Positions 1 to 64,000 of a stretch of 64,000 nucleotides of DNA are shown here, piece by piece. The translations under genes and the position numbers were made by a program. The stretch covers positions 1 through 64,000 of the forward strand of contig CANQZC010000002.1 in assembly GCA_947628235.1 (NCBI GenBank), in the 5' to 3' direction. Positions within the stretch are counted from its first letter, which is position 1. The number at the start of each line of letters is the position of its first letter. The notes under the pieces are model-generated. The model was given only the letters and a program-made list of their open reading frames with translations. It was not told where the DNA came from and did not search any database. This stretch comes from an uncultured Bacilli bacterium. Its GTDB lineage: Bacteria > Bacillota_I > Bacilli_A > RF39 > UBA660.

Positions 1-129
1 TGGTTATATGAAAACTATTTTAAAAGAGATTATTTGAAAGAATTAGAAGAATATAAATGGGAACTAGAAATTAGAAATAATAATTTAAAGTTTAAGAAAG
101 AAAAGAAAGAAAAGTCGAAAAAAGTTTAA
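1..129 (+). CDS. C-terminal fragment of an unidentified protein
   Basis: An open frame enters from the left edge and ends at a TAA at 127-129, giving the last 42 residues of a protein. The tail is rich in Lys and Glu (ending KEKKEKSKKV) and is probably helical and charged. There is too little to name a family. The next gene starts 66 bases downstream behind its own -10-like TATAAT (159-164), so the two are probably separate transcription units. Confidence 0.5.
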   Translation, partial: WLYENYFKRDYLKELEEYKWELEIRNNNLKFKKEKKEKSKKV

Positions 130-195
130 AATTTATAGCAATTTTAAAAACTTTTTAGTATAATAAAGATTAAATATATTTTAAGGAGGTATAAT

Positions 196-834
196 ATGGC
201 ATTACCAACTTCATATATGACTGGAAGTTTTAATAAAGTTCCAACATACTTTGATGCAATATTAACAGCTAAAGCACCTGAAAAATTTACCATTAAGTTC
301 TTTGAAAATCTTGGGTTTACTAGTTCTAATGATAGATTATTTATTAATGTTTTAAAAGTTATAGGATTGCTAGATGAAATGGGTATTCCAACAAATAAAT
401 ACTTTGAATTTATGGATCAAAGCAAATCAAAGAAAATTATAGCTGAAGGAATTAGAAAAGCTTATGAAGATTTATTTCAAATTAATAAAAATGCTCAAAA
501 TATGAGTAAGTCAGAAATCGAAGGAAAATTTAAGACATTAACTTCTGGTAGCAAAGGTCAAAGAGCTATATCTTTTATGGCAAGTACATTTAAAGCACTA
601 TGTGATTATGCTGATTGGACTGAATCAATAGTGATTAACGATGGAATAGAAGAAAAAGTTGAAGTTAAAAAAGAGGCAAATTTATCAGAAAACAAAAATT
701 TTAGTAATGAAAATAATAACACAAAGACGGTCACATTAAGTTATGATATTCATATTCATTTACCTGCTACTAGAGATTCAGCTATTTATGATGCATTATT
801 TGAAAGTTTAACTAAGCATATTTCTATAAAGTAG
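196..834 (+). CDS. DUF5343 family protein
   Basis: This 212-residue protein resembles the DUF5343 family, best seen in its first ~140 residues (start MALPTSYM, then a helical region with GFTSSNDR and the stretch ending ALCDYADW). The C-terminal part is a Lys/Glu/Asn-rich linker followed by a short beta-like segment containing YDIHIHLP. No enzyme motif is visible. The ribosome site AAGGAGGT lies 5 bases before the ATG, and TATAAT at 159-164 is a likely -10. The gene is followed at once by a HEPN-domain gene, so the two are probably co-transcribed. Proteins of this family are often found near defence or restriction genes; a DNA-binding or partner role for the HEPN protein is inference only. Confidence 0.75.
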   Translation: MALPTSYMTGSFNKVPTYFDAILTAKAPEKFTIKFFENLGFTSSNDRLFINVLKVIGLLDEMGIPTNKYFEFMDQSKSKKIIAEGIRKAYEDLFQINKNAQNMSKSEIEGKFKTLTSGSKGQRAISFMASTFKALCDYADWTESIVINDGIEEKVEVKKEANLSENKNFSNENNNTKTVTLSYDIHIHLPATRDSAIYDALFESLTKHISIK

Positions 835-843
835 GTGTTTTAC

Positions 844-1428
844 ATGAAGAATGATTTATATTCTTTTGCATTTAGAGGATTACTAACAGAAGAAAGTTTA
901 GATAAAACTGGAAGATTAAAATATCACCCAGAAGCAATATATTTTTCAGAAGAGATAGCGAAAGAACTTCAATTAAATGAGATAGATGAAAAATATGTTC
1001 AACAATCAAAAAGTATGATAACTGTTTTTGCAGCTATAACAGCTTTTGAAAATGCTACAAGAAATTTTGTGTATTCAGTTTTAGTTGATGAATTTAATAA
1101 CAATTGGTGGGAAAAGGGAATTCAAAAAGGAATTCGTGAAAAAGCTGAATCTAGAAAAGAGAAAGAGTCGAAAATAAGATGGCATTCTAATCGTGGAGAT
1201 GATTTATTATCTTATGTAGATTTTGGTGATTTGTCAAAAATTATGGTTAGTCAAGATAATTGGAGTTTATTTGAGCCTTATGTATATAACCAAGAATGGG
1301 TGAAAACAATTTTTGCAGATTTAGAAGAATCAAGAAATGTAATTATGCATTCAGGAATTTTAGATGAGTACGATATTAGCAGGGTTGGAATGAATATAAG
1401 AGATTGGTTAAGTCAAATTAACGCATAA
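844..1428 (+). CDS. Swt1-type HEPN domain protein
   Basis: The 194-residue protein has the layout of the Swt1-family HEPN domain: an N-terminal helix with AFENATRNF, a central part containing WWEKGI and the stretch LLSYVDFGDL, and a C-terminal helix with SRNVIMHSG. The last carries the HEPN ribonuclease signature R-x4-H (R164, H169), so catalytic RNase activity is plausible. ATG 844 is preferred over GTG 835 because GTG overlaps the weak TAGGTG ribosome site. It starts 9 bases after the stop of the DUF5343 gene, indicating an operon. HEPN RNases commonly act as toxins or abortive-infection effectors; here that is inferred from family and from the accessory context. Confidence 0.75.
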   Translation: MKNDLYSFAFRGLLTEESLDKTGRLKYHPEAIYFSEEIAKELQLNEIDEKYVQQSKSMITVFAAITAFENATRNFVYSVLVDEFNNNWWEKGIQKGIREKAESRKEKESKIRWHSNRGDDLLSYVDFGDLSKIMVSQDNWSLFEPYVYNQEWVKTIFADLEESRNVIMHSGILDEYDISRVGMNIRDWLSQINA

Positions 1429-1558
1429 AAAATGCTATTATGATAAAATATTGCATTAGCTTTAAAATTAATATATAATTAATTCATCAAGTATTACTAA
1501 ATACTTTTACTACTTGGGTGCAAAACTCATATTCTTATTGCCCCATGCGGTAAGTATC

Positions 1559-1637
1559 CGAACTTTTATAGTTCGGTTTTTTTATGTCATAAAAAATCCC
1601 ATAGGATATTTTGATAGTCTTGTCAAAATTCCTATGG
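1559..1637 (+). repeat. 79-bp terminator plus hairpin repeat, copy 1
   Basis: The first half is an intrinsic terminator (CCGAAC, loop, GTTCGG at 1558-1576, then seven T). The second half (1599-1637) is a long imperfect hairpin with arms CCATAGGA and TCCTATGG plus inner arms ATTTTGA/TCAAAAT. A near-identical copy lies at 2205-2283 and a partial one at 2996-3030, so the acetyltransferase and HD genes are each flanked by copies in the same orientation. Confidence 0.9.
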
Positions 1638-1682
1638 TGATGAATTATTTTGCCATCCGTCAATCTAATCTTGTTTCATCAA

Positions 1683-1711
1683 TTTACTGTTTAGATTAGA
1701 TATGATAAAAT
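1683..1711 (+). promoter_or_regulatory. Promoter of the GNAT gene
   Basis: TTTACT (1683-1688), a 17-base spacer and TAAAAT (1706-1711) with a TGA extension form a plausible housekeeping promoter. The inverted repeat ATCTAATC/GATTAGAT (1663-1670/1694-1701) straddles it and could be an operator; this is inference. Confidence 0.5.
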
Positions 1712-1731
1712 AACAAAAGAGAGGCGATATT

Positions 1732-2196
1732 ATGAATTATGATATTCAATTAATACCTTATACCGATGAAGATTATGAATTTGTATATGAAGTAAAGAAA
1801 AATGCTTATAAAAAATATGTTGAAGAATGTTGGGGGTCTTGGATTGAAAAAGATCAAAGAACATATTTTGAAAAGTTTATCACGGCAGTCAAAGATAATG
1901 CATATATCATCATTGATGGAAATAAAAAAATAGGATTTTATAATGGTGAAATATTAGATAATGGAAATTATGAAATTGGCAATATTTGTATTATTCCCGA
2001 ATATCAAGGAAAAGGTATTGGAACAAAAATTTTAAAAGAGCAACTTGAAGAAAATAAAGATAGGAATATTGAAATTCAATATTTTAAGCAAAATCCAGTT
2101 GGGGCGTTATATGAAAGATTGGGTTTTATAAAAAATGGAGAAACAAAATTTCATTTTCAAATGATTAGGCAAAAACAAAATATAAAAAAGATATAA
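1732..2196 (+). CDS. GNAT-family N-acetyltransferase
   Basis: The 154-residue protein is a complete GNAT fold. The acetyl-CoA binding motif A is visible as IPEYQGKGIGTKIL (the Q-x-x-G-x-G pattern), and the C-terminal part contains NPVGALYERLGF, typical of motif B. It would transfer an acetyl group from acetyl-CoA to an amine; the substrate cannot be read from the sequence. The ribosome site is GAGAGGCG, about 6 bases before ATG. It is a single-gene unit bracketed by two copies of a 79-bp terminator repeat, which looks like a mobile or duplicated cassette rather than part of an operon. Confidence 0.9.
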   Translation: MNYDIQLIPYTDEDYEFVYEVKKNAYKKYVEECWGSWIEKDQRTYFEKFITAVKDNAYIIIDGNKKIGFYNGEILDNGNYEIGNICIIPEYQGKGIGTKILKEQLEENKDRNIEIQYFKQNPVGALYERLGFIKNGETKFHFQMIRQKQNIKKI

Positions 2197-2204
2197 TAAT
2201 CATT

Positions 2205-2283
2205 CGAACTTTTATAGTTCGTTTTTTTTATGCCATAAAAAATCCCACAGGAAATTTTGATAGTTTTACTAAATTCCTATGGG
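2205..2283 (+). repeat. 79-bp terminator plus hairpin repeat, copy 2
   Basis: It matches copy 1 at roughly nine of ten positions. It starts with terminator CGAAC/GTTCG plus a T-run (2205-2229), then a hairpin with arms CCCACAGGA and TCCTATGGG (2244-2283). It lies exactly between two convergent genes (GNAT ends 2196, HD ends 2292) and could terminate both. Confidence 0.9.
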
Positions 2284-2291
2284 TTTAAATT

Positions 2292-2936
2292 TTATTTTAG
2301 TTTTTTTTCGCCAATTTTCTTACTCATAGCATAGTTTGAAACGGCTCTAAAATTTTCATCATATGGATAAGTTTGTTGATCAAATTGAAGCCACATCGTA
2401 GACCAAGAAGCACCTGTTTTAAGTAATTCTTGAACTGTTTTATGATTCATGATAGCATTGCCTTCTTGTTTATCTAAATCCACACAATTTTCTTCATCAT
2501 ACAATTTGCATTGTAAATCACATTCTAGTTTATCACACTGATAAGCAAACATGGCTTCTTTGGTACGATGAGCATCAAATTCTAAAAATAATTCTTCAAT
2601 TTGATTACCATCTAGTAAACCACTTAATATTCTATGTACTGCTTCGTGTTCTAGTGTTTCTTTTTCTTCTTTTGATATTTGGAATTGAGTTAAATCTCCA
2701 ATGATGGTTTCACCAAGTTCATGGATTGCTAACATATATATTACTTTTAAAATATCAACATCATATTGATATTCTGATTTCATAGCAATTGCTAACATTT
2801 GAACTCCAAAAATATGTTCCGCAACACTCTCAATTCTTTCTCTTTGAACCTTCCAAGCTTTCCAACCTGTTCGAATGACATTCTTTAATCTATTACACAC
2901 TACATAATAATTCACAACATTTTGCTCTTTAGACAT
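2292..2936 (-). CDS. HD-domain phosphohydrolase (YfbR/HDDC2-like)
   Basis: The 214-residue protein resembles HD-domain 5'-deoxynucleotidases of the YfbR/HDDC2 group, which dephosphorylate nucleoside monophosphates. Visible motifs are SVAEHIFGVQ (first metal His) and IHELGETIIGDL (the HD pair, here His-Glu instead of His-Asp), plus a later conserved region with YQCDKLECDLQ. The start at 2936 is chosen because GAGGAAA stands 5 bases upstream; an upstream in-frame ATG at 2990 has no such site. The HE substitution is odd, since Asp normally binds the metal; whether activity is kept is unknown. It is flanked on both sides by copies of the 79-bp repeat. Confidence 0.8.
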   Translation of the reverse strand: MSKEQNVVNYYVVCNRLKNVIRTGWKAWKVQRERIESVAEHIFGVQMLAIAMKSEYQYDVDILKVIYMLAIHELGETIIGDLTQFQISKEEKETLEHEAVHRILSGLLDGNQIEELFLEFDAHRTKEAMFAYQCDKLECDLQCKLYDEENCVDLDKQEGNAIMNHKTVQELLKTGASWSTMWLQFDQQTYPYDENFRAVSNYAMSKKIGEKKLK

Positions 2937-2995
2937 ACCGTTTCCTCTTTTCTGATATGTTATTATAGCATTGTAGCTGAGTTTAAACAAGCAGT

Positions 2996-3030
2996 AACTT
3001 TTATAGGTCGTTTTTTTGTGTCATAAAAAA
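2996..3030 (+). repeat. Partial third copy of the terminator repeat
   Basis: About 35 bases match the first half of the 79-bp repeat (AACTTTTATAG, a T-run, then TGTCATAAAAAA). The second hairpin half is missing and is replaced by another terminator. It closes the flank of the HD gene, so the order is repeat-GNAT-repeat-HD-repeat. Confidence 0.75.
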
Positions 3031-3052
3031 AGTATATCTTAAAAGATATACC
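3024..3052 (-). terminator. Intrinsic terminator of the gene at 3056-4300
   Basis: The hairpin GTATATCT/AGATATAC is followed on the minus strand by seven T. It stands directly after the stop codon of the minus-strand membrane protein gene. Confidence 0.8.
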
Positions 3053-3055
3053 TTC

Positions 3056-4300
3056 TTATTCTTTAGAAAATTCTTTCTGGAATACAGATAATACTTCATC
3101 ATCTGGTAAATCTATTTGAAATTTCTTGTATACATATATACATATTTGGTTACCATTTGAATTATAATAGATATTTCCGTCGTTTATGTAATAATCTTTT
3201 CCATTAACCTGAAATTTTTTATAAGAATCTAGATATGAATTTTCTCCAGGTTCAATAGAAACTTGAAATATGTAGTCATCCACTAAAACTCTAATTCCAA
3301 GAGTAGAATCCAATGTTACTCTATCATAAGATTTTACATAAAGATCATTTTCGCGTAAGTAGTCCATAGTTATGTCATTTATAAGGTGATAATTTTGATG
3401 TTGACATTTAGCGATTGTTTCCTCATCTGTATAAGAACAAATATATAGAGTATCGTTATATTCTGTGATAGCCGCTTTTGCTTCTTCTAAACTACTAAAT
3501 TGATAGATACCAAGGGCATAAGTTGATTCATTTTCTTTTGGCTTATCAGAAAGATAATATATTAGATAACGATTTGCAGAGTCTTGAACGACATAGTAAT
3601 TTCCTTCATTATATAAAGACTCATAATAAGTAAAAGTTACTTTGCCGTTGTTTTCAGAATAACTAACTGGTTCAATACTAAAACGCCAAGATCTATCATT
3701 GATGGAAAAATGTGTAGAAGTAGAACTCTTTCCAAAACTTTCTAGATACATGACATCATTTGCAAGCCCGTTTATGTAACTTTTTTTTGTATAGGCAATT
3801 GGTTTGGCAATTCCTTCTTCATGCATTCCTACGAAAAAATTTGGCGCAGTAGAATTTGAACTAAGAGTAACAATAAATCCTATATCATCCGTGGATTTTG
3901 AGTTATTTAAGTGGCCATCCTCCGTTTGGGTACTTCCACTAGCATTTTCTTTGTCTGTCTTCGAATCACCTTTTTTATGGTTAGAAGAAAGTAGGAATAT
4001 TGCTGCTACAATAACAACTACTACAGCAATTCCAATTCCGATAAAAACAGCCATATTTTTCTTCTTTGGTGGGTTTCCATTAGGAGTACTTCCTGTTACT
4101 GGGGTCATGCTTGGTTGCTGAGTTACTGGATTAGGGTACTGTACTGGTTGTGGTGCCACCACATTAGGATATGGTGTTGGTTGGGGATTAACCCCATTAG
4201 AATAATTCATATTTGAATTATTTGGTACGGATGGTTGATTCATCATTCCGTTCGGATTTAAGTTATTCATATTATTTGAACCTTGATTCATTTCATACAC
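3056..4300 (-). CDS. Membrane-anchored protein with Pro/Asn-rich cytoplasmic tail
   Basis: Of 414 residues, the first ~80 are a low-complexity Asn/Pro/Gln-rich segment. A basic KKK and one transmembrane helix follow (about 83-105), then a Ser/Lys/Asp linker and a ~280-residue domain predicted outside the cell. The orientation fits a single-pass protein with the N-terminus inside. The outer domain contains repeated YY and aromatic beta-like segments but no family I recognise. GAGGAAG precedes ATG 4300; a second ATG three codons later is equally possible. It is transcribed divergently from the secreted G5 protein at 4471, with its own terminator downstream. Confidence 0.6.
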   Translation of the reverse strand: MYEMNQGSNNMNNLNPNGMMNQPSVPNNSNMNYSNGVNPQPTPYPNVVAPQPVQYPNPVTQQPSMTPVTGSTPNGNPPKKKNMAVFIGIGIAVVVVIVAAIFLLSSNHKKGDSKTDKENASGSTQTEDGHLNNSKSTDDIGFIVTLSSNSTAPNFFVGMHEEGIAKPIAYTKKSYINGLANDVMYLESFGKSSTSTHFSINDRSWRFSIEPVSYSENNGKVTFTYYESLYNEGNYYVVQDSANRYLIYYLSDKPKENESTYALGIYQFSSLEEAKAAITEYNDTLYICSYTDEETIAKCQHQNYHLINDITMDYLRENDLYVKSYDRVTLDSTLGIRVLVDDYIFQVSIEPGENSYLDSYKKFQVNGKDYYINDGNIYYNSNGNQICIYVYKKFQIDLPDDEVLSVFQKEFSKE

Positions 4301-4390
4301 TTCCTCTATTTTTTTATTATAGCATAAATATGTTTAAAAATAAATATGGGATTCCTCATTTTATGAGAGATAGAATTTTAAAAAAATTCG

Positions 4391-4399
4391 TGTTATAAT
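4391..4399 (+). promoter_or_regulatory. Extended -10 promoter upstream of the G5 protein
   Basis: TGT plus TATAAT (4394-4399) gives a TG-extended -10. The predicted start near 4406 lies just before a terminator-like hairpin in the leader. Confidence 0.6.
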
Positions 4400-4414
4400 A
4401 TGGATTGTTGAAGG

Positions 4415-4451
4415 GCTAGTATAGACTTCTAAGTTTTATACTGGCTTTTTT
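4415..4451 (+). terminator. Terminator-like hairpin in the leader of 4471
   Basis: GCTAGTATA pairs with TATACTGGC (one G-T wobble) and is followed by six T. It lies between the promoter (4394-4399) and the ribosome site GAGGAG of the next gene, so transcription of the secreted protein must read through it. It may be an attenuator, or the end of a ~45-nt RNA. Confidence 0.65.
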
Positions 4452-4470
4452 AGTAGTAGAGGAGTAGTTT

Positions 4471-5343
4471 ATGAAAAGATGGTTGTATGTTATATGCTTT
4501 TTCGTGTTAATGACGCCTAGTCTTGTATTAGCGCAAAAAGGTTGTTGTTCTCGTCATGGGGGAGTGGCGGGATGTACTTCTTCTGGAAGGCAGATTTGTG
4601 CAGATGGTACACTTAGTCCTTCTTGTACTTGTACACCTCCCAAAGTTTATGGATGTACAGATCCAGATGCCTTAAATTATAATCCAAACGCTAATAAGGA
4701 TAATGGAAGTTGTAAATTTAAAGTTTATGGTTGTCGTGATAAAGCAGCTAGTAATTATAATTCGAAAGCGAATACTTCTGATAATTCTTGTATTTATAAA
4801 GAAAAAGTAACTGAGAAGGAAGAAATTCCCTATGAGACGGTTACGAAAGAAAATCCTGATTTAGAAAAAGGAACGGAAAAGGTAGTTCAAGAAGGAGTCA
4901 ATGGAGAAAGAGAATTTACTTATGAAATTACCAAAAATAATGACAAGGAAGTTACGGATAAAAAAGAGATTTCTAATAAAGTGACAAAGGAGCCTATAGA
5001 AAAGATTATAGAAGTAGGAACCAAAGAAGAAGTAAAGGAAGTTCCTGAAGAAGAAGAGAAGCCTGAAGAACCAAAAAAAGAGGAAATAATAGCAGATCCT
5101 ATCCCTTCTCCAGAAGAAAGTAAAACGAGTAGTATTCCTTCTTTCGTGTGGTTAGGAACTAGTATTTTTGCTGTGATATATGGAAATAAAAAAAGAGAAG
5201 TAAAGACTTTATGGAATAAAATTAGAAAATCTAAAGGGAAAATATTCTTAAGGATTTGTTACTTTTTATTTGTATTACCACCTTTTATTGATATCGTGAT
5301 TATTATCAAGCATATTTTAAAGGAAAAGAAAGAAAATTCATAG
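4471..5343 (+). CDS. Secreted/membrane G5-domain protein with Cys-rich repeats
   Basis: The 290-residue protein begins with a signal peptide (MKRWLYVICFF...LVLAQ). A Cys-rich segment (GCCSRHGGVAGC...CADGT) follows, then two tandem ~22-residue repeats of the pattern YGC.D..A.NYN..AN...GSC, then a G5-like domain (about residues 110-190, with EKGTEKVV and GVNGEREFTYEI). A Glu/Pro-rich spacer leads to a hydrophobic C-terminus with two probable membrane segments (about 225-240 and 260-280). G5 domains often bind polysaccharide or peptidoglycan, so a surface adhesion or wall-binding role is likely but inferred. A terminator-like hairpin sits in its short leader, and a strong terminator follows at 5352-5388. 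Confidence 0.75.
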   Translation: MKRWLYVICFFVLMTPSLVLAQKGCCSRHGGVAGCTSSGRQICADGTLSPSCTCTPPKVYGCTDPDALNYNPNANKDNGSCKFKVYGCRDKAASNYNSKANTSDNSCIYKEKVTEKEEIPYETVTKENPDLEKGTEKVVQEGVNGEREFTYEITKNNDKEVTDKKEISNKVTKEPIEKIIEVGTKEEVKEVPEEEEKPEEPKKEEIIADPIPSPEESKTSSIPSFVWLGTSIFAVIYGNKKREVKTLWNKIRKSKGKIFLRICYFLFVLPPFIDIVIIIKHILKEKKENS

Positions 5344-5351
5344 AAAACTAG

Positions 5352-5388
5352 GACTGTTAACTGATAAAGTGTAGTTAACAGTCTTTTT
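5352..5388 (+). terminator. Intrinsic terminator after the G5 protein
   Basis: Perfect 11-bp arms GACTGTTAACT/AGTTAACAGTC are followed by five T, 9 bases after the stop codon. Confidence 0.9.
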
Positions 5389-5411
5389 ATCATTAAAAAA
5401 AGAAATTTTTA

Positions 5412-5420
5412 TGATATAAT
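5412..5420 (+). promoter_or_regulatory. Extended -10 promoter for 5459-8813
   Basis: TGA plus TATAAT (5415-5420) with no clear -35. It would drive the zinc-ribbon gene and the protease gene, which starts 11 bases after the first ends. Confidence 0.7.
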
Positions 5421-5458
5421 GGTAATATCATAGAGGACTAAAGAATAGGAGGAGTAAA

Positions 5459-6283
5459 ATGTTTTGTGGAAAGTGTGGAGCCCCTATCAGTGATGGGGGA
5501 AAATTTTGTCCGAGTTGTGGAGCACCTAATGAAAATGCTACAGAAACTAAGGTAGAACAGAAAGAAGAAGTCATTTCTACCGAGCAAGTAGTAAAACAAG
5601 AGGAGCCAATACCACCTGTCAAAGTAGAAGAGAAAAAACTAAAAGATAATAAAAAAGTATGGATAGGAGGAATTGTTCTCGTATTAGTAATAGGAGTAGT
5701 TATTGGTTTTATGTTCTTTTTAAAGAAACCGCAAAGAGCTAAAACCCTTATGAATTTAGAGAAAGATCCTTATTTAAAATTTACTTTAAATGGTGAGGAT
5801 TTCTATCTAGGAGAAACAGCATCTTTCTATCAACAAAAAGGATATACCTTTGAAGATGATTTCTTCCAAGAAGATGATAAAATTTCAAAAGATTCTATCT
5901 TGGTACATCCAATTTATCATGAGGAAGAAGATCAATTCTTAGGAGCGCTATACTGTGCGAAAGATGAAGATTGTGCTTACCAAGATAGTATTTTAGTAAA
6001 AGCTAACTTTTATGAAAATTCTGATGTTGTCATTAATGATTTCATTAAATTTGGTATGAAATATGAAGATATTGTTGAAAAATATGGAAAAGAAGATGGT
6101 AAATTTTACCAAGGAAATCATTCTTTTGTTTGGACTTTTGGAGAAAAAGGAAAAATCGGAGAGCCATATTATATTTTGACATTTGATGATTCTTTCTTAT
6201 CAGATATGGGAGATTTAATCGACATTCGTATAGGTGTCTGGTGGTATGATGGAGAATATGAACATACCGTAGTAAAAGAGTAA
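5459..6283 (+). CDS. Zinc-ribbon membrane protein
   Basis: The 274-residue protein opens with a zinc ribbon (MFCGKCG...FCPSCGAP: two CxxC knuckles about 12 residues apart). A charged linker and one transmembrane helix (about residues 64-86, rich in V/L/I/G) follow, and then a ~185-residue outer domain containing LNGEDFYLGE and two Cys in the stretch around CAKDEDC. The function is unknown; this layout (cytoplasmic ribbon, single helix, extracellular domain) is common in Bacillota. AGGAGG is the ribosome site. It is the first gene of a probable two-gene operon with the M4 protease; the gap is 10 bases. Confidence 0.7.
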   Translation: MFCGKCGAPISDGGKFCPSCGAPNENATETKVEQKEEVISTEQVVKQEEPIPPVKVEEKKLKDNKKVWIGGIVLVLVIGVVIGFMFFLKKPQRAKTLMNLEKDPYLKFTLNGEDFYLGETASFYQQKGYTFEDDFFQEDDKISKDSILVHPIYHEEEDQFLGALYCAKDEDCAYQDSILVKANFYENSDVVINDFIKFGMKYEDIVEKYGKEDGKFYQGNHSFVWTFGEKGKIGEPYYILTFDDSFLSDMGDLIDIRIGVWWYDGEYEHTVVKE

Positions 6284-6293
6284 GGTGGATAAA

Positions 6294-8813
6294 ATGAAGA
6301 AAAAATTACCAATTATCATAGGAACTATCGTATTACTAGTTTTGCTCGTAATAGGTGGTGTGTTCCTATTTAAAAATAACAAAGAAAAAGCAGATAAAGA
6401 AAAAGATGAAGTAGTAAATAATATTCCTAAAATTGTATTGGATGAAAAAAATATTCCTAAATTTATTGATGGAAGTGTTGTTTATCAAAAAGTAAAAACA
6501 GAAGAGGATGTCTTTAAAGCCTTAAATGAAGTAAGGGATATGTATGGCTTTGAAGATGCTAAAAAAGAATTTAAAGTTTTAAATACAGATACTAGTTTAG
6601 ATTTTACTTATTACCGTTTACAACAGATTCATAATGGATATCCTGTTTATGGAAATCAAGTTGTAGTATCTGTGGATAAAGACAATAAAGTATCTAGTTT
6701 ATCTGGAAACTATACAGCAGATATTGGTTATAGTTACTTTAGTTTAAGTGAGACGAAAGCAAAAGAAGCAGTAGCTGCTCTTATGAAGACAGATTACGAA
6801 ATATTTAAAACGGAAAAATATATTTATCTTAAAGATGATAAAGCTATTGCTAGTTATGTATTTACGATGGCAGATGATAGTGATTATTACCAATTAGTTA
6901 TCTCTGCGAAAGATGGTACGGTTGTTGATAAAATCAGTCTTTTAAACGAGGAACAATATTCCTACACAGGAGCAGGAGCTGATGGAACAGAATATACTAT
7001 CACTCTTGATCAAGATGGAAATGAATATAAGTTCCATGATCCTGTTAGAAAAATTACAATAGGAGATGGTACCAAAGCAAACCTAGGAGATAAGGGCGTT
7101 TTAGATGTAGTACGAGTTCTTTTTACAGACATTAAACCTATTTCTGCTACCATGGCAGATGGAAAACTTACTTCTACATCAGCGGCCTCTTTACCAAATG
7201 CTATTTCTACTATGTATACTTTTCAAAAGACATATGATTACTATAAAAATGTGTTAGGAAGAGACTCCTATGACAATAAGGGTTCAGAGATTCTTGTAAG
7301 TATCGATGCTTATGCAAAAGTGAATGGAGAAAAAAAAGAATGGCAAAACGCAGCTTGGCTTAATGGATTTCGCAGGATGTATATTGGTACAGTAAATGGG
7401 ATAACTTTTTCTCAAGCAGTGGATGTTACTGCACACGAGTTTACACATGGAGTTATTGAATATACGGCTGGATTGACGGGAAAAGGAGAACCAGGTGCTT
7501 TAAATGAAGGATATGCGGATATCATTGGAAATTTAGTTGAAGGAAAAAATTTTCAAGTTGGTGAATCAATAAAAGAAGGTCGTGATATGGCCAATCCTCA
7601 CGCGCATGAAAATCCTTCCGAAAAGGGAGGAAAATACTATTTTCCAACAGATGAAGAACAATATGATGAGGAATGGAAGGAAAAAGCAAACAAAGCATTA
7701 GGTGATTGGAAAGATTGGGATAAAGGAGGGGCACATAATAATTCTACGGTAGTTAGCCATGCAGCTTATTTAATGTATGAGAATGGTGCTTTTGAAAGTA
7801 AAGAAGAAATGGCAAAAGTATGGTATAATTCTTTATTCTTGCTAACCCCATCTTCAGACTTTGAAGACTGTGCTTTAGCGGTTCTTCAGGCAGCCCAAAT
7901 TTTAGGCCTTAATGATGAAAAAGTAAAAATTATAGAGAGTGCTTTTGTTGAAACTAAAATGTTAGAGTTGAAAACTTCTACAATTTCTGGAAAAGTCACA
8001 GATGCTAGTACAGACGAACCTATTTCAGGAACAATTGTTACAGCTAGTCGTACAGGAAATGTTCATGTTCAATATGAAACAACTACGAATAAAGATGGAG
8101 AATACACATTTAATGATTTACCAGTAGGGGATTATATTATTCAATTTGAAAAAGAAAAATATTTCACTTCTGAGACGGAAGCTACTCTACCAGAATCTGG
8201 TATTCAAAATTTAGATGCTAAATTAGAGGCTATTCCTGAAGTCGATTCTGAAAAATCAGAAGTTGTATTTGTTATGGATATCTCTTTAAGTATGGATACT
8301 AGTGATCCAACCGATATTAGAAAACAGATTATTAGTAATGTATTAGGATTATTAAATGATAATTCAAAGGTAGCATTAGTTACTTTCACTAAGGAAGCAA
8401 AAGTAATTAATGATGGATTAAGTGATCAGAGTGTTGATAGAAAAGTATTGATTACAGATATCTTTAATATTGTCAATGATGATGGCTCTTCTTCAAATTC
8501 TGGTACGAATGGAAAAGCAGGAATTGCTGAAGCATTATCTCTCTTCAGTGAAGAAGAAAATGTACGAAGATATATTGTTTTCTTTACGGATGGTCAAGAT
8601 AATGACTGGTCCGGAACAAGTTATTCTGATTTAGGAAAAGAAGCCTCTTCTAAAAATATTAGAATTCTTTCTATCGGTCTTGGTGGAGATAATGATATTG
8701 ATGAAACGAATTTAAAAAGAATTGCAAAAGATACAAACGGAAAATATTATCGTGCAACCAATTCTATTAAACTTTATCAATTTAGTCAAAGAATTTATAA
8801 AGAGATAAAATAA
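6294..8813 (+). CDS. Membrane-anchored M4 metalloprotease fused to vWA domain
   Basis: The 839-residue protein starts at ATG 6294, with AAGGTGG 6 bases upstream (GTG 6285 overlaps that site). Order of parts: a signal-anchor helix (about 7-27); an FTP/PepSY thermolysin-type propeptide (LQQIHNGYPVYG); an M4 peptidase with HEFTH at 381-385, third zinc ligand E405 in NEGYAD, and a later GGAHNNS corresponding to the active-site His region; a carboxypeptidase-regulatory-like beta domain (SGKVTD, about 560-640); and a C-terminal von Willebrand A domain with a complete MIDAS motif D-x-S-x-S (662-666) and FTDGQDND. The protease and metal sites look intact. An M4 protease fused to a vWA domain and held at the membrane is unusual; it may act on surface proteins held by the vWA domain. 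Confidence 0.9.
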   Translation: MKKKLPIIIGTIVLLVLLVIGGVFLFKNNKEKADKEKDEVVNNIPKIVLDEKNIPKFIDGSVVYQKVKTEEDVFKALNEVRDMYGFEDAKKEFKVLNTDTSLDFTYYRLQQIHNGYPVYGNQVVVSVDKDNKVSSLSGNYTADIGYSYFSLSETKAKEAVAALMKTDYEIFKTEKYIYLKDDKAIASYVFTMADDSDYYQLVISAKDGTVVDKISLLNEEQYSYTGAGADGTEYTITLDQDGNEYKFHDPVRKITIGDGTKANLGDKGVLDVVRVLFTDIKPISATMADGKLTSTSAASLPNAISTMYTFQKTYDYYKNVLGRDSYDNKGSEILVSIDAYAKVNGEKKEWQNAAWLNGFRRMYIGTVNGITFSQAVDVTAHEFTHGVIEYTAGLTGKGEPGALNEGYADIIGNLVEGKNFQVGESIKEGRDMANPHAHENPSEKGGKYYFPTDEEQYDEEWKEKANKALGDWKDWDKGGAHNNSTVVSHAAYLMYENGAFESKEEMAKVWYNSLFLLTPSSDFEDCALAVLQAAQILGLNDEKVKIIESAFVETKMLELKTSTISGKVTDASTDEPISGTIVTASRTGNVHVQYETTTNKDGEYTFNDLPVGDYIIQFEKEKYFTSETEATLPESGIQNLDAKLEAIPEVDSEKSEVVFVMDISLSMDTSDPTDIRKQIISNVLGLLNDNSKVALVTFTKEAKVINDGLSDQSVDRKVLITDIFNIVNDDGSSSNSGTNGKAGIAEALSLFSEEENVRRYIVFFTDGQDNDWSGTSYSDLGKEASSKNIRILSIGLGGDNDIDETNLKRIAKDTNGKYYRATNSIKLYQFSQRIYKEIK

Positions 8814-8818
8814 AAGGT

Positions 8819-8853
8819 AAAAATGTAGATATCAAAAGTATCTACATTTTTTT
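8819..8853 (+). terminator. Intrinsic terminator after the M4-vWA gene
   Basis: AAATGTAGATA pairs with TATCTACATTT around a short loop, followed by T residues to 8853. Its T-run merges into the 39-bp repeat that begins at 8849. Confidence 0.85.
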
Positions 8854-8887
8854 GATAGTAAAAGAAAAACGATTCATTTTGAATCGT
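8849..8887 (-). repeat. 39-bp terminator repeat, copy 1
   Basis: Identical over 39 bases to 11006-11044. On the minus strand it contains the hairpin ACGATTC/GAATCGT followed by a T-rich run, placed one base after the stop codon of the lipoprotein gene. The two copies bracket the two-gene module 8888-10989. Confidence 0.9.
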
Positions 8888-9619
8888 TTAACTAATTTTC
8901 TTTTTTCCTACTACTTCATACTTATAAGTGTTTACATACTTTTCAATAGGACTTTTATTTTCAAATATTTTTTCCTCTTGTAAATTTCCATTTTCATCAT
9001 AAGATTTAACTATTTTAAAAATGTTATTTTTGGATGTCTCAGTTTGAATAACTAGCTTACCATCTTCATCATATTCATATTCATAGATGCAATAGTAATT
9101 ATCACTAACATATTTTTTATAAATTAGTTGACCTTTCTCATCATATTTATAAGTTTCGGTACTTTCTCCATCTGAATCTTTTTCTTTCATTGTTAAAATT
9201 TTACCATTCTCATCGTATTCATATTCATAACTGATAAGTTCTTCTAGGTTATCATCTGAATCTTTGTAGATCTGTGTTAAAACATTATTATATTTATCGT
9301 AGGTATATTTTCTAATTGTTATATCATAAGGACCATTTTCTGTTTTTTGAATCACATTTCCGTTTTCATCATAAGTCATTTTGTAAGTGGTTCTTCTTTT
9401 GGTACCTTCTTTATCATAAGATGTATCATATTCTAAAATATTTCCGGTATCTTCATCAATTTTATAATTTGTATAATAAGTGGTGTCTTTAAAAATAGCA
9501 TTATATTCTTCAACGATGGCATAAACATCTTCGTATTTTATTTCTTTTTCTTTCTTATCGTTTCCACATCCAACAAGCAGAAGTAACAGAAATATGTAAG
9601 TAAAAAATTTTTTACTCAT
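8888..9619 (-). CDS. YD-repeat lipoprotein
   Basis: The 243-residue protein has a lipoprotein signal peptide with lipobox LVGC (Cys about residue 18), so it should be lipid-anchored outside the membrane. The body is a run of about eight YD/RHS-like repeats of the form YDE.GN/K.....K, each roughly 20-25 residues. Such repeats form extended beta structures in RHS toxins and wall-associated proteins; no toxin tip is present here. Its ATG overlaps the stop of the upstream TPR gene by one base (TAATG), so the two are translationally coupled. It ends in the 39-bp terminator repeat. Confidence 0.8.
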   Translation of the reverse strand: MSKKFFTYIFLLLLLVGCGNDKKEKEIKYEDVYAIVEEYNAIFKDTTYYTNYKIDEDTGNILEYDTSYDKEGTKRRTTYKMTYDENGNVIQKTENGPYDITIRKYTYDKYNNVLTQIYKDSDDNLEELISYEYEYDENGKILTMKEKDSDGESTETYKYDEKGQLIYKKYVSDNYYCIYEYEYDEDGKLVIQTETSKNNIFKIVKSYDENGNLQEEKIFENKSPIEKYVNTYKYEVVGKKKIS

Positions 9620-10989
9620 TATTTAACCTTTTTAAATGTAATTTTACTAGTGTATTTATTTGTAAAGTCTTGAGAATATGCAGTGTCATTTAGAGTGAAA
9701 GATAATTTAATTTTACCAGAAGAATAAGTAAGTGTTGTTTTTCCAACAGTACCATCAGGCGCAAAAGCAGATGGATATGAACTAACTAATTTAGATGGTA
9801 TTTTCTTACCTTTTTTGACAGTGAAATCAATTGGGGCATCAAATTCTTTTTCATTCACTGCATAACCAAGAGTAGAATAATTAACATAAGAATAGAAGGT
9901 AGGGTTTCCACTAACTTTAACAGACCCATCTCCCTTAATAACACAAGTAATTTCAAATGAAGAACTGAAAGAATTATACCAAGACTCCCAAGAACCATCA
10001 TATTTCCATATCTGTCTTACCTCATATTTTCCTTTGCTTCCTTTCCAAGTACCACTTAGATCAACAAAAGATTTATATTTTTCTAATGTATCTAATCGCT
10101 CAGATACTTTTAAACCATTGTATTCAAAATCTTTAGGTAATTTTTTAAATTTCTTTTGAGCATCGTAAAGTTTTCCTGCTTGATAATTTTCTTCTGCTAA
10201 AAGGAAATTACAAACATTAATCTTGTTTTCGCTGTCTTCATATTTTTTTGCTTTTTTATAATTATCAATAGCATCTTTATATTTTTTATTTTCTAATAAA
10301 TCTTCGGCTTTTAAATAATAGGCTCTATTGAGTTCTTCTTCACTATTTAAGAAATCTCCCAATTCAAAGAAAGCTTCAATTGCATCATCAAAATTTTTTT
10401 CTTCTACATTTTTTTCAGCTTGTGCATAAGAAACATAATTTTCCTTTTCTTTGTTATTGGTAAGACTTAAATTTTTAAGTGCTTCTGCATATTTTCCTTT
10501 TTCAATAAGTTGCTTTGCGTACTCAAAATAAGCAACATCTAATTTTTTCTTTGTATCTTTATATTCTGGATTTTTAGAATAATATTTTACAGCTTGTTCA
10601 TAATTTTTCTTGTCAAAATTTTCGGCTGCTTTATTGTAATAAATACTTGGTAGAATAGCTACTTTGAAAAGAATACCGCCAACTACTAAAATAGCAATAG
10701 CAATACAAGAAATGATTATTGCTTTTTTAGCTTTTGGTGATTTTAGTTTCTCTAAAAAAACTAGATTATTAGAGACATTGTTTTCATTGATAATAGGGTC
10801 TTCTGGGGTAATTATTTCTTCTCCCGTTTCTTCCTCTAATATCTCTTCTTTTTTCTGTTGCTCTTTCACATTTTTCGCTTTTGCTTCTTGTTTTTCTCTA
10901 GGTTTAGAAGCATTTTTTTGGTTTCCCTTTTTTTCTTTTTTTTGAGTAGAGTTTTTTTCCTCCTCATTCTTTTTCAACTTTTTTTCCAT
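9619..10989 (-). CDS. Membrane TPR-repeat protein
   Basis: The 456-residue protein begins with ~80 Lys/Glu-rich residues (cytoplasmic, probably coiled or disordered). One transmembrane helix follows (IIISCIAIAILVVGGILF), then several TPR-like helical repeats (YNKAAENFDKKNYEQAVKYY, YFEYAKQLIEKGKYAEAL, YLKAEDLLENKKYKDAI), and a C-terminal beta-rich domain starting SGTWKGSKGKY. ATG 10989 is preferred to ATG 10995 because GAGGAG lies 8 bases upstream of it but only one base from the other. It forms an operon with the YD lipoprotein. The function is unknown; TPRs suggest binding of a partner at the cell surface. Confidence 0.75.
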   Translation of the reverse strand: MEKKLKKNEEEKNSTQKKEKKGNQKNASKPREKQEAKAKNVKEQQKKEEILEEETGEEIITPEDPIINENNVSNNLVFLEKLKSPKAKKAIIISCIAIAILVVGGILFKVAILPSIYYNKAAENFDKKNYEQAVKYYSKNPEYKDTKKKLDVAYFEYAKQLIEKGKYAEALKNLSLTNNKEKENYVSYAQAEKNVEEKNFDDAIEAFFELGDFLNSEEELNRAYYLKAEDLLENKKYKDAIDNYKKAKKYEDSENKINVCNFLLAEENYQAGKLYDAQKKFKKLPKDFEYNGLKVSERLDTLEKYKSFVDLSGTWKGSKGKYEVRQIWKYDGSWESWYNSFSSSFEITCVIKGDGSVKVSGNPTFYSYVNYSTLGYAVNEKEFDAPIDFTVKKGKKIPSKLVSSYPSAFAPDGTVGKTTLTYSSGKIKLSFTLNDTAYSQDFTNKYTSKITFKKVK

Positions 10990-11005
10990 AAACATACTCC
11001 TCTAC

Positions 11006-11044
11006 TTTTTGATAGTAAAAGAAAAACGATTCATTTTGAATCGT
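11006..11044 (-). repeat. 39-bp terminator repeat, copy 2
   Basis: Identical to 8849-8887. It terminates the zinc-ribbon gene at 11050 and at the same time lies just upstream of the TPR gene, whose promoter must lie in or next to it. Confidence 0.9.
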
Positions 11045-11049
11045 CTTTT

Positions 11050-11430
11050 TTAATAACTTTGAATAAAATTAATTTCTATCGTATTCGTAAGGAGTCCCAT
11101 TTTAATAGGACATTGGAAAACTAAATTTCGATAAGTATCATTGATGACGAAATTAGTTGTTCCATGACACATACCGGCATGGATAGTTAATTCTTGATTT
11201 CCATAATATAATGGGAAAGTTTTGGTTTCGCCATTTTTGACTTTTCCTAATAAATATCCATTTACAGATACATTATAGGCAATTGCACATCCATAAAAAC
11301 TTTTTGGTCTTACAATTGTAATACTTCCTATTCCTGGTTGATTATTCATCGTAGGGGCAATTGTATTTCCGCATTGCGTACAAAAATTAGATCCATTTAC
11401 TAAAGTAGCGCCACATACTGGACAACTCAT
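11050..11430 (-). CDS. Small zinc-ribbon protein
   Basis: The 126-residue protein starts with a zinc ribbon (CPVCG...FCTQCG) and continues into a ~95-residue beta-like domain containing VSVNGYLLGKVKNGE, which resembles the glycine-turn beta domains found after such ribbons in Bacillota. There is no membrane helix, so it is probably cytoplasmic. AAGGTG precedes ATG. It lies 11 bases after the M32 carboxypeptidase gene in the same direction, so it may be co-transcribed with it, and ends at the 39-bp repeat terminator. Confidence 0.65.
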   Translation of the reverse strand: MSCPVCGATLVNGSNFCTQCGNTIAPTMNNQPGIGSITIVRPKSFYGCAIAYNVSVNGYLLGKVKNGETKTFPLYYGNQELTIHAGMCHGTTNFVINDTYRNLVFQCPIKMGLLTNTIEINFIQSY

Positions 11431-11441
11431 AATACACCTTC

Positions 11442-12917
11442 TTACTTCCTATATTTTTCTTTAAAGTACCGAATAATCGGTTCTGCACTGATTTCTTTAT
11501 GACAGATTTCTTCTAGTAATTCTTTTGCTGATTTTGTATTTCCATATTGATAAATATGTTGTATTAAAAAGTCTTTGATTTTTGAAATTTCACGATTTTG
11601 AAGAATTGTATCTATACTTCCTAGATTTTCTTCGATAGCGTCCCTCAACATTCCATCATAGATATTTCCTAATAGATAAGATGGAAAATATCCAAAATCT
11701 CCTTCTGACCAATGCACATCTTGGAGAATACCTTCTCTATCATTTTGAATTTCTATTCCTAAATATTCTTTTGTTTTTTGATTCCATATTTGTGGTAATT
11801 CGGAAACAGAAATTTTATCATTGAAAAGGTCTCTTTCTATCTCATAACGGATAATAATATGAAGACAGTAAGATAATTCATCGGCATCCGTTCTAATGGG
11901 TCCTAATTTCACTTCATTTAATCGGTCTACAAATTCTTTCAAAGAGAAATCAATTTGTAATAATTGTTTCATATCTGCATAGATAGGTTCCCAAAAATGA
12001 ATATTTCTACCTAAAATGTTTTCAAAGAAGCGAGATTGACTTTCATGAAGACCATAGATATGATCAGCTCCATCATTATCTAATTCTCTAAGGTTAGAGT
12101 CTATATTTTGTTCAAAAATACCATGTCCACCTTCATGAATAATGGTAGATACAAAAGAAAAAGGATTCTCGTTTTTAGAAAAGGCAATTCGAACATCATT
12201 GGGATGAACTTTCATGGTAAATCCATGAGGATAAATTCCTAATCCACCACGATTTAAATCAAATCCAATATAATTTAAAAGATAATTCGCACAGTTTACT
12301 AGTTCAGTCTCAGAATATTCTTTTTGGAAAGGTAAGAAATGTTTCTGTTTGAAACTTACTTCTTTTAAAAGAGGGATTAATTCTTTCTTGAGTTCTTCAA
12401 ACAGAGGATCAATTTCTTTGGTAGTCATTCCTTTTTCATAACTATCTAACATTACATCATATAAATTTTTATTTGGTTCCTGATAGTGATAAAATTCTTT
12501 CGTCATAGAAATCATTTTTTCTAGATGAGGCTTAAATATTTCATAGTCATTTTTTTCTTTTGCTTCTTCCCAAGCAATATTAGAAAGATCAATTTCTTTT
12601 CGATATTCTTGATAGAAAGAAGCAGGTACTCTTTGATTTTTCTCTAAGTCTTCTAATGTTTTCTGAAAATATTTTTTTCGTTTTTCATCTAATCTTGAAA
12701 ATTCTTCAGATGAAATAAAATTAGATAGTAATGTTTGATATTCTTTTTGAGTTTTTAATTGGAAAACTTCTCCCTCTAATTTGGTTTTTACCTCAACGAC
12801 ATATTCTTTTCCTCCTTTCGGAGAATGAACTCGCATATCCCAACTTAAGAGGTTTAAAATATATTCTAATTCAGCAATTCTTTTTTGATAATTCATTAAT
12901 GTTTCTAATTCTTTCAT
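11442..12917 (-). CDS. M32 family carboxypeptidase (Taq type)
   Basis: The 491-residue protein matches the usual M32 length. The zinc site is HEGGH at 261-265, with the third ligand in the LHESQSRFFEN segment; HPNDVRIAF and IRTDADELSYCLHIIIRYE are also family-like. The enzyme removes C-terminal amino acids from peptides in the cytoplasm. Start 12917 is chosen for the strong AGGAGGG site 5 bases upstream; the reading frame stays open further upstream but without a ribosome site. It is divergent from the ASCH gene at 13009 and is followed closely by the zinc-ribbon gene. Confidence 0.92.
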   Translation of the reverse strand: MKELETLMNYQKRIAELEYILNLLSWDMRVHSPKGGKEYVVEVKTKLEGEVFQLKTQKEYQTLLSNFISSEEFSRLDEKRKKYFQKTLEDLEKNQRVPASFYQEYRKEIDLSNIAWEEAKEKNDYEIFKPHLEKMISMTKEFYHYQEPNKNLYDVMLDSYEKGMTTKEIDPLFEELKKELIPLLKEVSFKQKHFLPFQKEYSETELVNCANYLLNYIGFDLNRGGLGIYPHGFTMKVHPNDVRIAFSKNENPFSFVSTIIHEGGHGIFEQNIDSNLRELDNDGADHIYGLHESQSRFFENILGRNIHFWEPIYADMKQLLQIDFSLKEFVDRLNEVKLGPIRTDADELSYCLHIIIRYEIERDLFNDKISVSELPQIWNQKTKEYLGIEIQNDREGILQDVHWSEGDFGYFPSYLLGNIYDGMLRDAIEENLGSIDTILQNREISKIKDFLIQHIYQYGNTKSAKELLEEICHKEISAEPIIRYFKEKYRK

Positions 12918-13008
12918 AGACCCTCCTAGTATTATTATAGCACGAACTAGAGAAAATCTCTCTTTGAATGAGAAAAAACATGTGATAAAATAGTTACGGG
13001 TGAGGAAA

Positions 13009-13356
13009 ATGAAAAATATAGATATGCATTTACATAAAGAACCTTTTGAAAGAATTGAAGCGGGAAAAAAACATATTGAATATCGATTAAATGATGAAAA
13101 AAGAAAAGAATTAGAAATTGGGGATACTATCACTTTTTATAAGCGACCAGAAGAAAAAGAGACCTTAAAAGCAGTAATAACAGATTTAAAATACTATCCT
13201 GATTTACACACGATGTACGAAGCATCTTTTCAGGAAGAGTTAAAAGATTTATATGGTAGTGTTGAAGAAGCGGTATTAGATACCCCTTATTATACGGAAG
13301 AAGAAGTCCAAAAATATGGGTGCGTTGCTATTCATTTTCAATTGATAAAAGAATAG
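13009..13356 (+). CDS. ASCH-domain protein
   Basis: The 115-residue protein is essentially one ASCH (PUA-like) domain. The signature GKKHIEYRLND (G-x-K-x-x-E-x-R) and IGDTITFYK are clear. ASCH proteins bind RNA or act on modified nucleosides; the substrate here is unknown. ATG 13009 is chosen because the upstream in-frame GTG at 13000 is part of the GTGAGG ribosome site. TGA-TAAAAT near 12981-12991 is a probable extended -10. It is followed 8 bases later by an ATP-grasp gene in the same direction. Confidence 0.85.
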   Translation: MKNIDMHLHKEPFERIEAGKKHIEYRLNDEKRKELEIGDTITFYKRPEEKETLKAVITDLKYYPDLHTMYEASFQEELKDLYGSVEEAVLDTPYYTEEEVQKYGCVAIHFQLIKE

Positions 13357-13364
13357 GTGAGAAT

Positions 13365-14300
13365 ATGGAAGACTTTCAAAAATTAATTCAAGAAATCTGT
13401 GATGAATTACAGATTCAAATGAGTATTTTATCGAAAGATTGGGTTTTAATGTTAGAAAAAGATCATCAAACAAGATTTATTTCGGGATATAAATTTGATG
13501 TTAATGGGCATGCATTAGGCTCTATTATGGATGATAAATATGCCATGTATGAAGTATTGAAAAAGAAAAATATTCCGGTGATTGAACATACCATTATGTT
13601 TCGTTCGAATAATCATAATACTTATGCGAAAGGAAATAATGAACTAGAGAAAATTTATGATTTTTGGCGTACTCATGATAAAAAAATAGTTCTAAAAGGA
13701 AATGGAAGTACTTGTGGAAGAGAAGTTTTTAAAGTAACAACAGAAGAAGAATTAGAGACTGTAGCAACTCAATTATTTCGGTCTAATTTTTCTATTAGTA
13801 TTTGTCCTTTTTATGAAATAAAAACAGAATATCGACTTATCTATGTTCAAAATGAATGTGTTTTATGTTATGGAAAGAAAAGACCAATCGTAATCGGGGA
13901 TGGAAAAAGGACAATTCGAGAATTACTAGAAGAGTTTAATCCTTTCTACTATCAAAATAAAAAATTAGATGCTTCTTATGATAGAATATTACCTGAAAAA
14001 GAGGTATATGAAGATAGTTGGAAGTTTAATCTTTCGGAAGGTAGTATTCCAATAGAGGTAGAAAATACAAGGGTAAAGGAAGATTTATTAAAATTGGGAA
14101 ATAATATTTCCCGGGAAATAGACCTTCAGTTCTGTAGTGTAGATATCATAGAAACGATGGATGGGAAATATTATGTTATGGAATTAAATAGTGGTGTCAT
14201 GATGTTACATTATTCTCATTTAGCGCCTTCTGGAAAAGAGAAAGCTAAAGAAGTTTATAGGAAAGCTATCTTAAGTTTATTTCATCAAAAAAAGAGTTAA
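13365..14300 (+). CDS. ATP-grasp ligase (cyanophycin synthetase/GshAB-like)
   Basis: The 311-residue protein has the ATP-grasp order: an N-terminal substrate part, IVLKGNGSTCGREVF (ATP-binding Lys and glycine loop), a middle sheet with KRPIVIGDGKRTIREL (similar to cyanophycin synthetase and glutathione synthetase GshAB), and VDIIETMDGKYYVMELNSGVMM carrying the Mg-binding Glu/Asn. It would ligate an amino acid or peptide to a carboxylate with ATP; the product cannot be read. Start 13365 follows AGGTGAG. Its stop codon lies inside a perfect palindrome shared with the convergent MBL gene, overlapping it by 4 bases. Confidence 0.8.
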   Translation: MEDFQKLIQEICDELQIQMSILSKDWVLMLEKDHQTRFISGYKFDVNGHALGSIMDDKYAMYEVLKKKNIPVIEHTIMFRSNNHNTYAKGNNELEKIYDFWRTHDKKIVLKGNGSTCGREVFKVTTEEELETVATQLFRSNFSISICPFYEIKTEYRLIYVQNECVLCYGKKRPIVIGDGKRTIRELLEEFNPFYYQNKKLDASYDRILPEKEVYEDSWKFNLSEGSIPIEVENTRVKEDLLKLGNNISREIDLQFCSVDIIETMDGKYYVMELNSGVMMLHYSHLAPSGKEKAKEVYRKAILSLFHQKKS

Positions 14301-14313
14301 TTAACTCTTTTTT
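14287..14313. terminator. Shared bidirectional terminator over two stop codons
   Basis: A-run, GAGTTAA/TTAACTC, T-run: a perfect palindrome. The TAA stops of the ATP-grasp gene (14298-14300) and of the convergent MBL gene (14297-14299 on the minus strand) both lie in its centre, so one element provides both stops and both terminators. Confidence 0.85.
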
Positions 14314-15172
14314 CATAGACTACTTTATTATCGAGAATAAAGACTTGAAGAAGTTCTTTTTTACATAAATAGGATAAATAAGAACGAATAGTACTACCTA
14401 CTAAAACAGATTGATTGATATTCATTGTTAATTCATAATGTTCAAAGATTTGTTTTAAAATCTCTTCAAAAGAAGTAGGGGTTTTACAAATCGATAAGAT
14501 AGAAGCACTAATGTCTTCTACTTTTTTCTTGTTTTGTTCAATTAAATCAGTCATATCTTCCAATGCTTCGATATGGGAAGGAATAAATAATTTCCCAGGT
14601 AATGTTTTTAGTATTTCTAAAGAGTGTAATAATTCTTCCACATCATATAAAAAGAAAACATGATATTTTTGAATCGTTTCTAAACTTACTAGAGAGTCTC
14701 CTAAAAAGTAAACATCATCATCCGTTTTAATACCAATCATATCGAAAGAATGACCTTTTAAAGAAAATACTTCCAATCCTTCTGGTAGAGAGGATAACTC
14801 TTGAGAGGTAGATTCTTTCGCACATAAAAATTTATTTTTTAATTCTTCTAGAGGACTACCACCATAAAGCATCGTAGGTTCTAAAATTGGGTAATTCGTA
14901 AAACAGTTTTCTACTCCATAATTATAAATAGGACATCCTGTTCTTTCTTGAATTACTTTATTTCCCCCAATATGATCGGCATGAGAATGGGTATTGATAA
15001 TCCCACTTACTGTCCATCCTTTTTCTTCCATAATTTTTAAAATTTTCTTTCCGGCATCTTTATCATTTCCTGTATCAATTAAAAAGACATGCGTATCGTC
15101 GATTTGATAAATTCCAATATTCGTAGGGTTTTTAATATAATAAGTTTTTTTTCCAACTTGAATTAGTTCCAT
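14297..15172 (-). CDS. MBL-fold metallo-hydrolase
   Basis: The 291-residue protein has the metallo-beta-lactamase fold. THSHADHIGG is the H-x-H-x-D-H zinc motif, preceded by VFLIDTGND; later metal ligands are in LKGHSFDM, FLGDSL and IPSHI. The C-terminal ~80 residues look like a small winged-helix cap, as in Bacillota MBL hydrolases of unknown substrate. Start 15172 has AGGAGG 6 bases upstream. It starts 8 bases downstream of the cutA stop, so the two are in an operon. Confidence 0.88.
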   Translation of the reverse strand: MELIQVGKKTYYIKNPTNIGIYQIDDTHVFLIDTGNDKDAGKKILKIMEEKGWTVSGIINTHSHADHIGGNKVIQERTGCPIYNYGVENCFTNYPILEPTMLYGGSPLEELKNKFLCAKESTSQELSSLPEGLEVFSLKGHSFDMIGIKTDDDVYFLGDSLVSLETIQKYHVFFLYDVEELLHSLEILKTLPGKLFIPSHIEALEDMTDLIEQNKKKVEDISASILSICKTPTSFEEILKQIFEHYELTMNINQSVLVGSTIRSYLSYLCKKELLQVFILDNKVVYEKRVN

Positions 15173-15180
15173 ATATCCTC

Positions 15181-15498
15181 CTATTTTGTCTCTTCGTCTA
15201 TCCATGCAAGATAGCTATCTAATCCCTCTACGATATCGATAGCAAGAATCTCTGGTACTTCATAAGAGTGAAGTTTTTGAATTTCTTCTTTTACTTCGTT
15301 AAAAAGACTTTTTTTCGTTTTCATTTCTAAGATATACTCGTGACTAAATTCTATTTTTCCTTTCCACCAATAGTGGGATAAAACTTCTTTTTCTTGAACG
15401 CAACTAACTAATTTTTTCTCTAGTAGAGTATATGTGATTTTTCTTGCAATTTCTAAATCATCAATGGCTGTTTTTACAATGATATAGTTATTCTTCAT
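15181..15498 (-). CDS. cutA: CutA1 divalent-cation tolerance protein
   Basis: The 105-residue protein is a full CutA1: KKLVSCVQEKEVLSHYWWKGKIE carries the conserved strand pair, and HSYEVPEILAIDI the typical C-terminal motif. CutA1 forms stable trimers and has been linked to copper and other metal tolerance, although its biochemical role is unsettled. A good ribosome site (GAGGAAG) precedes ATG. It is the first gene of an operon with the MBL hydrolase. Confidence 0.93.
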   Translation of the reverse strand: MKNNYIIVKTAIDDLEIARKITYTLLEKKLVSCVQEKEVLSHYWWKGKIEFSHEYILEMKTKKSLFNEVKEEIQKLHSYEVPEILAIDIVEGLDSYLAWIDEETK

Positions 15499-15606
15499 AT
15501 ATTCACTTCCTCGGTTTTTAAACTATCATTATTATATCATAGTTTTTTTCTTTTTGATTTTGACAGAATTTTAGAATTGTGCTAATATCTTTCTCGAGGT
15601 GGGTTT

Positions 15607-16287
15607 ATGGGCGATATAACGCCAAAGTTTGCTTATGAATTATTGATTAAAAATGTGATTTCCGATAGTTCTGATTTAGAGAAACCAGAAAATCGATGGA
15701 TATGGCATTCTTTTTATGTAGGAGAAGCTGCTGCTAGAATTGCGGAACAATTGCATTTAGATAAAGATTATGCCATGGTATTAGGATATGTACATGATAT
15801 TGGAAGAAAGATTTCTCATGAAGGACATCCTATTTTAGGATATCAATATATGTGCCGTTTTGATTTAGAACCATACGGAAGAAGTTGCCTTACTCACTCA
15901 TTTATTAATAATGATATGAATTTGACAGCCGGACCAGTACCAACCGGAAATAGTGCTTTATTTATCCAACACTATTTAAAAGATTTAGTTCCTAGTATCT
16001 ATGATAGTATTATTCAATTATGCGATTTATTTTGTTCTCATGAAGGATTTACTACGATTGAAAAAAGATTACTAGATATTACCAAGAGAAAAGGGGTTAC
16101 GGAAAACTCTAAAGCGCACTATGAAAGTGTAATGGCATTAAAAGCAAAATTAGAAGAAGAAATGGGAATTTCCCTATATCAATTATTCAAAGAAATCAAA
16201 CAGGAAGATTTACTTTCTATCGACGAAGATCGAAAAGAACTTTTAGAGTTGATAGAGAAATCTCCTAAAACAAAAGTTATGCAATAA
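15607..16287 (+). CDS. HD-domain hydrolase
   Basis: The 226-residue protein contains an HD domain: IWHSFYVGEAA (first His), GYVHDIGRK (His-Asp), EGHPILGYQYM and a later CDLFCSHEG with further metal ligands. HD proteins of this kind hydrolyse phosphate esters of nucleotides; the substrate is not evident. AGGTGGG is 6 bases before ATG. It is transcribed alone and ends in a hairpin (16292-16313) whose T-run runs directly into a promoter. Confidence 0.85.
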   Translation: MGDITPKFAYELLIKNVISDSSDLEKPENRWIWHSFYVGEAAARIAEQLHLDKDYAMVLGYVHDIGRKISHEGHPILGYQYMCRFDLEPYGRSCLTHSFINNDMNLTAGPVPTGNSALFIQHYLKDLVPSIYDSIIQLCDLFCSHEGFTTIEKRLLDITKRKGVTENSKAHYESVMALKAKLEEEMGISLYQLFKEIKQEDLLSIDEDRKELLELIEKSPKTKVMQ

Positions 16288-16291
16288 AAAG

Positions 16292-16321
16292 TACATCGTA
16301 AGATGTATTTTTTGATATAAT
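16292..16321 (+). promoter_or_regulatory. Fused terminator and extended -10 promoter
   Basis: The hairpin TACATC-GTAA-GATGTA, six T, then TGA-TATAAT (16316-16321) without a gap. The T-run of the upstream terminator occupies the spacer of the next promoter. A second -10-like TTAAAAT near 16397 lies closer to the ABC gene, so the first transcript may have a ~120-base leader. Confidence 0.7.
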
Positions 16322-16442
16322 GATACTGGTAAAAAAGAATTTAAACAATTGTGGTAAGATTGTTTCTTTTGGTTGTAGAAAAAAATAAATTATGTTAAAA
16401 TGGAACCATCTTTTTGGAACCAAGGAATAGTAAGGAGGAAGT

Positions 16443-18188
16443 ATGAAAAAGAAAAAATTTAGTAATGTCAGACTAATTTTTCATTATTTGAAAGATGATA
16501 AAGGAAAAATTGTTCTCTATTTGTTTCTTACGGCAGCAACTTATCTTCCAGCGCTTTTATCTTCTTTCTTTTGGGGATATGCAATTGAAGGATTAATTGC
16601 TTCTTCTATCCGTACTTTCCTTTTCTTTTTACTTTTAAGAGAAGGTCTACATATCTTATTTTATAGTATCTTATCGATACCAAGAGATTTACTCTATAAT
16701 TATTTAGAGATTAAATTCTCTAAATCGGTTATTAAAGACCTTTATCATAAAGTAACGGAAATGCCAGCAATCGCTTTTGAAAATATTGGGGTAGGAGAAT
16801 TTATTAATCGAATGACAACGGACCCAGATCGAGTGATGGAACTATTAGGGCAGTTAATTCGGATGGGATGTCGGGCCATTGTTGTCGTTGTTGTTCTAGT
16901 GCTTGCGTTTACTACTTCTTTCTTTTTAGGAGTAGAAATTGTTATCTTTAGTATTATTATGGGATTTATTTCTGCCAAATTCTTTCCAAAAATTAAAAAG
17001 ACTCAGGAAAAGATTAAAAGAGATTCCGATATGCAAGTAAAAACGGCTACCGAGAATTTAACGGGAATTCGTGAAATTAAAGCATTAGGAATTAAGAAAA
17101 ATATTGAAGAAAAGATGTTTGATCGAATTGATACTCATTTTGTAGATCAAAGAAAAATTCGTAAATATGAAGTTGCTTATTTTAATTTAAATGGGCTTAC
17201 CTATTTTATTTTACAGACGATTATATTAGCGAGTGCAGGATACTTAGTGATTCAAGGAAAGATGACATACGCTTTATTTATTGTATTAGAATCGTATATT
17301 TGGAGAATTGATGATGTAGTAGAGAGTTTAAGTGATTTTGGTGTCAATTATAATAAAGTAAAAGTGTCTTTAAGAAGAATTGATGAAATTGTTAATAATC
17401 GTCTTTATGAAGATGAAAAGTTTGGTACAAAAGAATTAGTAAATCCAAAAGGTATCATTCAATTTAAAGATGTTTATTTCCGTTATCGTGAGGATGAAAG
17501 TGATACTTTAAAAGGTTTAAATTTAAAGATTGAACCCCATAAAAAAGTAGCGATTATTGGTCGTAGTGGGAATGGAAAGAGTACTATTTTTAATCTTCTT
17601 TTACGATATTTTGATGCGACAAAAGGAGAGATTTTAATCGATGATATTCCTATTCAAGAATTGACAGAATCTTCTCTTCGTTCTAACTTATCCATCATTA
17701 GACAGTCTCCTTTCTTATTCAATTTAAGTATTATGGAAAATTTTGAATTAGTAAAAAAAGGAGTTACTTTAGAAGAAGTACGAGAAGTATGTAAAAGAGC
17801 TTATATTGATGATTATATTATGAGTTTACCAAACCAATATGATACGATTATTGGTGAAGGTGGAGTCAATCTATCGGGTGGACAGAAACAACGGATTGCG
17901 ATTGCTAGAACGCTTCTTATTAATACAAAGATTATTCTATTTGATGAAGCTACTAGTGCTTTAGATAATGAGAGTCAAGAATATATTAAAAAGACAATCG
18001 ATGAATTAACGGAGGATCATACCGTTGTCATTGTTGCGCATCGTCTATCTACGATTATTGATGCGGATGTGATTCATGTCATTGATAAAGGTGTACTAGT
18101 ATCTTCAGGAACGCATCAAGAACTTTTAAAAAATTCTTCGGTTTATCAAAGTTTATATAACAATGAAGCATCTTCTAATTTAGAATAG
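16443..18188 (+). CDS. ABC exporter, fused membrane and ATPase domains
   Basis: The 581-residue half-transporter has a six-helix type I exporter membrane domain (about 15-310) and a nucleotide-binding domain (about 340-575) with Walker A IIGRSGNGKST, signature LSGGQKQR, Walker B IILFDEATSALD and switch His in IVAHRLST. All catalytic residues are present. Such proteins dimerise and export lipids, peptides or drugs; the substrate is unknown. AAGGAGGAAG precedes ATG. A low-molecular-weight phosphatase gene follows after 7 bases, so they share a transcript. Confidence 0.93.
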   Translation: MKKKKFSNVRLIFHYLKDDKGKIVLYLFLTAATYLPALLSSFFWGYAIEGLIASSIRTFLFFLLLREGLHILFYSILSIPRDLLYNYLEIKFSKSVIKDLYHKVTEMPAIAFENIGVGEFINRMTTDPDRVMELLGQLIRMGCRAIVVVVVLVLAFTTSFFLGVEIVIFSIIMGFISAKFFPKIKKTQEKIKRDSDMQVKTATENLTGIREIKALGIKKNIEEKMFDRIDTHFVDQRKIRKYEVAYFNLNGLTYFILQTIILASAGYLVIQGKMTYALFIVLESYIWRIDDVVESLSDFGVNYNKVKVSLRRIDEIVNNRLYEDEKFGTKELVNPKGIIQFKDVYFRYREDESDTLKGLNLKIEPHKKVAIIGRSGNGKSTIFNLLLRYFDATKGEILIDDIPIQELTESSLRSNLSIIRQSPFLFNLSIMENFELVKKGVTLEEVREVCKRAYIDDYIMSLPNQYDTIIGEGGVNLSGGQKQRIAIARTLLINTKIILFDEATSALDNESQEYIKKTIDELTEDHTVVIVAHRLSTIIDADVIHVIDKGVLVSSGTHQELLKNSSVYQSLYNNEASSNLE

Positions 18189-18195
18189 GTGAGGT

Positions 18196-18648
18196 ATGAG
18201 AAAAGTATTATTTGTTTGTCTTGGAAATATTTGCCGTTCACCGATGGCGGAAATGATTTTAAAAGAATTGGTACATCAACAAGGTCTAGATGGGGAATAC
18301 TTTATTTCTTCTTGTGGCATTAGTAATGAAGAAGAAGGAAATGATATTTATCCACCAGCAAAAAGAAAATTATGGGAAGAAGAAATCCCTATCGAATTTC
18401 ATCAAGCTAGAAAGATTACGCAAAAAGATATAGATACCTATCAAGATATTCTTGTCATGGAAGAACGACATAGAAAAGCACTGCTACAAAGATATGATGT
18501 GAAAGATCCTTCTAAAATTCGCCTTTTAGGGATGAGTGATATTGAAGATCCTTGGTATAGTGGAGACTTTGATACGGTCTATGAAGAAATTTTAGAAGGG
18601 TGTAAAAAATACTTAAAAGAAAAAAGTTATAAACAAGAAAGTCTATAA
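18196..18648 (+). CDS. Low-molecular-weight protein-tyrosine phosphatase
   Basis: The 150-residue protein begins with the LMW-PTP loop VCLGNICRSP (C8-x5-R14) and keeps the general-acid loop IEDPWYSGDFD near residue 115. It would dephosphorylate phosphotyrosine or arginine phosphate in the cytoplasm. It is co-transcribed with the ABC exporter. The terminator hairpin (18621-18656) lies partly inside the last codons, so coding sequence and terminator overlap. Confidence 0.93.
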   Translation: MRKVLFVCLGNICRSPMAEMILKELVHQQGLDGEYFISSCGISNEEEGNDIYPPAKRKLWEEEIPIEFHQARKITQKDIDTYQDILVMEERHRKALLQRYDVKDPSKIRLLGMSDIEDPWYSGDFDTVYEEILEGCKKYLKEKSYKQESL

Positions 18649-18656
18649 CTTTTTTT
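18621..18656. terminator. Terminator overlapping the end of the LMW phosphatase gene
   Basis: AAAAAGTTATA pairs with TATAACTTTTT. It begins within the coding sequence and is flanked by A and T runs, so it can stop transcription from both sides; the convergent DinG-like gene ends at 18655. Confidence 0.8.
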
Positions 18657-19944
18657 ATTTTACAAATTCTTTAATTAATTCTTTGGAAGAAGTTTCTAAT
18701 CCACAATTTTCAGCGAATGGTTCATAATCTCCACTTCCGGCAATCGTTCCCGTAAGAACGGTACTAGAAGGAAATTCTTCTAATGTTTGATGGATGAGAT
18801 GATCTACTCTTTTAGGGGCATATCCTACTTCTAATTGTAAGAATCCTTCTCTTTTTCCTTCTCGTAATTGGAAAGAATAGTCATATTTTAGAGAGCCTAA
18901 CGCAATATCGTGGAAGAAATTCTTAATAACAGATAAGATATCACAGATATGATCTAATCCTCCACTATATAATTGATTCATTGAAAAATGTGTTAAATGT
19001 AATTCTGCTTCACTCGCAACAATCTCTAGTTCCTTAGCTTTTTTCTGAATCGATGGAGTAAATTCTTTTGCCATAAAAAGTTCTTGAAAGAAATCTCTTA
19101 AGATATCTAAAGTATTTGCTTTTAGAAGTGTGATATTTCTTTTCAAACAGAATCTTTCAGCGACTTTAAAGTATTTTAAAATAACTTCATAATGCATGGA
19201 ATTTTGATAGAGTTCGCGGACACTTTCTTCTAATTTTTCAGATTCTTCTACGATAATGCAATCAGCATCTTTCTCCATTGGTTTCGTAACATCGTATCTA
19301 CGATTTCCAAATAAAGTTTCATGAGGAATTAAAATACATCCACTATGATATAAGTTCTCATATAAAAGACGATATTTACAATTTTTATAAAACTTACATA
19401 CAGAAAAACTACAGTTTTTCACATGAATTTTTTCCCAATCTTCTTTGGAAACACCATTAAAATCTTTCTTCTGAAAAGAATCTGGATATAAATGATGTAG
19501 AATTTCAATACTTTGAATAGAGGTTTCTGATTTCTTAGCAGCGTGTTTTTTAAGTCTTCTAAGACATAGATAATTTTCTTCTTTTTCAAGTGTATGAACA
19601 GGAATAGTAATTCCTAAAGTAAGAGATACTCCTTGTAATTTTTGAATGATTTTATCGCGCATCTCCTTGGAGGAAGTAGCGATGATAAAACGATTGAAAT
19701 AATTGCTATTCTGAGACGCTAAAAGCATAGGAATTAAATAAGCAATTTCATGATTTTCTTTTTGTTCCAATAATAAAATTTGATTACTTTGAATGGCTTC
19801 TGCGATATCATATAGAAAAAACTCTAGATCACTATCTAATTCACAGGTAATCATTGCTTTTTCTAATAGTTGATTGAAATCTTTCTTTTCTAAATCTTCT
19901 TTTCTTTCTTCTTCTCTAGAAACCATAAATATTGATTTTGTCAT
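18655..19944 (-). CDS. Degenerate DinG/XPD-like protein keeping the FeS cysteines
   Basis: The 429-residue protein aligns by eye with the N-terminal half of DinG-type 5'-3' helicases. Four cysteines match the iron-sulfur cluster layout: YLCLRRLKKH, then CSFSVCKFYKNC with C-x4-C-x5-C spacing. The ATPase sites are not preserved: the Walker A region reads LLEQKENHEIAYLIPML instead of a glycine loop with GKT/S, and the DEAH box reads VEESEKL. The second motor domain is nearly absent; only a LTGTIAGSGDYEPF remnant resembling motif IV is seen before the stop. It therefore looks like an inactive relative kept for DNA binding or another role, not a recent wreck, since the frame is intact. AAGGAG precedes ATG. 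Confidence 0.65.
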   Translation of the reverse strand: MTKSIFMVSREEERKEDLEKKDFNQLLEKAMITCELDSDLEFFLYDIAEAIQSNQILLLEQKENHEIAYLIPMLLASQNSNYFNRFIIATSSKEMRDKIIQKLQGVSLTLGITIPVHTLEKEENYLCLRRLKKHAAKKSETSIQSIEILHHLYPDSFQKKDFNGVSKEDWEKIHVKNCSFSVCKFYKNCKYRLLYENLYHSGCILIPHETLFGNRRYDVTKPMEKDADCIIVEESEKLEESVRELYQNSMHYEVILKYFKVAERFCLKRNITLLKANTLDILRDFFQELFMAKEFTPSIQKKAKELEIVASEAELHLTHFSMNQLYSGGLDHICDILSVIKNFFHDIALGSLKYDYSFQLREGKREGFLQLEVGYAPKRVDHLIHQTLEEFPSSTVLTGTIAGSGDYEPFAENCGLETSSKELIKEFVK

Positions 19945-20009
19945 ATATTTCTCCTTAAGCGAAATGTATTATACACGGAGAAAACAAAAAAAGCAATATC
20001 CATTGCTTT

Positions 20010-20867
20010 TTAAATATATTGACTCGTTTTAAAGTAAAGCGCTACTGAAGCATTATCTTTTCCATTTTGTGGACAGTAGAATTCTTCTCCTTTAGGCACT
20101 CTTTTCGCTGGTTTTCCATAGACTGCTTCTTGAATAATAGTATGTGCTAGATTAGTTTTTTTCGTATGTACTAATCTTTTTATTTTAGAATCAGAAAGAC
20201 AGTCTGTAACACCATCCGTAAATAGTAAAATTCCATCATAAGATTCATTTTCTAGAACAATGATATCTGGTTTGGTATTATAATCAGGTCCAATACATTT
20301 AGTAATTAAAGTACTTTTCTTATGGAAACGTAATTCTTCCTTCTTTAAAGTTCCCTGTTCATAATAGATCCATACTAAGGAATCATCTTTAGTAACTTGT
20401 TCCATTTCTTTTCCTTTGACGGTATATGCTCTAGAATCTCCAACATTGGCAACGACAGTATCTTTCTCGTTAATTACTGCGCAAGTAAGGGTTGTCGCAC
20501 ATCCTGTTCGATTGGATTTTACAATATATAAGTAATTGTTGATAAAACGAATAATTTGGGTTAAATATTTCGTTAATTTTTCCGTATTATTGATTTTGGA
20601 TTGGGGTTGGTTTTTAAACCATTTTGCTAAGGCACGAATAGCGAAATTAGATGCTACTTCACCACTTTCACTACCACCTACACCATCTGCTACGGCTAAT
20701 AATTTTAGATTATTATTTTCAGGATGAGTAATCGTAATGACACTATCTTCGTTATTGTCTCTGTGTAGACCAATATCCGTCAGGGAGTCTAATACATCCT
20801 CTAACTCGCCTTGATTCCCCTCTATTTTATTCGATAATCTTTTCGTTCTATGTAATAACGCGAACAC
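20010..20867 (-). CDS. PP2C-type serine/threonine phosphatase
   Basis: The 285-residue protein shows the PP2C metal motifs: DIGLHRDNNEDS, AVADGVGGSESGE, VANVGDSRAY, LLFTDGVTD and KDNASVALYF. The two Mn/Mg-binding Asp sets are intact. It would dephosphorylate Ser/Thr in cytoplasmic proteins and usually balances a PASTA-type kinase, which is not in this window. The start is GTG 20867, placed by AGGAGGG upstream. A consensus promoter lies at 20897-20925. The adjacent divergent gene pair at 21012 has no known link. Confidence 0.92.
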   Translation of the reverse strand: MFALLHRTKRLSNKIEGNQGELEDVLDSLTDIGLHRDNNEDSVITITHPENNNLKLLAVADGVGGSESGEVASNFAIRALAKWFKNQPQSKINNTEKLTKYLTQIIRFINNYLYIVKSNRTGCATTLTCAVINEKDTVVANVGDSRAYTVKGKEMEQVTKDDSLVWIYYEQGTLKKEELRFHKKSTLITKCIGPDYNTKPDIIVLENESYDGILLFTDGVTDCLSDSKIKRLVHTKKTNLAHTIIQEAVYGKPAKRVPKGEEFYCPQNGKDNASVALYFKTSQYI

Positions 20868-20896
20868 AAGAATCCCTCCTAAAAAAGACAGTTCGT

Positions 20897-20925
20897 ATCA
20901 TACCATGTTTGACGATTTTTGTCAA
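20897..20925 (-). promoter_or_regulatory. Consensus promoter for the PP2C gene
   Basis: On the minus strand TTGACA (20920-20925), a 17-base spacer and TATGAT (20897-20902). It is one of the few promoters here with a full -35. Confidence 0.8.
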
Positions 20926-21011
20926 ATAAGAAAAAACACTTTGCATCTTGTTTTATTTTCAATAAATTGGTATACTAGTAGTGGATAAAAAGAATAGATT
21001 GGGGTATTGTT

Positions 21012-22289
21012 ATGGAGCAAGTCTTGGAAAGTGTTTTAACGAGACTTGGGAAAGTTTCTCAAGTACTTGCGATTTCTCAGGAAAAATTACAATTAGAACT
21101 AGAACTAAGGGATATAGCGATTGTTTTAAGTCGAATTGAAAATGTCGCTGACATTGCTCAATATAATGACAAAAAACTAGATCTCTTTTTAACGAATGCT
21201 CCTCTTACTACTTCTATTACTCGAGATGATATTCATCTAGCTTGTGCGATTGTAAGTCTTTCCAATCATCCAGCTGTAAAGTCAGGAAAAAGATATATTG
21301 GAGCGATTGCTTCTTTAGAAGAATTAAAAGCCTTCGCGAAAACTTATGAAGAATCTAAAACAGATTTAACAGATACTAAGGCAAAAACGGATGGAGATCG
21401 TTTCCTAATAGATGAGTTAGCGTCTCATATTAAAAATCAACAAGTAGTAGATATTGAAAAGTATTTAGAAGTTTTAACTAGATTAGTATATATTAACGAA
21501 GATACGGAATTTTTAAATGTTGTGATGGCAGTCGTAAAGAAGAATGCTGATTTAATAGATAAAGAAGTAGGTTCTGATTATGGTGAACTTACTGAGTGTC
21601 AAGCCCTACTAGATGCTTATGAAAATAGATATCAAAAGCTTCAATTAAAAGAGATTACCAATATTTACTTAGATAATATTGAAGATTTATTAGATAAAGA
21701 AAAAATAACCTTAGAAGAAGCGAAAAGTATGCTTCCTAATGAAGAGGAAATCTATGAATACTTCTTATGGAGATGGATGAATACTCTTCTAAAGGGTGTT
21801 AGAACTAAAAAAGTTTCTTCTAAAACAAAATTATTAGAAGTAGAATCTTTATATCGTAGTATTGTAAAATCTACTAAGACAGAAGGAAAACAGATTATTT
21901 ATAATACATGGATTGATGATAATATTCCAACTTTTGCGTACCGTACGATGGATTCTGATTTAATTGGTCTAATTGATGAGTTACGAGAAGGAAAAGATTC
22001 TAAGAAAAATAATAATGTTGTTCTTTTAAATAAAGAGTTAGGAATTATTAAAAATGAAAAATACTTCTTATTCTTTAAAGAGTTACCTTTGAATCATATT
22101 TTAGTGATTACAAGTGGAGACTTAGAGAACATGAAAGATATTATTACTCCAGAATTATTACGAATTGTTAGTGTTGCTTACCATACTCTCGATAATTGGA
22201 TTATTAGTAAGTCCGAAGAGTATTACCGCTTAATGGATATTGCAAATAAGATTGAAAAGTATTGGGAAAATAGAAATATGAGGGGATAG
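21012..22289 (+). CDS. Uncharacterised protein, helical
   Basis: I do not recognise this 425-residue protein. It is soluble, rich in Glu, Lys and Leu, and appears largely helical, with a Lys/Asp/Thr-rich stretch (KTDLTDTKAKTDGDR) and a more compact C-terminal part containing FLFFKELPLNHILVITSGD. No signal peptide or membrane helix is seen. A TGG-TATACT extended -10 (20968-20976) precedes it. The next gene starts one base after its stop, so the two products probably work together. Confidence 0.55.
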   Translation: MEQVLESVLTRLGKVSQVLAISQEKLQLELELRDIAIVLSRIENVADIAQYNDKKLDLFLTNAPLTTSITRDDIHLACAIVSLSNHPAVKSGKRYIGAIASLEELKAFAKTYEESKTDLTDTKAKTDGDRFLIDELASHIKNQQVVDIEKYLEVLTRLVYINEDTEFLNVVMAVVKKNADLIDKEVGSDYGELTECQALLDAYENRYQKLQLKEITNIYLDNIEDLLDKEKITLEEAKSMLPNEEEIYEYFLWRWMNTLLKGVRTKKVSSKTKLLEVESLYRSIVKSTKTEGKQIIYNTWIDDNIPTFAYRTMDSDLIGLIDELREGKDSKKNNNVVLLNKELGIIKNEKYFLFFKELPLNHILVITSGDLENMKDIITPELLRIVSVAYHTLDNWIISKSEEYYRLMDIANKIEKYWENRNMRG

Positions 22290-22290
22290 T

Positions 22291-22905
22291 ATGCAGGAAG
22301 AAAAAGAAGATATTAGAAAAGATTTATTAGTCATACTAGAAGATCGAATCGCTAAAAAACGGAAAGAGATTGAGATTGCTTCTAAAGAATTTAATCAGAT
22401 GGAAGCTCTTGCTAAATTAATCTCTAGTATAGATAGTGATTTAAGAAATTTAAAATACTATTTTCGCGAAAAGTTAGAATCTGTTTTAGAACCATTCTAT
22501 CGTCCTACTGAATTGGTAGAGATATTAGATAAACTAGAATTAATTCGTCTAGTTCTTTCTCTAGAATCACAAGGAATTAGTCTAGAATTAAACGATGAAG
22601 AAATTGGTATTAAAGATAAATTTATTCATGATTTAAAAACTATTTATGAGGTAGAATCTAAAAAAATTCCTGCTGAAAAAGATAGTTTCTTAGCTGCTTT
22701 AGATGCGAATTTATCTCATTTAAATGGAATTCATAGAAAGATTAAATTAAATGGTAAGGGTAGTGAAATATTACATAAAGATGAAATAGATTCTTTAATT
22801 CGTATTGTACTAGAAGAAGAACCACCTATTGATACACAAGTATCTATCCTTTGCTTTGTAAATCATCTAAATTTACAAGTTATTGATAAAAAACAAAATG
22901 TATAA
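22291..22905 (+). CDS. Uncharacterised helical protein, partner of 21012-22289
   Basis: The 204-residue protein is almost entirely helical and charged (start MQEEKEDIRKDLL, then EFNQMEALAKLISSIDSDL). It has no recognised motif, signal peptide or membrane segment. Ribosome site GAGGGG overlaps the end of the previous gene, indicating tight co-expression. A short AT-rich hairpin follows the stop. Possibly a coiled-coil partner of the upstream protein; inference only. Confidence 0.5.
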   Translation: MQEEKEDIRKDLLVILEDRIAKKRKEIEIASKEFNQMEALAKLISSIDSDLRNLKYYFREKLESVLEPFYRPTELVEILDKLELIRLVLSLESQGISLELNDEEIGIKDKFIHDLKTIYEVESKKIPAEKDSFLAALDANLSHLNGIHRKIKLNGKGSEILHKDEIDSLIRIVLEEEPPIDTQVSILCFVNHLNLQVIDKKQNV

Positions 22906-22989
22906 AATCCTTAAAAAAGGATTTTTTTCTTTGTATATTTTAAATTTTGTGGTACAATAACACTTGATTGAAGCGGAAAGGGTGGAAAA

Positions 22990-23652
22990 ATGAAAAAAGT
23001 AGGGACAATCTTTGTATTAGCCATTTCTCTATTTTTAATGAGTGGCTGTGTGAAACAAACCGTAGATATGAAAATTTCAAAGGATGGAAAAATTGATTTA
23101 ACCGTTATATCTGCTATCTCTAAGGACTTTTTAGAAGATAGCGAAGGTTCTATTGCGCAAAGGGAAGACTTTGAAAAACTAGGTTATGAAGTAGAAGATT
23201 ATGATGATTCTGAAAAGGTAGGCGTAAAAGCAACTAAGACTTATTCTTTAGAAGAAGTTAGTGATACCAAAGAAACACAAGTACACTTAGAAGATATTGC
23301 AGAAGAGAGTTTAGATGGTAAACAATTATTTCAATTAGTAAGTGAAAACTTTTTAGGACAAAGATATAAAGGAAACTTTATTATTGATTTAACGAAAGTA
23401 GGAAATAGTCCTATCGAAGGATCAGAAATTTCTTACTCCGTAACACTTCCTTCTAAAGCAAAGAGTCACAATGCTGATGAAGTAAAAGGAAATACCTTAA
23501 CTTGGCATCTAGAAATTGGCGAAGTAAAAGAAATTCAATATGAGTTTATGATGAATGACAGAACCTATTTACTTGTCATTGCTGGAATTCTAGGACTTGC
23601 CATTATTGTTGCAGGAATTATTCTTTTCATATCAAAACATAAAAAAGCATAG
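22990..23652 (+). CDS. Lipoprotein with C-terminal membrane helix (LppM-like)
   Basis: The 220-residue protein has a lipoprotein signal peptide with lipobox MSGC, then a beta-rich domain starting VKQTVDMKISKDGKIDLTV, as in LppM/DUF3153-type proteins, and a single C-terminal transmembrane helix (about 193-215) followed by SKHKKA. It is anchored at both ends with the domain outside. The role is unknown; relatives are wall-associated. TGG-TACAAT (22950-22958) is a likely promoter. Its stop is followed immediately by the first copy of a 41-bp repeat. Confidence 0.7.
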   Translation: MKKVGTIFVLAISLFLMSGCVKQTVDMKISKDGKIDLTVISAISKDFLEDSEGSIAQREDFEKLGYEVEDYDDSEKVGVKATKTYSLEEVSDTKETQVHLEDIAEESLDGKQLFQLVSENFLGQRYKGNFIIDLTKVGNSPIEGSEISYSVTLPSKAKSHNADEVKGNTLTWHLEIGEVKEIQYEFMMNDRTYLLVIAGILGLAIIVAGIILFISKHKKA

Positions 23653-23693
23653 AAAAACTTCACATTTGTGAAGTCTTTTTTATAGTTTTAAAA
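23653..23693. repeat. 41-bp terminator repeat, copy 1
   Basis: Identical over all 41 bases to 27264-27304. It contains hairpin ACTTCAC/GTGAAGT plus T-run, and its last ~13 bases equal the 3' end (stop and last codons) of the gene at 27291. It starts directly after the stop of the lipoprotein gene. Confidence 0.92.
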
Positions 23694-23745
23694 GATTGTG
23701 AAATGAAGTGAAATATATTATAATTAGAAAAAAGAAGGCGATTTT

Positions 23746-24576
23746 ATGAATCAGGAAAAAATGGGAAAATTTATTGCAAAATGCCGGAAAGAAAAAAATT
23801 TAACACAAGCTCAGTTATCTGAAATGATAAATGTTGGCAGTAAGACAATTTCTAAGTGGGAAACAGGAATTGGTGCCCCAGATATATTTTTATTAGAAGA
23901 ACTTGGAAAAGCACTAGGAGTAACGCCAATGGATATTTTAAATGGTGAAAAAATAACTTCTAATACTACCAAAGAGATTATGAATAGCGCATATGATACT
24001 GCAAAATTTTATACTAATTTAAGTAAGAAAAAATCTGCCATAAAAATGATAAAGATTTCTCTAGGTATAATCATACTATTCGTATTTATTACTTTGGGAA
24101 TAATATTAAAAAATAATTATAATAATTGTTTTATGTATTCTTTTACAAGTGAGAATAGTGCATATGGTATAAATGGAATACTTATAGATACAGTAGAAAA
24201 GGATATTGTTTCAATTAATTCAATTGATTTAAAAGAAGATGCAGAGATAGCTGATGAAAAATATTATGATTTTCAGTACACTTTAAATGTTGGAAAAAAG
24301 GAAGTTTACACATCTGGTGATATTTTATCATTTAGTCTCGATGAAAAAAAAGAACTTAAACCATTAAATACAATATTTGAAAATATACATATTTTTATTT
24401 CTGAAGATGATGCTTATAATGAGGCATTAGAAGAGGGGTTTATAAAAGAGGATTTTTCAATAGTTATTAGATATACAGATGAAAAATTTGAACTTAAAAC
24501 AATTAATATTCCACTAGGGAAAAAAATAATTTTTTCTAATAATAAATTTTCTTATAGTAGTGGAGAAAATTTTTAA
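23746..24576 (+). CDS. XRE-family regulator with membrane helix
   Basis: The 276-residue protein has an N-terminal Cro/CI helix-turn-helix (residues ~5-65: LTQAQLSEMINVGSKTISKWETG, then PDIFLLEELGKALGVTP). One transmembrane helix follows (about 105-123), and a ~150-residue outer domain without a known family. Membrane-bound XRE regulators often sense a signal outside the cell and control an adjacent transporter; here an ABC/FtsX fusion follows. The gene lies inside the segment bounded by two identical 41-bp repeats, and its Asn/Lys/Ile-rich codons look more AT-rich than its neighbours, which fits transfer. Confidence 0.8.
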   Translation: MNQEKMGKFIAKCRKEKNLTQAQLSEMINVGSKTISKWETGIGAPDIFLLEELGKALGVTPMDILNGEKITSNTTKEIMNSAYDTAKFYTNLSKKKSAIKMIKISLGIIILFVFITLGIILKNNYNNCFMYSFTSENSAYGINGILIDTVEKDIVSINSIDLKEDAEIADEKYYDFQYTLNVGKKEVYTSGDILSFSLDEKKELKPLNTIFENIHIFISEDDAYNEALEEGFIKEDFSIVIRYTDEKFELKTINIPLGKKIIFSNNKFSYSSGENF

Positions 24577-24865
24577 AAAAATTTATATTTCACTAAAAGT
24601 AGATACAATCTCCAAATTGGATACAGAATTCTCTTTTTTGGGGGTGTATTTTTTTTGTGACCTTTGTTAGACTTTTTTTAGGAAGGAGAAAAAATGGAAA
24701 AGTTTAAAAAGGCTAGTCGATAATAGTCTTTGCTTTGCTGCTGTTTCTAGTTAAAGTGACAGGTTTAAAAACAGGATTACATTATTTTGTTAAAGTATTG
24801 GCACCTGCCCATTTTTCTGCTATAGTTTCAAGATATTAAATAAAAAACATAAAGGAAGTGAAACA
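24577..24865 (+). other. Gap with a broken small membrane ORF
   Basis: This stretch holds no intact gene. It contains an AGGAGAAA-ATG start at 24694 that stops after nine codons and a second frame that looks like the rest of a small membrane protein (24723-24839). Confidence 0.5.
24694..24839 (+). pseudogene. Frameshifted small membrane protein remnant
   Basis: ATG 24694 with a GGAAGGAG site encodes MEKFKKASR and then stops. In another frame 24723-24836 encodes a hydrophobic segment (IVFALLLFLVKVTGLKTGL) and a tail ending VSRY before TAA. Joined, they would give a ~47-residue one-helix protein, so a single frameshift is likely. It sits just before the ABC/FtsX gene and may once have been a small transporter partner. 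Confidence 0.4.
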
Positions 24866-27265
24866 ATGATTGAAATCAAGAATGTATCTAAGACTTATCA
24901 TCCTAAACGGGGAAAAGCCGTAAAAGCGATTGACCATATTTCTTTAAATTTTAACGGAAATGGATTTGTTTTCATTACGGGAAAGAGTGGTTCTGGAAAA
25001 TCTACTTTATTAAATTTAATCGGTGGATTAGATAGTTATGACTCTGGAGATATTTGCATTTTAGGGAAAAGTAGTCGAGAGTTTACTTCTTCTCAATTTG
25101 ATTCCTACCGAAATACTTATGTAGGATTTGTTTTTCAAGAAGATAATCTATTAGAAGATTATAATGTTTATGAAAATATTTCTTTAGCCTTACAGTTACA
25201 GCAAAGAAAAAGTGAGGAAAACGAAATAGAACATTTACTTCAAAAATTAAATTTAAAAGATTTTGAAAAAAGAAAAGTAAATGAATTATCGAGAGGTCAA
25301 AAACAAAGAGTTGCTTTAGCACGCGCCCTTATTAAAAATCCGAAAATGATATTAGCAGATGAGCCAACTGGAAATCTAGATAGTAAAACAAGTGAGCAAG
25401 TATTTGATTTTTTAAAAGAAATTAGTAAAGAAAAACTAGTAATTGTAGTATCACATGATAAAAAGATGGCTCATCTTTATGGAGATAGAATTATTGAAAT
25501 AAAAGATGGACAAGTAATTAGTGATACCATTAAAAATCAAGAAACTATTGAAGAGAAAGACACCTATCATTCTAAGACTTCTAAATTACCATGGAAAGAA
25601 AGTTTTAAGCTTGGGATAGGTTTTTTAAAACATAAGAAAATAAGATTGATTATTACGACACTTTTTATGGCAGTATCGTTATTGTTCTTTAGTGTCCTTG
25701 ATACATTATCTAGTTATAATCTCAATTTAGCCCATTCTAAACTGTTGAAAGAAAAAGGAGAGAATTTTGTTCAGATTGAAAAATCTAAGGTTTCTGAATC
25801 TGGAGGTTATATTACGAAAGATCTTCAGCCTTTAAAAAAAGAAGAAGCAGAAATGATTCAAAGGAAAGTAAAAGATGGCAAACCTATTTTTCAACTTCAA
25901 AGTGGAGATATTTTTTCTGAGATTACAGATGTATTTCATATTGTGAACTTACCTTATGAAGGACTTTTTGTAGAATTTGTTGTGGACAATCCATTTGATT
26001 ATTTAAAAGAAGTTTCTTTGATTGGAAAAGTTCCTACCTCTTCTAAAGAGATTGTGATATCTAATTATATTGCTTTACTAATGATAGAGAATGGCGTTTT
26101 ATTAGCAAATTCAGATACCATATATCAACCAAAGAATTATCAGGATATTTTAAATCATACTTTTCGCTTGGGAGAAAAAGCAGAAGCAACCATTGTTGGT
26201 ATTATAGAATACGATTTAACCGAATATCAAAAGATAGAAGAAAAAAATTCTTCGCAGCCCAATTCTATGAGTAATCAAGATTACTTTACTTTAACAGAAT
26301 ATAATCGAAAGAAGCATAATGTTTATAATAAAGTTTTTGTTCGTGAAGATTTTATTGAGTATCTTCAATCCATCGAAAAAGATACGGTTAGTAGAGATTT
26401 CTCTTTTCAATTAACTTCTAAAGATTTTTCTATGACAAAACGAGGGTATGAACTTTCTTTCATAGATGATAATTTAAAATATTATGATGGAGAAAAATGG
26501 GTTACTGTAACTGATTTAGAACCTAACGAAATTGTTTTAAGTACCCATCAATTAGAAAGTTCTAATGGGATGGGATTAAGTGTTACTTTAGATGTTTTTG
26601 ATTCTTCCGAAACATTATTTCATCAATATCCAAATTTAAAAGTAGTTGGGGTAACGGAGGATGATACCTATTATGTATCTTCTCAACTTTTAGAAGATTA
26701 TATGAAAGAAGCAGTTCCAGAAACAGGAATCTTTATTTTAGAGAATCGTCAAAAGGAACTAAAAAAATGGATGGATCAATTTGATTTAAGAAGTGAAATT
26801 TCTTTAAAAAGTACCTATAGTGATGATATTTTGGAAGTGGTTCATACGGTAGAATTGTTAAAGAAAATAGCATACTATCTTGCTCTTTTCTTCTTCCTCT
26901 TTGCAGTGATTTTAATTTCTAATTTTATGGTTTCTAGTATAAGTCATCGAAAAAGAGAAATAGGTATTTTAAGATCTCTTGGAGCGCATCGTTTAGATGT
27001 TATGAAAGTCTTTTTATGGGAAGGAATCCTTTTATCTCTCTTTGCATTCCTTACGAGTTTTGGAGGACTAATTCTGGTAACCAATCTCCTCAATAAGGAA
27101 CTAGTAAGTAGTGGTATTTATTTCGTATTAACGCCATTTATCGTAACGATAAGACAGGCTATCGTCTTATTCCTTTTTGTTCATGGCATTGTCTTTTTCT
27201 CTAGTATTTTTCCAATTATTCATTTTACTAGAAAAAGGCCGATAGATATGATACAGGCAAATTAA
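24866..27265 (+). CDS. ABC transporter ATPase-FtsX permease fusion (MacB-like)
   Basis: The 799-residue protein fuses an ABC ATPase (1-~225; Walker A FITGKSGSGKST, signature LSRGQKQRVALARAL with Arg instead of the second Gly, Walker B MILADEPTGN, switch His in VSHD) to an FtsX/MacB permease. The permease has one helix near 262-282, a large outer domain (~290-660) and three C-terminal helices (about 670-790). Type VII (MacB-like) exporters use such parts to extrude peptides or lipoproteins or to signal bacitracin-like stress. Placement after a membrane XRE regulator suggests an inducible defence exporter. The gene ends within the second 41-bp repeat. Confidence 0.88.
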   Translation: MIEIKNVSKTYHPKRGKAVKAIDHISLNFNGNGFVFITGKSGSGKSTLLNLIGGLDSYDSGDICILGKSSREFTSSQFDSYRNTYVGFVFQEDNLLEDYNVYENISLALQLQQRKSEENEIEHLLQKLNLKDFEKRKVNELSRGQKQRVALARALIKNPKMILADEPTGNLDSKTSEQVFDFLKEISKEKLVIVVSHDKKMAHLYGDRIIEIKDGQVISDTIKNQETIEEKDTYHSKTSKLPWKESFKLGIGFLKHKKIRLIITTLFMAVSLLFFSVLDTLSSYNLNLAHSKLLKEKGENFVQIEKSKVSESGGYITKDLQPLKKEEAEMIQRKVKDGKPIFQLQSGDIFSEITDVFHIVNLPYEGLFVEFVVDNPFDYLKEVSLIGKVPTSSKEIVISNYIALLMIENGVLLANSDTIYQPKNYQDILNHTFRLGEKAEATIVGIIEYDLTEYQKIEEKNSSQPNSMSNQDYFTLTEYNRKKHNVYNKVFVREDFIEYLQSIEKDTVSRDFSFQLTSKDFSMTKRGYELSFIDDNLKYYDGEKWVTVTDLEPNEIVLSTHQLESSNGMGLSVTLDVFDSSETLFHQYPNLKVVGVTEDDTYYVSSQLLEDYMKEAVPETGIFILENRQKELKKWMDQFDLRSEISLKSTYSDDILEVVHTVELLKKIAYYLALFFFLFAVILISNFMVSSISHRKREIGILRSLGAHRLDVMKVFLWEGILLSLFAFLTSFGGLILVTNLLNKELVSSGIYFVLTPFIVTIRQAIVLFLFVHGIVFFSSIFPIIHFTRKRPIDMIQAN

Positions 27266-27304
27266 AAACTTCACATTTGTGAAGTCTTTTTTATAGTTTT
27301 AAAA
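27264..27304. repeat. 41-bp terminator repeat, copy 2
   Basis: Identical to 23653-23693. It begins in the stop codon of the ABC/FtsX gene, holds a bidirectional terminator, and reaches into the last codons of the convergent gene at 27291. It bounds a ~3.6-kb module on the right. Confidence 0.92.
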
Positions 27305-28103
27305 ACTTTTTATAATTTAAGTAAGCTTTTTCACTCTTCCAATAGTTACCATCTTCATCACGGAAGAAGTTTGTGATTGGGAAGATTGGTTTCTTTTTCT
27401 TCTTGGCAGCGGTTAATACTTCTACACTTTCAATTTCTTCTCTCTTTTGATTTTCTAGTTGTTCTGTTAGGGTAAATACTAATCCACCATTTCTAGCTCG
27501 ATTATCGAAGAGTTGGAAATTTCTTTTCCATAAATAACTTCCTGTTTCGGAATATTCATTAATAGGAACACCATTACTACTTAATTTTTCTTGGAATTCT
27601 CGCCACTCATAGATTACCGAAATTTCTCTACTTAATAATTCTTTTCCATGTTTCGCAACATACTGATAGTAAGCAACATCTTCATCAGTAGTGTTTGTTT
27701 CTTTTTCCATCGTCTCTTTAATACTATCTGTTATTTTGGCAGCAGAGATACGATATTTTTTATTTCCAACAGGCATTCTTACAATGAGAGTGTCTTTCTT
27801 ATTTTCTTTTTTAATTACTTGAAATTCGATAGGGACAACGGCAACGGCTTCTAATAAACTATATGGGTCTGTAGGAGTACTTAATTCTAATGCGAATGGT
27901 ACTTCAAAAGCATCTTTAGAAATTCCTAATTTTTCTTGAAATAATCGGTTTAAGAACATATCTCGACTAATCCAGTTCTTGGTGTGTTCATAAATAATGC
28001 GGTATTCTTCTTTGTTAAGGAAAGAGTCGAGGGGCTCAAAACCGTCTAAAAATTGGTCTAAAGTAGGCATTGCCATGGTTAGGTTTTTAGTTATCATGTC
28101 CAT
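27291..28103 (-). CDS. Uncharacterised soluble protein
   Basis: This protein of about 270 residues has no motif I recognise. It is soluble, with N-terminal TMAMPTLDQFLDGFEPLDSF and a C-terminal KKKKKPIFPITNFFRDEDGNYWKSEKAY segment that looks like a small basic, aromatic domain. Start 28103 is chosen because GGGGTGAG lies 5 bases upstream and the alternative GTG (28112) is part of it. It is convergent with the ABC/FtsX module; its 3' end is duplicated in the 41-bp repeat at 23653, suggesting it once faced the lipoprotein gene at 22990. Confidence 0.5.
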   Translation of the reverse strand: MDMITKNLTMAMPTLDQFLDGFEPLDSFLNKEEYRIIYEHTKNWISRDMFLNRLFQEKLGISKDAFEVPFALELSTPTDPYSLLEAVAVVPIEFQVIKKENKKDTLIVRMPVGNKKYRISAAKITDSIKETMEKETNTTDEDVAYYQYVAKHGKELLSREISVIYEWREFQEKLSSNGVPINEYSETGSYLWKRNFQLFDNRARNGGLVFTLTEQLENQKREEIESVEVLTAAKKKKKPIFPITNFFRDEDGNYWKSEKAYLNYKKFLKL

Positions 28104-28194
28104 TACACTCACCCCATTTTATTCAATTTAAGTATAACTTTTTTACCTAGAAAAGTCAATGGAAGAAAGGCGTCTTGACAATCGGGTGTGTAAA

Positions 28195-29244
28195 CTAAAA
28201 TTTCCCTAAGATAGAAATACTAGTAAGGAGGGGATAAAGATTTGTTCCAACACAATTTTCTAAGGAAGAGAGGATAACTTTTTTTGCATCTCCATACGCA
28301 TGAATGACTTGGGTGGGAGAGAGTGCTAGTAAGATATGTCCTTTCTTATGGAGAAGGAGAGGGTATTTTAAAGTACTTAGAATTTCTTTTTTTTCTAATT
28401 CTGTTTTTCCTTTTAGATCGATTTTCTTTCTTCCTACTACTTTTTCTTGCTGTTCTGTATCTCTTGGAAAGGTAAATCCAAATACTTGAAAGATAGATTG
28501 AATGAGAAAAGAACAATCTACTCCATTTTCAATTGCCCCCCAGTAGTAGGGAATCCCTAAATATTCTTTAGCGAGTTCTAAAATATTTACTCTGGTATAG
28601 GGAAGGTATCCTATATGGGCATATTCTTTACTAATATTATGAATTGTGATTCCTTCTTTGGTAGGGAGTAATGCTTCATAATAGGTATCATGAATTCCTA
28701 AGAGAGGAAGTTTTGTTCCTAAGTCGATAAAGGTATTTAAGTATGGAATGAGTGGTTTTGTAATAATAATATATTTAGAAGGTTCTTCAAATAAGAGACG
28801 ATCTTGAGAAGAAATGGGAAGAATTTCTTCTTTTTTAATCCAACCCCGATAGAAAGGACTTTGGACATAGTTCCACTTTTTATCAAGACTTTCATGAAGA
28901 ATGAGAAGAGGGGTAGAAAGGGGGATAACCGTGGCAATATTTTCTTCTACAATAGCGGAGAGAAAAAAATGTTCTTCGGTTGGATAATATTTTAAAGTAC
29001 CGCGTTTAATCGCAATCGCACTTTCTCTTATTCCTTCTTCTGGAATATGAAGAATGTTTCGATTCTCTAAAATTTCTTTAGAAAGGGGTAAATTTAATTT
29101 TTTCTCTGTTTTAAAATATTCTAAAATTTCTTTTCTCGAAAAGGTTGTAGGGAAATTTTTAAGACGTACTAAAGATTCTTCTTCTAACTGCATTCTTGTA
29201 TTTTCTCGTTCAATTTCTGAAGGAGATAAAATCACTGAATTCAT
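28195..29244 (-). CDS. NlpC/P60 peptidase with SH3-like domains (YkfC-like)
   Basis: The 349-residue protein has two bacterial SH3-like regions (about 60-215), then an NlpC/P60 domain: YYWGAIENGVDCSF with catalytic Cys 244, then KKGHILLAL with the catalytic His, then VIHAYG. This order matches YkfC-type gamma-D-glutamyl-L-diamino acid endopeptidases, which trim murein peptides taken up by the cell. There is no signal peptide, consistent with cytoplasmic recycling. GAGGAA is the ribosome site. Neighbours give no pathway support. Confidence 0.82.
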   Translation of the reverse strand: MNSVILSPSEIERENTRMQLEEESLVRLKNFPTTFSRKEILEYFKTEKKLNLPLSKEILENRNILHIPEEGIRESAIAIKRGTLKYYPTEEHFFLSAIVEENIATVIPLSTPLLILHESLDKKWNYVQSPFYRGWIKKEEILPISSQDRLLFEEPSKYIIITKPLIPYLNTFIDLGTKLPLLGIHDTYYEALLPTKEGITIHNISKEYAHIGYLPYTRVNILELAKEYLGIPYYWGAIENGVDCSFLIQSIFQVFGFTFPRDTEQQEKVVGRKKIDLKGKTELEKKEILSTLKYPLLLHKKGHILLALSPTQVIHAYGDAKKVILSSLENCVGTNLYPLLTSISILGKF

Positions 29245-29338
29245 AGTTCCTCTTTTCTAATAAAAAATATGAAAAAAAATGAAAAAAATGTCTAACTCTT
29301 TTTGTTTTCGTGTATAATGAAATTAGAGGTGACGCCTT

Positions 29339-29812
29339 ATGGATTCCATCTTAGAACTAGAAGAAATGAATCAAATCTCGTCTCTTACATCTCTTTTAGG
29401 AGATTTAATTGAACAGTTTAATAAAACAAAAGAAGAATTAAAAAAGACGACTTTAAGTGCGCAGATAGAACTACTAACTAGTCGTCTACATCGTTTAAAA
29501 ATATCTATTATCGAAGTGAAAAGGGAATTAGATAGAATTTGTATTCCTAAAGAAGCCTCTTTATTAGAAGGAAAGTTAAAAGATGTTTTATCTTATTCGT
29601 TAAAACCATATCGTGGTGGGGAAGAAGGTTCGGAAGGAATGGAGTCTTTTTCTTGGAAAGATCATGAACAGTTAGAAAAGGAAAAAAAGGAAAACTTACA
29701 AAGTCTTCCTAGTGCAGAAGAAAGTAGTTCTTTAGAACTTCTTTATCAAGATTATGAAAAGCGATTTTCTTCCTTTATAGGAGAAGAAAAAAAAGCGAGT
29801 CGAATGCGTTAA
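29339..29812 (+). CDS. Uncharacterised coiled-coil protein
   Basis: The 157-residue protein has an N-terminal ~70-residue coiled coil (MNQISSLTSLLGDLIEQF, then LTSRLHRLKISIIEVKREL) and an acidic Ser/Glu/Lys-rich C-terminus. There is no signal peptide or known domain. AGAGGTGA is the ribosome site and TATAAT at 29313-29318 the probable -10. The terminator hairpin GCGAGTC/GACTCGT contains its stop codon and also serves the convergent RNase R gene. Confidence 0.5.
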   Translation: MDSILELEEMNQISSLTSLLGDLIEQFNKTKEELKKTTLSAQIELLTSRLHRLKISIIEVKRELDRICIPKEASLLEGKLKDVLSYSLKPYRGGEEGSEGMESFSWKDHEQLEKEKKENLQSLPSAEESSSLELLYQDYEKRFSSFIGEEKKASRMR

Positions 29813-29824
29813 TGACTCGTTTTT

Positions 29825-31987
29825 TTAGGCTCCTTTTTTGACATATGTTTTTTCTCTTTTGGAAGCGAGAGAAAATCTAATTTTATGGGTTTCTAAGTTG
29901 ACTTCTTCTAATCGTACTTGAATAAAATCACCGATACGAAGTCTTCGATTGGTAGCTTTTTCTACTAAAGTAGTTCCATGCCATAGTTCATATCCTAAAT
30001 CGAGTAATTCTTGAGTAGAAAGTGTTCCTGTTACATAATCTTTGGTTTTGACAATGACATGATTTTTACTGATATAGGTAATCATTCCTAAGAATTCTTC
30101 TCCCTCTTTATCCTTCATAAACTGCGCTAATTTATAACTAGTAATTTCTTGATCGGTAGAGTCAGCAATCTTTTCTACCATGGTAGTATGTTTACAGACT
30201 TCAATCATTTTCTGTCTCTCTACTTCAGGATCTAAAATATGTCGATTATTAGATTCATAAGTATTGATATTATAATGAGTCTGTAAGTCAGAATATCTTC
30301 GAATAGGAGAAGTAAAATGAGTATAGTGAGAAAGCGCTAAACCAAAATGACCTAAATTTTCAATACTGTATTTGGCCTTGGAAAGACCACGAATTAAGAT
30401 ATCAGAGATGGCTGGGTAAGCATCTAATCCCGATAAAGATTCTAATAATTCTTGAAATTCTTTTGGATTTTCATAGTTTTTATTTTCTAGAGAATATCCA
30501 CTTTCAATTAAGTAAGTTAAAACTTCTCGAATTCTTGCTTTATCAGGAAGTCCATGAATTCGATAGATATAAGGTAAATGTTCTTCTTCTAAATGAAGAT
30601 CACTAGAGTAATTCGCAACAGCTTCATTAGCTACTAACATGAAATTTTCAATGAGTTTTTCAGAGACGCCTCGTTTGATAGGGGTAATATGGGTCGGAAG
30701 TCCTTTTTCATCCGTATGAATAATAAAATCTTTATCCCCAAAAGTAATATATCCTCGTTGATGCTTTTTTCGATCTAAAATAGAAGATAATTGAAACATT
30801 CTTTTTAGGGTAGGAATAAATGATTCATATCCTTCTACCATTTTTCCTTCTTCAAAGATTTGATTGACATCTTCATAAGCCATCTTCTTCTTTGAACAGA
30901 TGATACTAGGAAAGACACGATAAGAAAGAATTTTTCCTTCGGGAGTAATTTCTAATTCACAAGATTTAGTAAGTCTATCAACATAAGGATTTAACGAACA
31001 AATTCCATTCGATAAACGCGATGGTAACATCGGGAATACTAAGTTTAAAAAGTAGTAACTATGTCCTCTCTTAAAGGCTTCTTGTTGTAGTTTAGAACCT
31101 TCTTTGACATAGTGACTAACATCGGCAATATGAACTCCTAATAGGAAGTTTCCTCGTTCATTGATTTCTAAGGAAATAGCATCATCTAAGTCTTTTGATT
31201 TTCTTCCATCGATTGTAAATATTTCTTTTTTTCGAAGATCAACTCTTCCTTTTTGAAGCTCTTCTTGAATTTCATCCGCGGAGACAAAGAGTGGGATTTG
31301 TTCTGCTTCTTCTAAAACATCTTCCGGAAATTCAATATGAATTCCATGCGAAGCAGCAATCGTTTTCACATCGAGATTCACATCCTCTTTATGACCTACC
31401 ATGCAGATAATATCGCCATGGAAGTTTCCATTATGATTGATAGTATCAATTTCAACAAAGAAGCGATCGCCATCTTGAAGAGAATCTCTATCTTTCTTCG
31501 AAAGAGAAACACGGAAAGAAAAAGGACTATTGTAAGGACGAATGATTTTTCTTCCATTTTTCTTGCGACATTCAAAAATAATGGTATTATTTTGTCTTTT
31601 TAAGATTTGATCAATAATCGATTTATTTTCTCCTAGTTCAATAAAGGCATTTCTTTTGACAACGACAATATCCCCTTTTAGGGCACCATTTAAATGGTCC
31701 TCAGGGACATATACCATATTTCTACCAACAAGGACAAACGGGCGATGACGACAGTCATATCTGACTTCTCCTACCGCTAACGCATTATCTTTTGGGAATG
31801 GTATGTATTCCTGATGATCAGTTAAATAAATCTTCCCTTGTAGTTGTAAACTTTCTAGGGCACTTTTTAAAGTAGGAAGAGAATCTTCTTCTAAAGAAAG
31901 TGCTTGTTCTATTTCCTCGAAAGTCCATTTTTTGTCTTCTTTTTGTAATAAAAGTTCTATTTTCTTTTCTAACTTAGCCAAACTCAT
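29825..31987 (-). CDS. rnr: Ribonuclease R
   Basis: The 720-residue protein has the RNase R layout: an N-terminal winged helix (KLEKKIELLLQKEDKKWTF), two cold-shock domains (LAVGEVRYDCRHRPFVLVG), the RNB catalytic domain with the Asp cluster IDGRKSKDLDDAISLE and HYTHFTSPIRRYSDL, and a C-terminal S1 domain ending in a short basic tail. It degrades structured RNA 3' to 5' and takes part in rRNA turnover and trans-translation. Start 31987 is set by AGGAGGG; the longer open frame upstream has no ribosome site. A CGTATAATG promoter lies just upstream on the minus strand. Confidence 0.95.
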   Translation of the reverse strand: MSLAKLEKKIELLLQKEDKKWTFEEIEQALSLEEDSLPTLKSALESLQLQGKIYLTDHQEYIPFPKDNALAVGEVRYDCRHRPFVLVGRNMVYVPEDHLNGALKGDIVVVKRNAFIELGENKSIIDQILKRQNNTIIFECRKKNGRKIIRPYNSPFSFRVSLSKKDRDSLQDGDRFFVEIDTINHNGNFHGDIICMVGHKEDVNLDVKTIAASHGIHIEFPEDVLEEAEQIPLFVSADEIQEELQKGRVDLRKKEIFTIDGRKSKDLDDAISLEINERGNFLLGVHIADVSHYVKEGSKLQQEAFKRGHSYYFLNLVFPMLPSRLSNGICSLNPYVDRLTKSCELEITPEGKILSYRVFPSIICSKKKMAYEDVNQIFEEGKMVEGYESFIPTLKRMFQLSSILDRKKHQRGYITFGDKDFIIHTDEKGLPTHITPIKRGVSEKLIENFMLVANEAVANYSSDLHLEEEHLPYIYRIHGLPDKARIREVLTYLIESGYSLENKNYENPKEFQELLESLSGLDAYPAISDILIRGLSKAKYSIENLGHFGLALSHYTHFTSPIRRYSDLQTHYNINTYESNNRHILDPEVERQKMIEVCKHTTMVEKIADSTDQEITSYKLAQFMKDKEGEEFLGMITYISKNHVIVKTKDYVTGTLSTQELLDLGYELWHGTTLVEKATNRRLRIGDFIQVRLEEVNLETHKIRFSLASKREKTYVKKGA

Positions 31988-32040
31988 CACCCTCCTATTT
32001 TCATTATACGAGAAATTGAATTTTAAGTAAATAGAGGAAT

Positions 32041-32069
32041 TTGACATCTCCTCTAATTTTTGATAAAAT
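32041..32069 (+). promoter_or_regulatory. Consensus promoter upstream of the TPR gene
   Basis: TTGACA (32041-32046), a 17-base spacer and TAAAAT (32064-32069) with a TGA extension: the strongest promoter seen in the window. TTTGACA and TGTCAAA (32040-32046 and 32081-32087) form a 7-bp dyad around it. Confidence 0.85.
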
Positions 32070-32075
32070 AACCCG

Positions 32076-32168
32076 CGGTTTGTCAAAAAAGGGGAGAAGT
32101 AGAACAGGTAGAAAGTGATCAAGGTTCCCTGTTCTTTTCATGTGAAAAAATAAAAGATAGGTGATGAT
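32076..32168 (+). ncRNA. Leader or small RNA with terminator hairpin
   Basis: The transcript from the promoter at 32041-32069 would begin near 32076. It contains a hairpin with 8-bp arms AGAACAGG/CCTGTTCT (32101-32108, 32128-32135) followed by TTTT, 30 bases before the next start codon. This could end a ~63-nt small RNA or act as an attenuator of the TPR gene. No known riboswitch consensus is recognised. Confidence 0.45.
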
Positions 32169-33530
32169 ATGCAAAAACCAAAAGAGAAACCGTCAGCAGA
32201 AGAAATCTATGAACAGGCCTCTCATCTTCTAGAACAAGGAGAAGATATAGAGTCTTTAGAACAAGCTAGAACTCTTTTTTTGCGCAGTATCGAAAATGGA
32301 TATTCCTATGATGCTAAATTAGAATCGTCAGTAGGAAATTTAGAATTACGAGAGATAGAAATGTTAAAAGGAGAAAATAAACAAGCAGATATCGCTAATC
32401 ATGTATTAAGTGCGAAAATGCATTTTTATGCTTCTTTAACATTAGACGCAACCGAAAGAAGTGCTCATTATGGATTATATCGAGTAGCGGTTTTAGAAGG
32501 CGATTATGAAGAAGCTATCGATCATTTAAAAGAATATGATAAGGAAGGATATGATTTTTCTTTAGTCTATGATCTTTTAGAGCGACTCTATGGAAAACCA
32601 ATCTTAAAACCATCGACAAAAGGCGAATGCTTACAGGATGCTGAAATTACTTATATGCCAATTCTTCAAAATTATCGTTTAGCGAAAGAATCTTTAGAAA
32701 ATCATGTATTAAATAGAGTTGTAAGACATCTAGAGGTCTGTGATACTTTAGCGCGAAAAAAGAATATTCCGGTAGACTTTTCTACGACCTTACATCTTTC
32801 TAGAGAGTTATTTGAAAAAAGTAAAGAAAGTCAAAAAAGAGAATTACGAAATCTATATGCGAAAGATTCTCATATTGGGAATCGAATGTTAATTTCTCAA
32901 AAACTTTTAGGACTAGATGCTACTGATGTAGAAAGTCATTTCTTATTTATGGATTCTTATCTAGACTTAAAAGTATATACACCATTAATTGAAGAATGTA
33001 ATTTAATTAGTAAACTTCCTAAGACGAAAGAACAAGAAGAAATGTTAAAACAATATCAAAAGTTATTAGCAGAAAAACAACTAGAATACGATTGTTCTCC
33101 AGAATTAGATTACTTATTAGAAGAAGGAAAAAAGTTAGAATCGTTAGGTCAATTGGAAGAAGCAATTACTCATTATCAATATGGATATCAAAAGTTAGGA
33201 GTTCCTTATTTTAAATTATGTATTGCTCGTATTTGTGCCAAAATAGGAGACTATGAACAAGCAATTTCTTTTTCCAAAGATTATCTACAAGAAGGATATT
33301 TCTATTTTGTTCAAGCAGCTACCTTCCTATATAAAACATATCGTCAAACAGGAAATATGGATATGGCGATGCATGTGGCAATTGAATGTTATAAGAAATC
33401 TAGAATGCGAGAAAGAGGATTTTCTCTTTCGCAATGGATGAATCAGTTAGAGATGCAATTTGCTTCTCCTGAGGTAAAAGGGGAAGAAGATAGTCTCCAT
33501 GCTACTTACCAATATCGTATTAGTGAATAA
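32169..33530 (+). CDS. TPR-repeat protein
   Basis: The 453-residue soluble protein is built of helical repeats of TPR type (EEIYEQASHLLEQGEDIE, HYGLYRVAVLEGDYEEAIDHL, GKKLESLGQLEEAITHYQYGY, CARIGDYEQAISFSKDYL-like segments). There is no catalytic motif, signal peptide or membrane segment. It probably serves as a protein-binding scaffold; the partner is unknown. It is driven by a strong promoter with a hairpin-containing leader and ends at a bidirectional terminator shared with phosphoketolase. Confidence 0.65.
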   Translation: MQKPKEKPSAEEIYEQASHLLEQGEDIESLEQARTLFLRSIENGYSYDAKLESSVGNLELREIEMLKGENKQADIANHVLSAKMHFYASLTLDATERSAHYGLYRVAVLEGDYEEAIDHLKEYDKEGYDFSLVYDLLERLYGKPILKPSTKGECLQDAEITYMPILQNYRLAKESLENHVLNRVVRHLEVCDTLARKKNIPVDFSTTLHLSRELFEKSKESQKRELRNLYAKDSHIGNRMLISQKLLGLDATDVESHFLFMDSYLDLKVYTPLIEECNLISKLPKTKEQEEMLKQYQKLLAEKQLEYDCSPELDYLLEEGKKLESLGQLEEAITHYQYGYQKLGVPYFKLCIARICAKIGDYEQAISFSKDYLQEGYFYFVQAATFLYKTYRQTGNMDMAMHVAIECYKKSRMRERGFSLSQWMNQLEMQFASPEVKGEEDSLHATYQYRISE

Positions 33531-33557
33531 AAAAAGAAAGTGTAAGCTTTCTTTTTT
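33531..33557. terminator. Bidirectional terminator between the TPR and phosphoketolase genes
   Basis: AAAAAGAAAG pairs with CTTTCTTTTT around a 6-base loop; it lies between two convergent stop codons. Confidence 0.8.
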
Positions 33558-35895
33558 AGTGCCATTTCCAATTTCTAACTTCTGGTAAATCTTCTCCATA
33601 TTCTTCAATATATTGTTTATGTTCAATTAATTTTTCTTGCATTTCTTGAATGATATGAGCAGACATAGCGTTTAATTTAGGAACTCTTCTTACAATATCC
33701 ATGACTAAGTGATAACGGTCAATTTGGTTTTGAACACGCATATCAAAAGGAGTAGTAATCGTTCCTTCTTCCATATATCCACAAACATGAAGATTTCGAT
33801 TATAACGATGATAAAGAAGTTCATGAATGAAAGATGGGTATCCATGATAAGCAAAGACGATTGGTTTATCTCTCGTAAATAATTCATCGTATTCTACATC
33901 ACTTAATCCATGAGGATGTTTTGATTTTGGCTGTAATTTCATTAAATCTACAACATTGATAAAACGAATTTTAATATCGATATTTTTTTCTTTTAAGATA
34001 GAAACAGCAGCAAGTGCTTCTAAGGTAGGAGTATCTCCTGCACAAGCAAGAACTAAGTCTGGTTCTTCTTTTTGATCCGTACATGCCCATTCCCAAATAC
34101 TAATTCCTTGCGTACAGTGTTTGATAGCTTCTTCCATAGTTAACCATTGTGGTCTTGGATGTTTCGAAGTAACCATTACATTGATATAATTACGACTACG
34201 AATGCAGTGGTCAAAAATAGAGAGAAGACAGTTTGTATCAGGAGGCAAATAAATTCTTACAATATCTGCTTTTTTAGTTGCTAAATGATCTAAGAATCCT
34301 GGATCTTGATGAGTAAATCCATTATGATCTTGTTGCCATACATTGGAAGTTAAAATATAGTTTAAGGAAGCAATACTCTGACGCCATGGAAGTTCAGAAG
34401 TAACCTTTAACCATTTAGCATGTTGACTTGCCATCGAGTCAATAATTCGAATAAAGGCTTCATAACTAGCAAATACTCCATGTCTACCTGTTAATAAATA
34501 TCCTTCTAACCAACCTTCACACATGTGTTCACTTAGCATAGAATCCATAATTCTACCATTAGAGGCTAAAAATTCATCGTTAGGGAGAGTGGTTGCGTTC
34601 CACATTCTTTTTTCTTTTTCAAATACTTTCGAAAGACGATTTGACATCGTTTCATCGGGACCAAAGATACGGAAGTTTTTACTTTCTTTGTTGAGTTCAA
34701 AAATATCTCTTACAAAGCCACCTAATTCTACCATATCTTGGGCTTCTAATTCTCCTGGATGAGAGAAATCTAGGGCATATTGTCGGAAGTCAGGAAGCCT
34801 TAAATCGCGAAGGAGTAATCCTCCATTCGCATGAGGATTAGAACCCATTCTTTTTTCTCCTTTAGGCGCTAAATCCTGTAAATCTTTCCGAAGTCTTCCT
34901 GTTTCATCAAATAATTTTTCAGGATGATAACTTCTTAGCCAGTTTTCTAACATAGCAATATGTTCTTCTTTTTCCATTGAAATTGGTACTTGATGAGCTC
35001 GGAATGTTCCTTCAATTTCTTTTTCATCTACTTCTTTAGGACCAGTCCATCCTTTTTTAGAACGTAAAATAATCATTGGATAGATAGGGCGTTCTTTTTT
35101 ATGTTCTACTCTAGCATTTTTCCAAATAAAATAGATATCTAAAATCGCATGATCAAGAGCTGCTGCCATGGCTTCATGCATTGCCATATTGTCCTTTTCA
35201 TCGACGAGATAAGGTTTCCATCCACATCCCTCAAAGAATTTGATAAGTTCTTCTTCAGAAATTCTAGAAAAGATGGTTGGATTACTAATTTTATATCCAT
35301 TTAGATGAAGAATTGGTAAGACGATTCCATCACTTTCTGGGTTTAAAAATTTATTTCCATGCCAAGCAGTAGCGAGTGGTCCAGTCTCTGCTTCTCCATC
35401 TCCTACTACACAAGCAGCAATTAAATTTGGATTATCGAAGACCGCTCCAAATGCATGAGAAAGAGAATATCCTAGTTCTCCTCCTTCATTGATAGAACCT
35501 GGCGTTTCTGGCGCAACATGGCTAGAGATTCCTCCTGGGAAAGAAAATTGTTTAAATAGTTTTTTCATTCCTTCTTTATCTTGACTGATATTTGGATAAA
35601 TTTCACTATATGTTCCTTCTAGATAAGTTTGCGCAACCATAGCATTCCCACCATGTCCTGGTCCAGAAACATAGATCATATCCAAATTATATTTTTTGAT
35701 AATACGATTTAAATGTGTATAGATAAAGTTTTGTCCAGGAACGGTTCCCCAGTGTCCGACAATCTTTCTTTTAATATGTTCTTTTTTTAAAGGTTCCTCT
35801 AATAAGGGATTATCTAATAAGTATAATTGTCCAGCTGCTAAATAGTTGGCAGCATTCCAATATTCATCTAACTTAATAAGTTCTGTTTTTTCCAT
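33556..35895 (-). CDS. xfp: Phosphoketolase (Xfp family)
   Basis: The 779-residue length fits the family. Visible motifs are [36 protein letters not shown] (thiamine-diphosphate binding), [13 protein letters not shown] (central domain) and a C-terminal part with [15 protein letters not shown]. The enzyme cleaves xylulose-5-phosphate (and possibly fructose-6-phosphate) with phosphate to acetyl phosphate and glyceraldehyde-3-phosphate (or erythrose-4-phosphate), yielding ATP through acetate kinase. The presence of pgi further right fits a fermentative sugar metabolism. GAGAGGG precedes ATG. Transcribed alone. Confidence 0.96.
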
Positions 35896-36001
35896 ACATA
35901 CCCTCTCTATTCTTCAGTAATATTTTACTATAAATAGAGAAATATATCAATCAAAAAGGAATGTTTTTCATAGGGATTCATACGCTTTGATAGGTGATTT
36001 T

Positions 36002-36493
36002 ATGAGTATTTGTAATGAAAGAAAAAATTTCGAATATGCCAAAATCTTATTAGAAGATTATGCAGGAGAAAATGGAGAAGATACAGCGATTCATCGATAT
36101 TTATATCAAAGTTATCTAGAGAAAGATTTGAAAGAACCTCTTTTACAAATTGCAAAAACAGAGATGAGACATCTCCATATTTTAGGAACACTAATCTATC
36201 AATTAGGATATTTACCTTCCTACTATACTGTGATTCCAGAAATGAATACGATTCTTCCTTGGACGAGTAGTTATGTAGATTACAATATGAATTGGGAAGA
36301 ATTTTTAATCCTAGATATCGAAGAAGAATATCAGGCAATTGCTCGCTATCAAAAACATATCGAAGAAATACCAGATCCTTCTATTCAAGAGATTTTAAGA
36401 CAAATTATCGAAGAGGAAAAAGAACATATTTCTATTCTTCAAAAACTCTATCAAGAAAAAAGGTATAAAAAAGAAGAAAATAACGCACGATAA
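36002..36493 (+). CDS. Ferritin-like diiron protein
   Basis: The 163-residue four-helix protein resembles the ferritin-like families used with spore coat genes. Candidate metal ligands are in GENGEDTAIHRY (helix A), KTEMRHLHILG (E-x-x-H), DIEEEYQAIARYQKH and EEEKEHISIL (second E-x-x-H), the usual diiron spacing. It may bind iron or manganese or act as a catalase- or rubrerythrin-like enzyme. Start 36002 follows AGGTGAT; the upstream GTG/ATG choice is inferior. The next two genes are small CotF-like proteins 19 bases downstream, so this is a three-gene operon. Confidence 0.75.
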   Translation: MSICNERKNFEYAKILLEDYAGENGEDTAIHRYLYQSYLEKDLKEPLLQIAKTEMRHLHILGTLIYQLGYLPSYYTVIPEMNTILPWTSSYVDYNMNWEEFLILDIEEEYQAIARYQKHIEEIPDPSIQEILRQIIEEEKEHISILQKLYQEKRYKKEENNAR

Positions 36494-36512
36494 AGATAGA
36501 AAGGATGATTTT

Positions 36513-36728
36513 ATGAATACAGTACCAGCAATGGTATCAACGAAAGATTTATCATATTTAGAAGATATGATGAATTGGAATTACACATTATCAAAAATAG
36601 CTTATCATTATAGTGAAGAAGTAACAGAAGAGAGTTTAAAAAATGCTTTTTCTTCTTTAGCGCATACGCTTCATCAACATTATCAAACCTTACTAGATTG
36701 TCTTTATGTGGGAGGTACTAATGAATAA
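36513..36728 (+). CDS. Small CotF-like helical protein
   Basis: The 71-residue protein is a two-helix segment (SYLEDMMNWNYTLSKIAYHY and NAFSSLAHTLHQHYQTLLDCL) similar to one half of a coat F domain. AAAGGATG is the ribosome site. Its 3' end overlaps the next gene by 8 bases, suggesting translational coupling and a shared complex. Coat F proteins bind spore surfaces in Bacillus, but relatives occur in non-sporulating Bacillota too, so the role is open. Confidence 0.6.
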   Translation: MNTVPAMVSTKDLSYLEDMMNWNYTLSKIAYHYSEEVTEESLKNAFSSLAHTLHQHYQTLLDCLYVGGTNE

Positions 36729-37035
36729 TACGAAAATAAAAAATCCAGTTGTAGAAGTTCCTAAAACGACAGAAGTAAATGATCAAAATTATTTAACTGC
36801 GTTACTAGAATGTTTAAAAAATATGGTCAATAATTATTCCTATGCGTTAAATGAGATGAGTAATCGTACTTTATACGATAAAATAAAACCAATTTTTGAT
36901 GAAACTTCTAACTTACAACGATTATTTTTTGATTATGCCTTTCAAAGAGGATGGTATGAATTAGAAAAAGCAGAGGAACAAAAGATTACCGAAACTTATG
37001 TAAAATGTCAGGCGAAAGAACAAGAAATGATTTAA
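36721..37035 (+). CDS. Coat F domain protein
   Basis: The 104-residue protein carries a recognisable coat F (CotF) domain: NYLTALLECLKNMVNNYSYAL, SNRTLYDKIKPIFDE and the conserved FQRGWYELEKA near the C-terminus. It starts inside the previous gene (ATG 36721, GGAGG 5 bases upstream). It lies in an operon with a ferritin-like protein, a combination seen in spore-coat or stress-shell operons. No other sporulation gene is visible in this window, so sporulation itself is not shown. Confidence 0.75.
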   Translation: MNNTKIKNPVVEVPKTTEVNDQNYLTALLECLKNMVNNYSYALNEMSNRTLYDKIKPIFDETSNLQRLFFDYAFQRGWYELEKAEEQKITETYVKCQAKEQEMI

Positions 37036-37066
37036 GAATACGAATGTATTCTTTTTTTGATATAAT
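37035..37066 (+). promoter_or_regulatory. Fused terminator and extended -10 promoter
   Basis: The hairpin AGAATAC-GAAT-GTATTCT, a T-run, then TGA-TATAAT (37061-37066) with no gap; it ends the coat F operon and starts 37089. Confidence 0.75.
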
Positions 37067-37088
37067 AGAAAAAAGGTAGTGTGGTAGT

Positions 37089-37742
37089 ATGGAAAAAAAG
37101 GTTTTTGCGCGTGGCTTTTGTTTTCAAAAAGTATTTCTCTTTTTTGTATTAGGTTGTTTGATAGGAACTTATTATGAAGAAATCTTATGGTATGTAAGAT
37201 ATCATGAATGGTCTAGTAGAGATGGATTGATTTATGGACCTTTTAGTCCTATCTATGGAGTAGGAATTCTCATCTTTGTAGCGTGTTTAGGAAAACATAA
37301 TGAGAAGAGAAGTATTTTAAGAACATTTCTTTATGCTGCTCTAATTGGGGGAATCACAGAATATTTAACAGGGTGGATTGCGGATACTATTTTTGGAGTA
37401 AAGTTTTGGGATTACTCACATGAATTTTTAAATATTCAAGGAAGAACGACGATTCCTTTTATGATTGTTTGGGGAGTTGGGGGAACCTTCTTGATGAAAG
37501 TAATTTATCCCTTCTTATCGAAATGGATTGAAAAAATACCTTATCGAATAGGAACTATTGCGTACTGGATTCTTTTTGTTTTCTTAATGTTAGATATCGT
37601 AATTACCTATTCTGCTTTTGGTAGGATGGCTTTTCGTAACCAAGGAAAAGAACCTTTTACAATCGTTGGAAAACTCTATGATAAATATTATGATAATGAA
37701 TTTATGTATGAAAGATTTCCTGTGATGCGTCCAAACGATTAA
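37089..37742 (+). CDS. Multi-pass membrane protein (PF06541-type)
   Basis: The 217-residue protein has about six hydrophobic segments and the family marks GLIYGPFSPIYGVG, GGITEYLTGW and FWDYSHEFLNIQGR of the 'putative ABC-transporter type IV' family (PF06541). No ATPase partner is adjacent, and true transport function is unproven for this family. It is driven by the fused promoter upstream; the kinase-like gene follows in the same direction after ~50 bases. Confidence 0.8.
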   Translation: MEKKVFARGFCFQKVFLFFVLGCLIGTYYEEILWYVRYHEWSSRDGLIYGPFSPIYGVGILIFVACLGKHNEKRSILRTFLYAALIGGITEYLTGWIADTIFGVKFWDYSHEFLNIQGRTTIPFMIVWGVGGTFLMKVIYPFLSKWIEKIPYRIGTIAYWILFVFLMLDIVITYSAFGRMAFRNQGKEPFTIVGKLYDKYYDNEFMYERFPVMRPND

Positions 37743-37793
37743 TTGACAAGAAAAGAAATGTATGTTAAAGTAATCCGCCAAAGAGGTGCGAAT

Positions 37794-38696
37794 ATGAAGT
37801 ATCCAATCAAACATGGCGGAAAAGGGTTACCTAGAATTTCTTTAACAGATTATCGATTTGATGGTAAAAAACTACTCCAAATGAGTGAAAAAAGTTCTAT
37901 TTTTCAATTGCAAGATGGAAGTGTTTTAAAAGTATTTTCACCTCAATATCAATTTCTTTTCGGACTCTGTGGAGGAGATTTAGAAACGAAAATTATGTCT
38001 ACGGAAAAGAAAAGATGTATCCCTGAAATTATGTCTCCCGAGTGTGGAGTATATGACCGAAATCGTTTTGCTGGATATGTTATGCCGCGCGCTAAAGGAA
38101 TTTCTCTTTCTACCTATTTTCAGTCACAAACTAAAGAAGAGCGAGAGAATTTAGAAAAATATGCTGTCCTCTTCGAAAGAATAGAGAAAGTAGTTCAAAA
38201 AGGAAATGCGCTTGGATATGTATTTCCAGATCTATGTTCCTTAGAAAATATTTTCTTAGATGAAAAAGGGAATATTCAATTGGTTGACTATGATGGAATA
38301 CAGATAGGAAATCATATTGCGATAGAAGCATCTACTGCCTTAGGAAATCAAGAAATCTTTATGCACTCAAAGTATCGAAACCAAAAATTATTTACTCCGG
38401 AATTAGATAAATTGAGTTTATTATTTCTCTATTTTACGATGACATTTCAAGTGGATTTAGGGATGGTAGGACAAAAAAATCCTTATACCGGAAAGACGAT
38501 TGAACTCATGGATATCCTTCAATATATTCGATTAGATGAGAAAGAATTGATTGAAAAAATAAAAGCCATTTTATCTTTTCAAGAACTTGGAGATTATTTT
38601 TCGTCCTCTGCATATCAAATTGCTTCTTCCTATCAATTAGAAGTAGAAGGTCCTATCGGAGATGGAAAATATTTAAAAAGATTAGTACGGAAGTAG
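37794..38696 (+). CDS. Protein kinase-like protein
   Basis: The 300-residue protein shows the core of a kinase fold: GSVLKVFSP (candidate ATP Lys), YVMPRAKGISL (hinge), FPDLCSLENIFLDEKGN (catalytic D-x-x-x-x-N segment, with Phe-Pro where HR usually stands) and LVDYDGIQIG (DFG position reads DYD). The key Lys/Asp/Asn/Asp set is kept, so activity is possible but atypical. Start 37794 follows AGAGGTG. The stop lies inside the terminator (38691-38717) that precedes the reverse transcriptase leader. Confidence 0.65.
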   Translation: MKYPIKHGGKGLPRISLTDYRFDGKKLLQMSEKSSIFQLQDGSVLKVFSPQYQFLFGLCGGDLETKIMSTEKKRCIPEIMSPECGVYDRNRFAGYVMPRAKGISLSTYFQSQTKEERENLEKYAVLFERIEKVVQKGNALGYVFPDLCSLENIFLDEKGNIQLVDYDGIQIGNHIAIEASTALGNQEIFMHSKYRNQKLFTPELDKLSLLFLYFTMTFQVDLGMVGQKNPYTGKTIELMDILQYIRLDEKELIEKIKAILSFQELGDYFSSSAYQIASSYQLEVEGPIGDGKYLKRLVRK

Positions 38697-38717
38697 TATA
38701 AAACTACTTCTTTTTTT
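38691..38717 (+). terminator. Terminator between the kinase-like gene and the RT unit
   Basis: AAGTAGT pairs with ACTACTT and is followed by C and seven T. The kinase stop codon is in the first arm. The T-run is immediately followed by the -10 of the next transcript. Confidence 0.85.
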
Positions 38718-38725
38718 GATATAAT
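38717..38725 (+). promoter_or_regulatory. Extended -10 promoter of the RT unit
   Basis: TGA plus TATAAT (38720-38725). The expected start is 38731-38733, which coincides with the first base of the terminal helix of the structured RNA. Confidence 0.75.
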
Positions 38726-38731
38726 GACTTT

Positions 38732-38857
38732 GGAAGAGATGTGGAAACACTACTTGCAGCGGGTTCAGTATATCATGAAATGATGTTTTGCAAGTAACTT
38801 TGATATATATAACCCTGTCATTAATTGATAAATCAATTATTCAATTCGTTCTCTTCC
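38732..38857 (+). ncRNA. Structured RNA upstream of the reverse transcriptase
   Basis: A ~126-nt leader lies between the promoter and the RT start. Terminal helix: GGAAGAGA (38732-38739) with TCTCTTCC (38850-38857), 8 bp perfect. Inside are: GTG-GAAA-CAC hairpin (38741-38750); TACTTGCA (38751-38758) with TGCAAGTA (38789-38796), 8 bp; GGGTT and TATATCA (38761-38765, 38769-38775) with TGATATA and AACCC (38801-38807, 38811-38815), which crosses the previous helix and so forms a pseudoknot or an alternative fold; and TAATTGA/TCAATTA hairpin with loop TAAA (38822-38839). The ribosome site GGTGGTG follows the terminal helix. This layout recalls retron msr-msd or DRT ncRNAs, but no known class is recognised. 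It could also be an mRNA leader that controls the RT. Confidence 0.75.
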
Positions 38858-38870
38858 TTGGTGGTGAATT

Positions 38871-40067
38871 ATGTCTCCGTTAGAGCGTTTAATAGAGGAT
38901 AAGGAATGGGATTCTTTTTTAGAATATCAAGAAAATAGATATCTTCCTAAAAAAGAATTAGAAGAATTAAAAGAGTATATTGAAAAAAGAAAATATCAAG
39001 ATGCCTGTCATCGTATTTTAGAGGGTACTTATACTTTTTCCATTCCCCAAAAGAAGTATATTAATAAAAATGGAAGTTCTAAAAAGAGAATTGTTTATTC
39101 TTTTCCCAAAGAAGAAACGATTCTTTTAAAAATGGTTCATTATCTTTTTCAGGATTATGATTTCCTACTTGCTTCTAACTGTTATTCTTTTCGTAAGAAG
39201 ATTGGTCCAAAACAAGCTTTTGAAGAGATTTTGAAAAAGCATCATGGATATGGATATAAAGTAGATATTCATAATTATTTTAATAGTATTCCTATCTCTA
39301 AGCTATTGCCGATGTTAGAAGAAAAATTAGATTCTTTTTCCTATACTTTTTTAAAATCTATATTAGAGTCCAAGAAAGTATCTTATCAAGGGGAAATTAT
39401 CGAAGAAGAAAAAGGTGTCATGGCAGGAACTCCTATCTCTTGTTTCTTATCGAATCTGTATTTATCAGAATTAGACTTTCGGATGAAAAAAGAATGCTAC
39501 GCGAGATATGCTGATGATATTCTATTATTTATGGATACGAAAGAAGCCTTAGAAGAAAAAGTAAAAGAGATGCATGCCATTTTCTCTTCTTTAGAATTAA
39601 CGATTAATCCTGAAAAAGAAAAGTATATTGATATTCAATCTCCTTTCGAATTCTTAGGATTTTCTTATTATCAAGGAGAAATTGACTTAGCGGATCATGC
39701 TAAAAAGAAAATGAAAGATAAGATTCGAAGAAAAGCAAGGGCGTTAAGAAGATGGATGCTTCGGAAAAATCTTCCCCCTGAAAAAGCCATGAAAGCTTTA
39801 AATAATATTTTTAATTATAAGTTTTTTTGTGAGAAAAAGGGACGGGAATTAAATTGGAGTATTTGGTATTTTCCCGTTTTAACAACGGATTGTAGTTTGA
39901 AAGAAATCGACCATTATTTTCAAGATCAATTACGATACATCAAAACCGGTAGAGTTCATCAAAAAGATAAAAGAAACATTCCTTACGAAGTATTAAAAGA
40001 AACAGGATATCGAAGTTTAGTTTATGAATATTATGCATTTCAAAAAAGAAAGAGTAGTCATATTTGA
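38871..40067 (+). CDS. Reverse transcriptase (retron/DRT-like, unassigned class)
   Basis: The 398-residue protein has all core RT motifs in order: RT1 KKRIVYSFP; RT2 LASNCYSFRKKIGPKQAF; RT3 YKVDIHNYFNSI (Asp132); RT4 KGVMAGTPISCFLSNLYL; RT5 YARYADDILLF with the YADD catalytic box (213-216); RT6 LTINPEKEK; RT7 FEFLGFSYY; then a ~130-residue basic helical thumb/C-terminal part. There is no group II maturase or endonuclease domain, no DGR-type motif and no obvious retron VTG motif. It lies 13 bases after a structured RNA and ends in a terminator-like hairpin (around 40045-40080); the following methyltransferase-like gene has its own promoter. The unit is therefore one RNA plus one RT. A defence role is inferred from such architectures, not shown. 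Confidence 0.9.
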   Translation: MSPLERLIEDKEWDSFLEYQENRYLPKKELEELKEYIEKRKYQDACHRILEGTYTFSIPQKKYINKNGSSKKRIVYSFPKEETILLKMVHYLFQDYDFLLASNCYSFRKKIGPKQAFEEILKKHHGYGYKVDIHNYFNSIPISKLLPMLEEKLDSFSYTFLKSILESKKVSYQGEIIEEEKGVMAGTPISCFLSNLYLSELDFRMKKECYARYADDILLFMDTKEALEEKVKEMHAIFSSLELTINPEKEKYIDIQSPFEFLGFSYYQGEIDLADHAKKKMKDKIRRKARALRRWMLRKNLPPEKAMKALNNIFNYKFFCEKKGRELNWSIWYFPVLTTDCSLKEIDHYFQDQLRYIKTGRVHQKDKRNIPYEVLKETGYRSLVYEYYAFQKRKSSHI

Positions 40068-40115
40068 CTTCTCTTTTTTTCTATGTTAGAATAGCACACC
40101 AAAAAGGGGGATTTT

Positions 40116-40829
40116 ATGAGAGTAGATAAGGTTTCTAGATTACGGTATTTCAATCAATTATCGGGGTATTTAAAACAGTATCAAGAAGGATATCCGGGAG
40201 GAGCGGTTCCCTATATTTTAGAACATTTTTTAGAAGATAAAAAAGTAGAAGATACACCAGATATATTGATGCAACTATATGCCGAATTTCATCTTCTAAG
40301 TGTGAAAGAAAATTATTATGCAGCATTTGCGAAAAAAATAGGAAAAATATATGGATGGAACACTAGAATTTTAGAAATAGGAGGAGGCTTTTTTCCAGCT
40401 TTCTCAAGAACCATGCATGCCTATCAAGAAAAAAAGGGAATGGGAACGATTACGGTATATGATCCTCAATTAGTCGTAACCAAATTAGAAGGAATCTCTT
40501 TAAAAAAAGAAGAATTTACCAAAGAAACAGATATCAAAGACTATGATTTGTTAGTAGGAATTATGCCTTGTACGGTAACTCGATTAATGATTCAAAAAGC
40601 AATTCAAGAACATAAAGAATTTTTTATAGCGTTATGTGGTTGTACCCATTTTGATATCGAAGAACTTCCTCGTAGTATGTTTGGATTTATTCCTCTTTCT
40701 TATGAAGATTGGGTAACGCAAGTCTATGCTTTAGCGAAAGAACAAGAAAAAGATGGATTTGAAGTAACGATGGAAGATGCCAAACAATATTCTTTTCAAT
40801 ATCCTGTGATTCGGAGTAAAAGAAGATAA
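40116..40829 (+). CDS. SAM-dependent methyltransferase-like protein
   Basis: The 237-residue protein has a Rossmann-like centre: ILEIGGGFFPAFSR (motif I, E-x-G-x-G), then ITVYDPQLV (motif II acidic), YDLLVGIMPCT (motif IV region). The substrate is unknown. The N-terminal helical part (RLRYFNQLSGYLKQYQEGYP) may bind it. TGT-TAGAAT (40084-40092) after the RT terminator supplies a promoter, so it is probably not in the RT transcript. AAGGGGG is the ribosome site. The sortase-like gene follows by 22 bases in the same direction. Confidence 0.65.
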   Translation: MRVDKVSRLRYFNQLSGYLKQYQEGYPGGAVPYILEHFLEDKKVEDTPDILMQLYAEFHLLSVKENYYAAFAKKIGKIYGWNTRILEIGGGFFPAFSRTMHAYQEKKGMGTITVYDPQLVVTKLEGISLKKEEFTKETDIKDYDLLVGIMPCTVTRLMIQKAIQEHKEFFIALCGCTHFDIEELPRSMFGFIPLSYEDWVTQVYALAKEQEKDGFEVTMEDAKQYSFQYPVIRSKRR

Positions 40830-40851
40830 TCTTTTTTAGGGGGAAATGGAT

Positions 40852-41679
40852 ATGAAAAAAGAAAGTATTTTTTTAAGTATTTTGTTCACTTTTTTTCTCT
40901 TACTTTCGCCTTATGAAAGCAAGGAAGAAAAGATGGTACGAAAAGTTGTAGGAACCAATTCCATCACTTATGTATTGCCGGAAATAACGGTAAAACCACT
41001 TACGATAGAAGAGGGGAAAACCTATCAAATAGAAGATTTCTTAGAAGAAAATTTAAAGGGAGAATATACTTACCAAATAAAAGAAATGGGCGAATATAAA
41101 AAAGTAGGAACCTATTCTATTGTAATTGAAGTAGAAAGTCTTTTTGGACGAATTCATAAAAAGACGACATTAACAATTACTAAAAAAGAAAAGAAAGAAC
41201 CAGTTTCAAAACCAGTAGAGAAAAAGGTCGAGAAAAAAGTAGAAAAAAAAGAATCCTTTCTAGAAAGAATTCAAAAAGATTCTAAAAAGTTAGGAACGAA
41301 AGGAAGATTCTACTTTTCTAATTTTTATTCTGTTTCCTTATATGAAGCTGATTTAGAGACGGATGATGTTCAAAAGATTGTAGACGCTAAAGACAGTGCG
41401 GCTATCTTTGAATACTATGGAAAAACAGTGATTGCCGATCATTCTAATCAGGGGTTTTCGATTATTAAAACTCAAAAAGTAGGAACGATTGGATATCAAA
41501 AAGAAAACGGTACGATTCAAAAATATCGTGTTATCAAAGTATTTCAAGGAACCAATACAGGAACAAAACTTCTTTCTAAAACAGGCGAAGATGTAAAAGA
41601 CATGGAAGCTGATTTAGTGATGTATACTTGTAATGAAATTTCTCGCAATGTAACGATTGTATTATGGCAAAAAGTATAA
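40852..41679 (+). CDS. Sortase-like membrane-anchored protein
   Basis: The 275-residue protein has an N-terminal hydrophobic anchor (FLSILFTFFLLLSP), a domain with VLPEITVKPLTIEEGKTYQ (Ig-like), a Lys/Glu-rich linker (EKKVEKKVEKKE) and a C-terminal sortase-like barrel. The catalytic triad positions are visible: His197 in VIADHSNQGF, Cys260 in MYTCNEISR and Arg265. Sortases cut a sorting motif and attach proteins to the wall or join pilins. No LPxTG-type substrate is evident in this window, so its target is unknown. AGGGGGAA favours ATG 40852 over ATG 40846. Confidence 0.65.
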   Translation: MKKESIFLSILFTFFLLLSPYESKEEKMVRKVVGTNSITYVLPEITVKPLTIEEGKTYQIEDFLEENLKGEYTYQIKEMGEYKKVGTYSIVIEVESLFGRIHKKTTLTITKKEKKEPVSKPVEKKVEKKVEKKESFLERIQKDSKKLGTKGRFYFSNFYSVSLYEADLETDDVQKIVDAKDSAAIFEYYGKTVIADHSNQGFSIIKTQKVGTIGYQKENGTIQKYRVIKVFQGTNTGTKLLSKTGEDVKDMEADLVMYTCNEISRNVTIVLWQKV

Positions 41680-41680
41680 A

Positions 41681-41710
41681 AAAATAAAGGAATTTCCTTT
41701 ATTTCTTTTT
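41681..41710. terminator. Bidirectional terminator after the sortase-like gene
   Basis: AATAAAGGAA/TTCCTTTATT followed by C and T-run; the last codons of the convergent gene at 41699 lie inside it. Confidence 0.8.
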
Positions 41711-41986
41711 ATGAAATGCAATTTTAAATCCATTCCACTCTTTTTCAATGATGACATATTCGCTAGAAGTACCACGATCATATCTTACTTCTGATTTTCG
41801 AACATAAGCATTTTGTTCTAGTAATGTACGATAAGAGTCAATATCTCCTTTAACAAGATAAGTGATTCTTTTGTACGCAGGAGTTTCTGTTACGATTGGG
41901 CCTTTTTTAATTTTTCCAGTAAAAGGTGGAAAACTCATAAAATCTATCGGTAGATTCATGGTTTGCTTTTTAAAAAATGAAAACAT
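41699..41986 (-). CDS. Small uncharacterised protein
   Basis: The 95-residue protein begins MFSFFKKQTMNLP and has a basic/aromatic C-terminus (WNGFKIAFHKKK). It has no signal peptide, metal motif or known domain; it looks like a small alpha/beta protein with TYLVKGDIDSYRTLLEQNAY. GGTGAT is the ribosome site. It is transcribed convergently to the sortase-like gene. Confidence 0.45.
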   Translation of the reverse strand: MFSFFKKQTMNLPIDFMSFPPFTGKIKKGPIVTETPAYKRITYLVKGDIDSYRTLLEQNAYVRKSEVRYDRGTSSEYVIIEKEWNGFKIAFHKKK

Positions 41987-42083
41987 ATTTTATCACCATT
42001 AACATCGTACCATAAATTTTCTTTTTTTAGAAGAATTCTACCGAAAAAAATTATCTTTTGATATAATGTTAGAGAGGTGCGAA

Positions 42084-42809
42084 ATGAAAAGAGTAGTATT
42101 AATTACGGGAGCTAGTAGAGGAATTGGATATGCTACTGCCCTTGCTTTTGCAAAAGAAAAAGATATTGTTATCATCAATTATTGTCATAGTGAGTCTTTA
42201 GCGTATCAATTAAAAGAAAAGATTGAAAAAGAGTATGGAGGAGAAGCCTTTCTTTGGAAAGCAGATATCGCTAACGAAGGAGAAGTAAAAAAGATGGTAG
42301 ATGCTGTTCTTGACAAGTATGGGCGGATTGATGTTCTTATCAATAATGCTGGTATTGCTATCGATGATGAATTAGAAGATCATACGGTTGCTAATTTTGA
42401 GAAAGTACTTCGTGTCAATCTGGTAGGAATGTTTTTTATTACCCAGTATGTGACTAAATTTATGAAGAAGGGTTGCATAGTCAATGTATCTTCGAATAAT
42501 GGAATAGATTGTTATTCTCCTTTAAGTATTGACTATGATGCTTCTAAAGCAGGAGTTATTTCTTTAACCCATAATTTTGCTCTTGCTTTAGCGCCTAATA
42601 TTCGTGTCAATGCGGTAGCGCCAGGATGGACAAGTACAGATTCCGTATTAGAGATGAATCCTAGTCAATTAGAAGAAGAAAGAAAAAAGATTTTATTAGA
42701 ACGATTTGCTACTCCCGAAGAGATTGCTTCTGTCATTTGTTTTTTAGCGAGTGATTCAGCAAGTTATATCAATGGAGAGATTATTCGTGTAGATGGAGGA
42801 ATTCGATGA
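42084..42809 (+). CDS. Short-chain dehydrogenase (FabG-like)
   Basis: The 241-residue protein is a classical SDR: VLITGASRGIGYA (NAD(P)-binding T-G-x3-G-I-G), INNAGIAIDD (NNAG), VNVSSNNG (catalytic Ser), DYDASKAG (Tyr-x3-Lys) and FLASDSASYINGEIIRVDGG (C-terminal signature). It would reduce a ketone or oxidise an alcohol; resemblance to 3-oxoacyl-ACP reductase does not prove that role, as no fatty-acid genes are adjacent. TGA-TATAAT (42059-42067) is the promoter, AGAGGTG the ribosome site. It overlaps the next gene by 4 bases (ATGA). Confidence 0.9.
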   Translation: MKRVVLITGASRGIGYATALAFAKEKDIVIINYCHSESLAYQLKEKIEKEYGGEAFLWKADIANEGEVKKMVDAVLDKYGRIDVLINNAGIAIDDELEDHTVANFEKVLRVNLVGMFFITQYVTKFMKKGCIVNVSSNNGIDCYSPLSIDYDASKAGVISLTHNFALALAPNIRVNAVAPGWTSTDSVLEMNPSQLEEERKKILLERFATPEEIASVICFLASDSASYINGEIIRVDGGIR

Positions 42810-44038
42810 AAGAATTTTTAGATACTTGTGAAAAAGAAGTACAAGAAGTATTTCAAAAAATAGAAGAACAAGAAGAAAAAAATAGTAAAAAAGTATTAGA
42901 TGCTTTTCAAAAATATCATATGTCTACTTCTCACTTTGATTCTACGACAGGATATGGATATGATGATTTAGGAAGAGATACGATTGAAAAGGTATTTGCG
43001 GAAGTATTAGGGGCAGAAGATGCTTTAGTCCGCGGTCAATTTATCTCTGGAAGTCATGCTCTTACGGTCGCTTTTTTCGCTCTTTTAAGACCTGGAGATT
43101 TGTTATTAAGTATTACTGGAACCCCTTACGATACTTTACATGAAGTAATCGGTATAAAAGAGAATCCAAGTTCTTTAAAATCTTTTGGGGTAAAATATGA
43201 TCAAATCGATTTAAAAGAAGATGATTTTGATGAAAGACAAATCCTTGACTATTTAAAGAAACATACTGTCAAGGTGATTGAAATTCAACGCTCTAAAGGG
43301 TATTCAACTAGAAAAAGTATTTCGATTGATAAAGTTGAAAAAATCATAAAGAGTATTAGAAAAGTGGATAAAAAGGTAATTATTATGGTAGATAACTGTT
43401 ACTGTGAGTTTGTTTCTTCGAAAGAACCTGTAGAAGTAGGAGCAGATATCATGGTAGGCTCTTTAATTAAAAATTTAGGGGGAGGAATTGCCCCTAATGG
43501 AGCTTATATTGCTGGTCGAAAAGAGTTAGTAGAACTCGCTGCTGAAAGGCTTACTCTTCCAGGCGAAGGAAGAGAAGTAGGTCCTTCTTTAGGAATGAAT
43601 AAGCCTTTAGCGCAAGGACTTTTCTTCGCTCCAAGCGTAGTTGCTAGTAGTTTAAAAACAGCTGTTTTAACAAGTTATGCGTTAGAAAAATTAGGGTATG
43701 AAGTAGAACCAAAATGGAATGAGGAAAGAGCAGATATTGTTCAAAATATATGTTTCCATGATGCTTCGAAGTTAATCATATACTGTCAAGGAATTCAAAA
43801 AGGATCTCCTATTGATGCCTATGCGGTACCAGAGCCTTGGGATATGCCTGGATATAGTGATCAAGTGATTATGGCAGCGGGAGCTTTTACGCAAGGATCT
43901 TCTATTGAACTTTCTTGTGATGGACCAATTCGGGAACCTTATATTGCGTATCAACAAGGTGGTCTTACTTATCCTTATGGAAAGTTAGGACTCTTATCTG
44001 CGTTAGAAGAATTAGAAAAGTGTAAAGGAGCGGAATAA
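42806..44038 (+). CDS. PLP-dependent Cys/Met-metabolism-type enzyme (YnbB-like)
   Basis: The 410-residue protein matches the 'aluminium resistance / methionine gamma-lyase' PLP family (PF06838): FDSTTGYGYDDLGRDTIE, RGQFISGSHAL, MVDNCYCEF and the PLP-binding lysine region VGSLIKNLGGGIAPNGAYIAG. The fold would bind pyridoxal phosphate and act on a sulfur amino acid; the true substrate is uncertain. Translation is coupled to the SDR through an ATGA overlap, so they may act on the same compound. The terminator hairpin (44025-44052) contains its stop codon. Confidence 0.85.
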   Translation: MKEFLDTCEKEVQEVFQKIEEQEEKNSKKVLDAFQKYHMSTSHFDSTTGYGYDDLGRDTIEKVFAEVLGAEDALVRGQFISGSHALTVAFFALLRPGDLLLSITGTPYDTLHEVIGIKENPSSLKSFGVKYDQIDLKEDDFDERQILDYLKKHTVKVIEIQRSKGYSTRKSISIDKVEKIIKSIRKVDKKVIIMVDNCYCEFVSSKEPVEVGADIMVGSLIKNLGGGIAPNGAYIAGRKELVELAAERLTLPGEGREVGPSLGMNKPLAQGLFFAPSVVASSLKTAVLTSYALEKLGYEVEPKWNEERADIVQNICFHDASKLIIYCQGIQKGSPIDAYAVPEPWDMPGYSDQVIMAAGAFTQGSSIELSCDGPIREPYIAYQQGGLTYPYGKLGLLSALEELEKCKGAE

Positions 44039-44052
44039 TTCGCTTCTTTTTT
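44025..44052 (+). terminator. Terminator over the stop of the PLP enzyme
   Basis: AGGAGCG pairs with CGCTTCT (one wobble) around the loop that holds TAA, followed by a long T-run. The next promoter (TGT-TATAAT, 44062-44070) begins 10 bases later. Confidence 0.8.
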
Positions 44053-44081
44053 TGTAAACTATGTTATAATAAAGGTGTAGG

Positions 44082-45110
44082 ATGGTAAATATGACAATAA
44101 AAAGTAGAGGAAATATTCCAAAAAAATTCAAATTGATTGGTAATTTTATGATGATAGGTGCTTTAGCGATAGGAATTCCAACCGCTTGTTCAGATGCTCA
44201 AGCAATGGAAGTTCCTGCTATTATTGAAGAAGAAAGTACCCTTCCTGAAGAAATTCAAATTCTCATTCGTGACTATGAAGAGTTAGAGGATATGGAGAAA
44301 GATACTAGCGCTGTTCAACAAGAGATTCATACGCGCGAAGAATCCTTAAAAACCGAAGTAAGAACATTTTTAGAACAACTATTTGAGACTCCTTTTACCT
44401 TAGATGGAAGACTATTAGTATGTGAAAAAGTAGAGACAGCAAGAAAAGAAATAGATGAAGAAATTGAAATTACTGACCCAGATTGGCCTCAAAAAATTGG
44501 CTTAGAAATCATCGATGGGATTTCTTCTTACCCTTATCAAAAAAAGACGATTTACCAATTAGATACAGAAGAAGAAACCTTAGAAACTTTGATTCGTTTT
44601 GCGAGTTCTAAAAAAACATATTCGCGCGAGGAACTAGGAAAAGTTGTAGAGAGTTACGAGCAAGCAAAAGAAATTTCGTATGGATATCGAATGGCATATT
44701 TAACTTGTATTGATGAAAAAAGTAATCCTGAAGTCAATATGGAAACGACTGTCTATACCGGAACCATCTTTAATAATACGGCTTATTCTAAACGAACGAA
44801 AGATTTATTAGATAAAACATTATTAAAAGTAAAGACAGATTATGTTACTAGAACACAAAGTACTTATGAACCAGAAGAATATATTATTAAAAAAGTAGAT
44901 GGACACTGGTTAATTATTCATAAAAAAACGGGCGCTACCGACTTATTAGGAGAAGAGGAAGCCAAACTTTGTGGGGCTGTTGGACAAGTACAATTATGTT
45001 ATCATGAAGATGGTGTTTTAGCGAATACCAAGAAAACCGATTTTCAAATTGAAATGCTTCAAAATGTTTTAAATGAATATCTTCAAAAAGAAGAAGAAAA
45101 AGCAAAATAG
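44082..45110 (+). CDS. Exported protein with signal-anchor, unknown
   Basis: The 342-residue protein has a basic N-terminus (NIPKKFKLIGN) and a hydrophobic segment ending IPTACSDAQA. This may be a lipoprotein signal with Cys near residue 36 or a cleaved signal peptide. The rest is a Glu/Lys-rich soluble domain with no known family (e.g. RSAM or protease motifs absent). ATG 44091 is an alternative start. It ends at hairpin TTATGCA/TGCATAA that overlaps the stop. Likely located outside the membrane; function unknown. Confidence 0.5.
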   Translation: MVNMTIKSRGNIPKKFKLIGNFMMIGALAIGIPTACSDAQAMEVPAIIEEESTLPEEIQILIRDYEELEDMEKDTSAVQQEIHTREESLKTEVRTFLEQLFETPFTLDGRLLVCEKVETARKEIDEEIEITDPDWPQKIGLEIIDGISSYPYQKKTIYQLDTEEETLETLIRFASSKKTYSREELGKVVESYEQAKEISYGYRMAYLTCIDEKSNPEVNMETTVYTGTIFNNTAYSKRTKDLLDKTLLKVKTDYVTRTQSTYEPEEYIIKKVDGHWLIIHKKTGATDLLGEEEAKLCGAVGQVQLCYHEDGVLANTKKTDFQIEMLQNVLNEYLQKEEEKAK

Positions 45111-45199
45111 TTATGCAGAAGAAAGTGCATAACTTTTTTTGACTTCTAGAATAAAGTATGATATCATGTTCTAATTGCTTTTTTTTGAAGGAGGTTTTT

Positions 45200-46063
45200 A
45201 TGAAGTATATAGAAACATTTAGTTTATGGCTAGAGACACATATTGGAATAGAACAAGAGATATGGCAAGCTTTTCTTCTTACTTTGATTTCTCTTGTAGG
45301 AATCAATCTTTTAAAGGCTATTTTTAAAAATATTTTCATGTTATTAGAACAGCGAAAAGCTTATTTATATTATCAACGCGTCAATATTCTTTTAACAATC
45401 TTAAATATTGGTATTATTTTCTTTTTATGGGATAAATATCTTGGTAATATTGTTACCATTATCAGTTTTACATCGGCTGCCCTTACTTTAGCGCTCCGGG
45501 AATTTATCTTTGATTTTTTTGCCGGTCTTTATATTAAGATTAAAAAGCCATTTGCGATTGAAGATCGAATTGAGATTGATGGGACAACAGGAGATGTTAT
45601 CTCTATGGGAGCATTTACTTTTGACTTATTAGAGGTAGGAGATACGGTTCATCAAAGTACTGGTGTTATTGTTACCATTCCAAATACTTTGGTCTTTACT
45701 TCGAAAATTAAAAATTTAGAGAAAAACTTTAAATATGTTTGGAGTGAAATTACTGTCAAAACGAGTTTAGAAGCGGATGTTTCAAAGACGAAAGAAAAAT
45801 TACTTACGATTATTAAGGAGAATGAAGTAGTAAAAAGAATCCCTAAAAAGATGGAAAGTGAGATGGATGATATCAGTCCAGAATATCGAATTTACTATAA
45901 TAAATTAGATCCTATCGTCTATGTTAAAGTAGTAGATGGTCATATCGAATTTTATATTCGATACTTAGTTCATCCAAAGAAAAATCGCTATGTGGAAGAT
46001 GAAGTATGGAGGAAAATTCTAGATTTATACCATGCGAAAGAAATTCCTCTTTATCAAGAATAG
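45200..46063 (+). CDS. MscS-type mechanosensitive channel
   Basis: The 287-residue protein has about three membrane helices ([46 protein letters not shown]) followed by the MscS beta domain: FAGLYIKIKKPFAIEDRIEIDG, TVHQSTGVIVTIPNTLVF and a C-terminal alpha/beta part. It would open under membrane tension to release solutes. GGAGG 5 bases upstream decides start 45200. Two short downstream genes (46098, 46359) follow on the same strand but with separate promoter signals. Confidence 0.9.
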   Translation: MKYIETFSLWLETHIGIEQEIWQAFLLTLISLVGINLLKAIFKNIFMLLEQRKAYLYYQRVNILLTILNIGIIFFLWDKYLGNIVTIISFTSAALTLALREFIFDFFAGLYIKIKKPFAIEDRIEIDGTTGDVISMGAFTFDLLEVGDTVHQSTGVIVTIPNTLVFTSKIKNLEKNFKYVWSEITVKTSLEADVSKTKEKLLTIIKENEVVKRIPKKMESEMDDISPEYRIYYNKLDPIVYVKVVDGHIEFYIRYLVHPKKNRYVEDEVWRKILDLYHAKEIPLYQE

Positions 46064-46097
46064 TATGTTATAATAAGAAAGATGTGGGGTGATATCT

Positions 46098-46349
46098 TTG
46101 GAAGCGTTAGAAGTCACAGAAGAAGAGTATGAAAAGAGATTTTTAAAACCTAGAAAACATGGAATTTGGTTATCGGATGAAGAAGTAGATGTTTTAAATC
46201 GTTATCAAATTGACTATGAAAATTGTTATACGATGAATGAAATTCTATATCAGATTGATCGTATTTTAGAAGAGGAAGAAATTGAAGAGTTAGATTCTCT
46301 TTCTATCATTCTAGCGGAAAGAAATTATTATCAAACCCAAAACCATTAA
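46098..46349 (+). CDS. Small acidic protein, probable TTG start
   Basis: An 83-residue acidic protein (EVTEEEYEKRFLKP, YQIDYENCYTMNEILYQIDRILEEEEIEELDSLS) without known domain. TTG 46098 with GGGGTGA upstream fits better than GTG 46089, which is part of that site. A TGT-TATAAT (46066-46074) precedes it. It is co-directional with, and 9 bases from, a protein with repeated DNA-binding-like helices. Confidence 0.5.
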   Translation: MEALEVTEEEYEKRFLKPRKHGIWLSDEEVDVLNRYQIDYENCYTMNEILYQIDRILEEEEIEELDSLSIILAERNYYQTQNH

Positions 46350-46358
46350 GGAGTAAGT

Positions 46359-47486
46359 ATGTTTCACGGAAAATTATATGAATATGAAGGCGAGTTATTG
46401 TCGGTAAAAGCAATTGCTGGTAAAGTTTCTTTAGCGCCTTCTACAATATATAAATATTTAAATCAGGGATTTTGTCTTTATGATGCTATCGAAAGTGGTA
46501 AAAAACAATCTAGTAAAGTCTTTCAAACAAGACCCAAATCTAATCATATAGAAGCAAAAAAATATGCTTTTGAAGATGGCTTTTATACGGTAGAAGAAAT
46601 CGCTTTTAAATGTCATATTTCAAAAGAACCTCTCTATCGAAGATTAAAACAAGGAATGTCATTAGAAGAGGCTATCTTAGAAATTCAAAGTCATATTGCA
46701 CCCAAGTTTCCATTTATGGGAATGCAGGCAAGTACCTATCGTATCGAAGCTCTAACAGGAGTTCCTAGATGGTATTTAGAAAAGAATTTAAAAGCAGACG
46801 AAACATATACGGAAGAAGAAGTAGAAAAGATTGTTTCTAGGTATCAAAAGCCAGATATTTTAATGGTAGGAGAAACTTCTTTACTACAGTACTGTATTCA
46901 AAATCAATTAAATTATAATGCGATTTATTATCAGATTGAAAAGAATGGATTAAGTATAGAGGAAGCCTTAAATCATTATGAACAATTTGGACAAGAGGAA
47001 CGGTTTCACTATCAATATGCGACAGGGGAAATTCTTCTTTATCACTTCTGTATTAAGGAAAAGATTGATGATCGTTATGTGAAAGAAAGACTTCGTAAAA
47101 ATCCATCTATAGAGGAAGCTTTAAAGGCAGCTATCTTCCTAAGTAAAGAAGATTATAAGACTGTGCAGGAGCGAAATCATCTTTTTCAACTTTACCTTGC
47201 TTATCAAGAAGATGCCATTTCTATGGTTTCTTTAGAAGATCAAGAATTTATAAGAAACAAACATGAACGAATTCAAGAAGTATTAAAAGAATATCGTCTT
47301 TATGAAGCATTATCGGTACTTCCTCAAACTTGTAGTAAGGAAGAAAGAGACTATGTACTTGCCTCTTTTGACCTTACGGAGGAGGACATTCAAAAAGCTC
47401 GTGAAGAATTATTTGTAGACTTTGCTAAAATCTCTCTTCCTAAGAAAAAAGGAGAGGTTCACTATATTTGGAATAAGAGTAATTAA
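46359..47486 (+). CDS. Protein with repeated HTH-like modules
   Basis: The 375-residue protein has at least four related ~35-residue modules with the pattern of helix-turn-helix units: LSVKAIAGKVSLAPSTIYKYL, YTVEEIAFKCHISKEPLYRRL, LLQYCIQNQLNYNAIYYQIE, LLYHFCIKEKIDDRYVKERL, each followed by a G/N-[LMI]-S-[IL]-E-E-A-[IL] element. Such arrays resemble resolvase- or sigma-factor-type HTH repeats, so it may bind DNA at several sites. No catalytic domain is seen. AAGGAG precedes ATG. Likely in an operon with the small acidic gene. Confidence 0.55.
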   Translation: MFHGKLYEYEGELLSVKAIAGKVSLAPSTIYKYLNQGFCLYDAIESGKKQSSKVFQTRPKSNHIEAKKYAFEDGFYTVEEIAFKCHISKEPLYRRLKQGMSLEEAILEIQSHIAPKFPFMGMQASTYRIEALTGVPRWYLEKNLKADETYTEEEVEKIVSRYQKPDILMVGETSLLQYCIQNQLNYNAIYYQIEKNGLSIEEALNHYEQFGQEERFHYQYATGEILLYHFCIKEKIDDRYVKERLRKNPSIEEALKAAIFLSKEDYKTVQERNHLFQLYLAYQEDAISMVSLEDQEFIRNKHERIQEVLKEYRLYEALSVLPQTCSKEERDYVLASFDLTEEDIQKAREELFVDFAKISLPKKKGEVHYIWNKSN

Positions 47487-47569
47487 GAAAAAGGAAACAA
47501 CATATCTTTTTTCTTTTTTTTTTGGTATAATGAAGTTGAGAATAAGAATGTCGGATAGGAGGAATTCAT

Positions 47570-50500
47570 TTGAAAAAATATCAAAAAAATTTTCGTAAAA
47601 ATACCCAAATCTTAAAAGATTACTATACTTATTTAACAGAACTTACTAGTGAACACTATTATATTGGAACAGTGAATGAATGGGTATTAGATAATTACTA
47701 CTTAATTGTAGAACATGAAAAAGCCACGAAAGAATTTCTAAGAAATAGACAGGCATATTCTCATGCATTTCAAAAGAAAATCAATTTGTATGAAGTTCTT
47801 CATAAAATTTTAAAGAGAAATAAATTTAAGATTGATTTAGATACTTTAATTAAAGAATTAAATCGTTATCAAGATAATTTTAATTATCATTTTACATATC
47901 ATGAAATTAATTCGATGGAAGTTGTTTGCTATCTCGTTTTATTAGAGGAATTAGTAAATCTTTGTCAAAGAGAAGAAGCAAAATTAAAGGAATCTCTAGA
48001 AGTAAAGAAATTAATTCAGACCATTGAGTTAGATATTCATCGTTATCATGAAGTAGATATTAGGGATTATTTAACAATTGATGAAGAGATTTTAAATCGG
48101 CCTGTTTATTTAGAAAGATTAAATGCCGGATTAAAAGAATTAGGACAGCGTTCTAATGAAGTCTTTAAACAATTAAATGAAATTTTGGATAAGAAACATG
48201 TCAATTTAAATCAATTAATTGAAAAAGTCTACCAAGAAACAGCGGATGAAAATATGTTAGTCGCTAATATTTTCCAAAGTATTGTAAAAATGAATAAGGT
48301 AGAGACAGAAGTTCTTTATCGAAAAGTAAGTAAAACAGAGTTTATTCTTTTAATGGATTCTTATTATGGACAGATGACGAAAGAAACGAAACAACTCTAT
48401 CGAAATCGTGTCTTAGTCAATGCTCATAAGAAAAGAAAAACAGAATATGATTATGTCAAAGAGTTAATTGCGAAATCCATGAAAGAAAACAAGCATATTG
48501 GGGAATATTTGATGAAGAAGGAACATCTTTCTTTCCGAGCTTGGCTTTTCCTTGCGATAGTGGCAACTCTTACGCTTGTGATTTCTTTCTTCTTATCGAA
48601 ATATCTCGTTCCAATTCGTCTTTTAGGAATGCTTTTATTAGTGATTCCAATTAGTGAAGTAGTGATTGAGATATTGACCCATCTTTATCTTCGGTTCTTT
48701 AAACCAGAACCAATTCCAAAACTAGATTTTAGTGATGGAATTCCAAAGAGTGCTTCTACGATGGCGGTCATTGTAACGATTGTCAAAAATACGGATAAAG
48801 TAGAGAAGATGTTTGATACCTTAGAGTCTTATTATTTAGCGAATAAGTCAGATAATCTTTACTTTACTTTATTAGGAGACTGTTCTTCTAGTTCTCATCA
48901 GATTGAACCATTCGATGATGAGATTGTCGAAGCAGGACGAAAAAGAGCTCAAAAACTAAATCAAAAATATGGAAAAGACATCTTCTATTTTATCTATCGG
49001 AAAAGAGTCTATAATGAAGGGGAAGAAGAATGGCTTGGATATGAGCGTAAGAGAGGTGCTTTAGAGCAGTTTAACCGACTTCTTTTAGGAAAGTTTAGTG
49101 AGAAAGAAATCTCTCAATATTACATGACTCATACATTTGATAATTTTGATAAAAAAATTAAGTATGTTATTACTCTAGATCAAGATACACAACTCATTTT
49201 AGGAACAGCTTTCCAATTAGTAGGCGCTATGGCCCATCCTTTAAATCGACCTGTCTTAAATAAAGAACATACGAAGGTTATCAAAGGATATGGAATTCTT
49301 CAACCAAAAGTAAGTGTCGATGTAGAATCTACCAATCAATCTTTATATACTCAGATTTATGCTGGTATTGGTGGATATGATATTTATAATAAAGTCGTTT
49401 CTAATTTCTATCAAGATGTTTTTAAAGAAGGAAGTTTCTGGGGAAAAGGAATCTATGATTTAACTATTTTTGATGAAGTATTAACAGGACTATTTCCAAA
49501 TAATCGAATCCTATCTCATGACTTACTAGAAGGAAATTATATTCGTTGTGGATTTGCCTCTGATATTGAGGTAATTGATGACTTTCCATCTACTTTTTTA
49601 GCGGATGCGACAAGAAGACATCGTTGGGCTCGTGGAGATATGCAGATTGCTTCTTGGATTTTCTCTAAAAAGAATCCATTAACTTTAATAGAAAGATGGA
49701 AAATATTTGATAATCTTCGAAGAGGATTAGTAGATTTCTCTTTAGTGATCCTTCTTTTTGTAGCGTTCTTATTTGGAAGTTATAATCCAGCGGGATGGTT
49801 ACTTTTTGCGGTAGGAGTTTTGATTTTACCAATCTTCTTCTATATCAAAGATAAATTAAAGATTCAAAAAGAAAGAACTTTAAAATTAAAATATTATGAG
49901 AATATTGCGTATGGATTTAAAGCTGTCTTCATTCGAGTTTTTTCTTCCTTTAGTGCTTTGCCATATAATGCTAAACTCTATCTAGATGCTTTCCTACGTG
50001 CTTTTTATAGAATGCATGTAAGTCATAAACATCTACTTGCTTGGATTACAGCAGATGATGCTAGTAAGAATACCAAAAATACATTTTTCTCTTATTTACT
50101 AAATTTCCGTGTCAATTATCTTATTTCTTTCATATTTTTACTTTTGGTATATTTCTTTAACCGAGAATATCTTTCTTTAGCGCTCGGTATTTCTATTCTC
50201 TTCTTTATGAGTAGTGTTATCTACTATTTAATTAGTAAAGATATTGATCGTGATTCTAAAAAATTATCAAAGAAAGAATTAGAAGAAATGCGCAAAGTAG
50301 CGTATGATACTTGGAAATATTATGATCATTTCTTAACGGAAGAAAATAATTATTTAATTATTGATAACTATCAATTAAACCGGGAAGTAAAGGAAGATAT
50401 TAAAACATCTCCTACGAATATTGGTTTTTCGTTAATGGCTGTCATTTCTGCTTATGAATTAAAATTTATTACAGAAGAAGAAGCTACTTTAAAGATTGAA

Positions 50501-53500
50501 AAGATTATTGAGACAGTAGAGCGGTTAGAAAAATGGCATGGACATCTTTATAACTGGTATAATGTTCATACCTTAGAAAGAATGCATCCACCAACTATCT
50601 CTACCGTAGATAGTGGAAACTTTGTAGCATCCTTAATTACCACAAAATCTTTTATTCGAAAACACGGTTCTGAAAACTTAAAAAATAGAATCGAGAATTT
50701 GATTCGTCAAACGAATTTTAAATATCTATTTAATAAAGAAGAAATGGTATTTAGTTGTGGATATGATGCTTATAATGAACAATTAATTCCTTTCCACTAC
50801 AATAAATTCGCAAGTGAAGCAAGACTTACTAGTTTTGTTGCTATTGCGAAAGGAGATGTTAAGAAGAATCACTGGTTCTTACTTGATAAAACCTTAACAA
50901 CTTATCAAGGAAGAAAAGGATTGCTTTCTTGGTCTGGTACTTCTTTTGAATACTTTATGCCATTAATTTGGATGAAAACTTATCCAAATACATTGATGGA
51001 TGAAGGATATTATTTCGCTCATTTCTGTCAGAAAGAATATATGAAAAATATAGACAGTAATATGCCTTGGGGAATTAGTGAAGCAGCTTATAACTTATTA
51101 GATGATTCTCAAAATTATAAGTATAAAGCTTTTGGAACACCTTATTTAAAGTTTAGGGATAATTCCGAAGATCGTATTGTTCTTTCTCCTTATGGTTCTA
51201 TTTTAGCAATTACCCAATATCCAAAAGATGTCTATAACAATTTAGAGAAATTTAAGAAATTAAAGATGTATGGAGAATATGGATATTATGAATCTTATGA
51301 CTATGAAGATAAAACACCTATTTTCTCTTATTTTGCCCATCATCAAGGAATGATTCTTTCTTCCTTAGCGAATCTGCTTACGAACAATTCTCTTCAAAAA
51401 TATTTCTATCAAGACATTCGAGTTCAATCTTTTGATGTTTTAAATAAAGAGAAATGTCAATTAGAACCAATGATAGACTTGAAGATTGTGAAGTATAAAA
51501 AATACGACTATGATAAAGAAACATTCGAGAATGATATTCGGGAATATACTTATTTATCGCAAAGACCAGAAGTATCTGTATTATCCAATTCTCGTTACTG
51601 TATTCTTTTAAATGATCGAGGAGCAGGATTTAGTAGATATAAAACAATTCAATTAAATCGTTATCGGAAGATAACAGAACAAGAATATGGTAATTTCCTT
51701 TATATTCGTGATTTAGAGAATAATAAAGTATGGAGTAATACTTATGTTCCAACCAATATAAAACCAGAACGGTATAGTGTTGTATTTGCGTTAGATAGAA
51801 TTCGTTATATGCGAGTAGATAATGATATCGTAACCAATTCAGAAATTATTGTAACGAAAAGACATAATGCAGAAATTCGTAAAATTACTTTTAAAAATGT
51901 ATCTTCAAAGACGAAAAAATTAGAACTTACTACCTACACGGAACCTATTTTATCTGAAAGAGATGCCGATATCGGACATCGAGTATTCAATAATATGTTT
52001 ATGAAATCTTTCTATCATGAAGAGACGAATTCTTTAATTCATTGTCGTCGTATTCGTGGTAGTAGAGATAAGTACTATATGATTCATAAATTATGGATCG
52101 CTAATCCATTAGAAGAATATAGTTATGAAACTGAAAGAGAAAACTTTATTGACCGAGGAACAAATTATCAAAAACCAAGCGGTATCCATAAGAAATTAAC
52201 GAATTATACAGGAGATAATTTAGATCCAATTAGTAGTATTCGTAATCGTATTGAGATTCCACCTTTAAAAGAAGTAACAGTCTATATGATTACAGGGTTT
52301 GGAAAGAGTGAAGAACAAGTACTTACGATTGCCAATGCTTACGCTAGTGAGGAAAGTATGGAAGACGCTTTCTCTTTAGCAACCATTATGGTCAATGCTG
52401 CAACTAAGAAACTAGGGGTCACTGGAGCAGATGTCCATCTTTATAACATGATGTTAAATTACTTAAATCAAACTAGTAGAATTAATATCAATGAGACAAG
52501 AAAAGGACTTCTTACTAGAAATTCCCTAGGCCAAGATACATTATGGAAATTTGGAATTAGTGGCGATCGACCAATTATCTTAGTTGAGATGAATGACTTA
52601 GGCTCTCTTTCTTTAGCGCAAGAACTATTAAAAGCCTTTGAGTACTATAAGAGTAAATGTATCTTTGTCGATTTAGTAATTCTCAATAGTAATGATAGAA
52701 ATGCTTCTAAGACGATTGCGAAAATTGTCAATGATGAAGTATATCATATGTACGCAGTTAATAATTTCTCTAATACCCCAGGAAGAGTTGTTTTAATTGA
52801 TAAAAATAAAATGAGTGGGGAAGAGATTAATCTCTTTAGAAGCATTGCTCGTCTTTCTTTCAATACTATTTATAACAATTCTTTAAGAGAGCAAATTGAT
52901 ACTCTTCAACGCGAAAATAAAATCAATGATTATCAAGATCAAAATATTAGTATCAGTGAAAATACTAACGAAGAAGAAGACCTTCTTTTCACTAATGAAT
53001 ATGGAGGATTTACAAAAGACGGAAGAGAATACCACATTACCAATCCAAATACCCCTATGCCATGGTCTAATGTCCTTACGAATGGGGAATTTGGTACGAT
53101 TATTACCAATAATGATAATGGTTTTACCTATGCTGATAACAGTAGAGAATACAAAATTACTTCTTGGACCAATGATACTTTAATCGATGATAAATCAGAA
53201 GGAATTTCTATCAATGGAAAAAAGATTAGTTGGTATGATTGTGTTCATGGTATTGGATATAGTAAATTTAAATTTAAAAATAAAGATTATAAGTTAGATG
53301 TTATTTACTTTGTACCATATAATGAGAATGTTAAAGTAGCGTTATTTACGCTAAAAAATATTTCTTTAAAAGATTTAGATTTAGATATCTGTTATTGGAT
53401 TAATCCTGTATTAGGAGTCTCTGAAGAAAAGACGATTCGTCACTTAGTATGTAATTATCATGAACTGAATAATTTCTTAACGATTCAAAATAAATATGCG

Positions 53501-55237
53501 ATGAATTTTAAAAACAACTTAGTTTATATGAGTAGTACGGAAGAAATTAAAGGAGTAGATACGAGCGCTGTTCTTTCTAAAAGTATTCATATTCAAGAAA
53601 AGGTGGATAAAAAGGAAACTCTTACTTTCGCTTTTGTTCTTGGTTATGAAAAGAATTTAGATCAAGTAGATGCGATGGTAAGTAAATATCAAAAACTATC
53701 TTATATTGAGAAAAAGTATGAAGAAACAGTCGCATGGTGGGAAGAAAAACTTTCTACAATTCAAGTAAAAACAGAAGATGCTTCCTTTGACTTCATGGTC
53801 AATTATTGGTACTTATATCAAACTTTAGCGTGCCGATTAATGGCTAAATCAGGATTCTATCAAGTTGGAGGAGCCTTTGGATTTAGAGATCAATTACAAG
53901 ACTCTATGAATGTATGCTTAGTGGATAGTGAAATCTGTCGTAAACAAATTTTGATTTGTGCGCAACATCAATTTAAAGAAGGAGATGTTCTTCATTGGTG
54001 GCATACAGAGAATCATTTTGGACTTCGTTCTCGTTATAAAGATGATTACTTATGGCTTATCTATGCAACGGTAGAATACTTACGAATTACAAATGATCAA
54101 TCTATCTTAGAAGAGATGATTCCATTCGTTATGGGGGATACTTTAGATGAGGATGAAGACGAAAAGGGAATGACATTCACTTATAGTGAAGAGAAGCAAA
54201 CTCTTTATGAACATTTAAAACTTTGTATGGAAAAACTTTTCCACGAATTAGGAGAAAACGGTCTACCACTCATGGGAGGGGGAGATTGGAATGATGGAAT
54301 GAACCTCGTTGGTATTGGTGGAAAAGGAACGAGTGTATGGCTTGGATTCTTTGCATATGAAGTAGTCAATCGATTTATCGAAATTGCTTCTTCTAGAGAG
54401 GAAGATATAAAGCCTTATCAAGAATTCCAAGAACAGTTAAAGAAATCCTTAGAGGAAAATGCTTGGGATGGAGAATACTACTTACGAGCTTACTTCGATA
54501 ATGGCGATAAATTGGGAAGTCATGAAAATGAAGAATGTAAGATTGACTTAATTTCTCAAAGTTGGGCCATTCTTACCGATATTGCTTCTGAACAACAAGT
54601 AAGATCTATTTTAAAAGCAGTAGAAGAAAACTTAGTTGATGAAGAACACGGACTTATTAAGTTACTTACTCCACCATTTAGTCGTTCTAGTAACAATCCT
54701 GGATACATTAGAGATTATTCTAGTGGTATTCGTGAGAATGGTGGGCAATATACACATGCGACAGCATGGTGGATTATGGCTTTATTAAAATTAGGATATT
54801 ATGATCTAGCGTATCGTTATTATCAAATGATTAATCCAATTCAACATACATTAACAAAGAAGAAAGTAGAAGAATATCAAGTAGAACCTTATGTCATTGT
54901 GGCTGATATCTACAGTAATCCTAACTTTGCAGGACATGGTGGATGGACTTGGTATACAGGATCTAGTGGTTGGTATTATAAGGTAGCGATTTCTCATATT
55001 TTAGGATTCCATAAGATAGGAAATAAACTTTACATTTTACCATCGATTCCTTCCAAATGGGAAACTTGTAAAATTACCTATCGTTACTTAGATACAGTCT
55101 ATGTCATTAATATCAATAATAATAAAGATAATAATGAAATTCGTCTCGATGGTAAAGTAGTCAAAGAAGTAGAACTAGTCAATGATAAAAAGACACATAA
55201 TATGAATGTCAACATAGCAAAAAGAGGTGTAAAATGA
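47570..55237 (+). CDS. Cyclic beta-1,2-glucan synthase-like protein (GT84-GH94)
   Basis: The 2555-residue protein has the NdvB/Cgs layout. A helical N-terminal part (1-~330) leads to membrane helices near 340-385. The GT84 glycosyltransferase core (~400-700) has LDQDT at 537-541, SHDLLEGNYIRCGF and RRHRWARGD near residue 683. More membrane helices follow (~720-765, ~840-900), then a central region (~1000-1700) with HHQGMIL. The C-terminal GH94 phosphorylase-type domain has GAFGFRDQLQD and GGGDWNDGMN (acid at about 2242), then GWTWYTGSSGW. It would elongate and cyclise a beta-linked glucan and export it; GH94 controls chain length. Its presence in a Gram-positive-type cell is notable. The stop overlaps pgi by 4 bases. 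Confidence 0.9.
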   Translation: MKKYQKNFRKNTQILKDYYTYLTELTSEHYYIGTVNEWVLDNYYLIVEHEKATKEFLRNRQAYSHAFQKKINLYEVLHKILKRNKFKIDLDTLIKELNRYQDNFNYHFTYHEINSMEVVCYLVLLEELVNLCQREEAKLKESLEVKKLIQTIELDIHRYHEVDIRDYLTIDEEILNRPVYLERLNAGLKELGQRSNEVFKQLNEILDKKHVNLNQLIEKVYQETADENMLVANIFQSIVKMNKVETEVLYRKVSKTEFILLMDSYYGQMTKETKQLYRNRVLVNAHKKRKTEYDYVKELIAKSMKENKHIGEYLMKKEHLSFRAWLFLAIVATLTLVISFFLSKYLVPIRLLGMLLLVIPISEVVIEILTHLYLRFFKPEPIPKLDFSDGIPKSASTMAVIVTIVKNTDKVEKMFDTLESYYLANKSDNLYFTLLGDCSSSSHQIEPFDDEIVEAGRKRAQKLNQKYGKDIFYFIYRKRVYNEGEEEWLGYERKRGALEQFNRLLLGKFSEKEISQYYMTHTFDNFDKKIKYVITLDQDTQLILGTAFQLVGAMAHPLNRPVLNKEHTKVIKGYGILQPKVSVDVESTNQSLYTQIYAGIGGYDIYNKVVSNFYQDVFKEGSFWGKGIYDLTIFDEVLTGLFPNNRILSHDLLEGNYIRCGFASDIEVIDDFPSTFLADATRRHRWARGDMQIASWIFSKKNPLTLIERWKIFDNLRRGLVDFSLVILLFVAFLFGSYNPAGWLLFAVGVLILPIFFYIKDKLKIQKERTLKLKYYENIAYGFKAVFIRVFSSFSALPYNAKLYLDAFLRAFYRMHVSHKHLLAWITADDASKNTKNTFFSYLLNFRVNYLISFIFLLLVYFFNREYLSLALGISILFFMSSVIYYLISKDIDRDSKKLSKKELEEMRKVAYDTWKYYDHFLTEENNYLIIDNYQLNREVKEDIKTSPTNIGFSLMAVISAYELKFITEEEATLKIEKIIETVERLEKWHGHLYNWYNVHTLERMHPPTISTVDSGNFVASLITTKSFIRKHGSENLKNRIENLIRQTNFKYLFNKEEMVFSCGYDAYNEQLIPFHYNKFASEARLTSFVAIAKGDVKKNHWFLLDKTLTTYQGRKGLLSWSGTSFEYFMPLIWMKTYPNTLMDEGYYFAHFCQKEYMKNIDSNMPWGISEAAYNLLDDSQNYKYKAFGTPYLKFRDNSEDRIVLSPYGSILAITQYPKDVYNNLEKFKKLKMYGEYGYYESYDYEDKTPIFSYFAHHQGMILSSLANLLTNNSLQKYFYQDIRVQSFDVLNKEKCQLEPMIDLKIVKYKKYDYDKETFENDIREYTYLSQRPEVSVLSNSRYCILLNDRGAGFSRYKTIQLNRYRKITEQEYGNFLYIRDLENNKVWSNTYVPTNIKPERYSVVFALDRIRYMRVDNDIVTNSEIIVTKRHNAEIRKITFKNVSSKTKKLELTTYTEPILSERDADIGHRVFNNMFMKSFYHEETNSLIHCRRIRGSRDKYYMIHKLWIANPLEEYSYETERENFIDRGTNYQKPSGIHKKLTNYTGDNLDPISSIRNRIEIPPLKEVTVYMITGFGKSEEQVLTIANAYASEESMEDAFSLATIMVNAATKKLGVTGADVHLYNMMLNYLNQTSRININETRKGLLTRNSLGQDTLWKFGISGDRPIILVEMNDLGSLSLAQELLKAFEYYKSKCIFVDLVILNSNDRNASKTIAKIVNDEVYHMYAVNNFSNTPGRVVLIDKNKMSGEEINLFRSIARLSFNTIYNNSLREQIDTLQRENKINDYQDQNISISENTNEEEDLLFTNEYGGFTKDGREYHITNPNTPMPWSNVLTNGEFGTIITNNDNGFTYADNSREYKITSWTNDTLIDDKSEGISINGKKISWYDCVHGIGYSKFKFKNKDYKLDVIYFVPYNENVKVALFTLKNISLKDLDLDICYWINPVLGVSEEKTIRHLVCNYHELNNFLTIQNKYAMNFKNNLVYMSSTEEIKGVDTSAVLSKSIHIQEKVDKKETLTFAFVLGYEKNLDQVDAMVSKYQKLSYIEKKYEETVAWWEEKLSTIQVKTEDASFDFMVNYWYLYQTLACRLMAKSGFYQVGGAFGFRDQLQDSMNVCLVDSEICRKQILICAQHQFKEGDVLHWWHTENHFGLRSRYKDDYLWLIYATVEYLRITNDQSILEEMIPFVMGDTLDEDEDEKGMTFTYSEEKQTLYEHLKLCMEKLFHELGENGLPLMGGGDWNDGMNLVGIGGKGTSVWLGFFAYEVVNRFIEIASSREEDIKPYQEFQEQLKKSLEENAWDGEYYLRAYFDNGDKLGSHENEECKIDLISQSWAILTDIASEQQVRSILKAVEENLVDEEHGLIKLLTPPFSRSSNNPGYIRDYSSGIRENGGQYTHATAWWIMALLKLGYYDLAYRYYQMINPIQHTLTKKKVEEYQVEPYVIVADIYSNPNFAGHGGWTWYTGSSGWYYKVAISHILGFHKIGNKLYILPSIPSKWETCKITYRYLDTVYVININNNKDNNEIRLDGKVVKEVELVNDKKTHNMNVNIAKRGVK

Positions 55238-56409
55238 TTACATTTGACTTTCAAAAATATCAATATCAAAAATTAGATAATTATGATTTAGAAGATATAA
55301 AGGTAAAATTTTTAGAAGATAATCAAATGAGTGGGTGGTATACACTAGATAAAAGTGAATTAGCTAGAATTGAGTCTACCGCAGATCGAATTCGTGAGAA
55401 TTGTGATGTTTTTCTAGTGATAGGAATTGGGGGATCTTATATGGGAGCGAAAGCCGTGATTGATGCGATGTCTCCCTACTTTAAAAAAGATACTCCAGAA
55501 GTACTTTTTGCAGGATACCAACTTTCTAGTGATTATTTAAAAGATTTATTAGACTATTTAGAAGATAAAGAAGTAATCGTTAATGTCATTTCTAAAAGTG
55601 GTACTACTTTAGAACCTTCTATTACATTTGAAGAAGTAGTAAAATTATTGAAGAAAAAGTATTCCCAAGATTACGCGAAAAGAGTCATCGCAACGACTTC
55701 TCTAGTAAGTGGAACGCTTCTTGAAGAAGCACAAAAGAATGGATATGAATGTTTTGCTGTTCCAGAAAACATTGGAGGAAGATTTTCCGTATTATCGGCG
55801 GTTGGCCTTCTTCCAATTGCTGTTGCTGGATATGAGATAGAAGACCTTTTCCGAGGCGCTGAAAAAGCGAAAGAAAATTTACAAGATTGTTATTACTACA
55901 CCATGTTAAGACATACACTTTATCAAGAAGGAAAGGTAGTAGAATCTTTTGATATCTATGAACCTAAGTTAGCGTTCTTTGCAGAATGGTTAAAACAACT
56001 CTTTGGAGAATCACAAGGAAAAGAGGGAAAAGCTATTCTACCTATTTCGACGGTAAATACGCGAGATCTTCACTCTTTAGGACAATATTATCAAGAAGGA
56101 AAAGATATCCTTTTCTCAACAACCATATTTGCGCATTCCGATCGACGGATAGAACTAGAGAAATATCAAAAGACATTAGATCAAGTCAATAAAATTGCGA
56201 TGGAAAGTGTCGCTCAAGCACATTATGAAGGACACCTTCCTACGAATATTATTGAGATGGATGAAATTTCTATGGAGAATTTAGGATATCTCATCTTCTT
56301 CTTTGAAATGAGTGCGATGTTAGGAAGTTATCTATTAGAAGTTCCTTACTATGATCAACCAGGAGTCAATGGATATAAGAATATTCTTCATCAAAAGATA
56401 AAAGAATAG
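55234..56409 (+). CDS. pgi: Glucose-6-phosphate isomerase
   Basis: The 391-residue protein is a short PGI. Sugar-phosphate-binding IGIGGSYMGAKA, ISKSGTTLEPS, the signature ENIGGRFSVLSAVGLLP and LFGESQGKEGKA are present. It interconverts glucose-6-phosphate and fructose-6-phosphate. ATGA overlap with the glucan-synthase gene couples them, and both act on glucose metabolism. Usual bacterial PGIs are 430-550 residues, so this is compact, but the motifs are intact. It is followed by a strong terminator and an IS30 element. Confidence 0.93.
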   Translation: MITFDFQKYQYQKLDNYDLEDIKVKFLEDNQMSGWYTLDKSELARIESTADRIRENCDVFLVIGIGGSYMGAKAVIDAMSPYFKKDTPEVLFAGYQLSSDYLKDLLDYLEDKEVIVNVISKSGTTLEPSITFEEVVKLLKKKYSQDYAKRVIATTSLVSGTLLEEAQKNGYECFAVPENIGGRFSVLSAVGLLPIAVAGYEIEDLFRGAEKAKENLQDCYYYTMLRHTLYQEGKVVESFDIYEPKLAFFAEWLKQLFGESQGKEGKAILPISTVNTRDLHSLGQYYQEGKDILFSTTIFAHSDRRIELEKYQKTLDQVNKIAMESVAQAHYEGHLPTNIIEMDEISMENLGYLIFFFEMSAMLGSYLLEVPYYDQPGVNGYKNILHQKIKE

Positions 56410-56435
56410 AGAATGAATTTTCATTCTCTATTTTT
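56407..56435 (+). terminator. Terminator of the glucan synthase-pgi operon
   Basis: AGAGAATGAA/TTCATTCTCT followed by ATTTTT. Its T-run ends two bases before the left end of the IS30-family element. Confidence 0.88.
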
Positions 56436-56436
56436 G

Positions 56437-57546
56437 TATGATAATTTATAATAACAAGTGCAACACATAAAAAAGTTCATATATTACTCATGATATAATG
56501 TTGGTGTCTAATCAAACATTAAGGAGTAATAATATGAACTATATACATCTTACCATAGAAGAGCGTGCTTGTATAAGCAAATTTAAAGAAATGAAAATGA
56601 GTTTAAGAGAAATGGCTAAAATATTAAATAGAAATGTTTCTACAATATCAAGAGAAATAAAAAGAAATTCATATAAAACATCCGTAAATTATTCAGTAAT
56701 AAGGTATTCTCCAACTGTTGCTCACAGAAAATATAATGAACGTAGAATAAATTGTCATAGACCAGTAAAAATAAATGTTGAAGTAGCCAATTATTTAAAA
56801 GATAAAATCAGTTTACATTGGTCACCAGATCAAATAAAAAATAGATATGAGGAAAACAAGCCGAAAGATTTTCCTTCTATTTCAACCATTTACAGATGGA
56901 TCCATTTAGGTTATATACCTAAAACAAATATAAATCATTTAAGGAGAAAAGGAAATTTTAAGAGACCAGCAGAAACAAGAGGAAGATTTAACTTAGGAAA
57001 AACAATTAAAAAGCGACCAAAGGAAGTATATAAAAGAAATACATTTGGACATTGGGAAGCAGATACAGTAGTTTCTGGTAAATTAAATAATTATACTTTA
57101 AAAAGCAAATATTGTTTTGTTTCTTTGGCAGAAAGAAAGACAAGATTATATTTAGTAAAATGGATACCTGATAGAAAAGAAGAAACAGTTACAAATGCAA
57201 TTATAGAATTATTAAAGAACTTCCCAAAAGAAGCTATTAAAACAATAACATGTGACAGAGGTAAGGAATTCGCTGGCTGGAAGCAAATTGAAGAAACATT
57301 AAACACGAATATGTATTTTGCAGATCCGTATTGTGCATGGCAAAAAGGAACAAATGAAAATTCAAATGGTCTATTAAGAGAATTTTATCCTAAACAGATG
57401 GACTTATCTAAAACGAATGAAAAAGAAGTACAATATACACTTGAACTTCTAAATAATAGACCTAGAAAATGTCTAAACTATAAAACACCAAACGAATTAT
57501 TTAATGAGTATTTAAATTGTTGCACTTAATTTGACAAATTATCATA
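56437..57546 (+). mobile_element. IS30-family insertion sequence
   Basis: A ~1.11-kb element with 28-bp imperfect terminal inverted repeats (56437-56464 and 57519-57546; 23 of 28 bases match, sharing TATGATAATTT and AAGTGCAAC). It carries one transposase gene with an extended -10 (TGA-TATAAT at 56491-56499). No clear target duplication is seen. The left end abuts the T-run of the pgi terminator and the right end abuts the T-run of a hairpin transcript, so it sits between two facing terminators. Confidence 0.9.
56534..57529 (+). CDS. IS30-family transposase
   Basis: The 331-residue protein has an N-terminal HTH (LTIEERACISKFKEMKMSLREMAKILNRNVSTISREI) and a DDE core: WEADTVVS (first Asp), TCDRGKEF (second Asp), and NENSNGLLREF (Glu). 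The intact frame and conserved acids suggest it is active. Start 56534 follows AAGGAGT. The stop is 10 bases inside the right inverted repeat. Confidence 0.93.
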   Translation: MNYIHLTIEERACISKFKEMKMSLREMAKILNRNVSTISREIKRNSYKTSVNYSVIRYSPTVAHRKYNERRINCHRPVKINVEVANYLKDKISLHWSPDQIKNRYEENKPKDFPSISTIYRWIHLGYIPKTNINHLRRKGNFKRPAETRGRFNLGKTIKKRPKEVYKRNTFGHWEADTVVSGKLNNYTLKSKYCFVSLAERKTRLYLVKWIPDRKEETVTNAIIELLKNFPKEAIKTITCDRGKEFAGWKQIEETLNTNMYFADPYCAWQKGTNENSNGLLREFYPKQMDLSKTNEKEVQYTLELLNNRPRKCLNYKTPNELFNEYLNCCT

Positions 57547-57547
57547 T

Positions 57548-57591
57548 AAAAAAGAGACACCCGTTGAGCACAATGCTCAGCGGGCATCCCT
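57548..57591 (-). ncRNA. Hairpin-only small transcript
   Basis: On the minus strand a promoter (57599-57627) should start transcription at 57590-57591. The transcript consists almost entirely of a ~17-bp hairpin: arms at 57574-57590 and 57554-57570, loop at 57571-57573, pairing with a few G-U. It ends in a T-run at 57548-57553. It is adjacent to the right end of the IS element. It resembles a terminator placed directly under its own promoter, giving a ~43-nt RNA of unknown role. Confidence 0.55.
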
Positions 57592-57598
57592 AAATCAC

Positions 57599-57627
57599 AA
57601 TATATACTATTTTGTGTATAAAGTCAA
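57599..57627 (-). promoter_or_regulatory. Consensus promoter of the hairpin transcript
   Basis: TTGACT (57622-57627), 17-base spacer, TATATT (57599-57604) on the minus strand, with no gene downstream except the hairpin. Confidence 0.7.
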
Positions 57628-57636
57628 ATAAAAGAG

Positions 57637-57662
57637 AAAAAAGCCACACCTTAAAGGTGTGG
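57637..57662 (-). terminator. Terminator of the LCP gene
   Basis: CCACACCTT/AAGGTGTGG hairpin followed on the minus strand by six T, just after the stop at 57670. Confidence 0.85.
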
Positions 57663-57669
57663 TAATTTT

Positions 57670-59742
57670 TTAATTAGTTGTTTCTTCTGTAGTATTTGTA
57701 TTGCTATTAGAATTAGATGGTTCGGTAGGAAGTACTTCTTCTGGAATATCTCCACCTTCTTCAGGATTCTCTTCTACCGGAGGAGTAACTGGTTGTTCAA
57801 TACTAGTTACTACTGTTAAAGTAAGAGTTCTACTATCATCTAACATATCTAAGTCTGTAAGATATGGAATACTTTGTTTTAGAATTTGTCCTACTTTTTG
57901 ACTAGTTGTGCCAACCACTTCATTAATCTCAATATTTAAATTATGACTACTTGCATAATTTTCTGCATAAGTTAATGTTTTTCCTACTAAATCTTCCATA
58001 ACTTGAACACTTTTACCAGAATACTTTCCTTTTCCAATAATGGTTTCTTCATATTTATTGTTAATCGAGAAACTAAATGTCTTAACTGGTTTTGCATTCT
58101 CTAGTCCTAAATTTACTTTCATGGCATGAATAACATCTTCTTTACTTCCATCATAGATAACAAAGTTATAAAGATTTAATTTAGAACCACTTTTATGTTT
58201 AAAACTATAATCATAAATATATTGATCATATCCAGATAGATAGAGTCGTTGCATCTGGAATAGTTGATTCTTTGTTCCAGATTCTCCTAAGATTTTCTTT
58301 CCTAATTTATAGAAAGATAAAATCGTTTCCGTAGACATAGAAGATTTAAAGTTTTTACTAATAGAATTTAATAATTTTTCAAAGTCACCAATACTTATCG
58401 TTGATACTTTACTAATAATTGCTTTTAAGACTTCTTGTTGATGCTGTCCACGAACAAAGTCATTCCAGTATCCGGCATTTTGAACATAACTAGCACCACA
58501 GTAACTTCTTTGGTAAGCAGTAACTTTTCTATGTCTTGCATACGCTAAAGCCTGTTCTCCATTTAAATGTTGTTTTCCGGCTTTTACAAAGACTGTATTT
58601 TTTCCCCATTTTCTAGCACTATTCTGTTCACAGAAACTGTATGGAATAGTAAGGTCGATACCACCTAAAGTATCAACTACATCTACGACTCCTTTAAAGT
58701 TGATTTTAGCGTAATAATCAATTTTAATACCAAAGTAGTTTTCAAGGGATGTTTTAATACAAGATTCTCCAGTTACTTTATAAGCACCTTGTCCAGCATT
58801 TGTAATCTTGTTTTTTCTATCTCCACGACAAGAGATAGGCATATAAGAATCTCTTGGAATACTTAATATGGTAGTATTTAATGTTTTAGGATTAAAAGTA
58901 AGAAGGAGTAGGGCATCACCATTGAAAGAAGTACCCACTCCGTTTCCAGTAGTATCTACTCCCATAATTAACATAGTAAATGGTTCTTCTACTGATTTTT
59001 GAGGAACACTTTCTTGTTCAATTTCTTCTTTCCAACTTTTTTCAAAGATGACTTTCGTTTTCGTATCGATAGCTTCAAATTCTTCACCATAATCTCTGAC
59101 ATAAGAAGAAGGAACAAAGGCGGCATCAATTTTATTTTCTAATAAGTCATTGATAAGTTCGACATGATTATCATATTCTTTTAGATGATCACTAGAAATT
59201 CTTTCATCTTCAATAATCTTTTTAGGTAGCTCATAGGTAGCTACATTTTCTTCATCTTTAATATATCCAATTTTTCCTTTTTTCGCATCTTCCATACCAG
59301 TTAAGTTACTGTCGGTAGGAACAATTAGATAAGTGGTAAAACTATTGGTTGTTGTAGTACCTTCTGTCATATCATCTATTTTTTGATAGAGTCCATTTAC
59401 TTTGCTAGAAGCAAATGCAATGGAACCAGAGTAGGCTAGTAGGATAACCGCTAATACGAGTATCGCTTTCGCACTCTTAGAACGATTTAATTTTACCATG
59501 ACGGTAGTAAAGATCGCTACTATATCAACCGCTAATAAACAGAAGACAATTCTTAATGGTGTTTCTATATCTTTAAATAGAAATACAGTCTTAATAAGAT
59601 AGATATTGGTTAAAAAAAGAATGACTCCTAATAGAATTAATACGGGAAGAACAATCTTTTTATTTAATTTTTTACTTGTTTTAGGTTTGACTTCCACTTT
59701 TTTATTTCCTTTTGTTTTTTCTCTTACTTTGCTTTTTTTCAT
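57670..59742 (-). CDS. LCP (LytR-CpsA-Psr) protein with PASTA domain
   Basis: The 690-residue protein has three N-terminal membrane helices (about 30-50, 58-78, 90-110). A solute-binding-like domain follows (~120-240, LTGMEDAKKGKIGYI and LLENKIDAAFVPSS), then the LCP catalytic domain (VDTTGNGVGTSFNGDALLLLTFNP, SIPRDSYMPI, YARHRK) and a PASTA-type module (~590-650, VMEDLVGKTLTYAENYAS). The tail is Pro/Glu/Ser/Asn-rich. LCP enzymes transfer teichoic acids or capsule to peptidoglycan. A PASTA module could target it to muropeptides; this fusion is uncommon. GAGGTG and a 7-base gap decide start 59742. Confidence 0.88.
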   Translation of the reverse strand: MKKSKVREKTKGNKKVEVKPKTSKKLNKKIVLPVLILLGVILFLTNIYLIKTVFLFKDIETPLRIVFCLLAVDIVAIFTTVMVKLNRSKSAKAILVLAVILLAYSGSIAFASSKVNGLYQKIDDMTEGTTTTNSFTTYLIVPTDSNLTGMEDAKKGKIGYIKDEENVATYELPKKIIEDERISSDHLKEYDNHVELINDLLENKIDAAFVPSSYVRDYGEEFEAIDTKTKVIFEKSWKEEIEQESVPQKSVEEPFTMLIMGVDTTGNGVGTSFNGDALLLLTFNPKTLNTTILSIPRDSYMPISCRGDRKNKITNAGQGAYKVTGESCIKTSLENYFGIKIDYYAKINFKGVVDVVDTLGGIDLTIPYSFCEQNSARKWGKNTVFVKAGKQHLNGEQALAYARHRKVTAYQRSYCGASYVQNAGYWNDFVRGQHQQEVLKAIISKVSTISIGDFEKLLNSISKNFKSSMSTETILSFYKLGKKILGESGTKNQLFQMQRLYLSGYDQYIYDYSFKHKSGSKLNLYNFVIYDGSKEDVIHAMKVNLGLENAKPVKTFSFSINNKYEETIIGKGKYSGKSVQVMEDLVGKTLTYAENYASSHNLNIEINEVVGTTSQKVGQILKQSIPYLTDLDMLDDSRTLTLTVVTSIEQPVTPPVEENPEEGGDIPEEVLPTEPSNSNSNTNTTEETTN

Positions 59743-59840
59743 TTTACTACACCTCAGTACTATATTTATTATAACCCAAAATAAAAAAGATAACAACTCT
59801 TCGAAAGGGATAAAAGCGTTGTTATGAGAAGAAAGAATTC

Positions 59841-59877
59841 AAAAAATAAAAAAGGAATTCATGTTTCAGAATTCCTT
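59841..59877 (-). terminator. Terminator of tRNA-Cys
   Basis: AAGGAATTC/GAATTCCTT hairpin with T residues on the minus strand, 12 bases after the tRNA CCA end. Confidence 0.75.
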
Positions 59878-59888
59878 GCTTTTTTTAA

Positions 59889-59962
59889 TGGAGGGCCTAG
59901 TCGGATTTGAACCAACGATCAGGGAGTTGCAGTCCCACGCCTTACCACTTGGCTATAGACCC
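59889..59962 (-). tRNA. tRNA-Cys (anticodon GCA)
   Basis: On the minus strand: 7-bp acceptor stem (GGGTCTA/TAGGCCC, one G-U), D arm GCC...GGC, anticodon loop CTGCAAC (GCA, cysteine), T arm GTTGG/CCGAC with TTCAAAT loop, discriminator U and an encoded CCA (59889-59891). It stands alone between the LCP gene and the zinc-ribbon gene; apart from the tRNA, 59743-60077 holds only its promoter and terminator. Confidence 0.96.
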
Positions 59963-59982
59963 ACATCACTAAGACAAATTTA

Positions 59983-60011
59983 ATTTTACACTAATCAGGT
60001 ATATTTGTCAA
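59983..60011 (-). promoter_or_regulatory. Promoter of tRNA-Cys
   Basis: TTGACA (60006-60011), 17-base spacer, TAAAAT (59983-59988) on the minus strand, ending about 20 bases before the tRNA. Confidence 0.85.
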
Positions 60012-60077
60012 TCTAAGGATAGTAAATTTTATGTGATAAAAAAGAATTTATACCAAATAAAAAAAGCATAAATGCTT

Positions 60078-61091
60078 TTATTTTTTGAGAAGTATCCATT
60101 CCTGTAAACTTGGAATTTTTGTTTGGCAATATTCACACTGACCAATCGTGGCATCAATAGAAGATCCACAGTTAGGACACAGAATCAGATTGGTACCATT
60201 TTCTAGTTTGTGAAATTCTAATAAACGAAACATAGGGAAACATTCTTTCTTAGTATGAGTAGTAATTTTTCCTTGCTGATAAGTAACGATTCGAACTTCA
60301 GCTGTAACGAAAACAACACTTTTCTTTCCATCATTGACATGCTGGAAAGAAAGATAATCTAAGATATCATAGTCGATGACATTCTCTTGAAGATAGTAAT
60401 ACTTTCTTAATTCATAGTTTAAATTATTATAGAAAGTCTTTTTATCAAATCCAGTTTCCTTCCAAAATTCCATTTGCTTTCTATTTTGTGCATCCTTATA
60501 TTTCTTAATAGGACCTAAGATAAGATAGGCATCTAGAAGATAGAAAAAATAATAAAGAATGCAAGAAAGAATCAATGCATAGAGAAATACCTTTATCACA
60601 TCATAAGAATTAAAAGTTCTAGAAGTAAGAGTAATAAAAAGAAAACAGATGACAAAACTGACTAAGAAATCGAAAATAGCAGTAAAGAAACGATAACTTT
60701 TCTTTTTTAATACGCGGTCATAATGATATTTATTTCCTAGTTCTTTATCGGTGTAATCTAGATTGTAGTGGGTCTTACAATAAGGACATCCATCGACAAA
60801 GTCTTTTAAAAGATAGGTTGCTCCACAGTTTCGACAAGTAAATGGTTGATTTCCTTCTTGTTTTGAAAGAAAGGTATATTCTATTCTAGAATCAAAATCT
60901 TTTTCAGTATGTTTTAAGATGCCATCGACAAAGTATTGCTTTTCTATTTGAATTCCATCCGTAATATCATCACATTTCGAACCATCCGTATTTCTCTCTA
61001 GGATTTCTGTTCCAACGATATATTTGGTTTTGATATTAATATGATTTTCTTTTAATTTTTTTTCGCTCCAAGCATCGGATACTAATGACAT
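60078..61091 (-). CDS. Zinc-ribbon membrane protein, possible Tim44-like domain
   Basis: The 337-residue protein has a beta-rich N-terminal part, a zinc ribbon (CRNCGATYLL...GCPYCKTH), two membrane helices (about 140-158, 166-190), a helical/beta domain (MEFWKETGFDKKTFYNNLNYELRKYYY, then VVFVTAEVRIVTY) resembling Tim44/NTF2-like folds, and a C-terminal ribbon (LCPNCGSSIDATIGQCEYCQT). This layout is known in Bacillota but its role is unknown. AGGAGGT follows the stop of the small Asn-rich gene by a few bases, so it belongs to the radical-SAM operon. Confidence 0.6.
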   Translation of the reverse strand: MSLVSDAWSEKKLKENHINIKTKYIVGTEILERNTDGSKCDDITDGIQIEKQYFVDGILKHTEKDFDSRIEYTFLSKQEGNQPFTCRNCGATYLLKDFVDGCPYCKTHYNLDYTDKELGNKYHYDRVLKKKSYRFFTAIFDFLVSFVICFLFITLTSRTFNSYDVIKVFLYALILSCILYYFFYLLDAYLILGPIKKYKDAQNRKQMEFWKETGFDKKTFYNNLNYELRKYYYLQENVIDYDILDYLSFQHVNDGKKSVVFVTAEVRIVTYQQGKITTHTKKECFPMFRLLEFHKLENGTNLILCPNCGSSIDATIGQCEYCQTKIPSLQEWILLKK

Positions 61092-61100
61092 AATTACCTC

Positions 61101-61454
61101 CTAACGGTTATTGTTATTATTGTTGTTATTGTTATTATTGTTATTGGAAGAACTTCCACCGCTACTAGAAGATCCACTAGATGGGGTATAATGTGGGATA
61201 ACCCGAAAAGAATTTCTACTCATCGTTAATCCATCATAAGAAGGTTTACAAGTAGCATTAATCGTATCTTTTAAATTAGGACCTACAAATAGTAGGAGAG
61301 AACCTGTCTTTCCAGAGATATTTCCTTCTGGATTGGCTAGTAAAAAGTTGTAGATTTTTTCTAAGTCCTCTTTGGAAATGGAGTAATAACGCGCTAAATC
61401 GATACATCTTTTTTTCAATATTAATTCTTCATAAGTAGTAGGTTCTTGATTCAT
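61101..61454 (-). CDS. Small protein with Ser/Gly and poly-Asn tail
   Basis: The 117-residue protein has a helical N-terminal half (EELILKKRCIDLARYYSISKEDLEKIYNFL) and a C-terminal low-complexity tail of Ser/Gly (SSGSSSSGGSSS) followed by 13 Asn and Arg. It begins in the stop codon of the radical-SAM gene (ATGA overlap), the coupling typical of an enzyme and its partner or substrate. A tail of repeated small residues beside a SPASM enzyme suggests a precursor of a modified peptide or a surface protein. No leader-cleavage site is obvious. The Asn codons are mixed AAT/AAC, not a pure triplet repeat. Confidence 0.55.
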   Translation of the reverse strand: MNQEPTTYEELILKKRCIDLARYYSISKEDLEKIYNFLLANPEGNISGKTGSLLLFVGPNLKDTINATCKPSYDGLTMSRNSFRVIPHYTPSSGSSSSGGSSSNNNNNNNNNNNNNR

Positions 61455-63199
61455 GATTTCAACTCCTTATCTATATAATAAAATTCAATATTTTGAAATG
61501 GTAAATTGATTGCTTGCATATGATAGTAGGCATTATTTTTTTGCTTTAAATAATGATAATCTCGAAGTGCTGTCGTGGTAAAGAATAAATTATTAGCGTT
61601 TTCTACAGAAAGGAAAGGTTGATAAGTCGCTAAGAAGGATCCTAAGTCATATGCATAATATCCTTTTTTGGAAGAAGGAATTCTATCTAATACGCCTTTA
61701 TAAACTTGTTCTGTGGCAAGATGCCTTTGCTTCTCTCGTTGTTCATCCCCATAAGTTACTAAATCTCCAGATAATAGGATGATATATAAGGCATTATTTT
61801 CTGGGTAGTCACATTCTTCTTCTATCATATTCTTCTTCATATAGATGGTAATTTTACTTTCTTTGGTAAGATAAACAAAGTCTTGTGATGATTTTAAAAT
61901 TTGGGAAGAAAGGGAATATTCCATCTCATCTACTTTTAAAAGAAATACATTTTCGTCATAGATATATTTTAATTTGGAATCTGCTGCAATTAATTTTTCT
62001 AATGTGTTAGAATCTTCTGTTTCTTTTTTAGGAAGATATTTTTCACTATCTTCTTTTCTCATTTTAGAAACATATTGATAAAGAAATTCTTGAGCGTAAG
62101 GATCTTTTTGATATCCTCTATCTTGATACATTTGCTGCTGCAATTTACAGGTATAACTTTTATTTGTATGATAGATGTTTTTTACGAAAGGACATCCTGT
62201 TTTACAAAGATATAAGTAAGGACAGTTTTCACACGCTTTGGAGAAATCTTCCCGATTATGATTTAGAAAAATTTTCTTTTGAGCGGTTGCCAGAATTTCT
62301 TCGATAGAATTTTGATAGATATTGCCATAATAGTAATCTGGATTCTTTTGACCACGAACACAAGAATAGATATCTCCATTCTTTTCTAGTAAGAAAAATT
62401 TTTCGCCACAGTTATCACAATTCGTACAATATCCAGGACCAAATTCATCAAACCAAGGACCATTTACGCCAGCATCTAGATCTGTTCCATCAAATTCTTG
62501 ATGCATTCTTTGATAGAGAAGCAGTTGTTCTTCTTCCGTCATATGATGAAGTAGTCCACAAGAATTGTAATCAAATCCTATCATAAAGTTAAAGTCATTC
62601 ATATCTAGACAAGTATTTTTATGAAGATAACGAATATCTTCGACGATTTCATCTAAATATTGAAAGTGTTCTTTAAAAATGGTGGCAGATACTTTCTTTT
62701 TATTAGGAATCTCTCGTAAGAGTTCAATATTCTTTAAAATCTTATCTAAAGTTTTTTCATTTCCTTTCGTAACTCGATATTGATTATGTAAGGAAAGGGG
62801 AAGATCTAAACTACCAGAGATAGATACATTATATTTTTTAATCGTATCTATATGCTTTTCTAGTTGATAAAGATTCGTTTTGATATGTGGTCTTCCTATT
62901 TTGAAACCACCTTGTTGAATGAGTTCTCTATTTTCTTCATAATAAGTATCAATAAATCGGATGATATCTTCAAATTCTTTTTTAGATAGTGTTGTTACTT
63001 CTCCTCCATGAAGAGAAATATTAAAGGGAATGACATTTTTTTCTTTCATTTTAGAGATGGCATATTGTAATGTTTCTAAACTGGTATGAGGTGTTTTTTC
63101 CTCTTTGGTATTGTCCTCTAAGTAACAGTATTTACACCCCATATTACAAGCCATTGTTGGAACATATAATAAGTGAATATATTTGACTGAATTTTCCAT
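61451..63199 (-). CDS. Radical SAM/SPASM enzyme
   Basis: The 582-residue protein starts with a radical-SAM domain: CNMGCKYC binds the 4Fe-4S cluster and SAM, and SLHGGE is the typical next motif. A SPASM-type C-terminal cluster domain has Cys in YCTNCDNCGEKFF, YSCVRG and CENCPYLYLCKTGCPF. This matches anaerobic sulfatase- or peptide-maturing enzymes. A ~200-residue extension after it (from about 380) has no known family. GGGGG precedes ATG. It lies between a leucine-rich-repeat protein and the small Asn-rich protein in one operon, so peptide modification is the likely role. Confidence 0.88.
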   Translation of the reverse strand: MENSVKYIHLLYVPTMACNMGCKYCYLEDNTKEEKTPHTSLETLQYAISKMKEKNVIPFNISLHGGEVTTLSKKEFEDIIRFIDTYYEENRELIQQGGFKIGRPHIKTNLYQLEKHIDTIKKYNVSISGSLDLPLSLHNQYRVTKGNEKTLDKILKNIELLREIPNKKKVSATIFKEHFQYLDEIVEDIRYLHKNTCLDMNDFNFMIGFDYNSCGLLHHMTEEEQLLLYQRMHQEFDGTDLDAGVNGPWFDEFGPGYCTNCDNCGEKFFLLEKNGDIYSCVRGQKNPDYYYGNIYQNSIEEILATAQKKIFLNHNREDFSKACENCPYLYLCKTGCPFVKNIYHTNKSYTCKLQQQMYQDRGYQKDPYAQEFLYQYVSKMRKEDSEKYLPKKETEDSNTLEKLIAADSKLKYIYDENVFLLKVDEMEYSLSSQILKSSQDFVYLTKESKITIYMKKNMIEEECDYPENNALYIILLSGDLVTYGDEQREKQRHLATEQVYKGVLDRIPSSKKGYYAYDLGSFLATYQPFLSVENANNLFFTTTALRDYHYLKQKNNAYYHMQAINLPFQNIEFYYIDKELKS

Positions 63200-63219
63200 C
63201 GTTTACCCCCTTCGTTAGA

Positions 63220-64000
63220 TTATGGAAGAAATGGTGTCTGCCAATCTCCAAAGTAATAGATTTCGGTTGGACTTTCTTTAAATGCTCTTTCATTGATATA
63301 GACACTACTAGGAATGGTAATACTATATAGACTAGAACATCTACGGAAAGCAGAAGAACCGATTTCTTGTAATTGACTATTCTCTGTAAAGAGAACGACA
63401 GTTAAGTCTTGGCAGTTATAGAAAGCATGTCCGCCAATTCTAGTTACTTTATCTGGAATGATAATCGTTTGTAACTTCTCACAGTTTTCAAAAGAGTTTC
63501 CCCGAATTTCCGTGATATTTTTAGAAAGCGTTACAGTAAGTAGGGAAGTATCATTTTTAAATACTTCTCCTCCCATATAAGTTACCGTATCTGGAACCGT
63601 AATACTCTCTAAAGCACGACAGTTATAGAAGGCTCCACCACCTAGATATTCTAAGTGATCTGGAAGGGTAATAAAACTTAAGTGAATATCATTCTTAAAA
63701 GCTTGTCCCCGAATTTCGGTAACGGTATTAGGAAGATTTACTTCCTCTAAGAATGGCATATTAGAAAAGGCATTTCCACGAATACTTAAAATTGGTTCAT
63801 CGCGATATGTTTCTGGAATGGTAACTTCTTTAAAGTTCGTGAGTCCAAAAGCATAGAAACGAAGAGCATATCCACCATCTATTTTTTCATAGAACGCTCT
63901 AGGTTCAATGAAAAGAAGAAGGGAAATTACAATAGCGCTAATTGTTGCTGGAACAAAAATCTTTTTCGAATCATCTTTGACTAAGGTCTGTTTCGTACTC
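63220..64000 (-). CDS. Leucine-rich-repeat (BspA/LRR_5-type) membrane protein, partial
   Basis: The gene runs off the right edge. The visible part has a membrane helix (IFVPATISAIVISLLLFIEP) and then at least six LRR_5-type repeats with the pattern V.IP.....I....F..C..L (e.g. VTYMGGEVFKNDTSLLTVTL, VTRIGGHAFYNCQDL), ending just before the radical-SAM gene. BspA-like repeats are surface-exposed and mediate binding. It is probably the first of the visible genes of the four-gene operon; internal ATGs are unlikely starts because the frame continues upstream. Confidence 0.75.
   Translation of the reverse strand, partial: STKQTLVKDDSKKIFVPATISAIVISLLLFIEPRAFYEKIDGGYALRFYAFGLTNFKEVTIPETYRDEPILSIRGNAFSNMPFLEEVNLPNTVTEIRGQAFKNDIHLSFITLPDHLEYLGGGAFYNCRALESITVPDTVTYMGGEVFKNDTSLLTVTLSKNITEIRGNSFENCEKLQTIIIPDKVTRIGGHAFYNCQDLTVVLFTENSQLQEIGSSAFRRCSSLYSITIPSSVYINERAFKESPTEIYYFGDWQTPFLP

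Follow-up and report, generated by a model that had tools for sequence, protein, structure and literature searches.

A regulator-exporter operon of approximately 3,570 bp lies between two convergent genes in the window analyzed here (the whole 64,000-nucleotide stretch from an uncultured Bacilli bacterium), and it very probably arrived there by insertion. The inserted module (23694..27263, plus strand; boundaries ambiguous within the repeat described below) is bracketed by two identical copies of the terminator that the neighboring genes would have shared, and it is absent from the corresponding site of all four relatives that have this site. We favor, at somewhat less than an even chance, the reading in which the operon was inserted at this shared terminator by a copying process that duplicated 41 bp of the target.

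The bracket, hereafter T1, is an exact 41-nucleotide direct repeat (23653-23693 and 27264-27304; 100% identity, spacing 3611), as identified by a repeat scan of the window. In the whole assembly (1,608,055 bases in 38 contigs), the 41-mer has only these two matches with up to 3 mismatches allowed, compared to none in the reversed control. For its 25-base core, again allowing up to 3 mismatches, 100 shuffles of the window gave an expected count of 0.00 per window. Chance origin of the pair was rejected on the basis of the two controls, and a genome-wide family of repeated terminators was rejected on the basis of the copy number. The 41-mer folds as a stem-loop on either strand (-8.0 and -11.3 kcal/mol, z -2.6 and -4.4), and both copies score as terminator-like on the plus strand, where a T-run stands behind the hairpin; the repeat can thus serve as a bidirectional terminator. 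The left copy (23653..23693) directly follows the stop codon of a lipoprotein gene, which ends at 23652, and contains the last bases of the gene facing it from the other side of the module. The right copy (27264..27304) begins within the stop codon of the ABC exporter gene (27263-27265), of which it contains the last two bases, and takes in the final codons, stop included, of the facing gene, the coding end of which makes up the last third of the 41-mer; the 3' 18 bases, comprising the T-run and the gene end, are TTTTTTATAGTTTTAAAA. A sequence-only reading of this DNA had claimed both that the two 41-base stretches are identical and that the left one repeats gene-end bases of the facing gene; the repeat scan and the two assembly copies bear out the former, and the ORF positions together with the alignment to the closest relative bear out the latter. 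The end of the facing gene at 27291 was also placed correctly, but the listed ORF, with a putative GTG start, extends to 28112 and not to 28103.

The left flanking gene (22990..23652, plus strand) encodes a 220-aa lipoprotein with an LppM domain (Pfam, E 1.6e-15), and the facing gene (27291..28112, minus strand) encodes a protein of 273 aa that matched no family in the Pfam search and was found only in this genus within our sample. Both genes were sought in 12 genomes of the genus, including the genome under study. The facing gene is present in 5 of these (the studied genome, G008, G009, G002, and G003) and in 2 of the 291 genomes of the family sample, the studied genome included, both of which belong to the genus. 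In all four relatives having both genes, the orthologues adjoin each other: the best lipoprotein match lies next to the facing gene, in convergent orientation and without the module. In G008, the closest relative by protein identity (72%), the two genes are separated by 22 bp with a single terminator, and the site carries TTTTTTATAGTTTTAAAA identically; alignment of both T1 copies with this site showed that the facing gene in G008 truly ends with these bases and that it is the right T1 copy that continues into the facing gene. The alignment between the window and G008 stops at 23693, restarts at 27255 with an offset of approximately 3.57 kb, and continues for many kilobases on either side. Given the empty site in the relatives, the module is extra, and the gene-end bases in the left copy duplicate the end of the facing gene. 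The T1 hairpin differs from that of G008, and G009, G002, and G003 have other hairpins again, indicating that terminator stems change fast at this site. The single-terminator site of G008 supports the history proposed from the window sequence, whereby the two genes once faced each other across one terminator before an insertion duplicated it, and the two genes lie convergent without the module in G008, G009, G002, and G003; the possibility that all related genomes would have the module is contradicted by the same four genomes.

Three parts make up the module: a regulator of the XRE type anchored in the membrane, a small membrane ORF with a frameshift, and an ABC/FtsX exporter resembling MacB. 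The XRE-type regulator (23746..24576, plus strand; HTH_3, E 1.1e-13) has one transmembrane segment predicted from hydropathy (approximately residues 102-120), and its C-terminal part probably lies outside the cell. Its gene is among the most A+T-rich, with a GC content at the 1.6th percentile of 554 genes. In phages and plasmids, matches to the regulator do not extend beyond the HTH part and cover at most 28% of the protein, and no match was found in viral contigs, on which grounds a phage origin of the regulator was rejected. The small ORF (24694..24839, plus strand), with one transmembrane segment, has its start in one frame and a hydrophobic continuation in another (24717-24836); judged from these frames, it is a putative small peptide gene broken by a frameshift. 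The continuation has no match in Pfam or NCBIfam, and the piece has two weak matches with stops elsewhere, amounting to 3 of the 386 family genomes when the studied one is counted. The exporter (24866..27265, plus strand) resembles MacB/BceAB-type exporters in having ATPase and FtsX permease domains, with the ABC domain fused at the N-terminus (ABC_tran, 3.9e-33; FtsX, 6.2e-17; best solved relative MacB), and shows hydropathy peaks at approximately residues 261-279, 672-690, 712-738, and 754-784, with a weaker one at 396-414; MacB-type exporters have four transmembrane segments around a large outer domain. Unlike MacB, it is a single 799-aa chain encoded beside an XRE regulator and has no Pfam match to the MacB periplasmic domain; the ORF list contains no MacA partner gene inside the insert. 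The membrane-bound regulator probably senses an outside signal and controls the exporter.

As the sequence-only reading had noted, there is no transposase or integrase in the insert: Pfam detected none in the two intact genes, and the rest of the insert has no long ORF. Neither the ORF list nor Pfam revealed a phage or conjugation gene. A transposon or insertion sequence was rejected given the lack of a transposase, the length of the duplication (41 bp), and the fact that the 25 longest inverted repeats never pair the module ends. The earlier contention that a usual target duplication is shorter than 41 bp is reasonable where a transposase is concerned, but it left recombinase attachment sites out of consideration, and 41 bp is an ordinary length for an attachment-site repeat. 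A promoter-like sequence, TTGTGA-17-TATAAT (23696..23724, plus strand; 10 of 12), begins 3 bases inside the insert; 35 promoter-like sites occur in the region versus 27.4 expected in shuffles, which makes the promoter call weak. Such sites are frequent in the A+T-rich DNA of the region.

Several lines of evidence are consistent with an origin of the operon outside this lineage. A DNA search across 386 genomes of the family did not recover a donor sequence for the module; among the matches listed outside the locus, only the ABC part was covered, at no more than 76% identity, with the longer matches at approximately 70% to 74%. Exporters of the same family occur commonly across the host family, in differing neighborhoods, and in the phylogenetic tree the window copy forms a long branch outside the set holding 5 of the 6 genus copies (supports 99/94 and 94/99), the sixth, from G009, being a distant outlier. 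At the loci examined, the XRE-peptide-ABC gene order is not conserved in relatives, and the XRE protein compared with 25 loci gave E < 0.01 in 3 (L079, at 0.007, and L098 and L099, neither of which has a full-length exporter). A loose parallel is seen in L123 and L133, where the exporter occurs together with a small membrane ORF and a divergent XRE-like gene. The ABC-only DNA matches, the position of the ABC protein outside the genus branch, and the low GC content of the XRE gene all point to an acquired character of the operon. The end of the exporter is natural. All 31 other complete exporters compared end in PxDAILxK/R (five of them representing the same contig seen twice, and two truncated sequences having been left out), and the window copy, which ends in PIDMIQAN, has the same length, so that its end is at the family-native position, with the terminator following at once.

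A second bracket of the same geometry is located 12.6 kb away, flanked by a repeat (T2) that is unrelated to T1 in sequence. T2 is a 39-bp hairpin terminator, compared to the 41 bp of T1, and was identified by the exact direct-repeat scan; its left copy lies at 8849..8887, and its right copy, at 11006..11044, is the terminator of a zinc-ribbon gene (11050-11430, minus strand). The bracketed block (8888..10995, minus strand) includes a TPR-like 458-aa gene and a gene for an RHS-repeat-like lipoprotein of 243 aa, and its last stop codon abuts T2. Along the minus strand, the zinc-ribbon gene is followed by T2, the two-gene block, the other T2 copy, and then a convergent gene for a thermolysin-type protease. 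In each bracket the left junction falls within an A-run extending on into the target, and the distance from the end of the block to its own last stop codon is 0-2 bp. A common core of T1 and T2 was sought and not found, the best score of 9 being equalled by 112 of 400 random terminator pairs. The 458-aa protein has no full-length relative in the 11 other genomes of the genus, with partial matches in 2 of them and a second partial match in the studied genome (G000:C2:128611). An empty site for the second bracket was sought in the relatives and could not be demonstrated because these differ from each other downstream of the zinc-ribbon gene.

To estimate how common such brackets are, exact repeats of at least 24 bases located 400-20,000 bases apart were listed in 826,607 bases of the studied genome and in 475,656 bases of G008, G002, and G003. 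The studied genome contains nine repeat pairs that are largely non-coding by the measure of the script used, of which two are terminators, namely those of the two brackets, and no such pair was reported in the 475,656 bases of the relatives. A looser scan for similar hairpins across 1,076,998 bases, comprising part of the same sequence and 45 loci, mostly from other genomes, returned the same two pairs only. A 30-bp repeat at contig positions 82458, 87547, and 92414 was rejected as a bracket, being a shared promoter region. At six further gene-sized indels that distinguish the window from G008, the flanking repeats are 8-12 bases long; random pairs gave 10 on average and 12 as the 95% value (these two values were used, the maximum of the control, 41, being the 41-mer itself). 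With no repeat above chance at the other sites, the terminator scar is not what gene gain or loss usually looks like in this genome. Older scars would have faded.

Small islands flanked by direct repeats and devoid of an integrase are already known. The microcin H47 island of Escherichia coli spans 12.6 kb and has long imperfect direct repeats and no recombinase gene; experiments demonstrated its excision and integration, and many strains have its sites (PMC3191183). The module resembles this island in its small size, flanking direct repeats, lack of a recombinase inside, and empty site in relatives, but differs in that its repeat is 41 bp long, exact, and overlaps a terminator. It also differs in that the attachment-like sequence is found within its genome at the two flanks only, and a 29-base part of it has no exact match in viral contigs. 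Some integrative elements use the 3' end of a gene as the attachment site, and the direct repeat of the module similarly restores a gene 3' end, but the module has no integrase, no mobilization gene, and no other site sharing its core. Class C group II introns insert behind terminators, thus using them as landing places as the module does; however, Pfam found no reverse transcriptase in the insert, and no RNA family was detected in 22900-28300 at E 0.1, and group II introns are not known to leave a 41-bp duplication. The literature searched contained no paper on terminator-bracketed gene blocks, which is no proof of absence, and exact terminator duplication occurring twice with the same geometry was not found there.

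Copying by template switching or repair is our preferred mechanism, ahead of an integrase acting in trans, although we hold it only tentatively. After copying the terminator, a replication fork or repair end would switch to incoming DNA at an A-run, copy the operon as far as its last stop codon, and switch back just before the terminator, which would then be copied again. Insertion and duplication would thereby occur in one step, with no dedicated enzyme, and the outcome would insulate all transcription units, the left copy ending the lipoprotein transcript and the right copy ending those of the ABC operon and the facing gene. Copying is favored since T1 and T2 are alike in size and geometry without a common core, which suggests independence of sequence, and by the A-runs at the left junctions, the block ends 0-2 bp from a stop codon, the re-copied target, and the family-native position of the ABC end. 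Set against it, microhomology at the junctions cannot be checked given the negative donor search, and the exact pre-insertion site of the species is not fixed by G008, the hairpin of which differs from T1. Furthermore, the near-equal lengths and stop-flush ends in both brackets look more orderly than random template switching, and the six other gene-sized differences from G008 have no repeat above chance.

The strongest competitor, which we nevertheless regard as rather unlikely, is that the 41-bp repeats are attL and attR of an integrase-less island moved in trans by a host recombinase, with the facing-gene 3' end and terminator as the target and the gene restored upon integration. Such a restored target at a gene 3' end is indeed present, the repeat has inverted arms, and the genome encodes potential recombinases elsewhere (four tyrosine- and two serine-recombinase matches); one of the tyrosine recombinases is encoded on the contig that carries the module and is followed by an excisionase-like HTH ORF. 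The lack of a third copy of the 41-mer in the genome, the lack of an exact match to a 29-base part of it in viral contigs, and the lack of a core common to T1 and T2 all argue against this mechanism, as do the missing phage and conjugation genes and the finding of no T1- or T2-like repeat beside the two extra tyrosine recombinases. The microcin H47 island provides a precedent for such parasitic mobility (PMC3191183).

Less probable still is a two-step history, in which the operon joined the lipoprotein unit before the terminator, and the terminator was later copied upstream, for instance by gene conversion, and kept because it insulates the new promoter. The ABC gene ends directly at the terminator, as the lipoprotein gene does in G008, both brackets share the stop-at-terminator geometry, and insulation would be selectable. 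However, the left copy holds coding-end bases of the facing gene that are useless there, and its position coincides exactly with the boundary between lipoprotein gene and terminator seen in G008; duplication in one step accounts for both the bases and the position. We consider it very improbable that the relatives lost an ancestral module, or that the arrangement is an assembly artefact of the metagenome bin. The assembly is in 38 contigs, 94.1% complete, with a contamination of 3.44, and repeats near k-mer length can mislead assemblers, but the two repeats differ in length (41 versus 39), the G008 alignment extends far beyond both junctions, exporter relatives have other neighbors, and four separate losses, each leaving one clean terminator, would be a less simple history. 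A broader proposal, which we regard as doubtful, is that a process in this lineage adds whole transcription units at intrinsic terminators, duplicating approximately 40 bp whatever the sequence. Such a process would place the last stop codon of the unit directly at the terminator and duplicate the terminator on the other side of the unit; it would be a structure-guided, integron-like means of acquiring insulated blocks of genes, and might be driven by an integrase, a reverse transcriptase, or a replication fork.

Blocks of genes often appear between neighbors without a visible mover, whereas here the scar is fresh and readable: the same genome contains two duplicated terminators, and for one of these brackets the relatives have an empty site. 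If the process is not general, the module is a clean case of gene gain by an insert without a recombinase. If it is general, terminators would be safe landing places at which the newcomer obtains its own insulation, and a search of genomes for exact terminator pairs would directly count gains.

The exporters compared at loci L120-L137 and L092-L097 end in a nearly invariant motif, PIDAILNK, and because this conservation reaches the last residue, the pattern suggests that the C-terminal tail has a function in the family. The MacB-like exporter of the window module has lost this conserved ending. At two of these loci, L123 and L133, a divergent XRE-like gene, a small membrane ORF and the exporter adjoin one another, an arrangement possibly related to that of the module. 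The gene facing the module on its right flank (27291-28112, minus strand) matches no Pfam family and is present only in its own genus among a sample of 291 family genomes; its product is a genus-specific protein, neighboring the LppM-like lipoprotein.

Elsewhere on the same contig, a gene for a tyrosine recombinase of 309 aa is followed by an excisionase-like HTH ORF (124823-125997). Lipoprotein-like genes surround the pair, and by-eye inspection of the ORFs across 12 kb revealed no obvious phage gene nearby. Within the window, 38748-40067 holds an RT-5 RNA (Rfam RF03026; 55.9 bits versus a cut-off of 45.7) with a reverse-transcriptase gene (RVT_1, E = 4e-22) directly 3′ of it, a candidate retron-like or other RT system. 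The alignment with G008, the nearest genus relative, also covers this region.

A second gene block lies between terminator copies that form an exact repeat of 39 bp, the copies included spanning 8849-11044. Outside the window, positions 82458, 87547 and 92414 of the contig have a promoter region in common, also found at L166 and L168, with the motif TTGACA ... TATAATGTTAATAACAA. It lies 5′ of several ORFs on the contig and, in genomes G011 and G007, behind the zinc-ribbon gene (11050-11430, minus strand, in the window). The recurrence of this motif looks like a small regulon with one operator throughout.

Follow-up and report, generated by a model that had tools for sequence, protein, structure and literature searches.

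The locus and its reverse transcriptase

The window, by which we mean the whole analysed stretch of 64,000 nucleotides, stems from a gut bacterium of the Bacilli and contains a two-part unit, consisting of a reverse transcriptase (RT) and its own folded RNA, with all parts on the forward strand. The gene upstream of the unit (37743-38696) encodes a kinase-like protein of 317 amino acids without a Pfam family, for which PADLOC yields a weak STK_OB match (31.6 bits). Between this gene and the promoter of the RNA lies a terminator-like hairpin with a T run (38689-38711; nine pairs, three of them G-C, and a T-rich tail), which would set the unit apart from the upstream gene. The kinase-like gene was considered as a partner of the RT and rejected, because of the terminator in between and because a gene of this kind, which precedes the RT at locus L033, is missing in the closest relative, L002. 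Pfam and PADLOC searches of the window flanks found ordinary genes and no defence island.

The RNA, of about 126 nt (38732-38857), is directly preceded by a TATAAT -10 element (38720-38725) with TG one base 5' of it. The RT gene begins with an ATG at 38871, 13 bases 3' of the RNA end and 19 bases past the end of the Rfam match described below, and extends to 40067. The extended -10 element, the 398-residue RT, its intact YADD box (residues 213-216, 39507-39518) and the spacing between RNA and start codon had been pointed out in a first-pass annotation of this DNA, and rereading of the sequence agrees with it on all of them.

The same annotation left the class of the system unassigned. This no longer holds, because the RT matches the profile of a catalogued group. 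The best profile is PADLOC RT_UG26 (PDLC03764, listed as DRT), with 461.7 bits over residues 1-392, followed by UG27 (119 bits), UG4 (115), UG17 (107) and a generic RT profile (101), while Drt3a, UG18, Drt9 and Drt2 score lower still (62.7 bits for Drt2). Judged by profile, the RT is a full-length member of UG26, a group of UG/DRT reverse transcriptases. The RNA is catalogued as well, as Rfam RT-5, and so is an accessory gene present elsewhere, as PADLOC RTasCOG2852. In Pfam, RVT_1 is the sole family above its cut-off, in keeping with the earlier statement that no maturase is fused to the RT, and the NCBIfam models for group II intron RT, Drt3a, retron St85 and Drt2 all score far below their own cut-offs. 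Placement among group II intron RTs, which the first-pass annotation regarded as incompatible with its reading, was not seen (120 bits where the cut-off is 300, and no maturase domain by Pfam). Assignment to DRT10 (UG17) was dropped at 107 bits against 461.7 for UG26, with no SLATT gene adjoining the unit, and a diversity-generating retroelement RT is disfavoured given the UG26 match.

In all 36 UG26 sequences compared, R212, Y213, D215 and D216 in and next to the YADD box are invariant. A conserved C-terminal motif, YEVLKETGYRSLVYEYY (residues 372-388, 39984-40034), contains Y372, present in 36 of 36 sequences, and Y380, present in 33 of 36; the final two aromatic residues of the C-terminus are tyrosine in some, not all, homologues. 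The AlphaFold model of the RT is too poor for inspecting the active site or placing the C-terminal tyrosines (pLDDT 64.8, pTM 0.51). For this reason the structures it matched in the PDB, a group II intron RT, G2L4 and DRT9, are informative for the RT fold only.

The unit is thus a member of the catalogued, experimentally unstudied UG26 group. No published UG26 function was found in the literature searched, and a search outside the UG/Abi paper of Mestre et al. 2022 found no paper that treats RF03026 along with RTs; in that literature, UG26 turned up solely in a list of RTs from viruses.

A conserved, pseudoknotted RNA

Rfam RF03026 (RT-5) matches 38748-38852 with 55.9 bits (gathering cut-off 45.7), and the whole model is covered. 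Our own covariance model, whose building set includes the window RNA, covers 38725-38863 with 82.6 bits. The strand 38732-38857 folds with -31 kcal/mol; of 200 dinucleotide-shuffled versions, 199 fold less well (z -3.07). Together with the covariation described below, these results bear out the first-pass proposal of a structured RNA of about 126 nt closed by a terminal helix. That annotation also suggested looking for such a structure upstream of homologues, and the RNA is indeed conserved and covarying across 35 loci, namely the window and 34 further UG26 loci with RT-5 RNA (alignment A2). For the whole structure, 158 double-change cells were counted, compared with 49.9 in shuffles, and the signal is gone when the partners are slid.

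The first-pass annotation had described two long helices that cross one another, as a pseudoknot or a switch. The pseudoknot helix joins ACTTGCA (38752-38758) to TGCAAGT (38789-38795), which lies inside the loop of the short helix P4 (38785-38787 with 38796-38798). In the 35 loci, 99.6% of the pseudoknot cells are paired, with compensatory changes at six of the seven pairs, and for P4 the values are 97.1% and three of three pairs. The other long helix, P2 (38761-38775 with 38801-38814), is paired in nearly all cells of its upper part, with strong covariation there and partial covariation in the basal part. The earlier description stands for the pseudoknot helix and for upper P2, but not fully for basal P2, where 38763-38765/38810-38812 are poorly supported in homologues. 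Since P2 and the pseudoknot helix have no base in common, they can coexist; a pseudoknot can form, and the covariation would fit coexistence or alternation of the two helices.

The closing helix P1 (GGAAGAGA, 38732-38739, with TCTCTTCC, 38850-38857), the hairpin H1 (GTG-GAAA-CAC, 38741-38750) and the hairpin H3 (TAATTGA-TAAA-TCAATTA, 7 bp, 38822-38839) vary in register, and were examined by permuting their 3' partners between the loci instead of by an in-register covariance model. P1 has 7.63 bp where 5.60 (sd 0.16) are expected across the 35 loci, and H3 6.71 bp where 4.30 (sd 0.18) are expected, both having been placed first by a best-duplex search per sequence, which favours within-sequence pairing. 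The same test gives 4.69 bp against 3.22 (sd 0.14) for H1 and 7.23 bp against 5.48 (sd 0.17) for the pseudoknot. Relatedness is not taken into account by the permutations; the compensatory pairs are highly varied nonetheless. Both hairpins of the first-pass annotation are thus found to covary. The structure line of RF03026 does not draw P1, H1 or the pseudoknot, whereas all three are supported here. On the strength of covariation, the RNA is a real pseudoknotted molecule. A second long-range pairing, of CUUUG in P4 with CAAAG in the linker behind H3, was not accepted (z about 1.8, p = 0.047).

In the window and at eight further loci (L002, L004, L006, L008, L010, L054, L057 and L058), a perfect TATAAT lies 2-7 nt 5' of P1, and at 10 of the 35 loci a terminator-like hairpin separates the RNA from the start of the RT gene. 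Because of the TATAAT before P1 and the terminators in the 10 homologues, the RNA can be regarded as a discrete transcript in the family and, by these signals, as more than an mRNA leader. The window has no terminator between RNA and RT, which is compatible with both processing and read-through.

Distribution and neighbouring genes

More than 35 UG26 genes came from searching genomes near the host and near other matches. The group is patchy: among the 288 genomes of the order 5 carry it, within the genus 4 of the 12 species do, and it also occurs in two other families (12 of 116 and 16 of 120 genomes). In RT-less species of the genus, the search for an empty site found the downstream gene, but in a setting that is not comparable. 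Phages, plasmids and IMG/VR yielded RTs of other kinds only, and no UG26.

RT-5 scores above the cut-off at 33 loci, the window included. At L040 and L053 the RNA stays under the cut-off but was recognised directly in the sequence, and our model, whose set includes both, scores them 73.7 and 86.8 bits. A contig end truncates L048. The RNA is present at every UG26 locus with complete upstream DNA except at two divergent UG26-like genes of genome G761 (L023, L024), where it was not found; in a midpoint-rooted tree, the divergent G761 genes branch outside all RNA-bearing UG26. Conversely, when 395 genomes were searched with the RNA alone, all three matches adjoined a UG26 gene. The RNA is kept across two phyla. 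Structure and linkage of the RNA are thereby shown. The first-pass view, in which the RT forms a unit with a structured RNA of its own, is supported.

Many UG26 loci have a gene for 129-215 amino acids without a Pfam family just upstream of the RNA. This gene is PADLOC RTasCOG2852 (best match 3.5e-63; 9 of 13 members match). In the 236 genomes of the two families, RTasCOG2852 is found in 20 of the 28 that have UG26 and in 0 of the 208 others (probability 6e-23). It adjoins the RT in 19 of the 20, and in the remaining one it is on another contig, the contig of the RT itself coming to an end. Most UG26 loci outside the clade of the window have it directly 5' of the RT-5 RNA, among them L031, L074-L078, L083, L084, L087, L088, L092, L093 and L096. 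In contrast to these UG26 loci, the RTasCOG2852 profile has no match in the window, which belongs to a clade of seven rows (support 99/99, midpoint-rooted tree) whose members lack the gene. Because of this clade, RTasCOG2852 appears optional and the form in the window appears to be RNA plus RT. The earlier idea of a single-protein type therefore fits the lineage of the window; the epithet 'undescribed' does not, as the system is catalogued under UG26 and RT-5. Two forms of UG26 can thus be set apart, one with the accessory gene and one made of RNA and RT.

Some further neighbours were noted. Within the clade of the window, the RT of L034 (1000-2718, genome G1110) has a C-terminal fusion to a GNAT acetyltransferase (Pfam Acetyltransf_3, 30.3 bits) and a Fic-domain (SoFic) gene upstream, and L040 has AbiO upstream. 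AbiO/Nhi-type helicase genes directly adjoin two UG26 loci (L079, 5991-7433; L028, 2668-4149). In G761, two UG26-like RTs without RT-5 RNA lie 12 kb apart (L027, 9103-10386; L028, 1248-2501), one of them followed by an AbiO-like gene. DUF1848 genes (PADLOC RTasDUF1848) lie directly 3' of two UG26 genes of different lineages (L029, 5928-6812; L090, 9007-9936).

A proposed template and its alternatives

Class 2 ncRNA-templated DRT systems are marked by a conserved structured ncRNA beside the RT, as covariation reveals here at 35 loci. Elsewhere in Class 2, the RNA beside the RT serves as the template, and each Class 2 UG RT studied copies its own RNA differently. DRT9 (UG28) and DRT3a (UG3) make repetitive cDNA from a short conserved template in the adjacent ncRNA: in DRT9 uridines are copied and tyrosines of the C-terminus act as primers, and DRT3a copies ACACAC beside a stem-loop. 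DRT10 is the name given to UG17 (PMC12632851); its template starts right after the stem-loop SL5, a downstream repeat serves realignment, and priming is likewise from the C-terminus. The 137-nt ncRNA of DRT10 (PMC12632851) resembles the RT-5 RNA in its large closing stem, its several stem-loops and a single-stranded segment directly after the last of them, and the RT profiles are related (107 bits). In the text consulted, no pseudoknot is described for the DRT10 RNA, unlike the RT-5 RNA, and DRT10 needs a SLATT protein.

Since the DRT10 and DRT3a templates lie beside a stem-loop, we place the likely template of UG26 in the same position, in the linker that separates H3 from the 3' strand of P1 (TTCAATTCGT, 38840-38849), which measures about 10 nt at nearly every locus. 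H3 would mark the 5' boundary of the template, as SL5 does in DRT10 (PMC12632851). The template is poly-U in DRT9 and ACACAC in DRT3a; in UG26 it would be UUCAAAGNN-like, and UUCAAUUCG in the window. The A-B-A' arrangement, clear in the DRT10 template (PMC12632851), is weak in the linker: the within-sequence match is 3.51 compared with 3.26 after permutation (p = 0.017), a weak enrichment, and against shuffles the linker reaches z 3.2, but a control RNA region reaches z 3.0. The variable J2/4 loop was rejected as a template, as it has no repeat enrichment (z -0.1).

It is probable (about 0.6) that the UG26 RT with its cognate RT-5 RNA copies a short linker into a repetitive defence cDNA. The RNA, which folds into a ring closed by P1, with H1, a pseudoknotted P2/P4 core and H3, would be transcribed from its own promoter. 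The RT would bind it and, by analogy with DRT9, DRT10 and DRT3a, copy the single-stranded linker up to H3 and reset on it to yield repetitive cDNA, primed probably on a C-terminal tyrosine. The cDNA would act in phage defence, with RTasCOG2852 at most UG26 loci and without it in the clade of the window. The AbiO, SoFic-type Fic, RTasDUF1848 and RTasCOG2852 genes at other UG26 loci favour this reading; the window flanks, which form no defence island, the weak A-B-A' signal and the C-terminal positions where some homologues lack tyrosine speak against it.

Alternatively, the RNA may be a cis-regulatory leader, for instance one bound by the RT for autoregulation, rather than a template. Its position directly 5' of the RT and the attenuator-like terminators in between at several homologues would suit such a role, but the distance to the gene reaches 227 nt in L050, the adjacent RNA serves as template in the other Class 2 systems, and a closed, pseudoknotted ring of 126 nt kept across two phyla would exceed the usual needs of autoregulation, so that we regard a leader as unlikely. 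DRT2, a Class 2 RT whose ncRNA also has stem-loops and a pseudoknot (PMC12596737), raises the prospect that a longer stretch of RNA is copied by template jumping into concatemers, instead of a short linker repeat. This is quite unlikely, in view of the fact that the DRT2 RNA is roughly twice as long as the RT-5 RNA and has a flexible template of about 120 nt, whereas the RT-5 RNA is structured almost throughout, with most homologues lacking a long flexible arm; the J2/4 loop lacks repeats, and the UG17, Drt3a and Drt9 profiles all outscore Drt2, whose profile does match at 62.7 bits.

A real RNA-RT unit with a role other than phage defence, such as a domesticated housekeeping function, would account for the ordinary genes around the window unit and for the failure to find UG26 in phages, plasmids and the viral collection. 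We consider it improbable given that UG26 occurs so patchily (in 4 of the 12 species in the genus), that defence genes (AbiO, SoFic-type Fic) lie beside several homologues, and that the RT belongs to the UG/DRT family (PMC12632851). The chances are smallest for a retron, with the RNA as msr-msd and the RT making RNA-linked msDNA. A small RNA with inverted terminal repeats does precede the RT, and retron_St85 gives 68 bits, yet this is far below the cut-off of 235 and the 461.7 bits of UG26, the RNA has no long msd-like stem, and the translation contains neither an NAxxH nor a VTG motif; a retron RT was rejected on these grounds, in line with the first-pass annotation.

Returning to the copying of a short linker, Class 2 UG RTs have been proposed as bacterial relatives of telomerase (PMC12632851). 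It is conceivable, though we hold it as a tentative idea only, that UG26 with RT-5 is a minimal telomerase-like machine, in which a pseudoknotted RNA, a hairpin-bounded template and a 398-residue RT would suffice to add short DNA repeats, with no effector protein in the clade of the window. With the RNA delimited, the pseudoknot and closing helix supported by covariation and a likely template named, the product of UG26 is now open to direct experiment. In the window, the predicted cDNA repeat is (CGAATTGAA)n if A is TTC (38840-38842 and 38849-38851), or alternatively (TGAAT)n if A is ATTC (38839-38842 and 38844-38847).
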